Positions 1-45,009 of a stretch of 45,009 nucleotides of DNA are shown here, piece after piece. Source of the DNA: an uncultured Porphyromonadaceae bacterium (GTDB lineage Bacteria > Bacteroidota > Bacteroidia > Bacteroidales > Muribaculaceae). The stretch covers positions 1-45,009 of the forward strand of contig CAMWTI010000007.1 of the NCBI GenBank assembly GCA_947177135.1, in the 5' to 3' direction. The position numbers and the translations under genes were made by a program. The notes under the pieces were generated by a model. That model was not told the origin of the DNA and searched no databases. It saw nothing but the letters and a program-made list of their open reading frames with translations. Each line of letters starts with the position of its first letter. Position 1 is the stretch's first letter.

Positions 1-125
1 TTGAGGAAGCTACAGCCGCCGACTCCACTGCCATGACGCTCTATGATCTTACCGGTCGCCGTGTGTCGGATCCGCGTCCGGGTCAGATCTGCATCACGTC
101 CGACGGCCGCAAAGTCCGCTTCTGA
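1..125 (+). CDS. C-terminal end of a secreted/surface protein with a sorting-domain-like tail (5' partial)
   Basis: The frame is open from the window edge to a TGA at 123-125 and gives about 40 residues. It contains the pattern MTLYDLTGRRV followed by a short glycine/proline turn and ends in DGRKVRF. This 'YDLxGRRV...GkkV' layout is typical of the short C-terminal sorting-like domains of secreted Bacteroidota proteins. The catalytic or main part lies outside the window, so no function can be given. It converges with the minus-strand hydrolase that ends 25 bp downstream. Confidence 0.6.
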   Translation, partial: EEATAADSTAMTLYDLTGRRVSDPRPGQICITSDGRKVRF

Positions 126-150
126 CCGACAGGGGCGGATCGGTGCCGGA

Positions 151-1197
151 TCAGTACATCGGAGAAAACGGAGCTGACTGCCGCAGATGGCCGTTGGCAC
201 AGCCCACCCAGTCGGTTGATTTTGAGGTGTCGAGCTTGAGCACCGGCGCACCGGGCTGCAGTTGCAGTTTGCCAAGGTCCACATAAAACATGCCCGGATT
301 GGTGGCGATGTCGAAATAGTAACGCAGGTCACGGTTGTTGGCAAACGATCTCCATTGTGTCGACGACACATTGGGTTCGGTCTCGACTTCATATTGATAG
401 GGCACCGACACGTTCATCAGCAGACTGCGGCATATGCTCAGTCCGAGGTCTGCATTGCCGGTCTTCTCCACGTGCCGGAGGAAATAGGCGGCTCGGACAA
501 AGCGGTCAGGGCTTTTCACTGTGCCTGGCAACATGTCGGCTCCTCCTATTTTGGTCCAGTATTCGTTTATTGCGAGCATTTTGGGGTATACTGGATCATT
601 TGTGAGCACCGGCAGCGAGTCGGCATCGAATATATTTATAGTGCCATGATCAAATTCCACCACTGCGGTGTGGCCGGCGGCGTCGGTGATGGCCCAGTGG
701 AGGGTAGGGGCCGTGCCGCTGTCGAACGTGGCGCCGCTGATCGAGAAGTCATGTCGCCGGATCACGTCGACAGCCTCCTGCGTGGTGGCGTTCTGATCCA
801 GCAGCCACGCCACGAAGACCGACAGCGACATTGGTGAGCGACCTTTGGTGTCGGTGTTTTCATAGACTGTTCCTTTGCAGAACAGACTGTTGACCACCAG
901 CCCCTTCTCGTTCATGCCCTCCGTCACTCCTCCGTCATAGCCGACGGCATATATGGCGCCGTATCGGCTGGTCCATCGTATGGCGTCAGGCTCGGGCGAA
1001 CTGACTTTGTCCATGCCGCGTGGATAGACATAGAGATTGGTCGGAATCGGAGTCTTCCAGTCGAGTGACCGACCCACTATGTGGAGGCTGTCGGGACCTG
1101 AATATGCGATCATTGAGCAGGCTTCGGCGTCAGTGGCTGAGGCGAGTCCGGCTGCTGCGGTAATGACGGCACCGGCCAGAAAGGAGTTGAATTTCAT
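151..1197 (-). CDS. Secreted linear amide C-N hydrolase (choloylglycine hydrolase / penicillin V acylase family)
   Basis: A 348-residue Ntn-hydrolase of the bile salt hydrolase/penicillin V acylase family, which cleaves amide bonds in conjugated bile acids or related N-acyl compounds. A signal peptide (about residues 1-26) ends in DAEA directly before C27. Signal cleavage would therefore expose the catalytic N-terminal cysteine. Other family landmarks are GRSLDW (active-site Arg and Asp), GMNEKGL (Asn), LTNDP (Asn) and a late SPDRFVR (Arg). The enzyme is expected in the periplasm or at the surface. It lies 67 bp downstream of gluQ on the same strand and could be read with galE-gluQ. Whether it prefers bile salts or penicillin V-like substrates cannot be decided by eye. 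The family call is firm and the substrate is open. Confidence 0.88.
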   Translation of the reverse strand: MKFNSFLAGAVITAAAGLASATDAEACSMIAYSGPDSLHIVGRSLDWKTPIPTNLYVYPRGMDKVSSPEPDAIRWTSRYGAIYAVGYDGGVTEGMNEKGLVVNSLFCKGTVYENTDTKGRSPMSLSVFVAWLLDQNATTQEAVDVIRRHDFSISGATFDSGTAPTLHWAITDAAGHTAVVEFDHGTINIFDADSLPVLTNDPVYPKMLAINEYWTKIGGADMLPGTVKSPDRFVRAAYFLRHVEKTGNADLGLSICRSLLMNVSVPYQYEVETEPNVSSTQWRSFANNRDLRYYFDIATNPGMFYVDLGKLQLQPGAPVLKLDTSKSTDWVGCANGHLRQSAPFSPMY

Positions 1198-1264
1198 GAG
1201 GCTTCAAAGTTTGTTATGCGGGTTCGTTCATACATTGAATCAACGCCGCTGAAGCCGGGAAAGT

Positions 1265-2266
1265 TCACAGAGAGGACGGAATTGTAAGGCACTTGCGTGC
1301 GGCAAACACATCGGGCGAAAACAGCCCGGTCAGTTCATCGGGCCGGCATGGAGCCGGTTCGGGAATCAGCCCGGCCAGATGGGCGCAGATGCCGATGATC
1401 TCACCCGGGCCGTGGGTTTCGCGCAACCGCTCCATGGAGAGGCTGCTGTCGCGCTTGCTCAGGCGCTGGCCGGCCGCATTGCAAATCAGCGGCACGTGCA
1501 TGAACTCCGGCGTATCGAAGCCGAGCAGCCCGTAAAGATATATCTGCTGCGCGGCCGACAGCAGCAGGTCGCATCCGCGCACCACTTCCGTCACTCCCAT
1601 CAATGCGTCGTCAGCCACCACCGCCAACTGATAGGCCCAGGCGCCGTCGGCGCGGCGCACCACAAAGTCGCCGCAGTGACTCGTCAGATTGACGCACTGC
1701 GGGCCATAGACGCCGTCGACAAACCGGATTTCGCGGTCGGGCACCCACAGACGCACGGCGTGCGGACCGGCCGGCTCCGGGCCATGATGCGGCATGGTGG
1801 CCGGCCGGCAGCGGCCGCCATAGATGATCCTCCCGTCGGACTGATGCGGAGCCTGCGTGGCCATGATGTCGGCGCGGCTGCACACGCATCCGTAGGTAAG
1901 TCCCGTGGCTCGCAGACGCTCGAGCACCGATTCATATATCGGGCCGCGGAGGCTCTGGCAATATGGGCCACGCTCGCCGATGCCGTCCACCCCGCCTTCG
2001 TCCCAGTCCAGCCCCAGCCAGTGCAGATCGTCTTCGATCAGCCGGGCATACTCCATTCTGGAGCGCTGCGGGTCCAGATCTTCGATGCGCAGAATCCAGC
2101 GTTTGCCGGAGCGGCGTGCCGACAGCCAAGAAATCAAGGCCGCGAAAACGTTGCCCAGATGCATTCTGCCGGTAGGCGACGGCGCAAACCGTCCCGCCCC
2201 GCGCTGAAAAAAGGAATCGGACGGCAGGCCGCCCGATTCCATGGTTTCACTGGATAACATCGGCAT
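1265..2266 (-). CDS. gluQ: Glutamyl-Q tRNA(Asp) synthetase
   Basis: A 333-residue paralogue of the glutamyl-tRNA synthetase catalytic core. It activates glutamate and attaches it to queuosine in the anticodon of tRNA(Asp). The N-terminus has GRFAPSPTGRMHLGN (HIGH-type motif), then LRIEDLDPQR, a cysteine pair YGCVC with a later YGGRC (the zinc site usual for GluQRS), and QRLSKRDSS (KMSKS-type loop). The protein is short and lacks the anticodon-binding domain of true GluRS, which identifies GluQRS. The ATG is 1 bp from the galE stop, so the two are probably co-transcribed. Later ATGs at codons 3 and 9 are possible starts, since the conserved part begins near residue 24. Confidence 0.92.
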   Translation of the reverse strand: MPMLSSETMESGGLPSDSFFQRGAGRFAPSPTGRMHLGNVFAALISWLSARRSGKRWILRIEDLDPQRSRMEYARLIEDDLHWLGLDWDEGGVDGIGERGPYCQSLRGPIYESVLERLRATGLTYGCVCSRADIMATQAPHQSDGRIIYGGRCRPATMPHHGPEPAGPHAVRLWVPDREIRFVDGVYGPQCVNLTSHCGDFVVRRADGAWAYQLAVVADDALMGVTEVVRGCDLLLSAAQQIYLYGLLGFDTPEFMHVPLICNAAGQRLSKRDSSLSMERLRETHGPGEIIGICAHLAGLIPEPAPCRPDELTGLFSPDVFAARKCLTIPSSL

Positions 2267-2267
2267 A

Positions 2268-3305
2268 TTACATTATGCCGCGTTCGCGGAGCTTGCACTG
2301 CCAGGCCCAGGCCGAACGCATGGTATCGGCCAGAGGAGTGTCGGCCACCCAGCCGAGCACCTGATTGGCATGCGAGGGATTGCCCCACACTTTTTCAATG
2401 TCGCCTGCGCGGCGGCCGACGATCTTATAAGGCACTTTCACGCCTGTGGCCTCTTCAAACGTGTTGATCAGTTCAAGCACGCTGACTCCGTTGCCGGTGC
2501 CGAGATTGAAGATTTCGATCTTGTCCGATTCGGGATTCTCGAGCATGCGGTCCATGGCCTTGACATGGGCTTTGGCCAGGTCGACCACGTTGATGAAGTC
2601 GCGGATGCATGAACCGTCGGGTGTGGGATAGTCGTTGCCAAACACACTCAGTTCCTTGCGGATGCCGATGGCGGTCTGTGTGATGTAGGGGATCAGGTTC
2701 TGGGGCACACCGTTGGGCAGTTCGCCGATCTCGGCCGAAGGATGCGCGCCGACCGGATTGAAATAGCGCAGGATCACGGATTTGAACGGAGCGCCGGCGT
2801 TGATCACGTCGGTGATGATCTCTTCCGAAATCTGCTTTGTGTTGCCATAGGGCGAAGTGGCCTTCTTGATGGGGGCCTGTTCGGTCACCGGATTCTCGTC
2901 AGGCTCGCCATAGACGGTGCATGAGGAGGAGAACACGATGCCCTTCACGTCATACTGCGCCATGCAGTCGAGCAGGTTCATCAGAGTGTTGAGGTTGTTG
3001 CGGTAGTAAAGCACAGGCTTCTCCATCGACTCGCCCACGGCTTTCGAGGCGGCGAAGTTGATGATGCCTTTGATGCCGGGGTATTCCTTGAAGAGCTTCT
3101 GCAGCGCATCCATGTCGGTGCAGTCGGCCTCGACAAAAGCAGGGCGGATGCCCGAGATGCGCTCGATGCCGTCGAGCACCTCTTTGTTTGAGTTCGACAG
3201 ATTGTCAATGATCACGACCGAATATCCGGCGGCCTGCAGCTCGACAGTTGTGTGCGAGCCGATATAGCCGGTTCCTCCGGTCACCAGAATAGTGCCTTTG
3301 TTCAT
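2268..3305 (-). CDS. galE: UDP-glucose 4-epimerase
   Basis: A 345-residue short-chain dehydrogenase/reductase-type epimerase interconverting UDP-glucose and UDP-galactose. It supplies sugars for the Leloir pathway and surface polysaccharides. The Rossmann motif GGTGYIGSH lies at the very N-terminus, FSSSCTVYG holds the catalytic Ser, and YGNTK the Tyr-xxx-Lys pair. The ORF track extends to 3353, but the extra 16 residues overlap a TATCTTTGC promoter element and are not family-like. The ATG at 3303-3305 (MNKGTILVTGG) is therefore preferred. It is the first gene of a minus-strand run galE-gluQ-hydrolase, divergent from the ABC ATPase gene. Confidence 0.95.
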   Translation of the reverse strand: MNKGTILVTGGTGYIGSHTTVELQAAGYSVVIIDNLSNSNKEVLDGIERISGIRPAFVEADCTDMDALQKLFKEYPGIKGIINFAASKAVGESMEKPVLYYRNNLNTLMNLLDCMAQYDVKGIVFSSSCTVYGEPDENPVTEQAPIKKATSPYGNTKQISEEIITDVINAGAPFKSVILRYFNPVGAHPSAEIGELPNGVPQNLIPYITQTAIGIRKELSVFGNDYPTPDGSCIRDFINVVDLAKAHVKAMDRMLENPESDKIEIFNLGTGNGVSVLELINTFEEATGVKVPYKIVGRRAGDIEKVWGNPSHANQVLGWVADTPLADTMRSAWAWQCKLRERGIM

Positions 3306-3349
3306 GATTACAATATATGAATGAATTGATAAAATTTCATAGATGACAC

Positions 3350-3358
3350 GCAAAGATA
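3350..3358 (-). promoter_or_regulatory. Bacteroidota -7 promoter element for galE
   Basis: The minus strand reads TATCTTTGC, which fits TAnnTTTG(C). It lies about 45 bp before the chosen galE start. No convincing -33 TTTG was found at the usual distance, so the site is supported by the -7 element and by position only. Confidence 0.5.
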
Positions 3359-3435
3359 CTGCTTTTTTCCGGAATCAGTCAGTATAATTGCCATAATTAT
3401 TATAAAAACCTGTAAAATTTTGGCCAGAAAAGTTG

Positions 3436-3444
3436 TAACTTTGC
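3436..3444 (+). promoter_or_regulatory. Bacteroidota -7 promoter element for the LolD-like gene
   Basis: TAACTTTGC matches TAnnTTTG(C) and ends only 6 bp before the ATG at 3451. If it is used, the transcript would start at or within a few bases of the start codon, giving a leaderless or nearly leaderless mRNA. A TTTG at 3419-3422 sits too close (13 bp) to be a normal -33 element. Confidence 0.5.
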
Positions 3445-3450
3445 AGGCAT

Positions 3451-4101
3451 ATGATTGAAGTTTCGGATGTGAGAAAGCGATATGGCGACCTCGAAGTGCT
3501 CCGCAGAGTCAGTCTCAAGGTGGAGCGTGGAGAGATTGTCTGCATTGTCGGGCCGAGCGGAGCCGGCAAGTCCACTCTGTTGCAGATCATCGGATCGCTC
3601 GAGCGTCCTGACTCAGGCAGAGTGGTCATTGACGGGCAAGATGTGTTTGCCCTGTCGGACAGTCGCCTGGCAGCTTTCCGCAACCGGCGCATCGGTTTCG
3701 TGTTTCAGGCCCACAGGCTGCTGCCGGAATTCACCATGACAGAAAACGTGGCGCTACCGGCCATGATAGGCGGCGCGTCACACGCCGACGCCATGGCTCG
3801 CGCGCGCACTCTGATCGACAGGCTCGGGCTCGGACACAGGGCCGGTCACAGACCGGCCGAACTGAGCGGCGGCGAATGCCAGCGGGCAGCGGTGGCGCGT
3901 GCGCTGATCAATAATCCGTCGGTGATTCTGGCCGATGAACCGTCGGGTGCGCTTGACTCCAGAAACCGGGCCGAGCTGCATCGCCTGCTCTTTGATCTGA
4001 GGCGTGACCTCGGCCATACGTTTCTGATTGTGACTCATGACGAGGGACTGGCCGAAGGATCAGACCGGATAATCCGCATGGCCGACGGTCTCACGCAATA
4101 A
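3451..4101 (+). CDS. ABC transporter ATP-binding protein, LolD/MacB type
   Basis: A 216-residue stand-alone nucleotide-binding subunit. It has Walker A GPSGAGKST, a Q-loop in GFVFQAHRLLPEFT, the signature LSGGECQR, Walker B VILADEP and the switch histidine in VTHD. The FQxHxLLPEFTxxENV region is typical of the LolD/MacB/FtsE group, whose partners act in lipoprotein release, efflux or division. No permease gene is next to it, since the following gene is porU. The membrane partner must therefore be encoded elsewhere, and lipoprotein sorting remains an inference. The start is the ATG just after a TAACTTTGC element. Confidence 0.87.
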   Translation: MIEVSDVRKRYGDLEVLRRVSLKVERGEIVCIVGPSGAGKSTLLQIIGSLERPDSGRVVIDGQDVFALSDSRLAAFRNRRIGFVFQAHRLLPEFTMTENVALPAMIGGASHADAMARARTLIDRLGLGHRAGHRPAELSGGECQRAAVARALINNPSVILADEPSGALDSRNRAELHRLLFDLRRDLGHTFLIVTHDEGLAEGSDRIIRMADGLTQ

Positions 4102-4130
4102 TCAGACAGCCATTTACGTTATCCGATAGT

Positions 4131-7100
4131 ATGAAAAAGGCTCTCCATATTATTGCCACAATGTGTCTGTTGGCTGTTCTGGCGTGGTCCGCGCCTGAAG
4201 CGCTGGCCTTTGCCCCCGAAATCTATACGCAGGAATCGGTGCTCGCCTCGGGACGTTGGGTGCAGATTTCGGTCGGTTCGACAGGCCCTCACCGCATCCC
4301 TGCCCGCAAACTGGCAGAATGGGGCTTCCGCAATCCGCAGTCCGTTAGGGTTTTCGGCTATGGAGCCGCCACGATTTCAGATCACTTGTCGGCAGAAACG
4401 TATATCGACGATCTTCCGCCGGTGCCCGCCCTTTATGGTTCCGACGGCATAACTTTCTATGCTGTCGGCCCGGTCACGACTGAAATCAGCGGCACCGGCG
4501 ACCTTGTCCATAATGTCAATCCTTACACAACCACAGGTTATTACTATCTCACGGAAATCGACGAAGCGCTGCCCGACGCCCACATCATCGCCCAGGGCGG
4601 CGACCCGGTCGATAATTCGTCCGCATCGGCCGAAGCCATGTCGCTGCTGCTGCATGAAGAAGATCTCGTCTCGCCGTCCAACATGGGCCGTCTGCTCGTC
4701 GGCGAAGACTTTGTCTATGTCCGCAGCCAGAATTTCACGTTCAATATGTCCGACCGCGTGGAATCGACGCCCGTCAGACTCGTCTGCTCGTTCATGGCCG
4801 GAGCGCCGTCATCAAGCTCGATCGTCCTGAGTGCCAACGACACAGAACTGCCATACACGATATCTGACAGGATTCCGGCGGCCTCCGGCACGGAAATTTA
4901 CGGTGCTCTGGCCAACACTGTCAAGCGTTTTGTCCCCAACGGCGAACGTCTCACCATAAACGTGACCCACCAGCCGACAGGCGTTGTGAACCGCGCGAAT
5001 CTCGACTATCTTGAGGTGAGCTACACACGCACGCTTCGGGCGCCAGCGGCCTCGGATCTGCTTTCATTCAGCACCGACAACGCCGAGACCAGGATTGAAA
5101 ACGGCGCCGGACTCATCATCTGGGACGTGACCGATCCGCTCTCCGTCCGCTCCATGAGCCAGAGCGCCGGCGGGGCCTGGCGCAACAGATATGCGGGTCA
5201 GAGACTGTATGTGGCCTTCAGTCCGTCGGCCACTTTGCCGCAACCCGAATATCGCGGCACCGTGGCCAACCAGAACCTTCACGCCACTCCGACTCCCGAC
5301 ATGGTCATAATCACGCCGTCGGCCTATGCCGAAGCAGCCGAAAGGCTCGCAAAGTTTCACCGCGAAAACGAAGTGGAGCCGCTGACGGTCGAGGTGCTCA
5401 GACTCGACAAGGTGCTTCATGAATTCGGTTCCGGATCATTCGATCCAGGCGCGCTGCGACGCTGTCTCAAGATGCTCTATGACCGCGGACCGCTGCGGTT
5501 TGCCCTGATGATGGGAAAAGGCACGTTCGACAACCGCTGCGTCACTTCGGTCGGCAAGGCCATGCGCTCGCCGATGCCCATCTGGGTCAGTGAGGCGAGC
5601 CTGACAGAAAGCTCCGCATATTCCACCGATGACTATCTGGCGTATCTTGAAGATAATTCCGGTCTGCGCCCGTCGCAGGACAAACTGAGCATAGCTCTCG
5701 GGCGCATACCATGCACAACCCCCGCCGAGGCTGCTCTTGCAGTTGATAAGATCGAACAATATCATTCGCGCCTGCCCCGCTCCGACTGGCGGAACAAAGT
5801 GCTGATCCTTGCCGATGACGGCAACCGCGGAGTCCACATGACGCAATCGGAGAGCCTTTTTAAAAACGCCGTTAAGGCCAGCGGCGACAAATCGCTGCTG
5901 TTTGATAAAATATATATCGACGCGTATGACTGGCAGAACGGATCATATCCGATAGCCCGTTCTGAATTCTACCGCAGGCTTAACGACGGCACTATGCTAT
6001 GGGTTTACGTGGGACACGGATCGCCCACGGCCCTGTGTGGCGACAATATGGTCACATATCTCGATATGTCGACACAGTTTTTTCTTCGTCACTGGCCTTT
6101 CTGCTATGCGGCTACCTGCTCATTCCTGAAATGGGACACCGACATAACCTCGGCTGCCGAAATGCTGTATTTCACCTCCGAAGGAGGCATTATCGGCGCA
6201 GTGTCGGCGCTACGTCCCGTCTATATTTCTTATAATGGCGACTTTACTGCCGCTTTCGGCACAGAACTGGCTACCCGTAATCCCGACGGACTTTTTCCCA
6301 CGATGGGCGAAGTCTACCAGCGGGCCAAAAACAGATTGACAGACGATAACCGCCTGCGGTTCGTCTATATGGGTGATCCGGCGCTACGCACCGTGCTCCC
6401 GTCGGCTACTGTCAGGCTCGACAGCGTCAACGGCATAGCGGTGACTCCCGACGCACAGGTGACATTGCCTGCACGCGGACGCCTGACCCTGTCGGGTACG
6501 GTGCTCACCCCGACCGGGAAGATCGACACCGGTTTTAACGGCAGGATCAGCGCCACTCTTTTCGATGCAGACCGATCGGTTGTGTCGATGGGGCATGGCG
6601 AAGATGGCGAACAGGTGCCTTTCGACGTGCACGGCGACATGCTTCTGATGGCCGGAGGCAGTGTCAGCGAAGGTGAATTCTCCTTCAGCGTGCAGATGCC
6701 CTCGGATGTGGCCGACAATTTCAGGCCAGCCACTCTCAACCTTTATGCATGGTCGGAACAGACCGATGCTTCGGGCGTGTGTCGCGATCTGTATGTCTAT
6801 GGATATGATGCCGAAACTCCGGCCGACGACACCGCTCCGGTGATACACTCTATGGCGCTCAATCATGAAAGTTTCAGCGACGGTGACCGAGTCAACACCG
6901 CTCCGATGCTATTGGCGTCGATAAGCGATGATTGCGGCATCAACCTGTCGGGCGCCGGTGTCGGACACCAGATAACCGTGACCGTCGACGGGGTAACGCA
7001 GTATTCCGGCGTATCGGGCTACTTCACGCCTGACGCCGAGCCTGTGGCCGGCGCCATGTCAGGCACCATCGCCTATCCGGTTCCTGAAATGGCCCCCGGT

Positions 7101-7505
7101 CGCCACTCCCTGAAGCTCCGTGTGTGGGATATTTCCGGCAATTACGCCGAACGCACCATTGAGTGCGTGGCCGAAGCGGGAATAGCACCCAAAATATTCG
7201 ACGTATACACAGACACGAACCCCGCATCTGTGTCCGCGTCATTCTATGTCACCCACAACAGGCCCGACGAGCGCCTGACGGTGGAGGTGACAGTCTACAA
7301 CCTGCTCGGACAGCCGGTGTGGAGCGCATCGGCCACAGGGCGCAGCGACATGCACACCTCCGCACCATTGCGCTGGGATCTCACCGACAATGCCGGACGC
7401 AGGGTCAACCGGGGAATCTATCTTTACAGAGCGACCGTAACCGAAGCCGACGGCAGCAGACACTCCACGGCCTCGCGGAAAATAGCAGTGACATCAGAAC
7501 CATGA
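4131..7505 (+). CDS. porU: Type IX secretion system sortase PorU (C25 gingipain-like peptidase)
   Basis: An 1124-residue protein matching PorU. PorU is the cell-surface cysteine peptidase that removes the C-terminal sorting domain of type IX cargo and attaches the cargo to A-LPS. It has an N-terminal signal peptide (about residues 1-26, ending in ALA), a large N-terminal beta region, and a C25 peptidase domain with His629 in YVGHGSPT and Cys663 in AATCSF. A C-terminal FlgD/sorting-like beta domain carries YNLLGQPVW and NRGIYLYR. The length is normal for PorU. It starts 29 bp after the ABC ATPase gene and overlaps the LOG gene at ATGA. PorV, often its neighbour, is not present here. Confidence 0.87.
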   Translation: MKKALHIIATMCLLAVLAWSAPEALAFAPEIYTQESVLASGRWVQISVGSTGPHRIPARKLAEWGFRNPQSVRVFGYGAATISDHLSAETYIDDLPPVPALYGSDGITFYAVGPVTTEISGTGDLVHNVNPYTTTGYYYLTEIDEALPDAHIIAQGGDPVDNSSASAEAMSLLLHEEDLVSPSNMGRLLVGEDFVYVRSQNFTFNMSDRVESTPVRLVCSFMAGAPSSSSIVLSANDTELPYTISDRIPAASGTEIYGALANTVKRFVPNGERLTINVTHQPTGVVNRANLDYLEVSYTRTLRAPAASDLLSFSTDNAETRIENGAGLIIWDVTDPLSVRSMSQSAGGAWRNRYAGQRLYVAFSPSATLPQPEYRGTVANQNLHATPTPDMVIITPSAYAEAAERLAKFHRENEVEPLTVEVLRLDKVLHEFGSGSFDPGALRRCLKMLYDRGPLRFALMMGKGTFDNRCVTSVGKAMRSPMPIWVSEASLTESSAYSTDDYLAYLEDNSGLRPSQDKLSIALGRIPCTTPAEAALAVDKIEQYHSRLPRSDWRNKVLILADDGNRGVHMTQSESLFKNAVKASGDKSLLFDKIYIDAYDWQNGSYPIARSEFYRRLNDGTMLWVYVGHGSPTALCGDNMVTYLDMSTQFFLRHWPFCYAATCSFLKWDTDITSAAEMLYFTSEGGIIGAVSALRPVYISYNGDFTAAFGTELATRNPDGLFPTMGEVYQRAKNRLTDDNRLRFVYMGDPALRTVLPSATVRLDSVNGIAVTPDAQVTLPARGRLTLSGTVLTPTGKIDTGFNGRISATLFDADRSVVSMGHGEDGEQVPFDVHGDMLLMAGGSVSEGEFSFSVQMPSDVADNFRPATLNLYAWSEQTDASGVCRDLYVYGYDAETPADDTAPVIHSMALNHESFSDGDRVNTAPMLLASISDDCGINLSGAGVGHQITVTVDGVTQYSGVSGYFTPDAEPVAGAMSGTIAYPVPEMAPGRHSLKLRVWDISGNYAERTIECVAEAGIAPKIFDVYTDTNPASVSASFYVTHNRPDERLTVEVTVYNLLGQPVWSASATGRSDMHTSAPLRWDLTDNAGRRVNRGIYLYRATVTEADGSRHSTASRKIAVTSEP

Positions 7506-8080
7506 GCATAGAAAAACAGCAGGCAGTGACAATCTACTGCGCGTCATCGCCCGACGCGCCGGCACGCTTCATCCAAGCTGCCGAAGAACTGGGGCGCCTG
7601 TGTGCCGGCGCTGGTTTTGCCACCGTGACAGGCGCCGGATCCAACGGCCTGATGGGCGCGGTGGTCAAAGGAACGCTCGAAGCCGGCGGACGCGCCATCG
7701 GTGTCATACCGCAGTTCATGGTGGACCGCGGTTGGGCCAATCCGCACATGACCGAAATCCATGTGACCGATGGAATGCATGCCCGCAAGCGGATGCTTTC
7801 CGACCTGGGATGCGGGGCTATAGCCCTGCCCGGCGGAATCGGCACTATGGACGAGCTGATGGATCTGCTGACGGCCCGGCAGCTCGGCCTCTGCCGTAAG
7901 CCTGTGGTGATACTTGACGTTGACGGATTCTGGGACGGACTTCTCCGGCAGTTTGACCATGCGGACCTGACCGGAATGATGCGCCACAGCGGAATGGACG
8001 GAAATCTCTGGCAAGTGGCCAAGACGCCGACCGAAGCCATAAACATAATTATTGACAATACGGAATGTCGCTACTGCTGA
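7502..8080 (+). CDS. LOG-family nucleotide 5'-monophosphate phosphoribohydrolase
   Basis: A 192-residue Rossmann-like protein of the LOG ('lysine decarboxylase-like') family. Characterised members release the base from nucleoside 5'-monophosphates. The motifs are GAGSNGLMGA (residues 44-53) and PGGIGTMDE (110-118), with the catalytic Arg/Glu region between ARKRML and MDEL. The ATG overlaps the porU TGA as ATGA and the 3' end overlaps the DUF4271 gene by 16 bp, so all three are likely co-translated. The ORF track shows this frame fused to upstream codons from 7163, but those lie inside porU. True substrates in Bacteroidota are unclear. Confidence 0.87.
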   Translation: MSIEKQQAVTIYCASSPDAPARFIQAAEELGRLCAGAGFATVTGAGSNGLMGAVVKGTLEAGGRAIGVIPQFMVDRGWANPHMTEIHVTDGMHARKRMLSDLGCGAIALPGGIGTMDELMDLLTARQLGLCRKPVVILDVDGFWDGLLRQFDHADLTGMMRHSGMDGNLWQVAKTPTEAINIIIDNTECRYC

Positions 8081-8832
8081 CGACCACATCATCAATCGCT
8101 GCAAATGGTGTCGATGTGCTCATGTCTGGCCTGATGCCGTCGCCGCGTCAGATCCTGCCGGGCTATGACTCCGGGGTGCTTGCCATGGCCATCGGGGCTT
8201 TTCTGCTCGCGACTATAGGGCTGGGTGGAGCCGGTAGGATATGGTCGATATTTTTTCACGATCTCACCCACGGCGGTCCGCGATCATCGATGGCGGCGAC
8301 TGCCGAGCCGACCACCGGTGAACGATGGTCTGTCATTGTCATGCTTGTCCAGACGTTTGTGTGCGAGGGCCTTCTGATATTTTCCGCTGTGCATTACACA
8401 AGCAGCGTGCCTCTCTCCCCCCAGGCTTACTTCCGGTGTGCCGCTCTCTGTATGGCATGCTGTGCCATGCTATACTTCATGCAATGGCTCGGATATCGCA
8501 TCGTGGCGTTCGCATTTGCCCCGCATCCCTCGTCCGACACCAAGATATGGCTCAGGGCGTTTGCCGCTACTCAGTCTATGCTCGGCCTCGGACTGCTCTT
8601 TCCTGCCATGGGGGCGCTGTTCTATCCTGCCGCGGCTACATTGCTGATATGCTGTGGCGCCGTCATGTATGTCGGTGCGCGAATCCTCTTTATCATTAAG
8701 GGCTTTAGGATTTTTTATGTTAATCCGTTTTCCCTGTTTCACTTTTTTTTGTACCTTTGCACCCTGGAAATTCTACCGTTGTGTGCTACAACGCACTTTG
8801 TCGTAGAATTTTCACGCTATGTTATAACATGA
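8065..8832 (+). CDS. DUF4271 multi-pass membrane protein
   Basis: A 255-residue membrane protein with several hydrophobic helices (around 36-55, 88-108, 123-145, 168-205 and 220-240). It ends near the conserved string FLYLCTLEILPL. That C-terminal signature and its place directly before hemD are characteristic of Bacteroidota DUF4271 proteins. Function is unknown, and the fixed link with hemD suggests a role near the membrane or tetrapyrrole metabolism only by association. The codons for YLC spell the promoter-like TACCTTTGC. Confidence 0.85.
   Translation: MSLLLTTTSSIAANGVDVLMSGLMPSPRQILPGYDSGVLAMAIGAFLLATIGLGGAGRIWSIFFHDLTHGGPRSSMAATAEPTTGERWSVIVMLVQTFVCEGLLIFSAVHYTSSVPLSPQAYFRCAALCMACCAMLYFMQWLGYRIVAFAFAPHPSSDTKIWLRAFAATQSMLGLGLLFPAMGALFYPAAATLLICCGAVMYVGARILFIIKGFRIFYVNPFSLFHFFLYLCTLEILPLCATTHFVVEFSRYVIT
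8752..8760 (+). promoter_or_regulatory. -7 promoter element embedded in the DUF4271 gene, probably for hemD
   Basis: TACCTTTGC fits TAnnTTTG(C) exactly and lies 125 bp before the hemD start. It is made by the codons for the conserved Tyr-Leu-Cys of DUF4271. A clear -33 TTTG is missing at 19-21 bp upstream, although a T-rich tract lies between. If used, it gives hemD a long structured leader. Confidence 0.45.
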
Positions 8833-8852
8833 ATATCCAGCCTTGTGGCTGG
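8766..8852 (+). other. Structured leader before hemD: nested stem, 12-bp palindrome and hairpin
   Basis: Three elements lie in tandem. First, GGAAATTCTAC (8766-8776) pairs with GTAGAATTTTC (8803-8813) with one G-U, and encloses a perfect inner hairpin CGTTGT/ACAACG (8777-8782 with 8788-8793). Second, ATGTTATAACAT (8819-8830) is a perfect palindrome. Third, CCAGCC-ttgt-GGCTGG (8837-8852) is a perfect hairpin. The first two overlap the 3' end of the DUF4271 coding sequence. No U-run follows the last hairpin, so this is not a plain terminator. It does not match a riboswitch class I recognise. Confidence 0.5.
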
Positions 8853-8884
8853 TCTAAAACTGACGAAACAAACCTGACACAGTA

Positions 8885-9649
8885 GTGGATATTAGAAAGA
8901 TTTTGGTTTCACAGCCGAAGCCCGCTTCAGACAAGTCTCCCTATTTTGACATCGCCGCAAAATACGGCGTAGAACTCCATTTTTTGCCGCTCATCAGAGT
9001 GGAGGGCTTGTCGGCTAAGGAATTCCGCCAGCAAAAAATCTCGCTGCCCGATTTCAGCGCTGTGATTTTCACTTCCCGTGGCGCCGTTGATCACTTTTTC
9101 CGTCTTTGTGAAGAAATGCGCTATCAGGTGCCCGACACATTTAAGTATTTTTGCTCGTCGGAATCCATTGCGCTCTATCTGCAAAAATACACTCTTTATC
9201 GCAAACGTAAAATCTTCCACGGCCCGACAGGCAAGTTCGAGGATCTCATACCGATCCTTCAGAAACACCACAAAGAGAATTACATCTTTGCCGTCAGTGA
9301 TGTCAGCAAAGACAATCTTGCAGGATTGGAAAAAAGCAAGCTGCGCTACACGCGTGCCATCATGTACCGCACGGTGGCCAACGAAATTTCTAAAGAAGAG
9401 ATCGATGGTGATGACATGATCATCTTCTTCAGCCCCGAAGGCATCAAGGCTCTGCTCAAAAATTTCCCTGACTTCGTTCAGGGAGACAAGCGCATAGGAT
9501 GCTTCGGCGCCGTAACCGCCCAGGCTATCCGGGACGCAGGTCTGCGTCTTGACATGGAAGCGCCCACTGTAAAGGCTCCGTCCATCACGGCCGCTCTCGA
9601 CCAATATCTCGAGGAGGTCAACGGCCTTCCCGAAGCAAACGCCGAATGA
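8885..9649 (+). CDS. hemD: Uroporphyrinogen-III synthase family protein
   Basis: A 254-residue protein of the HemD fold, which cyclises hydroxymethylbilane to uroporphyrinogen III. The Bacteroidota version begins with ILVSQPKPASDKSPYF and has VIFTSRGAVDHFF, then IIFFSPEGIKALL and GCFGAVTAQAIRDAG in the second lobe. The start is a GTG at 8885: the only in-frame codon between it and a TGA at 8861-8863 that could initiate is this one. It follows DUF4271 by 52 bp and overlaps rnpA at ATGA. HemD sequences are very divergent, so context supports the call as much as sequence does. Confidence 0.84.
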   Translation: MDIRKILVSQPKPASDKSPYFDIAAKYGVELHFLPLIRVEGLSAKEFRQQKISLPDFSAVIFTSRGAVDHFFRLCEEMRYQVPDTFKYFCSSESIALYLQKYTLYRKRKIFHGPTGKFEDLIPILQKHHKENYIFAVSDVSKDNLAGLEKSKLRYTRAIMYRTVANEISKEEIDGDDMIIFFSPEGIKALLKNFPDFVQGDKRIGCFGAVTAQAIRDAGLRLDMEAPTVKAPSITAALDQYLEEVNGLPEANAE

Positions 9650-10053
9650 GTCGGCTGGGACTGCATAAAGCGGAAAAACTCTGCTCTGCCACATCTATCG
9701 ACGCCCTTTTCGCTTCGCGCGGCAAGGGCGCGCTGGCATTTCCGCTGCGCATGGTCTGGCGCAGCAATCCCCGGCGCGAGAGCGGAGCCGCGGTGCAGTT
9801 TCTTATATCGGTTCCAAAAAAACGCCTGCGTCATGCCGTTGACCGCGTCAAGATGCGGCGGCGCATCCGTGAGGCATATCGGCTTAACAGGCAGTTGACC
9901 GGACCGCTGGCCGACGGTTTGTGTATTGACGTGGCGTTCATATATGTCGCTTCTGAACTGCGGCCATATCGATGTGTTGAAGCGGCAATGCGGCGCCTTC
10001 TTCCAAAACTATGCGACACCTCTTCATTATCCCCGTCCGACTCTATCAGCTGA
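9646..10053 (+). CDS. rnpA: Ribonuclease P protein component
   Basis: A 135-residue basic protein, the protein cofactor of RNase P that helps the catalytic RNA mature tRNA 5' ends. It shows the early KAEKLCS segment, [16 protein letters not shown] and the arginine-rich signature [12 protein letters not shown]. The ATG overlaps the hemD TGA. Its last 43 bp are also the start of yidD in another frame. rnpA-yidD is a widely conserved pair, but rpmH is not next to it here. Confidence 0.92.
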
Positions 10054-10220
10054 TCATCTCCCCGATGCTGCCGCCTTCGTGCCGCTTCACGCCGACTTGC
10101 TCGCAATATGCCGTCGAAGCGCTTGAAAAGCATGGCGTAGTCAAAGGCGGATGGCTGACGCTGAAGCGCATAGCCCGCTGTCATCCGTGGGGCGGCAGCG
10201 GTTATGATCCGGTGCCATGA
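10011..10220 (+). CDS. yidD: Membrane protein insertion efficiency factor YidD
   Basis: A 69-residue YidD protein that assists YidC-dependent insertion of inner-membrane proteins. It carries the family's signature cysteines and motifs [19 protein letters not shown] and [12 protein letters not shown]. It starts inside rnpA in a different frame (43 bp overlap) and its TGA overlaps the next ATG. Length is typical. Confidence 0.93.
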
Positions 10221-10720
10221 TTCCGAAGGTCTCTGACATACACACCCACAATCCTCTGGCGGTCGACGCCATAATCAACCTTGCTCCCGGCATGCCAATG
10301 CGCCCTGACGCGCTCTATTCCGCAGGTGTTCATCCGTGGTGGGCTGTGGCTGACTTCGGATGGGTGGAGAGTATGGCTGCCGATCCCCGGGTGGTTATGA
10401 TCGGCGAATGTGGCATAGACAGGCTTCGTGGGGCGCATTCGCCCGAAGAGCAGCTTGATATGCTTCGCCGCCACGCCGAACTGGCGGAGCGGGTGCGCAA
10501 GCCGCTGCTGCTGCACGTGGTGCGCGGCTATGGCGAGGTGATGGCCCTGCATCGCGAGATGCGCCCCAGCGTGCCATGGATAATCCACGGTTTCCGAGGC
10601 AAGCCGCAGCTGGCCAAGCAACTCACGGACATGGGAATACACATTTCGCTCGGCGCCCGGTTCAACCCCGACGTGCCAGCCGCTGTGCCTCCGTCGATGC
10701 TCCACCACGAAACCGACTGA
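10217..10720 (+). CDS. TatD-family metal-dependent hydrolase, C-terminally short
   Basis: A 167-residue TatD-family protein (metal-dependent DNase/amidohydrolase fold). Metal ligands are visible: D7-H9-H11 in DIHTH, E64 in IGECGID, H100 in LLLHVV, H124 in IIHGF, and D167 in HETD. D167 is the final residue. Relatives normally continue several tens of residues past the ETD motif, so the last helix seems lost. In-frame codons after the TGA stay open for about 22 more residues. The start overlaps the yidD stop at ATGA. It is the last gene before the dcw cluster. It may be a natural short form, a recent nonsense mutation or a sequencing error. Confidence 0.75.
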
Positions 10721-10865
10721 CGCCGCCCTGGCAATGCTGCCGAAAAAGTCTGTGGCGTTTACAAACGCAAACCATCAAAGTGCTGAGGTTCAGGGCGCCG
10801 GAGGGTGTTGATAACTTTTTTGATAAAAAATGTTCAATTTCGTAAATTATTTGCGGGATTTTTAG

Positions 10866-10873
10866 TAATTTTG
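10866..10873 (+). promoter_or_regulatory. -7 promoter element for the dcw cluster (rsmH)
   Basis: TAATTTTG matches TAnnTTTG and lies 26 bp before the rsmH ATG, inside an AT-rich stretch (about 10811-10880) that stands out from the GC-rich surroundings. A TTTG at 10850-10853 is too near to be an ideal -33 element. Confidence 0.5.
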
Positions 10874-10899
10874 AGGGCTAAAACACGAACGTCCACCAT

Positions 10900-11811
10900 A
10901 TGTCAGCCCTACAGCCATACCACATTCCGGCTCTGTTGCCTCAGGTGATCGACGCCCTCCGGGTGCGCCCCGACGGCATCTATGCCGACGCTACTTTTGG
11001 CGGCGGAGGCCACTCCCGCGCCATAATGGAACTGCTCGGACCGGAGGGACACCTGTATAGCTTCGATCAGGACGAGGAGGCTGTGGCAAACGCGTGGCCC
11101 GACGAGCGGCTCACCGTGATTCACGGCAACTTCCGCTACTTGGCCCAATATCTTCGCTTCTACGGGGCAGAGGGCGTTGACGGCATTCTGGCCGACCTGG
11201 GCGTGTCGTTCCATCACTTCGACGACCCCGGACGTGGCTTCTCGTTTCGCTTCAGCGGTCCGCTGGATATGCGCATGAACCGGCGCGCCGGAACTTCGGC
11301 CGCACAGCTTCTGGCCGAGTCCGACGAAGTGCGGCTGACGGAGATATTCCGCCTCTACGGCGAGCTGCGTCAGGCATCACGCATGGCCAGCGCCATAGTC
11401 AAGGCGCGGTCGGAGTCTCCGGTCGACACCGTTGAGCGTCTGCTTGAAATCGTGCGTCCGATGATCAATCCCAAAAACGAGAAAAAAGAACTGGCCCAGC
11501 TCTTCCAGGCGCTTCGGATCGTGGTCAATGACGAAATTGCCGCTCTGCGCAGTTTTCTGACCCAGGCGCTCAAGGCGCTCAAGCCAGGCGGACGCCTGGC
11601 TGTGATCACATATCACTCGCTTGAAGACAGGCTGGTCAAAAACTTCATGCGCACCGGCAATGTCGAAGGTCGCGAAAACAAAGACTTCTATGGACGCAAT
11701 CTTTCGCCGCTGCGGCTGCTGAACTCAAAGCCAATCGTGGCCGACGAGGCCGAAGTAGGGGCGAATCCCCGGTCGCGCAGTGCCAAACTCCGTGCTGCGG
11801 AAAAACTCTGA
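10900..11811 (+). CDS. rsmH: 16S rRNA (cytosine-1402 N4)-methyltransferase
   Basis: A 303-residue SAM-dependent methyltransferase (RsmH/MraW) that modifies C1402 of 16S rRNA. It shows the SAM motif DATFGGGGHS, the PLDMRMNR segment after the RGFSFR strand, QLFQALRIVVNDE, and a C-terminal ITYHSLEDRLVKNF plus PRSRSAKLRAAEK. It begins the dcw cluster. The usual first gene mraZ is not present upstream. Length and motif order are normal. Confidence 0.96.
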   Translation: MSALQPYHIPALLPQVIDALRVRPDGIYADATFGGGGHSRAIMELLGPEGHLYSFDQDEEAVANAWPDERLTVIHGNFRYLAQYLRFYGAEGVDGILADLGVSFHHFDDPGRGFSFRFSGPLDMRMNRRAGTSAAQLLAESDEVRLTEIFRLYGELRQASRMASAIVKARSESPVDTVERLLEIVRPMINPKNEKKELAQLFQALRIVVNDEIAALRSFLTQALKALKPGGRLAVITYHSLEDRLVKNFMRTGNVEGRENKDFYGRNLSPLRLLNSKPIVADEAEVGANPRSRSAKLRAAEKL

Positions 11812-11858
11812 CCATTTCCCGTCTCCATCACCCCACCAACCCTTTAACTCCTCATCTG

Positions 11859-12188
11859 ATGGCTGAAAAAGATTCGATTTTCACACGAGCGCTCCACGGC
11901 AGGATTCTAACCGGAAAGATGTTTACCCGCTACTGGTTTCAGCTGGTGGTCATTCTTGCCATGTTGCTCGTTTATATCACCAACGTTTTTTCCGTCCGCA
12001 GCAAGATGGAACACATAGCGAGGCTCAACGACCGGCTTGCTGTGGTGCAGACCGAGAGTATACGGGTGCGCGGAGACTACATGAGCCGCATCCGCGAAAG
12101 CGAGATGCGCCATATGCTCGACTCGCTGCACATCCCGCTGGCAGTGCAGCAGCAGCCTCCGTTTCATGCCCGGTCAAAATCCAGATAG
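11859..12188 (+). CDS. ftsL: FtsL-like cell division protein
   Basis: A 109-residue bitopic protein. A cytoplasmic N-terminus is followed by one membrane helix (about residues 27-45, QLVVILAMLLVYITNVF) and a short heptad-like segment (KMEHIARLNDRLAVVQTESI). This is the layout of FtsL, which joins FtsQ and the DivIC/FtsB-type partner and activates FtsWI. Sequence conservation in FtsL is low, so position between rsmH and ftsI carries much of the call. Confidence 0.82.
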   Translation: MAEKDSIFTRALHGRILTGKMFTRYWFQLVVILAMLLVYITNVFSVRSKMEHIARLNDRLAVVQTESIRVRGDYMSRIRESEMRHMLDSLHIPLAVQQQPPFHARSKSR

Positions 12189-12200
12189 TATAAGCCCGCC

Positions 12201-14342
12201 ATGACCACATCTCGCCACAACACCTCGCCGAAGCCAAGGAAGCGGAGCAAACACGCCAGCATCATGCTCCGCTATCTGCTCATTACCGGAGCCATACTTC
12301 TGGCTGCCAGCTATATTGCGTTCTGTCTGTTCCAGAATACGGTGCTTCATGCCGACAAGTGGAACGAAAAAGCATCGCTTGAATTGTCGCGCACCGACAA
12401 GGTGCTCTATCCCGAGCGAGGTGACATACTGGCAGACGACGGCACCGTACTCGCCACCACCATGCAATACTACACGGCACGCATTGACTTTGGCTCAGAG
12501 GCATTCCGCTGGGAGGCCTATGTCAACGCGCTCGACTCGCTGGCCGAGTCGATGCAGGCGCATTTTCCGATCAAGGGCGGCGTGGCGGCGTGGGGCGACT
12601 CTTTGCGCGCTCCGTTGCGCAGGGCCGCTCATGGCAGAAAATCGCGGTCGTGGCGGCTGGTCAAAAACATCACCAACGCCGACTACCGGCAACTTCGTGA
12701 CAGTTTTCCGTTTTTCCACTGGCTCGGAGCTGCCAAGTGCGGAATCATACGCGACAAGGTCAAGCGCCGTAAGAACCCCTATGGAGACATGGCCAAACTC
12801 AGCATCGGAGTGGTGAGCGAGCGTCGCGACGGTCAGATACACGGAATGTCCGGGCTGGAATACGCGCTTGATTCGCTGCTGTTCGGAAAGACAGGCGTCA
12901 GCAAGGTCGTGAATTTCACACGCGGGGTGGGCAACTGGACGCAGATTCCGGCTGTGAGAGGCTATGACGTAGTGTCTACGATCAATGTGCAGATGCAGGA
13001 TATTCTTGAAAACGCTCTGCTTGACCGCCTCCGGTTTTGTCGCGCCGAATGGGGCACTGCGGTGCTCATGGAGGTCGAGACCGGCGAAATCAAAGCGATT
13101 TCCAATTTCGAAGAATATCCGCTCGGATCAGGTTCGGGACGATATGTTGAAGCCCGCAACCGCGCCGTGCAGCGTTTTGAACCGGGTTCGGTCGTGAAGC
13201 CGCTGAGCATGATGATCGCCGTCGAGGACGGCATTGTGCGCGACACTGCCCAGGTGATCCCGATCGGAGCAAGCTATCGCGCCTACGGCCAGGGAAAACC
13301 GATCACCGACTCGCATTTCAACTCTGCGCTGACGGTGACGGGTATAATCGAGCAGTCATCAAACATCGGAATGGCCAAGATCATCTCCGGAGCCTATAAA
13401 GATCCGAAGGCATGGGTCGACAGGGTGAGGCAACTCGGATTTCTTGAGCGCCTCCACACCGGCATCGGCGAAGAGACTGCGGCTTATTTTCCCGTCGTGC
13501 CTATAAATGCAGGCGGGCTGGTGACTCTCTCGCGCCAGACATACGGATATGCCACAGAAATTCCGCCGATCCACACTCTGAGCATCTACAATGCTATTGC
13601 CAACGACGGCCGATACGTGCGTCCGCGCCTGATCAAAGGTCTGCGGCGCGACGGTATCGATTCTATCGTGCCGGTTGATTATGTGCGTCCGCAGGCCTGT
13701 TCGCCACAGACGGCGTCCATCATGCGCGCCATGCTCGCCAAGGTTGTCAGCGGCTCGCGGGGAACTGCCAGATCGCTTCGTAACCCCTATGTAAGCATTG
13801 CCGGCAAGACCGGAACCTGCTATAGCATCGACTCCATAACCAAGAAGTACGACACGTCGCGCAAGCGCCTGGCCTTTTGCGGATTCTTTCCTGTCGAGAA
13901 GCCCCGCTACAGTTGCGTCGTGCTGATCTATCATCCTCGCCAGGAAGCCTTCGGCGCCGCATCTACCTCAGGCATGGTTCTGAAAAACGTTGCTCTTGGC
14001 CTCTACTCACGCGGATTGCTTGACAACACCAGCGACTATCGTGCCGACTCACCTGAAAAGCCTTCGGCACCGACTTTGTTCACCACTTCCGACGGGCATC
14101 TGTCGTCGGTGTTTGAATCGCAGTTCGGCGTCAAGTCGGCCATGTTCAAGACTCCGGTGAAGACATCGGCCGGAAGTGTGCCCGACGTGCTCGGCATGGG
14201 GCTTCGTGAAGCTGTGGCCACGGTGGAGCAGGCCCGCTATAACGTCAGGTTCACCGGCTCCGGACATGTCAGCTCGCAAGATCCCGCTCCCGGCACTCCG
14301 CTGTCGCGCGGGGCAACCATTAAACTCTATCTCTCGGAATAA
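12201..14342 (+). CDS. ftsI: Septal peptidoglycan transpeptidase (FtsI/PBP3) with C-terminal PASTA domain
   Basis: A 713-residue class B penicillin-binding protein that crosslinks septal peptidoglycan with FtsW. It has a basic cytoplasmic tail, a membrane helix (about 22-44) and a dimerisation domain beginning YPERGDILADDG. The transpeptidase domain has Ser330 in GSVVK (SxxK), S386-S387-N388 (SxN) and K536-T537-G538 (KTG). A single PASTA domain fills about the last 65 residues (VPDVLGMGLREAV...). The C-terminal PASTA is common in Bacteroidota FtsI and unlike E. coli. The gene lies 12 bp after ftsL. Confidence 0.94.
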   Translation: MTTSRHNTSPKPRKRSKHASIMLRYLLITGAILLAASYIAFCLFQNTVLHADKWNEKASLELSRTDKVLYPERGDILADDGTVLATTMQYYTARIDFGSEAFRWEAYVNALDSLAESMQAHFPIKGGVAAWGDSLRAPLRRAAHGRKSRSWRLVKNITNADYRQLRDSFPFFHWLGAAKCGIIRDKVKRRKNPYGDMAKLSIGVVSERRDGQIHGMSGLEYALDSLLFGKTGVSKVVNFTRGVGNWTQIPAVRGYDVVSTINVQMQDILENALLDRLRFCRAEWGTAVLMEVETGEIKAISNFEEYPLGSGSGRYVEARNRAVQRFEPGSVVKPLSMMIAVEDGIVRDTAQVIPIGASYRAYGQGKPITDSHFNSALTVTGIIEQSSNIGMAKIISGAYKDPKAWVDRVRQLGFLERLHTGIGEETAAYFPVVPINAGGLVTLSRQTYGYATEIPPIHTLSIYNAIANDGRYVRPRLIKGLRRDGIDSIVPVDYVRPQACSPQTASIMRAMLAKVVSGSRGTARSLRNPYVSIAGKTGTCYSIDSITKKYDTSRKRLAFCGFFPVEKPRYSCVVLIYHPRQEAFGAASTSGMVLKNVALGLYSRGLLDNTSDYRADSPEKPSAPTLFTTSDGHLSSVFESQFGVKSAMFKTPVKTSAGSVPDVLGMGLREAVATVEQARYNVRFTGSGHVSSQDPAPGTPLSRGATIKLYLSE

Positions 14343-14355
14343 TGTATATATTCAT

Positions 14356-15813
14356 ATGAAACGTCTCCTTGAACTCATACGCTCAACAGCGGTAATCCGC
14401 ACCATAGGGCCGAAAAATCCGGAAATCACGGCCATAACATTTGATTCGCGCAGTGTCACCCCGGGTGCGCTGTTTGTTGCCATCTGCGGCACTTCGGTCG
14501 ACGGACACACCTTCATCCCGTTGCTCGAGCCTTCGGGCGTGGCTGCCATTGTCTGTCAGCGTCTGCCTGAAAAGCTGTCGCCGAGCATCACTTATGTGGT
14601 TGTGCCCGACTCGTCGGTGGCTCTCGGCGAAATTGCGTCAGAATGGTATGACCATCCGTCGCGAAAATTGAAACTGGTGGGTGTGACCGGCACAAACGGC
14701 AAGACCACCACCGCCACTCTCGTTTATGAAATGGCGCGTCTGCTTGGCCACAAGGCCGGATTGCTGTCTACCGTCAGAAACTATATCGACGACAAGCCGA
14801 TGCCGACAAACCAGACCACTCCCGATGCGGTCAGCATCAACCGTCTGCTCGCCGAGATGGTGGCAGAGGGATGTACATATGCCGCCATGGAGGTCAGTTC
14901 ACACGCCGCCCATCAGCACCGCATTGCGGGACTGACTTTTGCCGGAGGCATCTTTTCGAACCTGACGCGTGACCATCTGGATTATCACAAGACGGTCGAC
15001 GCATATCTCAAAGCCAAAAAATCGTTCTTTGACGGACTGCCGGCTTCGGCATTTGCCCTGACCAACATAGACGACAAGGTCGGGCTGGTGATGCTTCAGA
15101 ACTGCCAGGCGCGCCATTGCACATATTCGCTCCGCACCATGGCCGATTTCCGCGGTCAGATAATGGAAAGCCGTATCGACGGAACTCTGCTCAGCCTAAA
15201 CGGCCATGAAGTAGAGACAATGTTTACCGGGCGATTCAACGCATATAATCTGACCGCCGTCTATGGAGCCTGCCGTCTGCTCGGATGGAGTGACGAAGAT
15301 GTGCTCCGCAACATCAGTCGTCTGGTCCCTGTGGCCGGACGCTTCCAGGCTGTGCGCTCGTCACGCGGCGTCACCGCCATCGTGGACTATGCCCACACTC
15401 CTGACGCGGTGGTCAACGTTCTTACCGCGATCAGGGAAGTGAAACCCGCCCGCATCATCACTGTGGTGGGTGCCGGAGGCAACCGTGACGCCGGCAAGCG
15501 TCCGATCATGGCCTCAGAGGCCGCACGCCTGTCGGATCACGTGATTCTCACGTCAGACAATCCGCGTTTCGAGGATCCGCGTGCAATCCTGGCTGATATG
15601 GAAGCCGGGCTGGACTCGGCCGGCCTGCGCGAACGCGCCACCGTGATCGTCGACCGCCGCGAGGCCATAGCCGCGGCCGCCGCCATGGCTGAATCAGGCG
15701 ATGTTATTCTCATTGCCGGCAAGGGCCATGAAGACTATCAGGAGATACAAGGCGTGAAACATCATTTCGACGACCGCGAGGTCATCACTGAAATATTTGC
15801 AGCCCAGGCCTGA
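14356..15813 (+). CDS. murE: UDP-MurNAc-L-Ala-D-Glu:meso-diaminopimelate ligase
   Basis: A 485-residue Mur ligase that adds the third stem-peptide residue. The ATP-binding loop GVTGTNGKTTT is at residues 109-119 and the lysine region is in YLKAKKSFF. D401-N402-P403-R404 (TSDNPRFEDP) is the motif of meso-DAP-adding MurE, so the cell wall should be DAP type. The ORF track starts at 14176 inside ftsI, but the family N-terminus begins at MKRLLELI, so the ATG at 14356, 13 bp after ftsI, is chosen. It overlaps mraY at TGATG. Confidence 0.96.
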   Translation: MKRLLELIRSTAVIRTIGPKNPEITAITFDSRSVTPGALFVAICGTSVDGHTFIPLLEPSGVAAIVCQRLPEKLSPSITYVVVPDSSVALGEIASEWYDHPSRKLKLVGVTGTNGKTTTATLVYEMARLLGHKAGLLSTVRNYIDDKPMPTNQTTPDAVSINRLLAEMVAEGCTYAAMEVSSHAAHQHRIAGLTFAGGIFSNLTRDHLDYHKTVDAYLKAKKSFFDGLPASAFALTNIDDKVGLVMLQNCQARHCTYSLRTMADFRGQIMESRIDGTLLSLNGHEVETMFTGRFNAYNLTAVYGACRLLGWSDEDVLRNISRLVPVAGRFQAVRSSRGVTAIVDYAHTPDAVVNVLTAIREVKPARIITVVGAGGNRDAGKRPIMASEAARLSDHVILTSDNPRFEDPRAILADMEAGLDSAGLRERATVIVDRREAIAAAAAMAESGDVILIAGKGHEDYQEIQGVKHHFDDREVITEIFAAQA

Positions 15814-17108
15814 TGCTTTACTATCTGTTCACCCAGCTCGGATTGTGTGGCGAGACGTTTGCCCGCCTCACAGGCTATGTGACCGTGAGGTCTGTGGCGG
15901 CCTTTATCGTGGCGCTGCTCTGTGCCACTCTGATCGGCAAGCGCATAATCCGCCGTCTGCAGATCATGCAGATGGGCGAGATCGTGCGCAATCTCGGTCT
16001 TGCCGGCCAGACGAGCAAATCGGGTACTCCCACCATGGGCGGCATCATCATAATCCTTGCGATTGTGATTCCGTGTGTGCTCTTTGCCAATCTTGGCAAT
16101 ATATACATGATTCTCATGCTCGTTGCCACAGTGTGGCTGGGGGCGCTCGGATTCGCCGACGATTATCTGAAGTTCAAGCATCACAACAAGGACGGCATGT
16201 CGGGGCGCTTCAAGATCATCGGCCAGGTGGGACTCGGGCTGATCGTCGGTCTGACCATGATGTTAAGTCCGTCTGTGGTGATCCGCGAACACGCGCAGAC
16301 CGACAGCGTTGAAGTTGCGGCCGGAATCGGCGATGACGTAGAAGTGGCCGAAGTGGCCCGTGTGATCAGCGAGGGACATGATGTGAAGAGCACTGTCACC
16401 ACCATTCCGTTTGTCAAGGACAACAATTTTGACTATGCCATACTCACATCGTGGATGGGTGACCATGCCGAGACCGGAGGGTGGATTCTCTTCATCGTTG
16501 TGGTTATTCTGGTGGTCGCGGCAACCTCCAATGGCGCCAATCTGACCGACGGAATCGACGGCCTGGCCACCGGAGTGAGCGCCATCATAGGAGTGGCGCT
16601 GCTGATCATGGCTTATCTCGGTTCCAATATCATCTACTCCACATATCTCAACATCATGTATATTCCAGGATCGGAGGAACTGGTGGTCTACATGGCTGCA
16701 TTTATCGGCGCGTTGATCGGATTTCTGTGGTATAATGCATTTCCTGCCGAAGTTTTTATGGGCGACACCGGATCGCTCACTCTTGGCGGTATCATCGCTG
16801 TATTTGCCATACTTATCCACAAGGAACTGCTCATTCCGCTGCTGTGTGCCGTGTTTTTCGTGGAGGATCTATCGGTGATGGTCCAGACTGGCTATTTCAA
16901 ATATACGAAACGTAAATATGGCGAGGGCCACCGTGTGTTCAAGATGGCCCCGCTTCACCATCATTTTCAGAAAATGGCCCAGCCTGGCGCCAAAGTGCTC
17001 ATCAATTCGCCCGCCCGCGAGATCCATGAAGCGAAGATCACTATCAGATTCTGGATCATCTCGATAATTCTGGCGGCATTAACCTTTGCAACTTTAAAAA
17101 TACGATAA
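15813..17108 (+). CDS. mraY: Phospho-MurNAc-pentapeptide transferase
   Basis: A 431-residue polytopic enzyme forming lipid I from UDP-MurNAc-pentapeptide and undecaprenyl phosphate. Catalytic landmarks are D116-D117 in FADDYLK, NLTDGIDG (243-250), FMGDTGSL and the HHHF histidine loop near residue 387. Compared with E. coli (about 360 residues) there is an extra region at about residues 157-222 between helices, acidic at first and then ending in LTSWMGDHAETGG. Such an insert is a Bacteroidota feature. It overlaps the stop of murE and the start of murD. Confidence 0.96.
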   Translation: MLYYLFTQLGLCGETFARLTGYVTVRSVAAFIVALLCATLIGKRIIRRLQIMQMGEIVRNLGLAGQTSKSGTPTMGGIIIILAIVIPCVLFANLGNIYMILMLVATVWLGALGFADDYLKFKHHNKDGMSGRFKIIGQVGLGLIVGLTMMLSPSVVIREHAQTDSVEVAAGIGDDVEVAEVARVISEGHDVKSTVTTIPFVKDNNFDYAILTSWMGDHAETGGWILFIVVVILVVAATSNGANLTDGIDGLATGVSAIIGVALLIMAYLGSNIIYSTYLNIMYIPGSEELVVYMAAFIGALIGFLWYNAFPAEVFMGDTGSLTLGGIIAVFAILIHKELLIPLLCAVFFVEDLSVMVQTGYFKYTKRKYGEGHRVFKMAPLHHHFQKMAQPGAKVLINSPAREIHEAKITIRFWIISIILAALTFATLKIR

Positions 17109-18472
17109 TGAAAGCAGTACAGAAGAAACGTCTTGTTGTGCTCGGCGGCGGTGAGTCCGGTGTCGGGGCCGCGATTCTCGGCAAAGTCCGGGGGTATGAC
17201 GTGTTTCTTTCCGATTCAGGCACTATCGCTCCGCATTTCCGTTCGCAACTTGAGACCGAAGGCATTGCATATGAGCATGAAGGGCACACGCCCGAACTTA
17301 TACTCAATGCCGACGAAGCAGTCAAAAGCCCGGGCATTCCGCCGACGGCGCCGATTGTCATGCAGCTCAAAGAAAAAGGAGTGCCGGTGATATCGGAGAT
17401 AGAGCTGGCCGGACGTTACACCGATTCCAAAATGGTGTGTATCACAGGTTCCAACGGCAAGACGACAACCACAATGCTCATTTATCATATTCTCCGATCG
17501 GCGGGCATTGACGCCGGACTTGCCGGAAACGTGGGCAAATCGCTCGCTCTTCAGGTGGCCCGTGATCCCCATCAGGTCTATGTGGTTGAACTCAGCTCTT
17601 TCCAGCTGGAAAATATGTATGATTTCAAGGCAAACGTGGCCGTGATGCTCAACATCACTCCCGACCATCTCGACCGATATGAGTATCATATGCAGAATTA
17701 CGTCAACGCCAAGTTCCGCATAATCCAGAACATGACTCCTCAGGATGCTTTTGTGTTCTGGCAGGATGATCCGGTGATACGCCGGCAGCTTGAGCGTGTG
17801 GAGACCGAGGCCCGCCTCATCCCGTTTGCAGAAACCGAGGAGGAAAACACAAAAGCTTATATAGATGCGGAAAACGAATTGGTGATCAACGCCGAGAACC
17901 AGCCTCTGGTGATGCCGCGCGCCGATCTGGCGCTCAATGGTCTGCATAATCTGTATAATGCCATGGCGGCCGGATTATCGGCCACGCTGCTGCATGTGAA
18001 GAACGATGACATCCGCCGGGCGCTCTCTGACTTTGAAGGCGTTGAGCACAGGCTGGAATATGTCGACACCGTCGACTCCGTGCGCTGGATCAATGATTCA
18101 AAGGCCACCAACGTCAATTCCTGCTGGTATGCGCTCGAAAGCATGCCGGAAAGCCGTTCCACGGTGCTGATTCTTGGAGGCAAGGACAAAGGGAACGATT
18201 ATTCAGAGATTTTGCCGCTGGTGCAGCGCAAAGTCAAGACAATAGTGGCCATGGGCTTGCACAACGAGAAGATAGAGGAATTTTTCGGCTCCAACGTTCC
18301 GGTCATATCCACTCACTCCCTGGCAGAAGCGGTGGACGCCGCGCGCAAGTCGGCTTCGGAGGGCGACACTGTGCTTCTCAGCCCCTGCTGCGCCAGTTTC
18401 GATCTGTTTAGTTCCTATGAAGAGCGCGGCACCCTCTTCAAGCAAGCAGTCAAAACCTTGAAACAAGTTTGA
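17108..18472 (+). CDS. murD: UDP-MurNAc-L-Ala:D-glutamate ligase
   Basis: A 454-residue Mur ligase that adds D-glutamate. An N-terminal Rossmann-like domain begins VVLGGGESGVG, the ATP loop ITGSNGKTTT is at 112-121, and NITPDHLDRY and INDSKATNVNS are typical MurD motifs. Its ATG shares the last A of the mraY stop codon (TAATG), so translation is probably coupled. Length is normal. Confidence 0.96.
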   Translation: MKAVQKKRLVVLGGGESGVGAAILGKVRGYDVFLSDSGTIAPHFRSQLETEGIAYEHEGHTPELILNADEAVKSPGIPPTAPIVMQLKEKGVPVISEIELAGRYTDSKMVCITGSNGKTTTTMLIYHILRSAGIDAGLAGNVGKSLALQVARDPHQVYVVELSSFQLENMYDFKANVAVMLNITPDHLDRYEYHMQNYVNAKFRIIQNMTPQDAFVFWQDDPVIRRQLERVETEARLIPFAETEEENTKAYIDAENELVINAENQPLVMPRADLALNGLHNLYNAMAAGLSATLLHVKNDDIRRALSDFEGVEHRLEYVDTVDSVRWINDSKATNVNSCWYALESMPESRSTVLILGGKDKGNDYSEILPLVQRKVKTIVAMGLHNEKIEEFFGSNVPVISTHSLAEAVDAARKSASEGDTVLLSPCCASFDLFSSYEERGTLFKQAVKTLKQV

Positions 18473-18478
18473 TCGACA

Positions 18479-19792
18479 ATGCCATATCGTAAAGCCGACG
18501 GCAGCATAGCCGCACCGAAACCGACACCCGCCGCCGACCGACAGGTCCTTCCGGTGAATCCGCCCGACACTCATATCTGGGGTGTCTACGGTACCATAGT
18601 ATTTTTCTCGATCGTGGAGCTTTACAGTGCATCCTCGTTCGAGATTTCCAAGCACGGCCTTTATGGGCCGCTGCTCCGTCATGTCGGATTTCTGTTTATC
18701 GGTTTTTTGATGATTCTCGGCATCCAGCGCATCAACTACAAGCACTTCAAGCCGGTGTCGAAGGTGCTATATTGGCTCAGTGCCGTCGCCATGGTCTATG
18801 TGATGTTTTTCGGACAATATGTCAATGGCGCGCGCCGTGCCATGTCGATTGGCTTCATGTCGCTGCAACCGGCTGAGTTCATCAAGATCACCACGGTTCT
18901 GCTGCTGGCCACCATTCTCAGCGAATCCCAGCTCAAGAAGTCGGCGGTGCTTCGCAATCGCGGCATCATCTACTCGGCCGGCATAGTTCTCCTGTCCGGT
19001 TCGTTGCTGTTCAGCCAGGGCCTGACCAACACTCTGCTGCTCATGGCCATCAGTGTGTCGATGCTGCTGATCGGAGCTATCGAGTGGCGCAAGTTCTTCA
19101 TTGTGTTGCTGGTCTATGGCGTGGCCGGAGCCGGTGCTGCCGCAGTGAAGTTCGCCCTCACCAAAGATCCCGGCCCTGAGGACAAGGCGCTGGTCCTCTA
19201 TGATTCACAAGGCAATAAATTCGAGATCAAAGACGCTGTGGCCGCCGGATCCGGACCAAGCAGCCGCCTGGCCGACCAGACTTGGAAGGGGCGCATCAAC
19301 AGCTGGCTTAACGACTCGGTGCCTAAATATGAGCAGCCCCTGACTCAGCGCAACCTACAGGAGATGCGCTCATATATGGCCCAGGCTCACGGCGGTCTGT
19401 TCGGCGTGTTTCCCGGCAATTCACGTGAGACAGCCCGGTTGCCGCTGGCCTTTTCGGACTATATCTATGCCATCATTGTCGAAGACCTCGGTCTGTTCGG
19501 CGGTCTGCTGGTGATGTTGTTATATCTGTGGCTGCTTGCGCGCGCCTACTGGATCGCGGCCAAGTGCAGCGAGCCGTTTGCCGCGTTTCTGGTCACGGGC
19601 ATGGCTGTGATGATCGCTTTCCAGGCGTTGTGTCACATGGCCATCGTGTCTGGCGCCGGTCCTGTATCGGGTCAGCCTTTGCCGCTGTTTTCCAAGGGCG
19701 GCACAAGTATTCTTGTAACTTCGATCGCATTCGGCGTGATGCTCAGCGTGAGCCGCTATGCCGTGCGCGAGAAAAACACTGATAAAAAATGA
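18479..19792 (+). CDS. ftsW: Septal peptidoglycan glycosyltransferase FtsW (SEDS family)
   Basis: A 437-residue SEDS protein that polymerises lipid II together with FtsI. There are about ten membrane helices, NGARRAM with the following QPAEFIK segment, and late FSDYIYAIIVEDLG and FSKGGTS motifs. A large extracytoplasmic loop (about residues 218-290) holds DSQGNKFEI and a lysine/arginine-rich stretch, longer than in E. coli FtsW. It follows murD by 6 bp and overlaps murG at ATGA. Confidence 0.94.
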   Translation: MPYRKADGSIAAPKPTPAADRQVLPVNPPDTHIWGVYGTIVFFSIVELYSASSFEISKHGLYGPLLRHVGFLFIGFLMILGIQRINYKHFKPVSKVLYWLSAVAMVYVMFFGQYVNGARRAMSIGFMSLQPAEFIKITTVLLLATILSESQLKKSAVLRNRGIIYSAGIVLLSGSLLFSQGLTNTLLLMAISVSMLLIGAIEWRKFFIVLLVYGVAGAGAAAVKFALTKDPGPEDKALVLYDSQGNKFEIKDAVAAGSGPSSRLADQTWKGRINSWLNDSVPKYEQPLTQRNLQEMRSYMAQAHGGLFGVFPGNSRETARLPLAFSDYIYAIIVEDLGLFGGLLVMLLYLWLLARAYWIAAKCSEPFAAFLVTGMAVMIAFQALCHMAIVSGAGPVSGQPLPLFSKGGTSILVTSIAFGVMLSVSRYAVREKNTDKK

Positions 19793-20886
19793 AATATCTG
19801 ATAAGCGGCGGCGGCACCGGCGGACACATATTTCCCGCACTTTCGATTGCCGGTGCACTGAAGCGCCGGGAGCCTGGCTGCGAGATTCTCTATGTGGGCG
19901 CTCTCGGACGCATGGAGATGGAGCGGGTGCCGGCTGCGGGCTATCGCATTGTCGGCCTGCCGGTGGCCGGATTTGACCGCCGCCGGCTTTGGCGCAATCT
20001 CGGAGTGCTGGTCAAACTCTGGAAGTCGATGCGGCTGGCCAGGCGCACACTGAAGGAATTTCGTCCTGATGCCGTGATCGGTGTGGGCGGCTATGCATCC
20101 GGCCCAGTGCTGAAGCAAGCGCAGAAAATGGGGATTCCTACGCTTATTCAGGAGCAGAATTCATATGCCGGAGTGACAAACAAGTTGCTTGGCAAAAAGG
20201 CATGCGCCATCTGCACTGCTTATGAGGGAATGGAGCGCTTTTTCCCGGCAGACCGCATTGTGCTTACCGGTAATCCGGTGAGAGCGGCGTTGTTAGCGTG
20301 CGACCGAACTCGCCAGGAGGCCAAGGCCGAGCTGGGCTTTCCGGCCAACAAGCCGCTGGTGTTGGTCGTTGGCGGATCGCTTGGAGCCCGGACCATCAAC
20401 GAAAGCATTGCCGGGGGACTGCAGCAGCTGGCCGATGCCGGCCTGAGCGTCATGTGGCAGACAGGCAGGCTGTATGCCGACGAGTTCGTTCCCAAGGCTG
20501 CCGCCTATCCGCGCATCCACGCCATGCCGTTCATTTCAGACATGGCCATGGCCTATAAAGCGGCCGATCTGGTGGTGAGCCGTGCGGGAGCGGGCACAAT
20601 TTCCGAACTGCAGTTGCTCGGCAAGGCCGCAATTCTTGTGCCGTCGCCTAATGTGGCCGAGGACCATCAGCGCAAGAATGCAGAAGCACTGGTGTGTCGT
20701 GGTGCTGCTGAAATGGTCGCCGACGTGGATGCGGCCGGCAAACTTGTTGGCGAGATCACGTCGCTGGCTGCCGACTGGCGCCGGCTCGGCGAATTGTCTG
20801 ACAATGCACGCCAGATGGCGCTGCCCGATGCCGATGAGAAGATCGTTGACAGAATTCAAGAGATAATCCGTAATGATGAACACTGA
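19789..20886 (+). CDS. murG: Lipid II synthase (UDP-GlcNAc transferase) MurG
   Basis: A 365-residue GT28 glycosyltransferase that adds GlcNAc to lipid I on the inner face of the membrane. It has the G-loop SGGGTGGHIFPAL at the N-terminus, GVGGYASGP, QEQNSYAGVTNKLL, the second-lobe GGSLGAR, and SRAGAGTISEL, the nucleotide-sugar site. The ATG overlaps the ftsW stop and the 3' end overlaps murC by 14 bp. Confidence 0.96.
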   Translation: MKYLISGGGTGGHIFPALSIAGALKRREPGCEILYVGALGRMEMERVPAAGYRIVGLPVAGFDRRRLWRNLGVLVKLWKSMRLARRTLKEFRPDAVIGVGGYASGPVLKQAQKMGIPTLIQEQNSYAGVTNKLLGKKACAICTAYEGMERFFPADRIVLTGNPVRAALLACDRTRQEAKAELGFPANKPLVLVVGGSLGARTINESIAGGLQQLADAGLSVMWQTGRLYADEFVPKAAAYPRIHAMPFISDMAMAYKAADLVVSRAGAGTISELQLLGKAAILVPSPNVAEDHQRKNAEALVCRGAAEMVADVDAAGKLVGEITSLAADWRRLGELSDNARQMALPDADEKIVDRIQEIIRNDEH

Positions 20887-22252
20887 AGAAAAGAAACATA
20901 TATATTTTGTCGGTGCCGGAGGCATCGGCATGGCGGCGCTCGAACGTTATTTTCTGGCCCGTGGCTGCAAGGTCGCTGGCTATGACCGCACTCCTTCCGA
21001 TCTCACTCTGCAGCTTGCGGCCGAAGGCGTGGCCATGGCATATGACGAGGATCCGGCGCTGATTCCATCGGACTTCCGCGATCCGTCGGCTACTCTGGTG
21101 GTCTATACTCCGGCTGTGCCCGACACCCATGCCGGCCTGCGCTATTTTCGCGATAATGGGTTTGAGACCGTCAAGCGCGCCGAGGTGCTCGGGCGGGTGA
21201 CGCGCGAGAAACAGGCCCTGTGTTTTGCCGGCACTCACGGCAAGACCACCACAAGTTCCATGGCTGCCCATCTGCTCAAGGATGCCGGGGTGGGCTGCAA
21301 TGCCTTTCTGGGCGGAGTGTTGCGCAATTACGGCACAAACTATCTGCTTGACGAAAAGTCTGACTTTGCGGTGATTGAGGCCGACGAGTATGATCGCTCT
21401 TTTCATCATCTGACTCCGTCGGTGGCTGTGATCACCAGCTCCGATCCCGACCATCTCGACATATATGGTACGGAGGAGGCCTATCTGGAGAGTTTCGCCC
21501 GCTTCACAGAGTTGATACGCCCTGGCGGCACACTGCTGATCCACACCGGTCTGAAAGTGGTTCCGCGAGTGGGCCGTGAGGTGAGCACTTTCACTTATGG
21601 CCTTGACAGCGGTGACTATCATGCCGCCAATATCGACGTGGCCAACGGACATATCACCTTCGACATGGTGACGCCTGGTTCAGTAATCCGCCACATCAGT
21701 CTCGGAGTGCCTGTGGAGATCAATATCGAGAATGCCATTGCCGCGTGTGCCGCAGTCTGCATCGCCGCCGGCACGCGCGTCAGCCCCGACGACGTGCGTC
21801 GTGCCATGGCCTCGTTTCTTGGCGCCAAGCGCCGCTTCGAGTTCTATCTCAGAGAACCCGGGCGCGCCATCATCGACGATTATGCCCATCATCCCGACGA
21901 GCTGAAGGCTTCGATCCGCTCGGTCAGGCGCCTTTATCCCGGGCGCCGGCTCACGGTTGTCTTTCAGCCCCATCTTTATTCCCGCACCCGTGATTTCGCT
22001 CCGCAGTTCGCCGAAGCGCTGTCGGAGGCCGACGAAGTTGTGTTGCTGCCGATCTATCCGGCCCGCGAGCAGCCCATGCCGGGAGTCACGTCGGAAATGA
22101 TTCTGTCGCTGGTGACGTGTGCCGTCAGCCATATTGCCGAGCGTTCCGGTCTGGCCGACATGCTTGCCGGAATGAAGCCCGAAATACTTCTGACGGCCGG
22201 GGCCGGAGACATCAACCTTCTGCTACCTGAAATAACGGCCCGACTGTCATGA
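20873..22252 (+). CDS. murC: UDP-MurNAc:L-alanine ligase
   Basis: A 459-residue Mur ligase that adds the first stem-peptide residue. An N-terminal GAGGIGMAAL Rossmann loop is followed by the ATP loop AGTHGKTTT (119-127), IEADEYDRSF, and a C-terminal DDYAHHPDE with FQPHLYSRT. The start is in the ATGATG at 20873, so the second ATG at 20876 is equally possible. Overlaps with murG and ftsQ point to one transcript. Confidence 0.96.
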   Translation: MMNTEEKKHIYFVGAGGIGMAALERYFLARGCKVAGYDRTPSDLTLQLAAEGVAMAYDEDPALIPSDFRDPSATLVVYTPAVPDTHAGLRYFRDNGFETVKRAEVLGRVTREKQALCFAGTHGKTTTSSMAAHLLKDAGVGCNAFLGGVLRNYGTNYLLDEKSDFAVIEADEYDRSFHHLTPSVAVITSSDPDHLDIYGTEEAYLESFARFTELIRPGGTLLIHTGLKVVPRVGREVSTFTYGLDSGDYHAANIDVANGHITFDMVTPGSVIRHISLGVPVEINIENAIAACAAVCIAAGTRVSPDDVRRAMASFLGAKRRFEFYLREPGRAIIDDYAHHPDELKASIRSVRRLYPGRRLTVVFQPHLYSRTRDFAPQFAEALSEADEVVLLPIYPAREQPMPGVTSEMILSLVTCAVSHIAERSGLADMLAGMKPEILLTAGAGDINLLLPEITARLS

Positions 22253-23103
22253 TGAACAAACAGAGCATATTCTATGCCATCGCCACGATTCTGCTGGCCG
22301 TCTATCTCGGGGTGGCGGGAGTGTGGGCGTCGCGTCAGGCCCACGCCCAGAAGTGCGGAGGCCTTGAGGGCGGTTCGGTGCAAGTGGTCACTGATTCCGA
22401 CCGGCCGGATCCGGGCTTTGTCACTCCGGAGGAGATGACCAGGCGTTTAGGCTCGTTGGCACAGACCATGCACGGCAGGCGTATCGACGACATAAACCTC
22501 GACTCGCTTGAGCGGGTTCTCAAGAGTTTTGACAAACTGGAAACCGCCATGGTGAACCGTCTGGCTAACAGTTGCATCCGCATTCAGGTGTGGCCGCTGG
22601 AACCGGTGGCCCGAGTGTGGAGCAAGGACGGTTCCCGCAGTCGCTACATAAACCGCGAAGGCAAGCAGATGGAGGCTGATGCCAGGTTCACGATCGACGT
22701 GCCCCAGGTGAGCGGCGAGTTTTCCGGTGACTTCGGTCCCGAACGCCTCATTCCGCTCTTCGACTGGCTCAGCATACACCCCGAATGGAGCCGCCTGATC
22801 ACTATGGTGACAGTGCCCGACAGCTCGAACGTGATACTTGTGCCTGCCGTGCGCGGCCATGTCGTCAACTTCGGAGAGATCAGAGACATTGCCGGCAAAT
22901 TCGACAGGCTCAAGACGTTTTATTCCGATGTTATGCCAGTGAAGGGGTGGGAGTATTACGACACGGTCTCAGTGAAATGGGATGGCCAGATTGTCGCTAC
23001 ACGACGCAAAAACAAGCTTCCGGAGAGCAAGCTGGAGATCATCGACGAACTGGAGAACGAAGGTGACACCCAGGACACGATGGACACCGGCGCCGAAGTC
23101 TGA
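22249..23103 (+). CDS. ftsQ: Cell division protein FtsQ
   Basis: A 284-residue bitopic divisome protein. A short cytoplasmic end precedes a membrane helix (about residues 7-26), followed by a periplasmic region with a POTRA-like part. IQVWPLEPVARVW and SRYINREGKQM are the most FtsQ-like strings, and DRLKTFYSDVMP precedes the last beta strands. FtsQ diverges greatly in Bacteroidota, so the slot between murC and ftsA supports the call. The start overlaps the murC stop at ATGA. Confidence 0.87.
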   Translation: MMNKQSIFYAIATILLAVYLGVAGVWASRQAHAQKCGGLEGGSVQVVTDSDRPDPGFVTPEEMTRRLGSLAQTMHGRRIDDINLDSLERVLKSFDKLETAMVNRLANSCIRIQVWPLEPVARVWSKDGSRSRYINREGKQMEADARFTIDVPQVSGEFSGDFGPERLIPLFDWLSIHPEWSRLITMVTVPDSSNVILVPAVRGHVVNFGEIRDIAGKFDRLKTFYSDVMPVKGWEYYDTVSVKWDGQIVATRRKNKLPESKLEIIDELENEGDTQDTMDTGAEV

Positions 23104-23192
23104 ATATAACGAGCAACACCGAACGAAATCAACACATATCTCTAAAATAGTCAAAAGTCAGGACAATTGTCAGTCCAGCAGCAACAGAATAT

Positions 23193-24539
23193 ATGAGCAG
23201 CAGAACTATCGTGGCCGTTGAAATCGGCAGCAGCAAGATCAAGGCGGCAGTCGGCGAGGTGGCCGACAACGGCACTCTGACCGTGTGTCACATCGAAGAG
23301 GAGCGCCAGTCGCCGAACTTCGTGCGTTACGGCATGGTACAGAACATCAAGGAAGTGTCAAATTCCCTTAACCGCATCATCTTCAAACTCACCAACCGCA
23401 TTTCGCCTGCCCGCATTTCGGCTGTCTACGCCGGAGTCGGCGGCCGTTCGATGATGGCGCTGAAGCACCATGTCAGCGCCACTCAGCCTGACGACACTGA
23501 AATTACGTCGGAGATCATCGGCGAGATTCTCGGCCGAGCTGAGAATATAATCGATCCGGAGCGCAAGGTGGTGGAGGTTCTGCCTGGAGAGTTCATGGTC
23601 GACAACATGAAGGTGGCTGATCCGGTCGGTACAATCGGTAACAGCATATCCACCGAGGCCATGGTGGTGAGTTGCCGCCAGCAGATGCTCCGCAATCTGC
23701 AGCTGGCAGTCAACGATAAACTGAACATCAAGATACACAATTTTGTGGTGCGCCACACCGCCATCGCAGGCATGGTGCTGACCGACGATGAGCGTCAGCT
23801 TGGCGTCATGCTTGTGGATTTCGGCGCAGAAACCACGGCCGTCTCCATTTATAAAGACGGATTCCTGAAACTGTTCGTGACGATTCCGCTCGGTTCGCGC
23901 CACATCACGCGCGACATCATGAGCCGCGGATATTCCGAGGAGCGTGCCGACGAAATCAAGCGCACGGTCGGCAACGCCATGCCCGAACCCGCCGAGAGCA
24001 ACCGCCTGCGCCACGAAGGACTGATCGACGATTCAGAGATCAACAATCTGGTCGCCGCCCGTGCCGGCGAAATCGTGATCAACATTCTGGAGCGCGTCAA
24101 GGATGCCGGCCTGAGATCGGCCGAAGAACTGTTGCGCGGCATTGTCGTGACCGGTCTCGGCGCCAATCTCAACGGTTTCACCACGCTGCTCGAGAACCAG
24201 TCGGGAGTCACGGTGCGCCGCGCCGCCATGCCTGCCACGGTGCGCCGCGGCAATTCGCGCATCCGCCTGTCGTCCGACGACATTGACGTTGTGGCGCTGC
24301 TGCATCATCTCGCCTCGCAACCCACGCGCGAATGCGTGGTGGTGCCTCCGCCGGTTGTCGAGGAGCCTGAAGTTCACGACACGGCCGCCAATGGCAATGA
24401 CAGCGACAATTTTGACGATGATGATGTGGAGGCCGTCGGCGGCAAGCGCCGCAGATTCTTCTCAGGTTGGAAAGAGAAGATCAGAAATATCATCGATCCG
24501 CAGGACATCGACACCTCTGACGAGAGTTTCGACGACTGA
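23193..24539 (+). CDS. ftsA: Cell division protein FtsA
   Basis: A 448-residue actin-like protein that anchors FtsZ filaments to the membrane. It has VAVEIGSSKIKAAVGE (phosphate 1 loop), the 1C region with RISPARISAVYAGVGG, VDFGAETTAVSIYKDG, and IVVTGLGANLNGF. A basic amphipathic stretch RRRFFSGWKEKIRNI near the C-terminus looks like the membrane-targeting helix, here followed by an acidic tail. An 89-bp gap separates it from ftsQ. Confidence 0.95.
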   Translation: MSSRTIVAVEIGSSKIKAAVGEVADNGTLTVCHIEEERQSPNFVRYGMVQNIKEVSNSLNRIIFKLTNRISPARISAVYAGVGGRSMMALKHHVSATQPDDTEITSEIIGEILGRAENIIDPERKVVEVLPGEFMVDNMKVADPVGTIGNSISTEAMVVSCRQQMLRNLQLAVNDKLNIKIHNFVVRHTAIAGMVLTDDERQLGVMLVDFGAETTAVSIYKDGFLKLFVTIPLGSRHITRDIMSRGYSEERADEIKRTVGNAMPEPAESNRLRHEGLIDDSEINNLVAARAGEIVINILERVKDAGLRSAEELLRGIVVTGLGANLNGFTTLLENQSGVTVRRAAMPATVRRGNSRIRLSSDDIDVVALLHHLASQPTRECVVVPPPVVEEPEVHDTAANGNDSDNFDDDDVEAVGGKRRRFFSGWKEKIRNIIDPQDIDTSDESFDD

Positions 24540-24585
24540 CCACATCTCACACATCCCCCTTTTTCACCGATCTAAATTCTGAAAT

Positions 24586-25929
24586 ATGAGCGACGAACAG
24601 ATAGACAGCGAAACCGGTTTCATCATCAATAACGGCATCAACACCAACACGACACCTATCATCAAGGTGGTGGGCGTTGGCGGCGGCGGCGGAAATGCCG
24701 TCGGATATATGTATAACCAGGGCGTAGAGAATGTGAAATTCGTGGTGGCCAACACTGACCGTCAGGCACTTGAGAATTCTCCAGTGCCGGAGCGTCTGCT
24801 GCTCGGCCACACCGGACTCGGTGCGGGCAATGATCCAAAGGTGGCCTTCGAAGCCGCTCAGGAGAGCATTGAACAGATCAATCGCATTTTCGACGACACG
24901 ACCAAGATGACTTTCATAACCGCCGGACTCGGCGGCGGCACCGGCACCGGCGCAGGTCCTGTGGTGGCCCGTGTGGCCAAGGAGCGTGGCGTGCTCACCA
25001 TCGGCATCGTCACGATCCCGTTCTTTTTTGAGGGCATGAAGAAGATCACCAAGGCCTTCAAAGGCGCGATGGAGATGCGCAAATATGTCGACGCCCTGCT
25101 GCTGATCAACAACGAGCAGCTTCTGAAGATATATCCTGATCTCGACCTGGACTCATGCTTCGACAAGGCCGATGATGTGCTCGCCACGGCCGCGCGGTCG
25201 ATTTCCGAACTGATAACCACGCGCGACGCCCGTATCAATCTTGACTTCAATGACGTCGACACCACTTTGCGCGAAGGCGGCACCGCCATCATCTCCTGTG
25301 GATACGGCGAGGGCGAAAACCGCGTGGAGATGGCGATTCAGGATGCGCTTAACTCTCCGCTGCTGAGCAACCGCGATATTCTCGGATCGCAGCGTCTGCT
25401 CTTTAACCTCTATTATTCGCGCTCGGCCGAACACCGCTTCCAGGCCAAGGAGATGACCGCATTCACCGAGTTTGTGAACCACCTGCCAGGTGTGGACGTG
25501 ATCTATGGCGTGGCTTATGACGAGTCGCTGGGCGATCGCGTGAAGGTGACTATCCTTGCCGCCGGATTCGAGATGAGCAATGCCATCGGCACTGACGTGA
25601 TCGAAGACGAGTCCTATCAGCCTGTGGCTGACCGCCAGCCGGCTGAACCGCAGGCCGATGATCCCAACATCATCAAGGCCATGGCCGAACAGTACGGTTC
25701 TGACCGCGTGGCCGACATGGAGGCGCAGAAGGCACGCAATCTCTATGCGGTGCTGTCGGTGAATCAGCTTGACGACGATCATATCATCGAGGCTCTCGAG
25801 AAATCGCCGGCCTATAAGCGCACCAAGGAGGACAAAGCCCGCATCTTCAGATCGGCTCCGCGCACCGCTGCCGAGCAGGCTGCGGCTCCGCAGCGCGGCA
25901 CCGCCACCACCATTAATATCTCCGACTGA
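24586..25929 (+). CDS. ftsZ: Cell division GTPase FtsZ
   Basis: A 447-residue tubulin homologue forming the Z ring. The N-terminus has [15 protein letters not shown], and the tubulin signature GGGTGTGAG is at 117-125. [11 protein letters not shown] follows, then a variable linker. The segment [16 protein letters not shown] is probably the Bacteroidota FtsA-binding tail region and is followed by an Ala-rich extension ending TTINISD. It is the last gene of the dcw cluster, closed by a strong terminator. Confidence 0.97.
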
Positions 25930-25953
25930 TTTTCTCGACACCTATAATAATAT

Positions 25954-25992
25954 AACGGGGCCGCGCATATCGCGTGGCCCCGTTGTTGTTTT
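25954..25992 (+). terminator. Intrinsic terminator after ftsZ, probably bidirectional
   Basis: The stem AACGGGGCC-G-CGC pairs with GCG-T-GGCCCCGTT (one G-U) around the loop ATATC and is followed by TGTTGTTTT. It lies between the convergent ftsZ and mdh genes. On the minus strand the stem is followed by an A/T-rich stretch, so it can serve mdh too. Confidence 0.85.
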
Positions 25993-26005
25993 GATTCGGG
26001 TGAAA

Positions 26006-26935
26006 TCAGAGGGCGAGGGCGCCGTTGGTCTTGCGCACTGCCTCGGCGCTCTTGGCGAAGAGAGCCTTTTCGTCGTCGTTGAGGTCGAATTCAACAACCT
26101 TCTCGATGCCGTTCTTGCCGAGAATACAGGGCACACCGATGCAGATGTCGCTCTGGCCGTATTCACCTTCGAGGTAGGCCGAGCAGGAGATCATGCGCTT
26201 GGTGTCGTGGAGCACTGCGTCAACCACCGATGCTGCGGCAGCGCCGGGAGCATACCATGCGCTGGTGCCGAGCAGACCGGTGAGGGTTGCGCCGCCAACC
26301 ATGGTGTCGGCAGCCACCTTGGCCAGAGTTTCGGCGGGCAGCAGGGTTGAAGCGGGGATGCCGCGGTGAGCAGCATAGCGGGTCAGAGGAATCATGGTTG
26401 TGTCGCCATGTCCGCCGATCACGATGCCTTCCACTTCAGCGGGGTTTGCGCCGAGAGCGATGCTGAGGAAATACTGGAAGCGAGCGCTGTCTAGAGCGCC
26501 GCCCATGCCGATGATGCGGTTTTTGGGCAGACCGGAGGTCTTGTGGATCAGATAGGTCATAGTGTCCATGGGGTTGGAAACGCAGACAATCACGGCGTTG
26601 GGGCTGTGGGCCAGAACCTGGTCGGTCACCGACTTGACGATGCCAGCGTTTACGCCGATCAGCTCTTCGCGGGTCATGCCGGGCTTGCGGGGAATACCGC
26701 TGGTGATCACAACGACATCGCTGCCTTCGGTTGCGGCATAGTCGTTGGTCACGCCTGTAGCACGGGTCTTCACGCCGAGAATGTTGGCGGTCTGCATGAT
26801 GTCCATCACTTTGCCTTCCGAGAGGCCCTGCTTGATGTCGATGAGCACTACTTCATCGGCAATGCCGGTGGTTATGAGGACGTTGGCGCAAGTAGCGCCG
26901 ACGTTTCCGGCTCCTACAACTGTTACTTTTGACAT
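26006..26935 (-). CDS. mdh: NAD-dependent malate dehydrogenase
   Basis: A 309-residue member of the lactate/malate dehydrogenase family. It has VVGAGNVGATCA (NAD loop), LIDIKQGL with Asp as NAD-selecting residue, ITSGIPRKPGMTREEL with Arg in the mobile loop marking malate use, VSNPMDTMTYL, and the catalytic His in GGHGDTTM. It acts in the cytoplasm, in the reductive branch that leads to fumarate and succinate in anaerobic Bacteroidales. It is transcribed on its own, with a TATCTTTGT element about 30 bp upstream and the shared terminator after it. Confidence 0.95.
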   Translation of the reverse strand: MSKVTVVGAGNVGATCANVLITTGIADEVVLIDIKQGLSEGKVMDIMQTANILGVKTRATGVTNDYAATEGSDVVVITSGIPRKPGMTREELIGVNAGIVKSVTDQVLAHSPNAVIVCVSNPMDTMTYLIHKTSGLPKNRIIGMGGALDSARFQYFLSIALGANPAEVEGIVIGGHGDTTMIPLTRYAAHRGIPASTLLPAETLAKVAADTMVGGATLTGLLGTSAWYAPGAAAASVVDAVLHDTKRMISCSAYLEGEYGQSDICIGVPCILGKNGIEKVVEFDLNDDEKALFAKSAEAVRKTNGALAL

Positions 26936-26964
26936 ATCTTGAAATTTAGTTTAGTTTCTGTCCA

Positions 26965-26973
26965 ACAAAGATA
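26965..26973 (-). promoter_or_regulatory. -7 promoter element for mdh
   Basis: The minus strand reads TATCTTTGT, a TAnnTTTG match 30 bp before the mdh ATG. No good -33 TTTG was found. Confidence 0.45.
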
Positions 26974-27013
26974 GTAAACAGCAATCGCATTTTGCCACGA
27001 ATTAACACAGATT

Positions 27014-27148
27014 AACTTAATGAAGCAGCTTTGCCGAAAGGCGTCGGCGCAGCGGTTCGTCGTAGAAGCGGAGCGAGAGCCAAGCCATGGCGATGATCAG
27101 GACGAAAAGGCCGATGCACACGGGCCATGCCTGGGCGAGGGTGACGCC
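27014..27148 (-). pseudogene. Detached copy of the acyltransferase 3' end (135 bp)
   Basis: This segment matches the last 132 coding bases of the acyltransferase gene at 28495-28629 over 135 bp with four differences. It encodes the same final residues (from GVTLAQAW to AKLLH) and the same TAA. All four differences are third-position synonymous changes (for example CGA/CGC and GTG/GTC). It has no start and no upstream part, so it is a remnant. It lies just upstream of mdh, where the native end of the acyltransferase gene would be if the AT-rich islet were removed. Confidence 0.9.
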
Positions 27149-27404
27149 ACACTCATGCATATAGCTATATAACTCTAGCAATAAAACACTCCATAAACCA
27201 GATCATTAGGTAAATATATATAAGTAATAGATCCAATTGTGTCGGTTGTAATTTTATTGCATTTTACATATAAAGTAAATACAACGTAAACTTCTATATC
27301 GTCTTTTTAGAGAAATAATCAATTAACAATTCTCGATATGTACATATTCCATTGTTTTCATTTGGAGTATATGCATCAATAAAAAACAATGTTATCATTT
27401 ATAT
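27149..27404. other. AT-rich non-coding left part of the islet
   Basis: About 256 bp of strongly AT-rich DNA between the detached acyltransferase end and the first islet gene. It holds a perfect palindrome ATATAGCTATAT (27159-27170) and an inverted repeat CATTGTTTT/AAAACAATG (27350-27358 with 27383-27391). The latter lies just after the minus-strand gene's stop and may act in transcript ending. No coding frame, tRNA or integrase remnant was seen. Confidence 0.6.
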
Positions 27405-28082
27405 TTAGTTGCGTATTCCTTCGTATTTTTCTCCTCCGACAACAGTAAACCAACGAGCGAAAGAAGTTTTACCCCAAAAATTAGCAAAGGCTTCACTCAT
27501 AAGTTGCGCGCCATGACGATAGCCGGCATTAATCATAGCTGTGCGCAATTCGCTAAAGGCTTTGTATCCAGATGGCTTATCGACAGTATTTGACCAATAG
27601 AATTGCCAAAACATAAGTTGATCTGGAGTTGATAGTGTAGAAACAAGACGCAGCATTGTATCGCCTCGAGATCCATTAACTGCGCGGTGCATAACATCAC
27701 GTAGCAATCCTGAAATCTCATCGTCCATTCTATATGTTGCTCCAACCGCAAGGTTTATCAAACGATCGCAATATGTTGAATCATCTATAAGATAAAGCTT
27801 GTCCTGTAATGCGTTCAGATGTGAGGCGACGTTTTGATTCAAATTCGATATTCCCTGTGGAATTATTTCAGCCTCATAGGCCGTAGAACAATAAGTATTA
27901 AAAAAACCAATCCAGTTATTAGGAAACGCATTAAGAAAACTTTTCTGCGCCTCATAACTATCAGGTGTCTCCAGCAACTTTTTGAAAGATATATTTAGTT
28001 GAACTGTATCGGCAATAACATATTGAGCATCTGCAAATTTAAAGATACTCAACATAATAACTGCAAAGATTAATTTTCGCAT
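27405..28082 (-). CDS. AT-rich hypothetical secreted protein in the islet
   Basis: A 225-residue protein I do not recognise. An N-terminal signal peptide (MRKLIFAVIMLSIFKFADA) predicts export to the periplasm or beyond. There is no lipobox cysteine. The mature part is helical-looking, with FPNNWIGFFNTYC, YCDRLINLAVGA and LMFWQFYWSNTV as notable strings. The ORF track extends to 28130, but the extra part overlaps the upstream gene, and the ATG at 28080-28082 opens the signal peptide. Base composition is far more AT-rich than the surrounding genes, suggesting recent transfer. It lies 10 bp downstream of the small gene and probably shares its transcript. Confidence 0.72.
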   Translation of the reverse strand: MRKLIFAVIMLSIFKFADAQYVIADTVQLNISFKKLLETPDSYEAQKSFLNAFPNNWIGFFNTYCSTAYEAEIIPQGISNLNQNVASHLNALQDKLYLIDDSTYCDRLINLAVGATYRMDDEISGLLRDVMHRAVNGSRGDTMLRLVSTLSTPDQLMFWQFYWSNTVDKPSGYKAFSELRTAMINAGYRHGAQLMSEAFANFWGKTSFARWFTVVGGEKYEGIRN

Positions 28083-28092
28083 AATTAGACGT

Positions 28093-28374
28093 TTATGGCC
28101 GAATCGAGATCGTCGCGTACCCTGAGCCATTCCTATTCATGAATGACCTAAACTTGTTCATTTCAGATCCTGTATGCCCACCAGCTGGAATACTATACTC
28201 ATTAGTTGCAGAATTATATTCATAAATTTTAATGCGCTCATAATTAGGTCCCCCACTATTTACGCCAGAGCTCATAATACTTTCAACATCAACTGCAACG
28301 ACATCCTGATTAGATAAAGATTCGTATTCATCGTTTAATTCTGATAGCACTTGCCTTAAATTGGTTCTGTCCAT
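28093..28374 (-). CDS. Small AT-rich hypothetical protein in the islet
   Basis: A 93-residue protein of no family I know. It has no signal peptide or membrane helix. The N-terminal third looks helical and acidic (LRQVLSELNDEYESL). The second half is rich in Gly, Ser, Asn and Tyr with SIPAGGHTGSEMNKF and ends GYATISIRP. It precedes the secreted protein gene by 10 bp on the same strand. A small cytosolic first gene with a secreted second gene would fit a toxin/immunity or peptide/processing pair, but this is inference only. A weak TAATTTCGC promoter-like element lies about 25 bp upstream. Confidence 0.65.
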   Translation of the reverse strand: MDRTNLRQVLSELNDEYESLSNQDVVAVDVESIMSSGVNSGGPNYERIKIYEYNSATNEYSIPAGGHTGSEMNKFRSFMNRNGSGYATISIRP

Positions 28375-28494
28375 AGTCTATGTTTAAATGTTTTTATTGC
28401 GAAATTACAATAAATAAGTAAATCCGAGCATATGTTCATGTTATTTTTTTTCAGCTGTATATTGTTGTTTCAATTAATTGGTAAATATGTTAAG

Positions 28495-28629
28495 AACTTA
28501 ATGAAGCAGCTTTGCCGAAAGGCGGCGGCGCAGCGGTTCGTCGTAGAAGCGGAGCGAGAGCCAAGCCATGGCGATGATCAGGACGAAAAGTCCGATGCAG
28601 ACTGGCCATGCCTGGGCGAGGGTGACGCC
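28495..28629 (-). repeat. 135-bp direct repeat, copy within the acyltransferase gene
   Basis: This is the intact partner of 27014-27148. The two copies are in the same orientation, 1481 bp apart (start to start), with 131 of 135 positions identical by direct reading. The repeat ends abruptly on both sides, and the AT-rich islet fills the space between the copies. No short target duplication or transposase-type terminal repeat was seen. Confidence 0.9.
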
Positions 28630-29628
28630 GTTGGTCCACACCCAGGCATAGAACAGATACATGACCGGATAGTGGATAATGTAGACCGGATATGAGAGGC
28701 GGCCAAGGAATTCGCAGAGTCCGGTCGAGAGGCGGTCGGTGGTGAATCCGCAGGCGCCGATATAGACGATGGCGGGGAAGAGCAGGAAGGTGCAGGCAAG
28801 GTCGTAGGCGGCATTGGGCAGTGCGGGCTGGCCGTCAGCCGCGCCGACATAGGGGCAGGCGAGGGCCGCGGCTATGAGCGCCGAGCAGATCCAGAAGGCG
28901 CCGCGGATGCGCCGCGCCCTGAATGTGCGGCAGAGCAGTAGTCCTGCCGAAAACGAGAAGCTGAGACGGAAGAAGCCGCCGAGGAAACCCAGTCCGCCGG
29001 CCGACCATCCGAAGCCGATGTGGAAGGCGCCGGAGCTGTTGCCCAGAGCAAGGGCGGAAAGTCCGATGGCCGACAGGCCGACAACCCAGCGGAGGGCGCG
29101 CACCGATAGGCGGTGGAGCCAGACGGCATAGAGAATGCTGCCTATATATTCAAAGAACAGCGACCATGAAGGACCGTTGAGCGGAAACATCTCGCCGTTG
29201 CCGCGCACTTCGGCGCCCATGCCTGGCAGCACCGGAATCAGCAGCATGCCGAGCAGCAGGGCCACCAGGAGCCAATGAAGCGGAACGGGGGTGCCGTCCC
29301 ACTGCACGCCGCCCTGGATCAGATAGGCCACGGCGCCGAGCGCCACGCTGAGTATGACCATCGGGTGGAGGCGGATCACGCGGCGCAGCATGAAGCGGGA
29401 GGCGGTCATGTCTTTGCGCCAGCGGTCGTCGTAGGCATAACCGAGAACGAAGCCGGAGAGCACGAAAAAGAAGTCGACGGCAAGATAACCATGGTTCAGC
29501 ATCTGGTCGACGGGAGAATTGGCGAATCCTTCGCCGAAATGGTAGAAGATCACGAGAATGGCCGCGACTCCGCGCAGGCCGTCGAGCAGGTCATATCGCG
29601 GCCTGCTCTGGAGGTTATGATTGTCCAT
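28498..29628 (-). CDS. Membrane acyltransferase (acyltransferase-3 / OafA-like)
   Basis: A 376-residue polytopic enzyme that probably O-acetylates a surface polysaccharide or glycan at the inner membrane. It opens with RYDLLDGLRGVAAILVIFYHF (active-site His), followed by VDFFFVLSGFVLGYAY and the arginine pair of FMLRRVIRLHP, then about ten membrane helices. No C-terminal SGNH domain is present. Its last 44 codons are duplicated downstream. A TAACTTTGC element lies about 31 bp upstream. The acceptor is unknown. Confidence 0.88.
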   Translation of the reverse strand: MDNHNLQSRPRYDLLDGLRGVAAILVIFYHFGEGFANSPVDQMLNHGYLAVDFFFVLSGFVLGYAYDDRWRKDMTASRFMLRRVIRLHPMVILSVALGAVAYLIQGGVQWDGTPVPLHWLLVALLLGMLLIPVLPGMGAEVRGNGEMFPLNGPSWSLFFEYIGSILYAVWLHRLSVRALRWVVGLSAIGLSALALGNSSGAFHIGFGWSAGGLGFLGGFFRLSFSFSAGLLLCRTFRARRIRGAFWICSALIAAALACPYVGAADGQPALPNAAYDLACTFLLFPAIVYIGACGFTTDRLSTGLCEFLGRLSYPVYIIHYPVMYLFYAWVWTNGVTLAQAWPVCIGLFVLIIAMAWLSLRFYDEPLRRRLSAKLLH

Positions 29629-29658
29629 AGGGCTGAGAAATAGATTTTGTTTGGCGTT

Positions 29659-29667
29659 GCAAAGTTA
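29659..29667 (-). promoter_or_regulatory. -7 promoter element for the acyltransferase gene
   Basis: The minus strand reads TAACTTTGC, a full TAnnTTTG(C) match 31 bp before the ATG and 41 bp after the stop of the upstream regulator gene. It suggests independent transcription of the acyltransferase. Confidence 0.5.
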
Positions 29668-29707
29668 CGCCTTAAGCGGTTGTTTTCTTTTGCCCTATGT
29701 CAAAAAA

Positions 29708-30313
29708 TCATTTGGCGCGGATGCGGCTGAGGGTGGATGAAGTGATGCCGAGGTAGGAGGCGATGTCGGTGAGGCGCGCGCGGCGGCACACTGAGGGAAA
29801 CTGTGCGGCAAAGGCTTCGTAGCGTTCGCGGGCGGGCAGTGTGAGCTGCTCTTTGTGGCTGCGGTGGATGCGCCGGTATTCGTTCTGGTGGATCACGCGC
29901 ATCCAGTTGGTCAGTTCGAGGTTGCCGCATGTGAGGCGGCGTAGGTCGTCGACGGTGATGGCGAAAGCTTCGACCGGCTCGACTGTCTCGACGTATTCCT
30001 GGCTGGCCAGTCCGTAATACAGTTCGTCCATGCTGAACACCAGGCCGCCTTCGGTGGAAAAAGATGTCGTGACCTCCTGCCCGTCGACGATCCAGTAGCT
30101 TCGGGTCATTCCACGGTTCAGGAAATAGGCTTTTCCGAGCGCTGCTCCTTCTCTGATCAGAAGGTGTCGTTTCCTGAATCGGCATGGGGCCAGACATGCG
30201 CGCAGTTCGGCCAGAGCGCTGTCGGACACAGGCCATGCCTGCCGCATTCCTACGGCGACTTCGGCGAAGTCTTCGGCCGACACTGTTGTGGTCGGAAGGG
30301 CCGACGATGTCAT
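29708..30313 (-). CDS. Crp/Fnr-family regulator (cyclic-nucleotide-binding-like domain)
   Basis: A 201-residue protein with an N-terminal cupin-like effector domain (HLLIREGAALGKAYFLNRG, VTTSFSTEGGLVFSMDELY) and a C-terminal helix-turn-helix (RARLTDIASYLGITSSTLSRIR). This layout is common in small Bacteroidota Crp/Fnr regulators, which often lack recognisable cAMP ligands. The start at 30313 (MTSSALP) overlaps the TGA of the upstream gene at ATGA and is preferred over the longer ORF to 30382. It could regulate the adjacent acyltransferase, but no binding site was identified. Confidence 0.85.
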   Translation of the reverse strand: MTSSALPTTTVSAEDFAEVAVGMRQAWPVSDSALAELRACLAPCRFRKRHLLIREGAALGKAYFLNRGMTRSYWIVDGQEVTTSFSTEGGLVFSMDELYYGLASQEYVETVEPVEAFAITVDDLRRLTCGNLELTNWMRVIHQNEYRRIHRSHKEQLTLPARERYEAFAAQFPSVCRRARLTDIASYLGITSSTLSRIRAK

Positions 30314-30900
30314 AAGAGGCTCAGCAGCATCTGGAAAGGCCAGAGCACCAGTCCGAGGGTGAAGGCGATGATGAAGCACCATGCGGCGCGTTCGGAAGCC
30401 TGGCGTGCGCCTTCGATGTCGCCGCGCTCATATTTGCGGCTGACCTGTGACGAGAAGATCACTCCGGCAATGCCCACCGGGATGCAGCAGCAGATGGTGA
30501 CGAGCACGTTCCAGGGCAGATATGTCGGCGGCATCGGCTCATAGACCGGCTGTGGGCCGTGGCTGGCAGAGGAGGCTCCCCATGAGGCAGTGGCGGCGGC
30601 TTGAGGCTGTTGCCAGAGAGTCTGCTGCCGGGGCTGTTCGGGTGCGGCGGCGGTTGCCGAGGCGGGGTCGTTGACGGTGGCGTCGGTCTCTTCGTCTGCC
30701 AGGGTGGCGGGTTCTTCGGTCACTCCCAGCCGGCCGGCAAGTTCGGGCAGCTGAGGCAGCGGCATCCATTCCGGCAAGCCCTTGCGCCAGACCCTGAGCG
30801 TTGGCGAGGCCACACCCAGGGCGGCGATTTCGTCGGGCGTGAACGGGCCGCGCGGCTGCCCGTTCACAATGATCCAGTATATTTTGTCGTTTGTGCCCAT
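30310..30900 (-). CDS. GYF_2 (DUF4339) + CD225/dispanin membrane protein
   Basis: A 196-residue two-domain protein. Residues about 3-55 form a GYF_2-like module (IYWIIVNGQPRGPFTPDEIAALG ... RVWRKGLPEWMPL). A long Ala/Pro/Gln linker follows. Residues about 128-196 form a CD225/dispanin-like unit with two hydrophobic helices around SSQVSRKYERGDIEGARQAS, beginning with a cluster of three cysteines (ICCCIPVG). CD225 is the domain of vertebrate IFITM proteins. Bacterial versions are common but poorly understood. The start at 30900 overlaps the deoC stop, so it is co-transcribed with deoC and the Crp-like gene. Confidence 0.85.
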   Translation of the reverse strand: MGTNDKIYWIIVNGQPRGPFTPDEIAALGVASPTLRVWRKGLPEWMPLPQLPELAGRLGVTEEPATLADEETDATVNDPASATAAAPEQPRQQTLWQQPQAAATASWGASSASHGPQPVYEPMPPTYLPWNVLVTICCCIPVGIAGVIFSSQVSRKYERGDIEGARQASERAAWCFIIAFTLGLVLWPFQMLLSLL

Positions 30901-31793
30901 CAGAAGAATTTCACGTCGGGCTGTCCGATGATTTTGCCCAGCAGATTGTTGGCCAGACCGCTTGCTCCGATGCGGAACAGGTCGTTTGTGAGCCACTGTT
31001 CGCCAAGCACTTCCTTGATGACGGTGTAGTATTTGACGGCGTCTTCGGCGGTGCGTACTCCTCCGGCGGCCTTGAAGCCGACCTTGCGGCCGGTCTTTTC
31101 ATGATATTCTTTGATGCATTGGGCCATTACATATGCTGCTTCGAGCGATGCGCCGGGGTAGCCCTTGCCTGTCGACGTTTTCAGGAAGTCTGCGCCAGCA
31201 TAGAGCGAGAGCACTGATGCAGCCTTGATGTTTTCAGCGGTCTGGAGCGCTCCGGTCTCGAGGATCACTTTCAGGCGTCCGTCGCGGGTGGCCTCCTTGA
31301 GTTCTGCGATTTCGTCGGTCACCGATTCATAGTCGCCGTCGAGGAAGTCTCCGAGATTGATCACGATGTCGATCTCGTCGGCACCTGAACTGACGGCAAG
31401 CGCTGTTTCCGCCACCTTCACTTCGGCAAAAGTCTGGCTGGAAGGGAATCCACCGCTCACGGCCGCGATCTCCACGGAGCTGACGTCAAGCACCGTGCGC
31501 ACCACCTGGACCATGTTGGGGTAGACACAGATGGCGGCGACAGGGGGCAGGTCGGGATATTCGTTTTCAAACGCGTTGACGCGGTCGGTGAAACGCGCCA
31601 CCGATGCCGGGGAGTCGGTTGAGTTCAAAGTGGTGAGGTCGATGCAGTTGAAGATGAAGCGATAGACTTCGTCGTTCATGTTTTCGGCAGTGTGCTTTGC
31701 CAGCAGATCGTCCACAGCGGCCTTGACGGCGGCGTCGTCGGCAGAGACCTTTGAATCGGCCACAGCCTGATGATATTTGTCTATTTGTTCCAT
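30900..31793 (-). CDS. deoC: Deoxyribose-phosphate aldolase
   Basis: A 297-residue class I aldolase that splits 2-deoxyribose 5-phosphate into glyceraldehyde 3-phosphate and acetaldehyde in deoxynucleoside catabolism. It has DEIDIVINLG (active-site Asp), FLKTSTGKG with the Schiff-base Lys, and VGFKAAGGVRT with the second Lys. The ATG at 31791-31793 (MEQIDKY) is preferred over the ORF start at 31814, which falls in the promoter. Its stop overlaps the next ATG. Confidence 0.93.
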   Translation of the reverse strand: MEQIDKYHQAVADSKVSADDAAVKAAVDDLLAKHTAENMNDEVYRFIFNCIDLTTLNSTDSPASVARFTDRVNAFENEYPDLPPVAAICVYPNMVQVVRTVLDVSSVEIAAVSGGFPSSQTFAEVKVAETALAVSSGADEIDIVINLGDFLDGDYESVTDEIAELKEATRDGRLKVILETGALQTAENIKAASVLSLYAGADFLKTSTGKGYPGASLEAAYVMAQCIKEYHEKTGRKVGFKAAGGVRTAEDAVKYYTVIKEVLGEQWLTNDLFRIGASGLANNLLGKIIGQPDVKFF

Positions 31794-31810
31794 TATCAAA
31801 TATATTTTTT

Positions 31811-31819
31811 GCAAAGTTA
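31811..31819 (-). promoter_or_regulatory. -7 promoter element for deoC
   Basis: The minus strand reads TAACTTTGC, 18 bp before the deoC ATG, within the 47-bp gap after the exporter gene. It fits TAnnTTTG(C). The -33 element is unclear. Confidence 0.5.
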
Positions 31820-31840
31820 CAAAATAATCGTGAATTATTA

Positions 31841-32983
31841 TTAACCTCTGTCTGTCGTTGATCCGGAGCTGTCGGGCAGTCCGGTGACCTGTTGCACCGT
31901 GTCGCGCGACGCTTTGCGCAGTATGTAGCGCTCATAGTAGCTCAGCAACAAGGTTGTAAGCGGCAGGGCTATGATCATTCCGAGTAATCCGAGCAGGGTG
32001 CCCCAGACCGAGAGAGAGAGCAGTATGATGGCAGGATTCAGTCCCATTGCCTTGCCCATTATTTTCGGCGTAAGAAACAGATCCTGGATTCCCTGCACCA
32101 CGCAGTAGACGAGCATGGCTTCGCCGAATATCACCCAGAACGAGGCTCCGGAATCGACTGCATAGACCAGACAGAGCATTCCGGTCAAGGGAATGGAGAC
32201 AAGCTGGAGATAAGGAACCATGTTGAGCAGGCCGATGAAGAGCCCGAGCACCACGGCCAGCGGCAGCCCCATTATCAGGAATCCGATGCTGAACAGCACT
32301 CCGACGCAGAAGGCCACCAGGGCCTGTCCGCGGAAATAATGGTTCATGCTCTCCTTGATGTCGCGGGCCACTGTGAACGCGCGGTGGCGGTATCTTGGCG
32401 GCACCATCGCCCTGATGCCGGCGCCGAGCCGGTCGTAGTCGATCATAATGAACACCATGTAGAGCAGCGAGAGCATCCAGTTGAAAACGCTCAGCAGGAT
32501 GTCGAATCCGCCCTGCACCACCCGCATTGCCCCGGAGCCGATCGAGAGCCAGTCGGCTCCTGAGAGCATGGCCGCAATGTGGTTGAAGTCAATGTTTTCT
32601 TTGAGGAACGTGTTGAGCCACTCCGGGATGAAGTCGACCTGCCGGTCGGAGTTGACATACAGGCTGATCATCGCTCCCACCTGCTTCATCTCGCCGATTA
32701 TCGAGGGCATGAACAGGGAGATGAGCAGCGAGACGACTGCCACTGCCGCAATCAGGGTGATCAGCACCGCCAGAGTGCGTCCGCGCAGACGGAATATCCG
32801 GCGCACATATTGCACGAACGGTTCGAGCATATAGGCGGCAAGAGCCGCCACTCCGAACGGAAGCAGCACCGAGCGGAGCACGTAGACCAGGGTCACGACG
32901 ATCGCCACTGTCAGGAACGACAGCGACAGACGCACCACGCGGTCAAAGGTGAATGGCTGTCGGGGAGTTGAAGAGGTCATCAT
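31841..32983 (-). CDS. AI-2E family transporter (PerM-like permease)
   Basis: A 380-residue polytopic membrane protein of the AI-2E/PerM family. Members export small molecules or act as Na+(Li+)/H+ antiporters, and few are proven to move autoinducer-2. Helices run from about residue 15 onward, with a central extracytoplasmic region (NSDRQVDFIPEWLNTFL). The conserved late GLFIGLLNMVPYLQL and the PKIMGKAMGLNPAIILLSL segment are diagnostic. The start is in the double ATG at 32978-32983. It is divergent from the MFS gene. Confidence 0.88.
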   Translation of the reverse strand: MMTSSTPRQPFTFDRVVRLSLSFLTVAIVVTLVYVLRSVLLPFGVAALAAYMLEPFVQYVRRIFRLRGRTLAVLITLIAAVAVVSLLISLFMPSIIGEMKQVGAMISLYVNSDRQVDFIPEWLNTFLKENIDFNHIAAMLSGADWLSIGSGAMRVVQGGFDILLSVFNWMLSLLYMVFIMIDYDRLGAGIRAMVPPRYRHRAFTVARDIKESMNHYFRGQALVAFCVGVLFSIGFLIMGLPLAVVLGLFIGLLNMVPYLQLVSIPLTGMLCLVYAVDSGASFWVIFGEAMLVYCVVQGIQDLFLTPKIMGKAMGLNPAIILLSLSVWGTLLGLLGMIIALPLTTLLLSYYERYILRKASRDTVQQVTGLPDSSGSTTDRG

Positions 32984-33030
32984 AATCTGAAAAAATAACA
33001 ATAATGTGGCGGAAATTGTGCGAAAATGCG

Positions 33031-33039
33031 TAATTTTGC
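33031..33039 (+). promoter_or_regulatory. -7 promoter element for the MFS-to-cdd operon
   Basis: TAATTTTGC matches TAnnTTTG(C) and lies 50 bp before the MFS ATG at 33090, in the divergent intergenic region. A TTG at 33016-33018 is too close for a regular -33 element. Confidence 0.48.
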
Positions 33040-33089
33040 CACACGATTCATTTCGCACTGCAAAGAAACCAAAAAAACTTCAAATAACG

Positions 33090-34529
33090 ATGCAAAATTC
33101 CACTAAAACTACACCTCGTGTGACTTATCTCAACGATAAGGCATGGGCAAGATGGACGGCGCTGATACTTGTGGCGCTGATGATGTTTTTCGCTTATATG
33201 TTTGTCGACGTGATCTCGCCGATACAGACATTGATCCAGACTCAGCTTGACTGGTCGTCGGAGGCTTATGGCTATTACGGCGGCTCGGAATATATTCTCA
33301 ATATGTTCGGCTTCCTGATCCTGGCCGGCATAATTCTTGACAAGACCGGCGTCCGCTTCACCGGCACTCTCTCGGCTTCGGTGATGCTGCTCGGCGCCTG
33401 CATCAAACTCTATGCCGTCAGCTCCCTGTTCGCCGGATCGGGCCTGGACCACTGGCTCAGCTCGTGGTGGACTGCCATGCCCGGCAGCGCTAAGCTGGCA
33501 TCGCTCGGTTTCATGATTTTCGGCTGTGGCTGCGAAATGGCCGGTATCACGGTCAGCAAAGCCATTGCCAAGTGGTTTGACGGCAAGGAGATGGCGCTGG
33601 CCATGGGCCTGGAAATGGCGATTGCCCGCGTGGGCGTGTTTGCTATTTTCAGCATCTCTCCGCGTCTGGCCAACTGGATCAGCGGCGACCCCACCGTGGT
33701 GATTCCTGTGGCCTTCTGCACGGTGTTGCTGCTTATCGGCCTGATCTGCTATATTGTCTTTGACTTTTTCGATGCCAGACTCGACCGCGAGATGGGCAAG
33801 AATTCAACCGATGCCGATCCGGAAGAGGAGTTCAAGTTCTCTGACGTGAAGACCATTCTGTCGAGCCGTCTGTTCTGGGTTGTGGCCATGCTCTGCGTGC
33901 TCTACTATTCGGCCATCTTCCCGTTCCAGAAATATGCGGCCAACATGCTTCAGTGCAATCTCGGCATCTCTGAAACTCAGGCAGCCGACATATTCCGCTG
34001 GTTCCCGATCGGCGCCGCCGCTCTGACTCCGTTCCTGGGCGCGTTTCTTGACCACAAGGGCAAAGGTGCGACCATGCTCATTCTCGGTGCATTGCTGATG
34101 ATCTGCTGCCATCTGGTGTTTGCTCTTGTGCTGCCTCAGATGCAATATACATGGCTCGCTTTCTCGGCCATCATTCTTCTGGGCGTGTCTTTCTCGCTGG
34201 TTCCCGCCGCGCTGTGGCCTTCGGTCCCGAAGATCATGGACAAGCGTTTTCTCGGATCGGCCTATTCGCTGATATTCTGGGTTCAGAACATCGGCCTGGC
34301 TCTGTTTCCGATGCTCATTGGCGCGGTGCTCCAGAACTGCAACGAGGGAATCGACAATCCGCTTGATTATGACTATACGGTGCCGATGCTGCTGTTTGCC
34401 TCGCTCGGCGTGCTGGCTCTGATTTTCGGCATATACCTTAAATATCTCGACGGCAAGCATCACTATGGACTGGAGCAGCCCAACATCAAGGCCGACGAGA
34501 GCAAGGAGGAGATGCCCGTTGAGGTGTAA
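33090..34529 (+). CDS. MFS transporter
   Basis: A 479-residue major facilitator with 12 predicted helices. It has GFLILAGIILDKTGVRFTGT (the A-like motif after helix 2) and an equivalent GAFLDHKGKGATMLI in the second half. SLVPAALWPSVPKIMDKRFLGSAYSLIFWVQN resembles the MFSD1-like/nitrate-porter-like branch. The substrate is unknown. The ORF-track start at 33006 (GTG) lies upstream of the promoter element, so the ATG at 33090 (MQNSTK) is chosen. The next gene follows after 25 bp. Confidence 0.88.
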   Translation: MQNSTKTTPRVTYLNDKAWARWTALILVALMMFFAYMFVDVISPIQTLIQTQLDWSSEAYGYYGGSEYILNMFGFLILAGIILDKTGVRFTGTLSASVMLLGACIKLYAVSSLFAGSGLDHWLSSWWTAMPGSAKLASLGFMIFGCGCEMAGITVSKAIAKWFDGKEMALAMGLEMAIARVGVFAIFSISPRLANWISGDPTVVIPVAFCTVLLLIGLICYIVFDFFDARLDREMGKNSTDADPEEEFKFSDVKTILSSRLFWVVAMLCVLYYSAIFPFQKYAANMLQCNLGISETQAADIFRWFPIGAAALTPFLGAFLDHKGKGATMLILGALLMICCHLVFALVLPQMQYTWLAFSAIILLGVSFSLVPAALWPSVPKIMDKRFLGSAYSLIFWVQNIGLALFPMLIGAVLQNCNEGIDNPLDYDYTVPMLLFASLGVLALIFGIYLKYLDGKHHYGLEQPNIKADESKEEMPVEV

Positions 34530-34554
34530 GGAGGCATCTCTGTAGCAATCACTG

Positions 34555-35325
34555 ATGGATAAAACCGCTGAAATAGACGGCGTCAGAATTGCCTATACCG
34601 TCGAAGACGGAAGCGGAGCTCCGGTTGTGCTCATGCATGGCTGGGGCTGCCGCCGCTCCACTCTGGCTTCGGTCGAGAAGACGGTGAGGGAGCTGGGGCG
34701 CCCGCTGCTGAATGTGGACTTTCCCGGATTCGGCGACTCGCAGGAGCCGCCGGAGGTCTGGGGCGTGGAGCAATACACCGACGCCATGGAGCGGCTGCTC
34801 GACCTCGAAGGTATAGGAGGCGATGCTGTTTTGCTCGGCCATTCGTTTGGCGGCCGTGTCGGCATTCTGATGGCCTCACGCCGCCGTGTCGGCAAGCTGG
34901 TCCTTGTCGATGCCGCCGGAGTGAAGCCACGGCGGTCGGTCGGATACTGGCTCAAGGTCTATCGCTTCAAACTGATGAAGCGGCTGATGCGTCTGCTGCT
35001 CGGTCGGGTCAAGGCTGAAAAATGGATCGAATCGCTGCGCTCCAGGGCCGGATCGAGCGACTATGCGGCGGCTTCGCCACGCATGAGGGCTATTCTTAGC
35101 CGCGTGGTCAATGAAGATCTGACCGGAGTGATGCCCGCCATCAAGGCGCCGACGCTGCTGATATGGGGCGAAAACGACACTGCCACTCCGCTGGCCGACG
35201 CCAAGGTGATGGAGCGGCTGATCCCGGGCTCGGGGCTGGTGTGCTTTCCCGGCTGCGGCCACTATAGTTTTCTTGACAATCCGGTGCAGTTTGCAGCAGT
35301 GTTGCGCAGTTTCCTAAATTCATGA
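34555..35325 (+). CDS. Alpha/beta-fold hydrolase
   Basis: A 256-residue alpha/beta hydrolase. It has the oxyanion region VVLMHGWGC, the nucleophile elbow GHSFGG with Ser97, the acid in WGENDTATP and the catalytic His in GCGHYSF. A cap domain with many Lys/Arg (YRFKLMKRLMRLLLGRVK) lies between. There is no signal peptide, so it acts in the cytosol. It is 4 bp upstream of the membrane MurF-like gene and 1.6 kb from ddl, which hints at a role linked to cell-wall precursors, but the substrate cannot be named. Confidence 0.87.
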   Translation: MDKTAEIDGVRIAYTVEDGSGAPVVLMHGWGCRRSTLASVEKTVRELGRPLLNVDFPGFGDSQEPPEVWGVEQYTDAMERLLDLEGIGGDAVLLGHSFGGRVGILMASRRRVGKLVLVDAAGVKPRRSVGYWLKVYRFKLMKRLMRLLLGRVKAEKWIESLRSRAGSSDYAAASPRMRAILSRVVNEDLTGVMPAIKAPTLLIWGENDTATPLADAKVMERLIPGSGLVCFPGCGHYSFLDNPVQFAAVLRSFLNS

Positions 35326-35329
35326 CAAA

Positions 35330-36946
35330 ATGAATCCTATGATTATCGAACTCTCTGTTGCCGTGGTGTCGCTGGTGCTTCTGGCGTGGGCCATGGTGCT
35401 TCGCTTCAGCCGCGCGCTGATGATGCTTCAGCAGAACTCTTATCGCAATGACCGCTATATGCGTTATCTGAAGCAGTCCGGCGATACAACGTCGTTCACC
35501 ACGCTCGGCTTTATGGCGTTTTTTCTGGTGGGGTGTGTTAGAGCTGTGCCTGACGTGGCCGGACTGGCCGGCGGCGCGCTGATGTCGCTGATCACCATAG
35601 TTTCGCTTTCACGCAAAAAATACAAGAAGCCATTGGTGTGGACTCGCCGAGTGTGGCGCATCTTTTCGGTGATGAGTGTGATCACTCTGCTGGTGACGGC
35701 GCTCTTTGTCGTGACCAACGCATGGCCCGGACGGATCATGTCGGCTCTGCTGGTGATCGCTCTGCTGCTGATGCTGGCCTGCGCCTGGCCGGAAGATATG
35801 GCCATGGTGGCGAACTGGCTGCTGAAGCCGGTGGAGAAGCGGATCAACCGCGGCTATGTCGACGATGCCGCCCGCATACTGAAGTCGATGCCGCAGCTGA
35901 AAGTGGTCGGCATCACCGGCAGCTATGGCAAGACCTCGACAAAACACTATCTGACACGCATTCTGTCGGAACAATTCAGCGTCTGCATGACCCCCGGCAG
36001 CTTCAACACCACGATGGGAGTGGTGCGCACCGTGCGCGAGCATTTGAAACCATTTGACGAAGTGTTTGTTGTAGAGATGGGGGCCAAGCAGCCCGGCGAC
36101 ATCAAGGAGATCTGTGATCTTGTGCACCCGCAGGTCGGAGTGGTCACAGCAGTTGGCGAACAGCATCTCGAATCGTTCAAGAGCATCGAGAATGTGCAGC
36201 GCACCAAATTCGAGCTGATCGACGCTCTGCCGGCCACCGGACTGGCTGTGATCAACGATGACTTTCCCTATGTGGCCTCGCGTGAGGTCACAAACGTGAG
36301 AGCCGACCGCTATGGCATTGAATTCCGTCAGGAGCTGAGCTATTGGATCAAGAACCTGCGCTATTCGCCGTCGGGCACCGAGTTCACTCTGTGTGGGGCC
36401 GATGGTTCGCGTATGGACCTGCGCACGCGCCTTGTGGGCGAATGCAATGTCAGCAACCTTGTCGGCGCGATCGCCGTGGCTCTGCATCTCGGCGTGCCGG
36501 CTGAAAAAATACGTCATGCCGTGGAGCGTATCGAGCAGGTGGAACACCGCCTGAGCATCAAGCGCACGCCCGGCGGACTGACCATCATCGACGATGCGTT
36601 CAATTCCAACCCCCACGGTTCTGCCATGGCGCTCGACGTGCTCTCGGCCATGACTACGGGCAAAAGGATTGTCATCACACCCGGCATGATCGAGTTGGGC
36701 GACAAGCAATTCGACCTTAATGCCGAATTCGGGCGCAAGATCGCCGCATCGGCCGATGTGGCGATAATCGTCGGCGAATATAACCGCGAGGCAATACTCA
36801 GCGGCATAGGCGGCGACGACGGAGAGCGGCAAATCAGAGTGCTGACAGCCGACTCGTTCAATGAGGCGCAACGGATGCTCGCATCCATGGCCGAATCTGG
36901 CGATACGGTGCTTTATGAAAACGATCTTCCTGACACTTTTAAATAA
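35330..36946 (+). CDS. Membrane-anchored MurF-like Mur ligase
   Basis: A 538-residue protein with two parts. Residues 1 to about 165 hold about five hydrophobic helices (near 4-25, 56-72, 77-93, 110-131, 135-152) and replace the UDP-sugar-binding domain of normal MurF. The rest is a Mur ligase core and C-terminal domain with clear MurF signatures: ATP loop GITGSYGKTST (194-204), VVEMGAKQPGDI (248-258), VGEQHLESF, DDAFNSNPHGSAMALDVL and TPGMIELGD. It likely joins a peptide or amino acid (D-Ala-D-Ala is the obvious candidate, with ddl next door) to an acceptor at the membrane. Without the uridine domain the acceptor may be lipid-linked rather than UDP-MurNAc-tripeptide, which is inference. It is flanked closely by the hydrolase and ddl. 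Confidence 0.86.
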   Translation: MNPMIIELSVAVVSLVLLAWAMVLRFSRALMMLQQNSYRNDRYMRYLKQSGDTTSFTTLGFMAFFLVGCVRAVPDVAGLAGGALMSLITIVSLSRKKYKKPLVWTRRVWRIFSVMSVITLLVTALFVVTNAWPGRIMSALLVIALLLMLACAWPEDMAMVANWLLKPVEKRINRGYVDDAARILKSMPQLKVVGITGSYGKTSTKHYLTRILSEQFSVCMTPGSFNTTMGVVRTVREHLKPFDEVFVVEMGAKQPGDIKEICDLVHPQVGVVTAVGEQHLESFKSIENVQRTKFELIDALPATGLAVINDDFPYVASREVTNVRADRYGIEFRQELSYWIKNLRYSPSGTEFTLCGADGSRMDLRTRLVGECNVSNLVGAIAVALHLGVPAEKIRHAVERIEQVEHRLSIKRTPGGLTIIDDAFNSNPHGSAMALDVLSAMTTGKRIVITPGMIELGDKQFDLNAEFGRKIAASADVAIIVGEYNREAILSGIGGDDGERQIRVLTADSFNEAQRMLASMAESGDTVLYENDLPDTFK

Positions 36947-36963
36947 TCTTCCTGACTTTTTCA

Positions 36964-38148
36964 ATGAAAACCAACATAGGAGTGTTTTTCGGCGGACGTT
37001 CCACCGAACACGAAATATCAGTGATATCGGCCTGCCAGGCCATGGCCGCCATTGACCGCGACCGATATGACGTCACTCCGGTCTATATCACAAAGCAGGG
37101 CCGCTTCTATACCTCGCCCGAGTTGACCGAAGTTAAGAATTATCGCGATGTGCCCGCACTGCTGAGCCGCTGCACGGAAGTGTATATGCGACCGGTTTAT
37201 GGCGACTATAATCTGTATCCTGTCAAGACTCCGTTTTTCGGATCGGCCAGGCCGGTGTCCACTCTCGACGTGGCCATTCCGGTGCTTCACGGGTCCAACG
37301 GTGAAGACGGCATATTTGAGGGCGTGCTCGAAACAATCGGCATCCCTTATGCCGGCTGCGACACATTGTCGTCGGCAAACGGCATGGACAAAATCACCAT
37401 GAAGATGATTCTTCGTTCGGAAGGAGTGCCTGTGGTGCCTTATCTGTGGTTCACCGACAAGCAATGGTTTGGCCGCCGTGACGAACTGATCGAGCGCATC
37501 GAGCAGGAGCTGGGCTATCCGGTCATTGTCAAGCCGGCCAATCTGGGCAGCTCGGTGGGAATCGGCCGTGCCGCCGACCGCAGTCAGCTGATCGAGCGCA
37601 TCGAGGATGCCGAGCGTTATTCCACCCGCATAATCGTGGAGCATATGGTCGAACAGCTTCAGGAGATCAACTGCTCGGTGCTCGGCGATGCTGACGATTA
37701 TCGGATGTCGGTGCTGGAAGAACCTATCAAGAGCGGCGAGATCCTGTCGTATGAAGACAAATACATGGGCGGATCAAAAGGCGCCAAGGGCATGCAGGCA
37801 TCAGAGAAGCGTATTCCTGCCGATCTGCCGGATGATGTGACAAAGCGCATACAGTTCCTTGCCGGCGAAACATTCAGAGTGCTCGGCTGCCATGGCGTTA
37901 GCCGCGTGGACGTGATAGTAGATCGCGCCGACGGCCAGATCTATGTCAATGAGATCAACACCATTCCGGGTTCGCTGTCGTTCTATCTGTGGGAAGCCAC
38001 CGGACTTAAATTCGCCGATCTCATGGACACACTGGTGAAGCTGGCGCTCAAGCGTAAGCGCGAAGCCGGGCAGAAGACCGTTAGCTATGATCAGAACATT
38101 TTCGCCATGGGCGGAGGCGTCAAAGGCGTGAAAGGCATCAAAAAGTAA
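36964..38148 (+). CDS. ddl: D-alanine--D-alanine ligase
   Basis: A 394-residue ATP-grasp ligase that makes the D-Ala-D-Ala dipeptide. It has GGRSTEHEIS with Glu15, HGSNGEDG, VIVKPANLGSSVG, the omega-loop tyrosine in YEDKY (263-267), and NEINTIPGSLSFYLWEATG. The tyrosine in the omega loop argues for D-Ala-D-Ala, not the D-lactate (VanA-type) product. An extra basic/Gly loop (GGSKGAKGMQ) and a longer C-terminus make it larger than E. coli Ddl. It follows the MurF-like gene by 17 bp. Confidence 0.93.
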   Translation: MKTNIGVFFGGRSTEHEISVISACQAMAAIDRDRYDVTPVYITKQGRFYTSPELTEVKNYRDVPALLSRCTEVYMRPVYGDYNLYPVKTPFFGSARPVSTLDVAIPVLHGSNGEDGIFEGVLETIGIPYAGCDTLSSANGMDKITMKMILRSEGVPVVPYLWFTDKQWFGRRDELIERIEQELGYPVIVKPANLGSSVGIGRAADRSQLIERIEDAERYSTRIIVEHMVEQLQEINCSVLGDADDYRMSVLEEPIKSGEILSYEDKYMGGSKGAKGMQASEKRIPADLPDDVTKRIQFLAGETFRVLGCHGVSRVDVIVDRADGQIYVNEINTIPGSLSFYLWEATGLKFADLMDTLVKLALKRKREAGQKTVSYDQNIFAMGGGVKGVKGIKK

Positions 38149-38153
38149 AACTG

Positions 38154-39353
38154 ATGGCTGTCGCGGGCGGGAAACTGATTGTCGGTCTGAGCGGCGGCGC
38201 CGATTCCGTGGCTCTGCTGTCATTGCTGAGGAGCTTAGGCCGCGAGTGTGTGGCAGTGCACTGCCACTTCGGGCTGCGTGGCGCCGAAGCCGACCGCGAT
38301 CTGGAATTCTCGCGCGGCATGGCCCGGCGCCTTGGCGCGGAATTCGTGAGCGTCAGGTTCAACACCCGTGCCATGATGGCCGACCGCGGCATATCGGCCG
38401 AAATGGCATGTCGCGACCTGCGCTATGCTTTCTTCGAGCGGGTGCGGCGCGAGCATCATGCCGACTTCATTGCCGTGGCCCATCACAGCGACGACAATAT
38501 CGAGACCTTCTTTCTGAATCTGTTGCGTGGCTCCGGCCTGCACGGTTTGCGCGGAATGTTGCCGAAGTCAGGCCGGATTATACGCCCGCTGCTCGGATTT
38601 TCGCGCCGCCAGATTCTTCAGTATCTTCAGGAGCAGGGGCTGGATTATATCACCGATTCGACCAATGCGGAGTCTGATTTTGCCCGCAACCGTCTGCGCA
38701 ACGATGTTTTGCCGGTGCTGTATCGCCACTTTCCCGACGCATCGGCGGCAATAGCCCGCTCGATCGCACATCTGCGCGGATATGAAGCATTGTTCGATCA
38801 GTTCAGGCCGCGCGATCTCTCGCTCGAAGAAATCAGAAGCAGCGCGGCGCCATCAACGCTGATCCATGAGCAACTCGCGCCTGCGGGATTTAATTCCGCG
38901 CAGACCGAAGCAATGCTCACCGCATCGTCGGGCTCCGTGTTTCTGTCGCCGACGCACCGGGCCGAAATAGATTACGGACAACTGACGGTGACGCTGGTCG
39001 ACAACGGGTCTGCCAGGCGTCCGCGTCTGCGCGGTTCAGTCAGGCCCATCGCTGAATTCGGCGCTCCGCAATCCGGTGTGCTCTATCTCGACTCGGCGGC
39101 CATGGAGGGATCGCCCCGCTGGGAACTGCGGCCATGGCGCAAAGGCGACCGCATGCGTCCCTTCGGAATGAAAGGAAGCAAGTTGCTGAGCGATCTGTTT
39201 GCTTCGGCCAGACTCACCGCGGCGCAACGCCGGGCGCAGCATGTGCTCACCCGCAACGACGTAATAATCTGGGCCGTCGGGCTGCGCGCCTCAGCGCACT
39301 TCCCCGTAACCGCCCGCTCAACCGAATATATCGAGATTCATGCAGAAACTTAA
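38154..39353 (+). CDS. tilS: tRNA(Ile)-lysidine synthase
   Basis: A 399-residue PP-loop ATPase that converts C34 of tRNA(Ile2) to lysidine, needed for AUA decoding. The P-loop GLSGGADS is at residues 11-18. It shows HCHFGLRGAEADRD, AHHSDDNIET, LLGFSRRQI, and DSTNAESDFARNRLRNDVLP, the TilS hallmark. The C-terminal domain includes LRPWRKGDRMRPFGM. It starts 5 bp after ddl and overlaps cdd by 14 bp. Confidence 0.95.
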   Translation: MAVAGGKLIVGLSGGADSVALLSLLRSLGRECVAVHCHFGLRGAEADRDLEFSRGMARRLGAEFVSVRFNTRAMMADRGISAEMACRDLRYAFFERVRREHHADFIAVAHHSDDNIETFFLNLLRGSGLHGLRGMLPKSGRIIRPLLGFSRRQILQYLQEQGLDYITDSTNAESDFARNRLRNDVLPVLYRHFPDASAAIARSIAHLRGYEALFDQFRPRDLSLEEIRSSAAPSTLIHEQLAPAGFNSAQTEAMLTASSGSVFLSPTHRAEIDYGQLTVTLVDNGSARRPRLRGSVRPIAEFGAPQSGVLYLDSAAMEGSPRWELRPWRKGDRMRPFGMKGSKLLSDLFASARLTAAQRRAQHVLTRNDVIIWAVGLRASAHFPVTARSTEYIEIHAET

Positions 39354-39813
39354 CATTGACCTCACCGTGGAGGTGCTCTCGCCCGAAGAGCTGACGCCTG
39401 AGGAAGCCTCGCTCGTCGAGCAGGCCCGCCTGTCGACCTTCCGCTCATATTGCCCTTACAGCAACTTTCATGTCGGGGCCGCAATTGCCCTTGACAACGG
39501 CGTCACGGTCTGTGGCGCAAATCAGGAAAACGTGGCTTATCCGTCGGGCACGTGTGCCGAACGCTCGGCCGCGTTCTATGCCCACGCACAATATCCCGAT
39601 GCCCGTTTTCGCGTCATCGCCATTGCGGCACGCGGCACTGACGGTAACCCTGTAGAAACCCCGGTAGCTCCCTGCGGTGCCTGTCGTCAGGCTCTGCTTG
39701 AATACGAAATGCTGGCCGGAGCGCCGGTCAAGGTGCTGCTTTGTGGCGCCGACCGCATCTATCGCCTCCCGTCTGTCAGTTCCACCCTCCCGCTCGCTTT
39801 CACCGAATTCTGA
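39340..39813 (+). CDS. cdd: Cytidine deaminase
   Basis: A 157-residue zinc hydrolase converting cytidine or deoxycytidine to the uridine form in pyrimidine salvage. It has YCPYSNFHVGAA, NQENVAYPSGTCAERSA with zinc ligand C72 and catalytic E74, and PCGACRQ with C112 and C115. It overlaps tilS by 14 bp and ends the operon that begins with the MFS gene. Confidence 0.95.
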   Translation: MQKLNIDLTVEVLSPEELTPEEASLVEQARLSTFRSYCPYSNFHVGAAIALDNGVTVCGANQENVAYPSGTCAERSAAFYAHAQYPDARFRVIAIAARGTDGNPVETPVAPCGACRQALLEYEMLAGAPVKVLLCGADRIYRLPSVSSTLPLAFTEF

Positions 39814-39841
39814 TAATCAGAGGACAACCTGCGAGTTTTTT

Positions 39842-39881
39842 AGTCAGGCAGGCCTGGTAAATCCGGCTTGTCTGGTTGACT
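39842..39881 (+). other. Imperfect hairpin after cdd
   Basis: AGTCA (39842-39846) pairs with TGACT (39877-39881), followed inside by CAG/CTG and a few further pairs. CAGGCCTG (39849-39856) is also a small palindrome. No T-run follows, so terminator function is doubtful. Confidence 0.3.
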
Positions 39882-39902
39882 GCCAGTGATTTGCGCTAAA
39901 TA

Positions 39903-39935
39903 TTTGGTTTTGTTGCTAAAAAAGATTAACTTTGC
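39903..39935 (+). promoter_or_regulatory. Promoter of pnp with both -33 and -7 elements
   Basis: TTTG (39903-39906), a 20-bp spacer and TAACTTTGC (39927-39935) match the Bacteroidota consensus TTTG-N19-21-TAnnTTTG. It lies 48 bp before the pnp ATG and is the best two-part promoter in the window. Confidence 0.75.
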
Positions 39936-39983
39936 GTAATTTTTAGGAAGAATATATTTTCATATCACACAACAAACATCTAC

Positions 39984-42206
39984 ATGTTGAACCCAATCAA
40001 AAAAACCATCACTCTGCCCGATGGCCGCGAGATCACACTCGAAACAGGCAAACTCGCCAAGCAGGCTGATGGAGCCGTTGAACTCCGCATGGGCAACACC
40101 ATGCTCTTGGCCACAGTGGTGTCGGCCAAGGAAGCCGGCGAGGGAGTCGATTTCATGCCCCTCACCGTGGAATATAAAGAGAAATTCTCCAGCAACGGTC
40201 GTTTCCCCGGCGGTTTCCTCAAACGCGAGGGCCGCGCAAGCGACTATGAAATCCTGACAGCCCGTCTGGTCGACCGTGTGCTCCGTCCTCTCTTCCCCGA
40301 TAATTACCATGCCGACACGATCGTGCAGGTAACAATGTATTCGGCCGACGGCGTGGATCTTCCAGACGCACTTGCCGGCCTGGCCGCATCGGCCGCACTC
40401 ACCGTCAGCGACATTCCCTTCCAAGGACCGATCTCGGAAGTGCGTGTGGCCCGCATCAACGGTGAATTTGTCATCAACCCCACTGCCGAACAGCTCGCCA
40501 AGGCCGACCTTGAACTTATGGTCGGCGCCACCTATGACAACATCATGATGGTGGAAGGTGAAATGAAGGAAGTGAGCGAGCAGGTGCTGCTCGACGCCCT
40601 CAAAGCCGCCCATGATGCCATCAAGGCACAGTGTGTGGCCCAGGAAGAATTGGCCAAGGCCCTGGGTGTCGTGAAGCGTGAATACTGCCACGAAGTCAAC
40701 GATGAGGATCTGCGCAAAGACGTGCGCGAGAAGTGCTATGACAAGGCTTATGCCATCGCACGTCAGGGATGTGCCGACAAGCACTGGCGCGCCGAGTCGT
40801 TTGGCAAGATCTGCGAGGATTATATCGAATCCCTGCCCGAAGAGGAGCGTGAAGAGAAGGCTCCGCTGGTGAAACGCTATTATCACGACGTGGAGAAAGA
40901 GGCCATGCGCCGCTGCGTTCTCGACGAAGGTGTGCGCCTTGACGGCCGCAAAACCACCGAGATCCGTCCGATCTGGTGTGAGGTGGACTATCTGCCGGGA
41001 CCTCACGGATCAGCAGTCTTCACCCGCGGCGAGACCCAGTCGCTCGCCACTGTGACACTTGGCACCAAGCTTGACGAAAAGATTGTGGACGAAGTGCTTG
41101 ACCAGAGCCGCGAGCGCTTCCTTCTGCACTATAACTTCCCTCCCTTCTCGACTGGCGAAGCACGCGCTCCGCGTGGCACAAGCCGCCGCGAAATCGGCCA
41201 TGGCAATCTTGCCCACCGTGCCCTGAAGAGCATGCTCCCCGACGATTTCCCCTATGTGACCCGCATCGTCAGCGACATTCTCGAGAGTAACGGTTCGTCG
41301 TCGATGGCCACCGTGTGTGCAGGCACTCTCGCTCTGCTTGATGCCGGCGTGCAGATGAAAAAGCCGGTTGCCGGCATCGCTATGGGTCTTATCTCCGACG
41401 GCAGCAAATGGGCCGTCCTGTCAGATATCCTCGGCGACGAGGATCATCTCGGCGACATGGACTTCAAGGTGACCGGAACGACCGAAGGCATCACCGCTAC
41501 ACAGATGGACATCAAATGCGACGGCCTGAGCTATGAAATTCTCGAGAAGGCACTGATGCAGGCCCGCGACGGACGCCTCCACATTCTCAATATCATTAAC
41601 GAGACTATTCCCGCACCGCGTGAAGACTATCGTCCGCACGTGCCCCGCATCGTCACCATGACTATTCCTAAGGAGTTGATCGGCGCTGTGATCGGCCCCG
41701 GAGGAAAGGTGATCCAGGGCATCCAGGAGGAGAGCGGAGCAACTGTTTCGATCGACGAAATCGACTCTGTCGGCTATATCGAAGTGGCAGCCGCCAACAA
41801 GGCGTCGATCGACAAGGCCCTGTCGATGATCAAGGCGATCACCGCACAGCCCGAAGAGGGAGAGGTCTATACCGGCAAGGTGATGACCATTCAGGACTTC
41901 GGCGCATTCGTGCAGTTCATGCCCAACCGCGACGGCCTGCTCCACATCTCAGAAATCTCATGGGACCGTCTGCCTGACATGGAGGCTTCCGGCATCAAGG
42001 AAGGCGACGAGGTTACTGTCAAACTCATCGAGATCGACAAGAAGACCGGCAAATACCGTCTGAGCATGCGTGCGCTGCAGCCCAAACCGGAAGGTTACGT
42101 TGAGCGCGAGCGCGCACCGCGCCGTCAGCGTGAGGACGGAGAGCGCGGACCCCGCCACGACCGTGGCGAACGTTCGCCACGCCGTCCCCGCGAAGATCGC
42201 CGCTGA
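39984..42206 (+). CDS. pnp: Polyribonucleotide nucleotidyltransferase (PNPase)
   Basis: A 740-residue phosphorolytic 3'-5' exoribonuclease. Two RNase PH domains (with [23 protein letters not shown], and [15 protein letters not shown] in the second) flank a helical domain. A KH domain ([21 protein letters not shown]) and an S1 domain ([19 protein letters not shown]) follow, and the protein ends in a basic Arg/Pro-rich tail. All parts of the family are present and the length is normal. It has its own promoter and ends before a shared terminator. Confidence 0.97.
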
Positions 42207-42240
42207 TCTGCGGTAGGCCGCAATTCAAAATAAAAAACTG

Positions 42241-42283
42241 GGAGGCAGATACCATCACACTGGTGTCTGCCTCCTGTGTTTCT
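42241..42283. terminator. Bidirectional terminator between pnp and the oxidoreductase gene
   Basis: GGAGGCAGATACCA (42241-42254) pairs with TGGTGTCTGCCTCC (42261-42274) with one G-U, around a 6-nt loop. On the minus strand the stem is followed by CAGTTTTTTATTTTG, a strong T-tract. On the plus strand the tail is TGTGTTTCT. It sits between two convergent genes and serves both, more strongly the minus strand. Confidence 0.85.
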
Positions 42284-42297
42284 GGGGAACGGGGGTT

Positions 42298-42858
42298 TCA
42301 GATTTTGTCGTGGATCATCCGGAGAAAAGCGGTGCGGTTTTCTGCAGGCCCATGGGCCGTCTGCGGGCAGTTGTACCATTCCAGGTTGTTCAGGCCGACG
42401 GCGTCAAGCACCATCGGCTTGAAATAGCCGGCAAAAAACGGGCGGAAGCGTTCGGTGTCTGATTGCGACGTCGTTATCATCACGGTTCTGTTCACCTGGA
42501 GTTTGTCGGGAACAAGATTGCCACCGTCGTCATAGCGGTAGGCCATGCCTGACAGCATCACCTTGTCGAAAAAGCCTTTGACGATCGCCGGTATCATTCC
42601 CCACCACACAGGGAAAACCATGATGAATTCATCGGTTCTGAGCAGTGTTCTGACATATCTCTCTACCAGCGGATCAGCGGTCTCTCCGCGGCTGTAAAGG
42701 CGCAGGCTCGCGGCCTCCAGCGCCGGATTGAATCCGTCGGCATAGAGATCAAGAATCTCGTATTCCTTATTTTCAGACGTCAGTTTACGCTCGATTTCGC
42801 TCAATATGGCATGGTTGAAACTCCCGCCATAGGGATGTGCATACAGTATCGTTGTCAT
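42298..42858 (-). CDS. NAD(P)H-dependent oxidoreductase, flavodoxin-like fold
   Basis: A 186-residue Flavodoxin_2-type quinone/nitro reductase-like enzyme. It has ILYAHPYGGSFNHAIL (FMN phosphate loop), FPVWWGMIPAIVKGFFDKV (flavin ring site), and a C-terminal MVLDAVGLNNLEW. It is probably an FMN/FAD-dependent reductase in the cytosol. It is convergent with pnp and lies 62 bp downstream of the putative nuclease gene, so it may or may not be transcribed with that cassette. A TTTCAG-tcg-CTGAAA hairpin lies between them. Confidence 0.87.
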   Translation of the reverse strand: MTTILYAHPYGGSFNHAILSEIERKLTSENKEYEILDLYADGFNPALEAASLRLYSRGETADPLVERYVRTLLRTDEFIMVFPVWWGMIPAIVKGFFDKVMLSGMAYRYDDGGNLVPDKLQVNRTVMITTSQSDTERFRPFFAGYFKPMVLDAVGLNNLEWYNCPQTAHGPAENRTAFLRMIHDKI

Positions 42859-42886
42859 ATAATAAAACGGTTATTGGGAACTTATG

Positions 42887-42901
42887 TTTCAGTCGCTGAA
42901 A
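42887..42901. other. Perfect short inverted repeat TTTCAG-tcg-CTGAAA
   Basis: This 6-bp perfect inverted repeat with a 3-nt loop lies in the 62-bp gap between the putative nuclease gene and the oxidoreductase gene. It could be a weak terminator for the first or an operator for the second. No T-run follows on the minus strand. Confidence 0.35.
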
Positions 42902-42920
42902 TGTAAACGCCCCAGCCGCT

Positions 42921-43517
42921 TTAATCGTTCAGTTCTGTCAAAAAGCCATAGTGCCGCGCCGCCCCCGGCCAGCAGACTTTTACAGCATTGGACGATATTT
43001 TCCATACGTTCAGAAACGGACGCATCTCATTGGTCAGCGCTTCCTTTAGATTTGCGAAAGAATCGCGCACGACGTTTCCGGCGTTATCGCGGATATTGAG
43101 AATCAACACAAACTCGATCTGGCTGTTGCTTACCGTCTTGTCAGGTAAATGCAGGCCGTCTTTGGCGTCCTGTCCGTGGAGGCCTTCGCGTATGGCCTTG
43201 AGAATGCTGTAGGAGTCAACGAATTTTTTTGTGATGTCGCGCAGAAAGGTGGTATAGTTGTCATATGCCGTCCAGTTGTCGGGCATTGGCTTGCCGTTGA
43301 GCGTCAGATCGTCCACTGATCCGTTTCGTCCTCTTGGTGCTGAAGACTTGGCTTCTACAAATATATGGCGGCCATTGATGTAGGATATGAATTCGCAGGC
43401 ATTGATGTTGTGGGTGCTGGTTTTGTAGCCGCGATTGGCCAGCGGATGTTGTTCGACTCTGAAGCAGTTGTCATCGTCTAACCTGAACGTCAGTCCCGAT
43501 TCCTCGAATTCGATCAT
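42921..43517 (-). CDS. Putative PD-(D/E)XK-like protein, partner of the AAA ATPase
   Basis: A 198-residue soluble protein that I cannot assign to a named family. The stretch NACEFISY (E42) followed after about 12 residues by HIFVEAKSS (E55-A56-K57) has the acid-then-ExK spacing of PD-(D/E)XK nucleases, on what looks like two beta strands joined by the NGR turn. Downstream are a helix with TTFLRDITKKFVDSYSIL and a strand EFVLILNIRD. Its start overlaps the ATPase stop by 4 bp (ATGA), so the two are co-translated. A nuclease role is inferred from motif and pairing. Alternatives are a non-catalytic nuclease fold or a sensor subunit. Confidence 0.7.
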   Translation of the reverse strand: MIEFEESGLTFRLDDDNCFRVEQHPLANRGYKTSTHNINACEFISYINGRHIFVEAKSSAPRGRNGSVDDLTLNGKPMPDNWTAYDNYTTFLRDITKKFVDSYSILKAIREGLHGQDAKDGLHLPDKTVSNSQIEFVLILNIRDNAGNVVRDSFANLKEALTNEMRPFLNVWKISSNAVKVCWPGAARHYGFLTELND

Positions 43518-44515
43518 AGCATCAGTTCCTGTTCATAAAGTCTGACCGACTCATCAATGATCGGGTTCTCAGGCATGCCGTCGCGGAGATCGCTCACCAT
43601 GATGTCGCCGCCGAACGAGATGACCGGAATAGACATTTTCTCCTGGCTTGCTGCAACAAGTAATTTTTTGATTACGAAATAGGAGTGGCTTGCTATGAAG
43701 AACTGCATACCGTAGCGGGCCAGCGCCACTATGATGTCGAGCAGCTGGATCAGCAGTCCCGGATGCAGTCCTGATTCTGGTTCGTCGATGAAGATTATGG
43801 AATCCTTTGTCAGATAGTGGTTTGCAATCAACGTATCGAAAATCGCAATCTTCTTCGTGCCCTCGGAAGTCACGTTGATGTCAAACGACTGCTTGCCTTG
43901 ATAATACACCCATGCCTTTTTCTCCTTGGAATACTCTATCCTGCCGCCAAGGGCCTGATTCAGCTGCTCGCGCGCGTCGCGACATGGAGCGGCTATCTTT
44001 CCCTGCGTCGACGGAGAGAGCGCATTAGCCAGGTCATAGTACGTTTCGTCGAAGCCGAACTCCATCAGCACATCACGGTTGTGCTTGATGACGCCCAGCA
44101 GCGACAGCACTTCCTTTGCCGGAATGAATACCGAATTCGACTGCCGCGGCGGGCAGTCGTTGTGAATGTCGATGATCTTCTTCTCGGTGTCGGGGCCGAA
44201 CGAAAAAGAAAACGAAGTGCCACGCCGCTCGGTCATGGAGAATTCAAGCGGTCCGGCATTGGGCCGGCGCACCATGCTGCCGATTCTGTCCACCTGAAAC
44301 GTCCAATACAGCTTCTCGTTGAGAATCTCGGCGATAGTGCGTTTGTTTTTACCGCGGCCCGAAAGTTCAACGGACTTCTGGGCGCAATACAGCGCCTTTA
44401 GCAACACGGTCTTGCCCGACCTGTTGGGTCCGATGAGCAGATTTATCGCTCCGAGTCGATTGACCGGCAGCATCTTTATCGGCCCGAAATTCTTCAATTC
44501 AAATGACTGTATCAT
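43514..44515 (-). CDS. AAA/ABC-type ATPase (OLD/RecF-like), first gene of a two-gene cassette
   Basis: A 333-residue ATPase. Walker A GPNRSGKT is at 29-36 after the typical opening FELKNFGPIK. VTSEGTKK (215-222) sits where the ABC signature is expected, Walker B is IIFIDEPESGLHPG (240-253), and IASHSYF carries a switch His near 277. There is no coiled coil, TOPRIM or nuclease domain in the chain. ATPases of this group are common in anti-phage and abortive-infection systems (for example Septu, Gabija and PARIS types), where a second gene supplies the effector. Here the partner is the overlapping PD-(D/E)XK-like gene. No named system could be matched from memory. Confidence 0.85.
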   Translation of the reverse strand: MIQSFELKNFGPIKMLPVNRLGAINLLIGPNRSGKTVLLKALYCAQKSVELSGRGKNKRTIAEILNEKLYWTFQVDRIGSMVRRPNAGPLEFSMTERRGTSFSFSFGPDTEKKIIDIHNDCPPRQSNSVFIPAKEVLSLLGVIKHNRDVLMEFGFDETYYDLANALSPSTQGKIAAPCRDAREQLNQALGGRIEYSKEKKAWVYYQGKQSFDINVTSEGTKKIAIFDTLIANHYLTKDSIIFIDEPESGLHPGLLIQLLDIIVALARYGMQFFIASHSYFVIKKLLVAASQEKMSIPVISFGGDIMVSDLRDGMPENPIIDESVRLYEQELML

Positions 44516-44538
44516 AACGCATCAATTATTATGTACCA

Positions 44539-44568
44539 CAAAAGTAATCAAATTATTTCAGATTCCAA
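44539..44568 (-). promoter_or_regulatory. Promoter of the ATPase cassette
   Basis: On the minus strand TTG (44568-44566), 19 bp, then TACTTTTG (44546-44539) matches the Bacteroidota -33/-7 pattern. It lies 23 bp before the ATPase ATG. The -33 part falls inside the truncated GNAT reading frame. Confidence 0.6.
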
Positions 44569-44731
44569 CCATTAACAAATACCATTGAGGTAAAGGATTG
44601 TCTGTGTTCAGGCAACTGCGAAAGCAATCGTCATACACCATTTTTGATTCTTCCGTGGCCCACTTGTCTTGAAAGTATGCTATTGCTGTGTCAAGATATT
44701 CTGGAGACTGTCTCAATGATATGATTTTCAT
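44558..44731 (-). pseudogene. Truncated GNAT acetyltransferase (N-terminal 57 residues only)
   Basis: The frame starting [16 protein letters not shown] and containing [11 protein letters not shown] and [10 protein letters not shown] matches the N-terminal part of GNAT acetyltransferases of the kind annotated as aminoglycoside-acetyltransferase-like. It stops at a TGA just after the first core strand, and no continuation containing the acetyl-CoA motif is found before the ATPase gene. The ATG at 44731 is preferred over 44743, which would put the start right at the carboxypeptidase stop. It is most likely a remnant cut off by whatever brought in the ATPase cassette. Confidence 0.7.
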
Positions 44732-44739
44732 ATGATGAT

Positions 44740-45009
44740 TCAAGGGAGATCAGGCGGGGCGAGGGTGACGGTGGCTGGGGTGACTGCGAGGGTGACAGTG
44801 GAGGACTCGATGAATGGGAGGTTAGTGTCGACGTGGCCGAATGGGACGTTGAAGGCCGCCGGATAGTCGTAGGGGGCGATCATGTCGGCGATCATCGCAT
44901 TCATGTCGGAGTAGTTGCGGTCTGGTTCCCATTCCGTGAACTGGCCGACTATGAGTCCGCGCAGGTTGGGGAGGATGCCGGCCAGACGCAGTTGGTGGAG
45001 TATGCGTTC
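44740..45009 (-). CDS. LD-carboxypeptidase (peptidase S66), C-terminal part (5' partial)
   Basis: The minus strand is open from the window edge to TGA at 44740-44742 and gives 89 residues. [15 protein letters not shown] and the later [15 protein letters not shown] match the end of S66 LD-carboxypeptidases, with the catalytic His in FGHVDTN. These enzymes trim the terminal D-Ala of recycled muropeptide tetrapeptides in the cytosol. The tail after ESSTVTLAV is Thr/Pro rich. The truncated GNAT frame starts 8 bp downstream. The frame is missing from the ORF track because its start lies outside the window. Confidence 0.85.

Follow-up and report, generated by a model that had tools for sequence, protein, structure and literature searches.

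Two genes overlap near one end of the DNA analysed here, a stretch of 45,009 nucleotides (hereafter the window) that makes up one whole contig of a 2.2 Mb assembly in 144 contigs. Do they form an anti-phage system, and if so, of which kind? A preliminary description, made from the sequence, had proposed a defence or conflict module consisting of an ATPase and a PD-(D/E)XK-like partner, with an effector that could not be matched to any named system. The proposed pairing is backed by family matches, by residue conservation and by the gene neighbourhoods of homologues, and a defence-type function is well supported at the level of sequence comparison. The idea that the effector lacks a named counterpart is not supported, as described below.

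Organization of the gene pair

Gene A (43514..44515, minus strand) encodes a 333-aa OLD/ABC-type ATPase, the presumed sensor and regulator, and gene B (42921..43517, minus strand) encodes a 198-aa PD-(D/E)XK-like protein, the presumed nuclease effector. Both ORFs start with ATG and are intact, and they overlap by 4 nt at an ATGA start/stop (43514..43517, minus strand), as the preliminary description had stated. The corresponding offset of -3 recurs in many homologous pairs, and the overlap suggests that translation of A and B is coupled.

The -7 element of Bacteroidetes promoters has the consensus TAnnTTTG. A match to this consensus, TACTTTTG (44539..44546, minus strand), is found 31 nt upstream of the ATG of A, and this candidate operon promoter fits the single promoter that had been assumed for A and B. 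It is not proof of one, because there are 22 such matches in the whole window, counting both strands. The lower GC content that had been ascribed to the pair holds weakly: the module has 51.4% GC against a mean of 56.4% (SD 3.6) for segments of the same length, which is about 1.4 SD low. The adjoining flavodoxin gene has 52.9%. A stronger anomaly than that of the A/B module is the AT-rich stretch at 27001-28500, where the GC content is 0.39-0.48 compared with 0.56 for the window.

Protein A contains a Walker A motif, GPNRSGKT (residues 29-36), an SEG signature (217), a Walker B motif, IIFIDEP (240-246), and an H motif, SHS (276). Its Pfam matches are all to ATPases of the AAA_21/AAA_15 type (AAA_21, E 8.8e-21), and the Pfam search found no TOPRIM domain in A or B. 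This agrees with the earlier view of A as an ATPase with complete Walker motifs and no effector domain. An ABC transporter was considered for A and rejected, since there is no membrane partner and the match to a defence family is far better.

Assignment to HEC-02 and properties of the small protein

When the two proteins were compared with PADLOC models, A matched HEC-02A (PDLC04214) with an E-value of 7e-134 and 444 bits over residues 1-332 of 333, and B matched HEC-02B (PDLC04221) with an E-value of 2.2e-25 over residues 1-193 of 198. For A, the next-best model outside the HEC set was AriA (E 2e-23, 81.8 bits); PD-T4-4_A scored 63 bits, PtuA 49.8 and GajA 39.6. Because both full-length matches far exceed those to other defence models, the pair was placed in HEC-02. 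Judged by these matches it belongs to an already catalogued candidate anti-phage system, which makes it a sound find and not a new one. HEC reportedly stands for Hma-embedded candidate, a term said to come from a 2024 preprint by Payne et al., HEC-02 being candidate 2. Several HECs, HEC-06 among them, were active in assays according to the statement made where that preprint is cited in PMC12988326. No published test of HEC-02 itself was found in the literature searched. The effector therefore does have a counterpart: PADLOC matches both genes to an already named system, though HEC-02 is a named candidate, and pairs of this kind appear in two publications (PMC12137116, PMC12839542).

Two other PADLOC labels look swapped: the model that hits the ATPase, PDLC04146, is called HEC-02B, and the one that hits the small protein, PDLC04145, is called HEC-02A.

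None of Pfam, PHROGs and NCBIfam annotates a fold for the small partner of HEC-02, which is a predicted system. With B as the query, nothing was found in NCBIfam or PHROGs and nothing convincing in Pfam; one divergent homologue matches the Pfam family DUF6661. Searches of PDB sequences with B or its profile gave chance matches only. The E...ExK pattern noted earlier in B is strongly conserved in an alignment of 39 B homologues: residue 55 is E and residue 98 is K in 39/39, position 42 carries an acidic residue (D or E) in every sequence, and K57 is retained in 38, with R in the remaining one. E6 is present in 31 of the 39. In a divergent alignment (A1; 13-51% identity to the B protein of the window) E55 and K98 are the only invariant residues. 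The predicted PD-(D/E)XK signature of B is thus an acidic residue at position 42 followed by E55-x-K57, on adjacent strands of the structural model.

That model, an AlphaFold2 prediction from eight sequences (pLDDT 80, pTM 0.82), has a strand at 43-47 with residue 42 at its start and an adjacent strand at 50-57 that ends in E55-x-K57. These are followed by a long helix (82-110) bearing K98, a strand (134-140) and a helix (155-171). A shorter Pseudomonas homologue, L013-B, was predicted with pLDDT 84 and the same order of elements. When the two models were compared with the PDB by Foldseek, no match reached E<=0.001, and the TM-scores were low (0.2-0.33). The best match of the Pseudomonas protein was FokI (E 3.4e-3, probability 0.94), a weak match. 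The list for B was headed by HamA (E 0.1) and OkrAI, also weak matches, with LmuA, Nt.BspD6I, RecU, Hjc and Can2/Cdn1 further down amid unrelated proteins. Structure prediction for the 198-residue protein thus reproduced the expected order of elements but not a close structural match. Because E-values were above 0.001 and TM-scores low, the case for a nuclease fold in B comes chiefly from the conserved motif and the element order; a PD-(D/E)XK fold is likely, not proven. The near-invariant E-ExK signature, together with the models, offers a concrete active site for mutation.

Homologous loci and a deletion in a sister genome

Since direct searches with B gave no relatives, homologues of B were gathered from MAGs, genomes and plasmids by taking the ORF downstream of each A homologue. 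An intact B is located directly downstream at about 41 of 49 distinct A-homologue loci; B is frameshifted, truncated or partial at 4 of the 49 and missing at another 4. Peptide patterns detected no relatives of B in genome contigs, tblastn detected none in plasmids and phages, and scans of viral contigs yielded no member of the pair, one of them giving distant ATPases only. The pair is rare among relatives: apart from one remnant, B was found in 0 of 98 other genomes, and homologues of A at E<=1e-30 were found in 1 of 60. Close homologues were found in MAGs that bear the labels Porphyromonadaceae and Bacteroides, and the window is accordingly taken as Bacteroidales. Several homologues are carried on plasmids.

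The neighbourhoods of homologues, to which the preliminary description had pointed as informative, include defence genes in some cases. Three plasmid pairs (L017, L019, L021) are enclosed in BREX operons, the Polaromonas pair between pglX and brxC/pglY and the Methylomonas and Sphingobium pairs between brxC and pglX. In one MAG (L010:879-2676) the HEC-02 pair is directly followed by genes for a HipA_2 kinase and a DUF3037 protein, which correspond to the PADLOC candidate PDC-M66A/B. The pair in the window is chromosomal and in no recognised defence island. On one side it has a flavodoxin-fold gene, which adjoins pnp, and on the other a fragment of an LD-carboxypeptidase gene at the contig end. 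In two other Bacteroidales MAGs (L008:6551-9598 and L009:5012-9604) an LD-carboxypeptidase gene and then an FKBP gene precede the pair; in the window, too, the pair lies downstream of the LD-carboxypeptidase. The LD-carboxypeptidase side of the pair in these two MAGs and in the window (42921-45009) is possibly a shared insertion spot.

In the near-identical sister genome G002, whose pnp aligns to that of the window at 100% (rounded), the same place on contig C1 (L002:307-438) contains a 43-codon ORF composed of the first ~24 codons of A and the last ~19 of B. Both flanks of this scar align to the window at 92-93%, and a short repeat, TCTGCT (6 bp, coding strand), is present at the junction in both flanks. 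The flavodoxin gene is also absent from this locus. The simplest reading is that the A/B operon was present in the common ancestor of the two genomes and was then lost by deletion in G002. The scar therefore indicates that the pair is dispensable, and its loss fits an accessory system.

Just upstream of A, a 61-aa ORF (44558..44743, minus strand) resembles by eye the start of a GNAT-like acetyltransferase; it has no Pfam match. The corresponding spot in G002 (L002:3-251) contains an apparent C-terminal part of a GNAT-like acetyltransferase gene.

Proposed mechanism and relation to known systems

A pair of an OLD-type ABC ATPase and a PD-(D/E)xK nuclease, WonAB, has been described from the WASA-1 prophage of Vibrio cholerae (PMC12137116). 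It acts by abortive infection, for which both active sites are needed, and shuts down translation with the chromosome left intact; toxicity of the nuclease requires the ATPase, and DNA is not degraded (PMC12137116). Pairs of OLD-ABC and PD-(D/E)XK proteins are also recurrent modules embedded in BREX loci (PMC12839542).

The best explanation for A and B, and one that we consider probable, is that they are a HEC-02 member in which an infection-sensing ATPase licenses the PD-(D/E)XK nuclease B and infection is aborted. A would dimerise through its nucleotide-binding domains, bind the small protein B and sense an effect of phage infection. By binding or hydrolysing ATP, A would then license B, which would cut a nucleic acid using an active site formed by E42/E55/K57 (plus K98), and the infected cell would no longer support the phage, i.e. 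abortive infection. By analogy with WonAB, B may act on RNA of the translation machinery and not on the chromosome. We infer the formation of an A-B complex, the trigger, the substrate and the abortive outcome; that A senses and B cuts is proposed from the results on WonAB and from the recurrence of OLD-ABC and PD-(D/E)XK pairs in BREX loci.

PD-(D/E)XK enzymes most often cut DNA, nucleases acting on DNA (FokI, BsmI, HamA) predominate among the weak structural matches, and homologues occur within BREX operons. These observations would suit a system directed at DNA, as restriction and Septu are, in which A detects foreign DNA or its ends and B cleaves the DNA of the phage or plasmid while the host survives. 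However, the tested relative WonAB leaves DNA undegraded and blocks translation (PMC12137116), and no modification enzyme that could mark self DNA is encoded in the window operon; we regard a DNA-directed system as unlikely. The chances are slimmer still that A merely restrains B, without a phage-specific trigger, in a toxin-antitoxin-like pair or one that maintains a plasmid or other mobile element. Pfam does describe AAA_21 as "putative AbiEii toxin, Type IV TA system", and plasmids carry several homologues, but the dependence of WonAB nuclease toxicity on the ATPase is contrary to simple sequestration (PMC12137116), A is the first gene of the operon, and the pair is located on a chromosome, close to pnp.

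It would be highly improbable for B to be a catalytically dead PD-(D/E)XK fold that binds nucleotides or nucleic acid as a sensor, with A as the output. Inactive REase folds combined with NTPases have been proposed as sensors elsewhere (PMC12839542), but the catalytic E-x-K and the acidic residue before it hardly vary among 39 divergent homologues, which would be unexpected for a dead fold.

Under the preferred reading, a sensing ATPase that licenses a nuclease, WonAB resembles A/B in being a two-gene operon of an OLD-type ABC ATPase without TOPRIM and a small PD-(D/E)xK nuclease. By published residue numbers, WonA has ~56 more residues from Walker A to Walker B (K34 to E300, versus K35 to E245 in A), and WonB, with active-site K71, is smaller than B at 16.1 kDa. 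HEC-02 appears related to WonAB by analogy, the two having been compared by architecture and published residue numbers. Since the motif spacing of WonA differs from that of A, the WonAB mechanism is here transferred across subfamilies. The short A/B operon and the natural deletion in the sister genome would make a convenient test of a WonAB-type mechanism in gut Bacteroidales. A survey of ABC ATPases, as cited in PMC12137116 (ref. 33), contains operons of an OLD-ABC ATPase and a novel REase. These share the A/B architecture and are also found in BREX loci (PMC12839542), and from this architecture we infer that they correspond to HEC-02.

PARIS, Gabija, Septu and OLD, like A/B, link an OLD/ABC-type ATPase to a nuclease. 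The effector is a TOPRIM in PARIS, Gabija and OLD and an HNH in Septu, whereas here it would be the small PD-(D/E)XK protein B. Gabija, PARIS and OLD were rejected for A/B, as Pfam finds TOPRIM in neither protein and A consists of the 333-aa ATPase only; Septu was rejected because B has no HNH (PtuB) match in Pfam or PADLOC and has the E-ExK signature instead. PD-T4-4 has a similar operon organisation, but the match of A to PD-T4-4_A is far below that to HEC-02A, and the PADLOC model PD-T4-4_B gave no match to B.

The HEC-02 group was recognised through embedding in Hma or other defence operons; relatives are embedded in other defence operons, and the window copy is in none. B of the window also differs by an insert of ~20-25 residues (about 60-85), right after the catalytic E-x-K strand, which only close Bacteroidales homologues share. 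The substrate or trigger of this branch might differ from that of WonAB-like relatives, although a mechanistically distinct subtype seems unlikely to us. With HEC-02 the pair has in common the full-length matches of both proteins, the gene order and the overlap.
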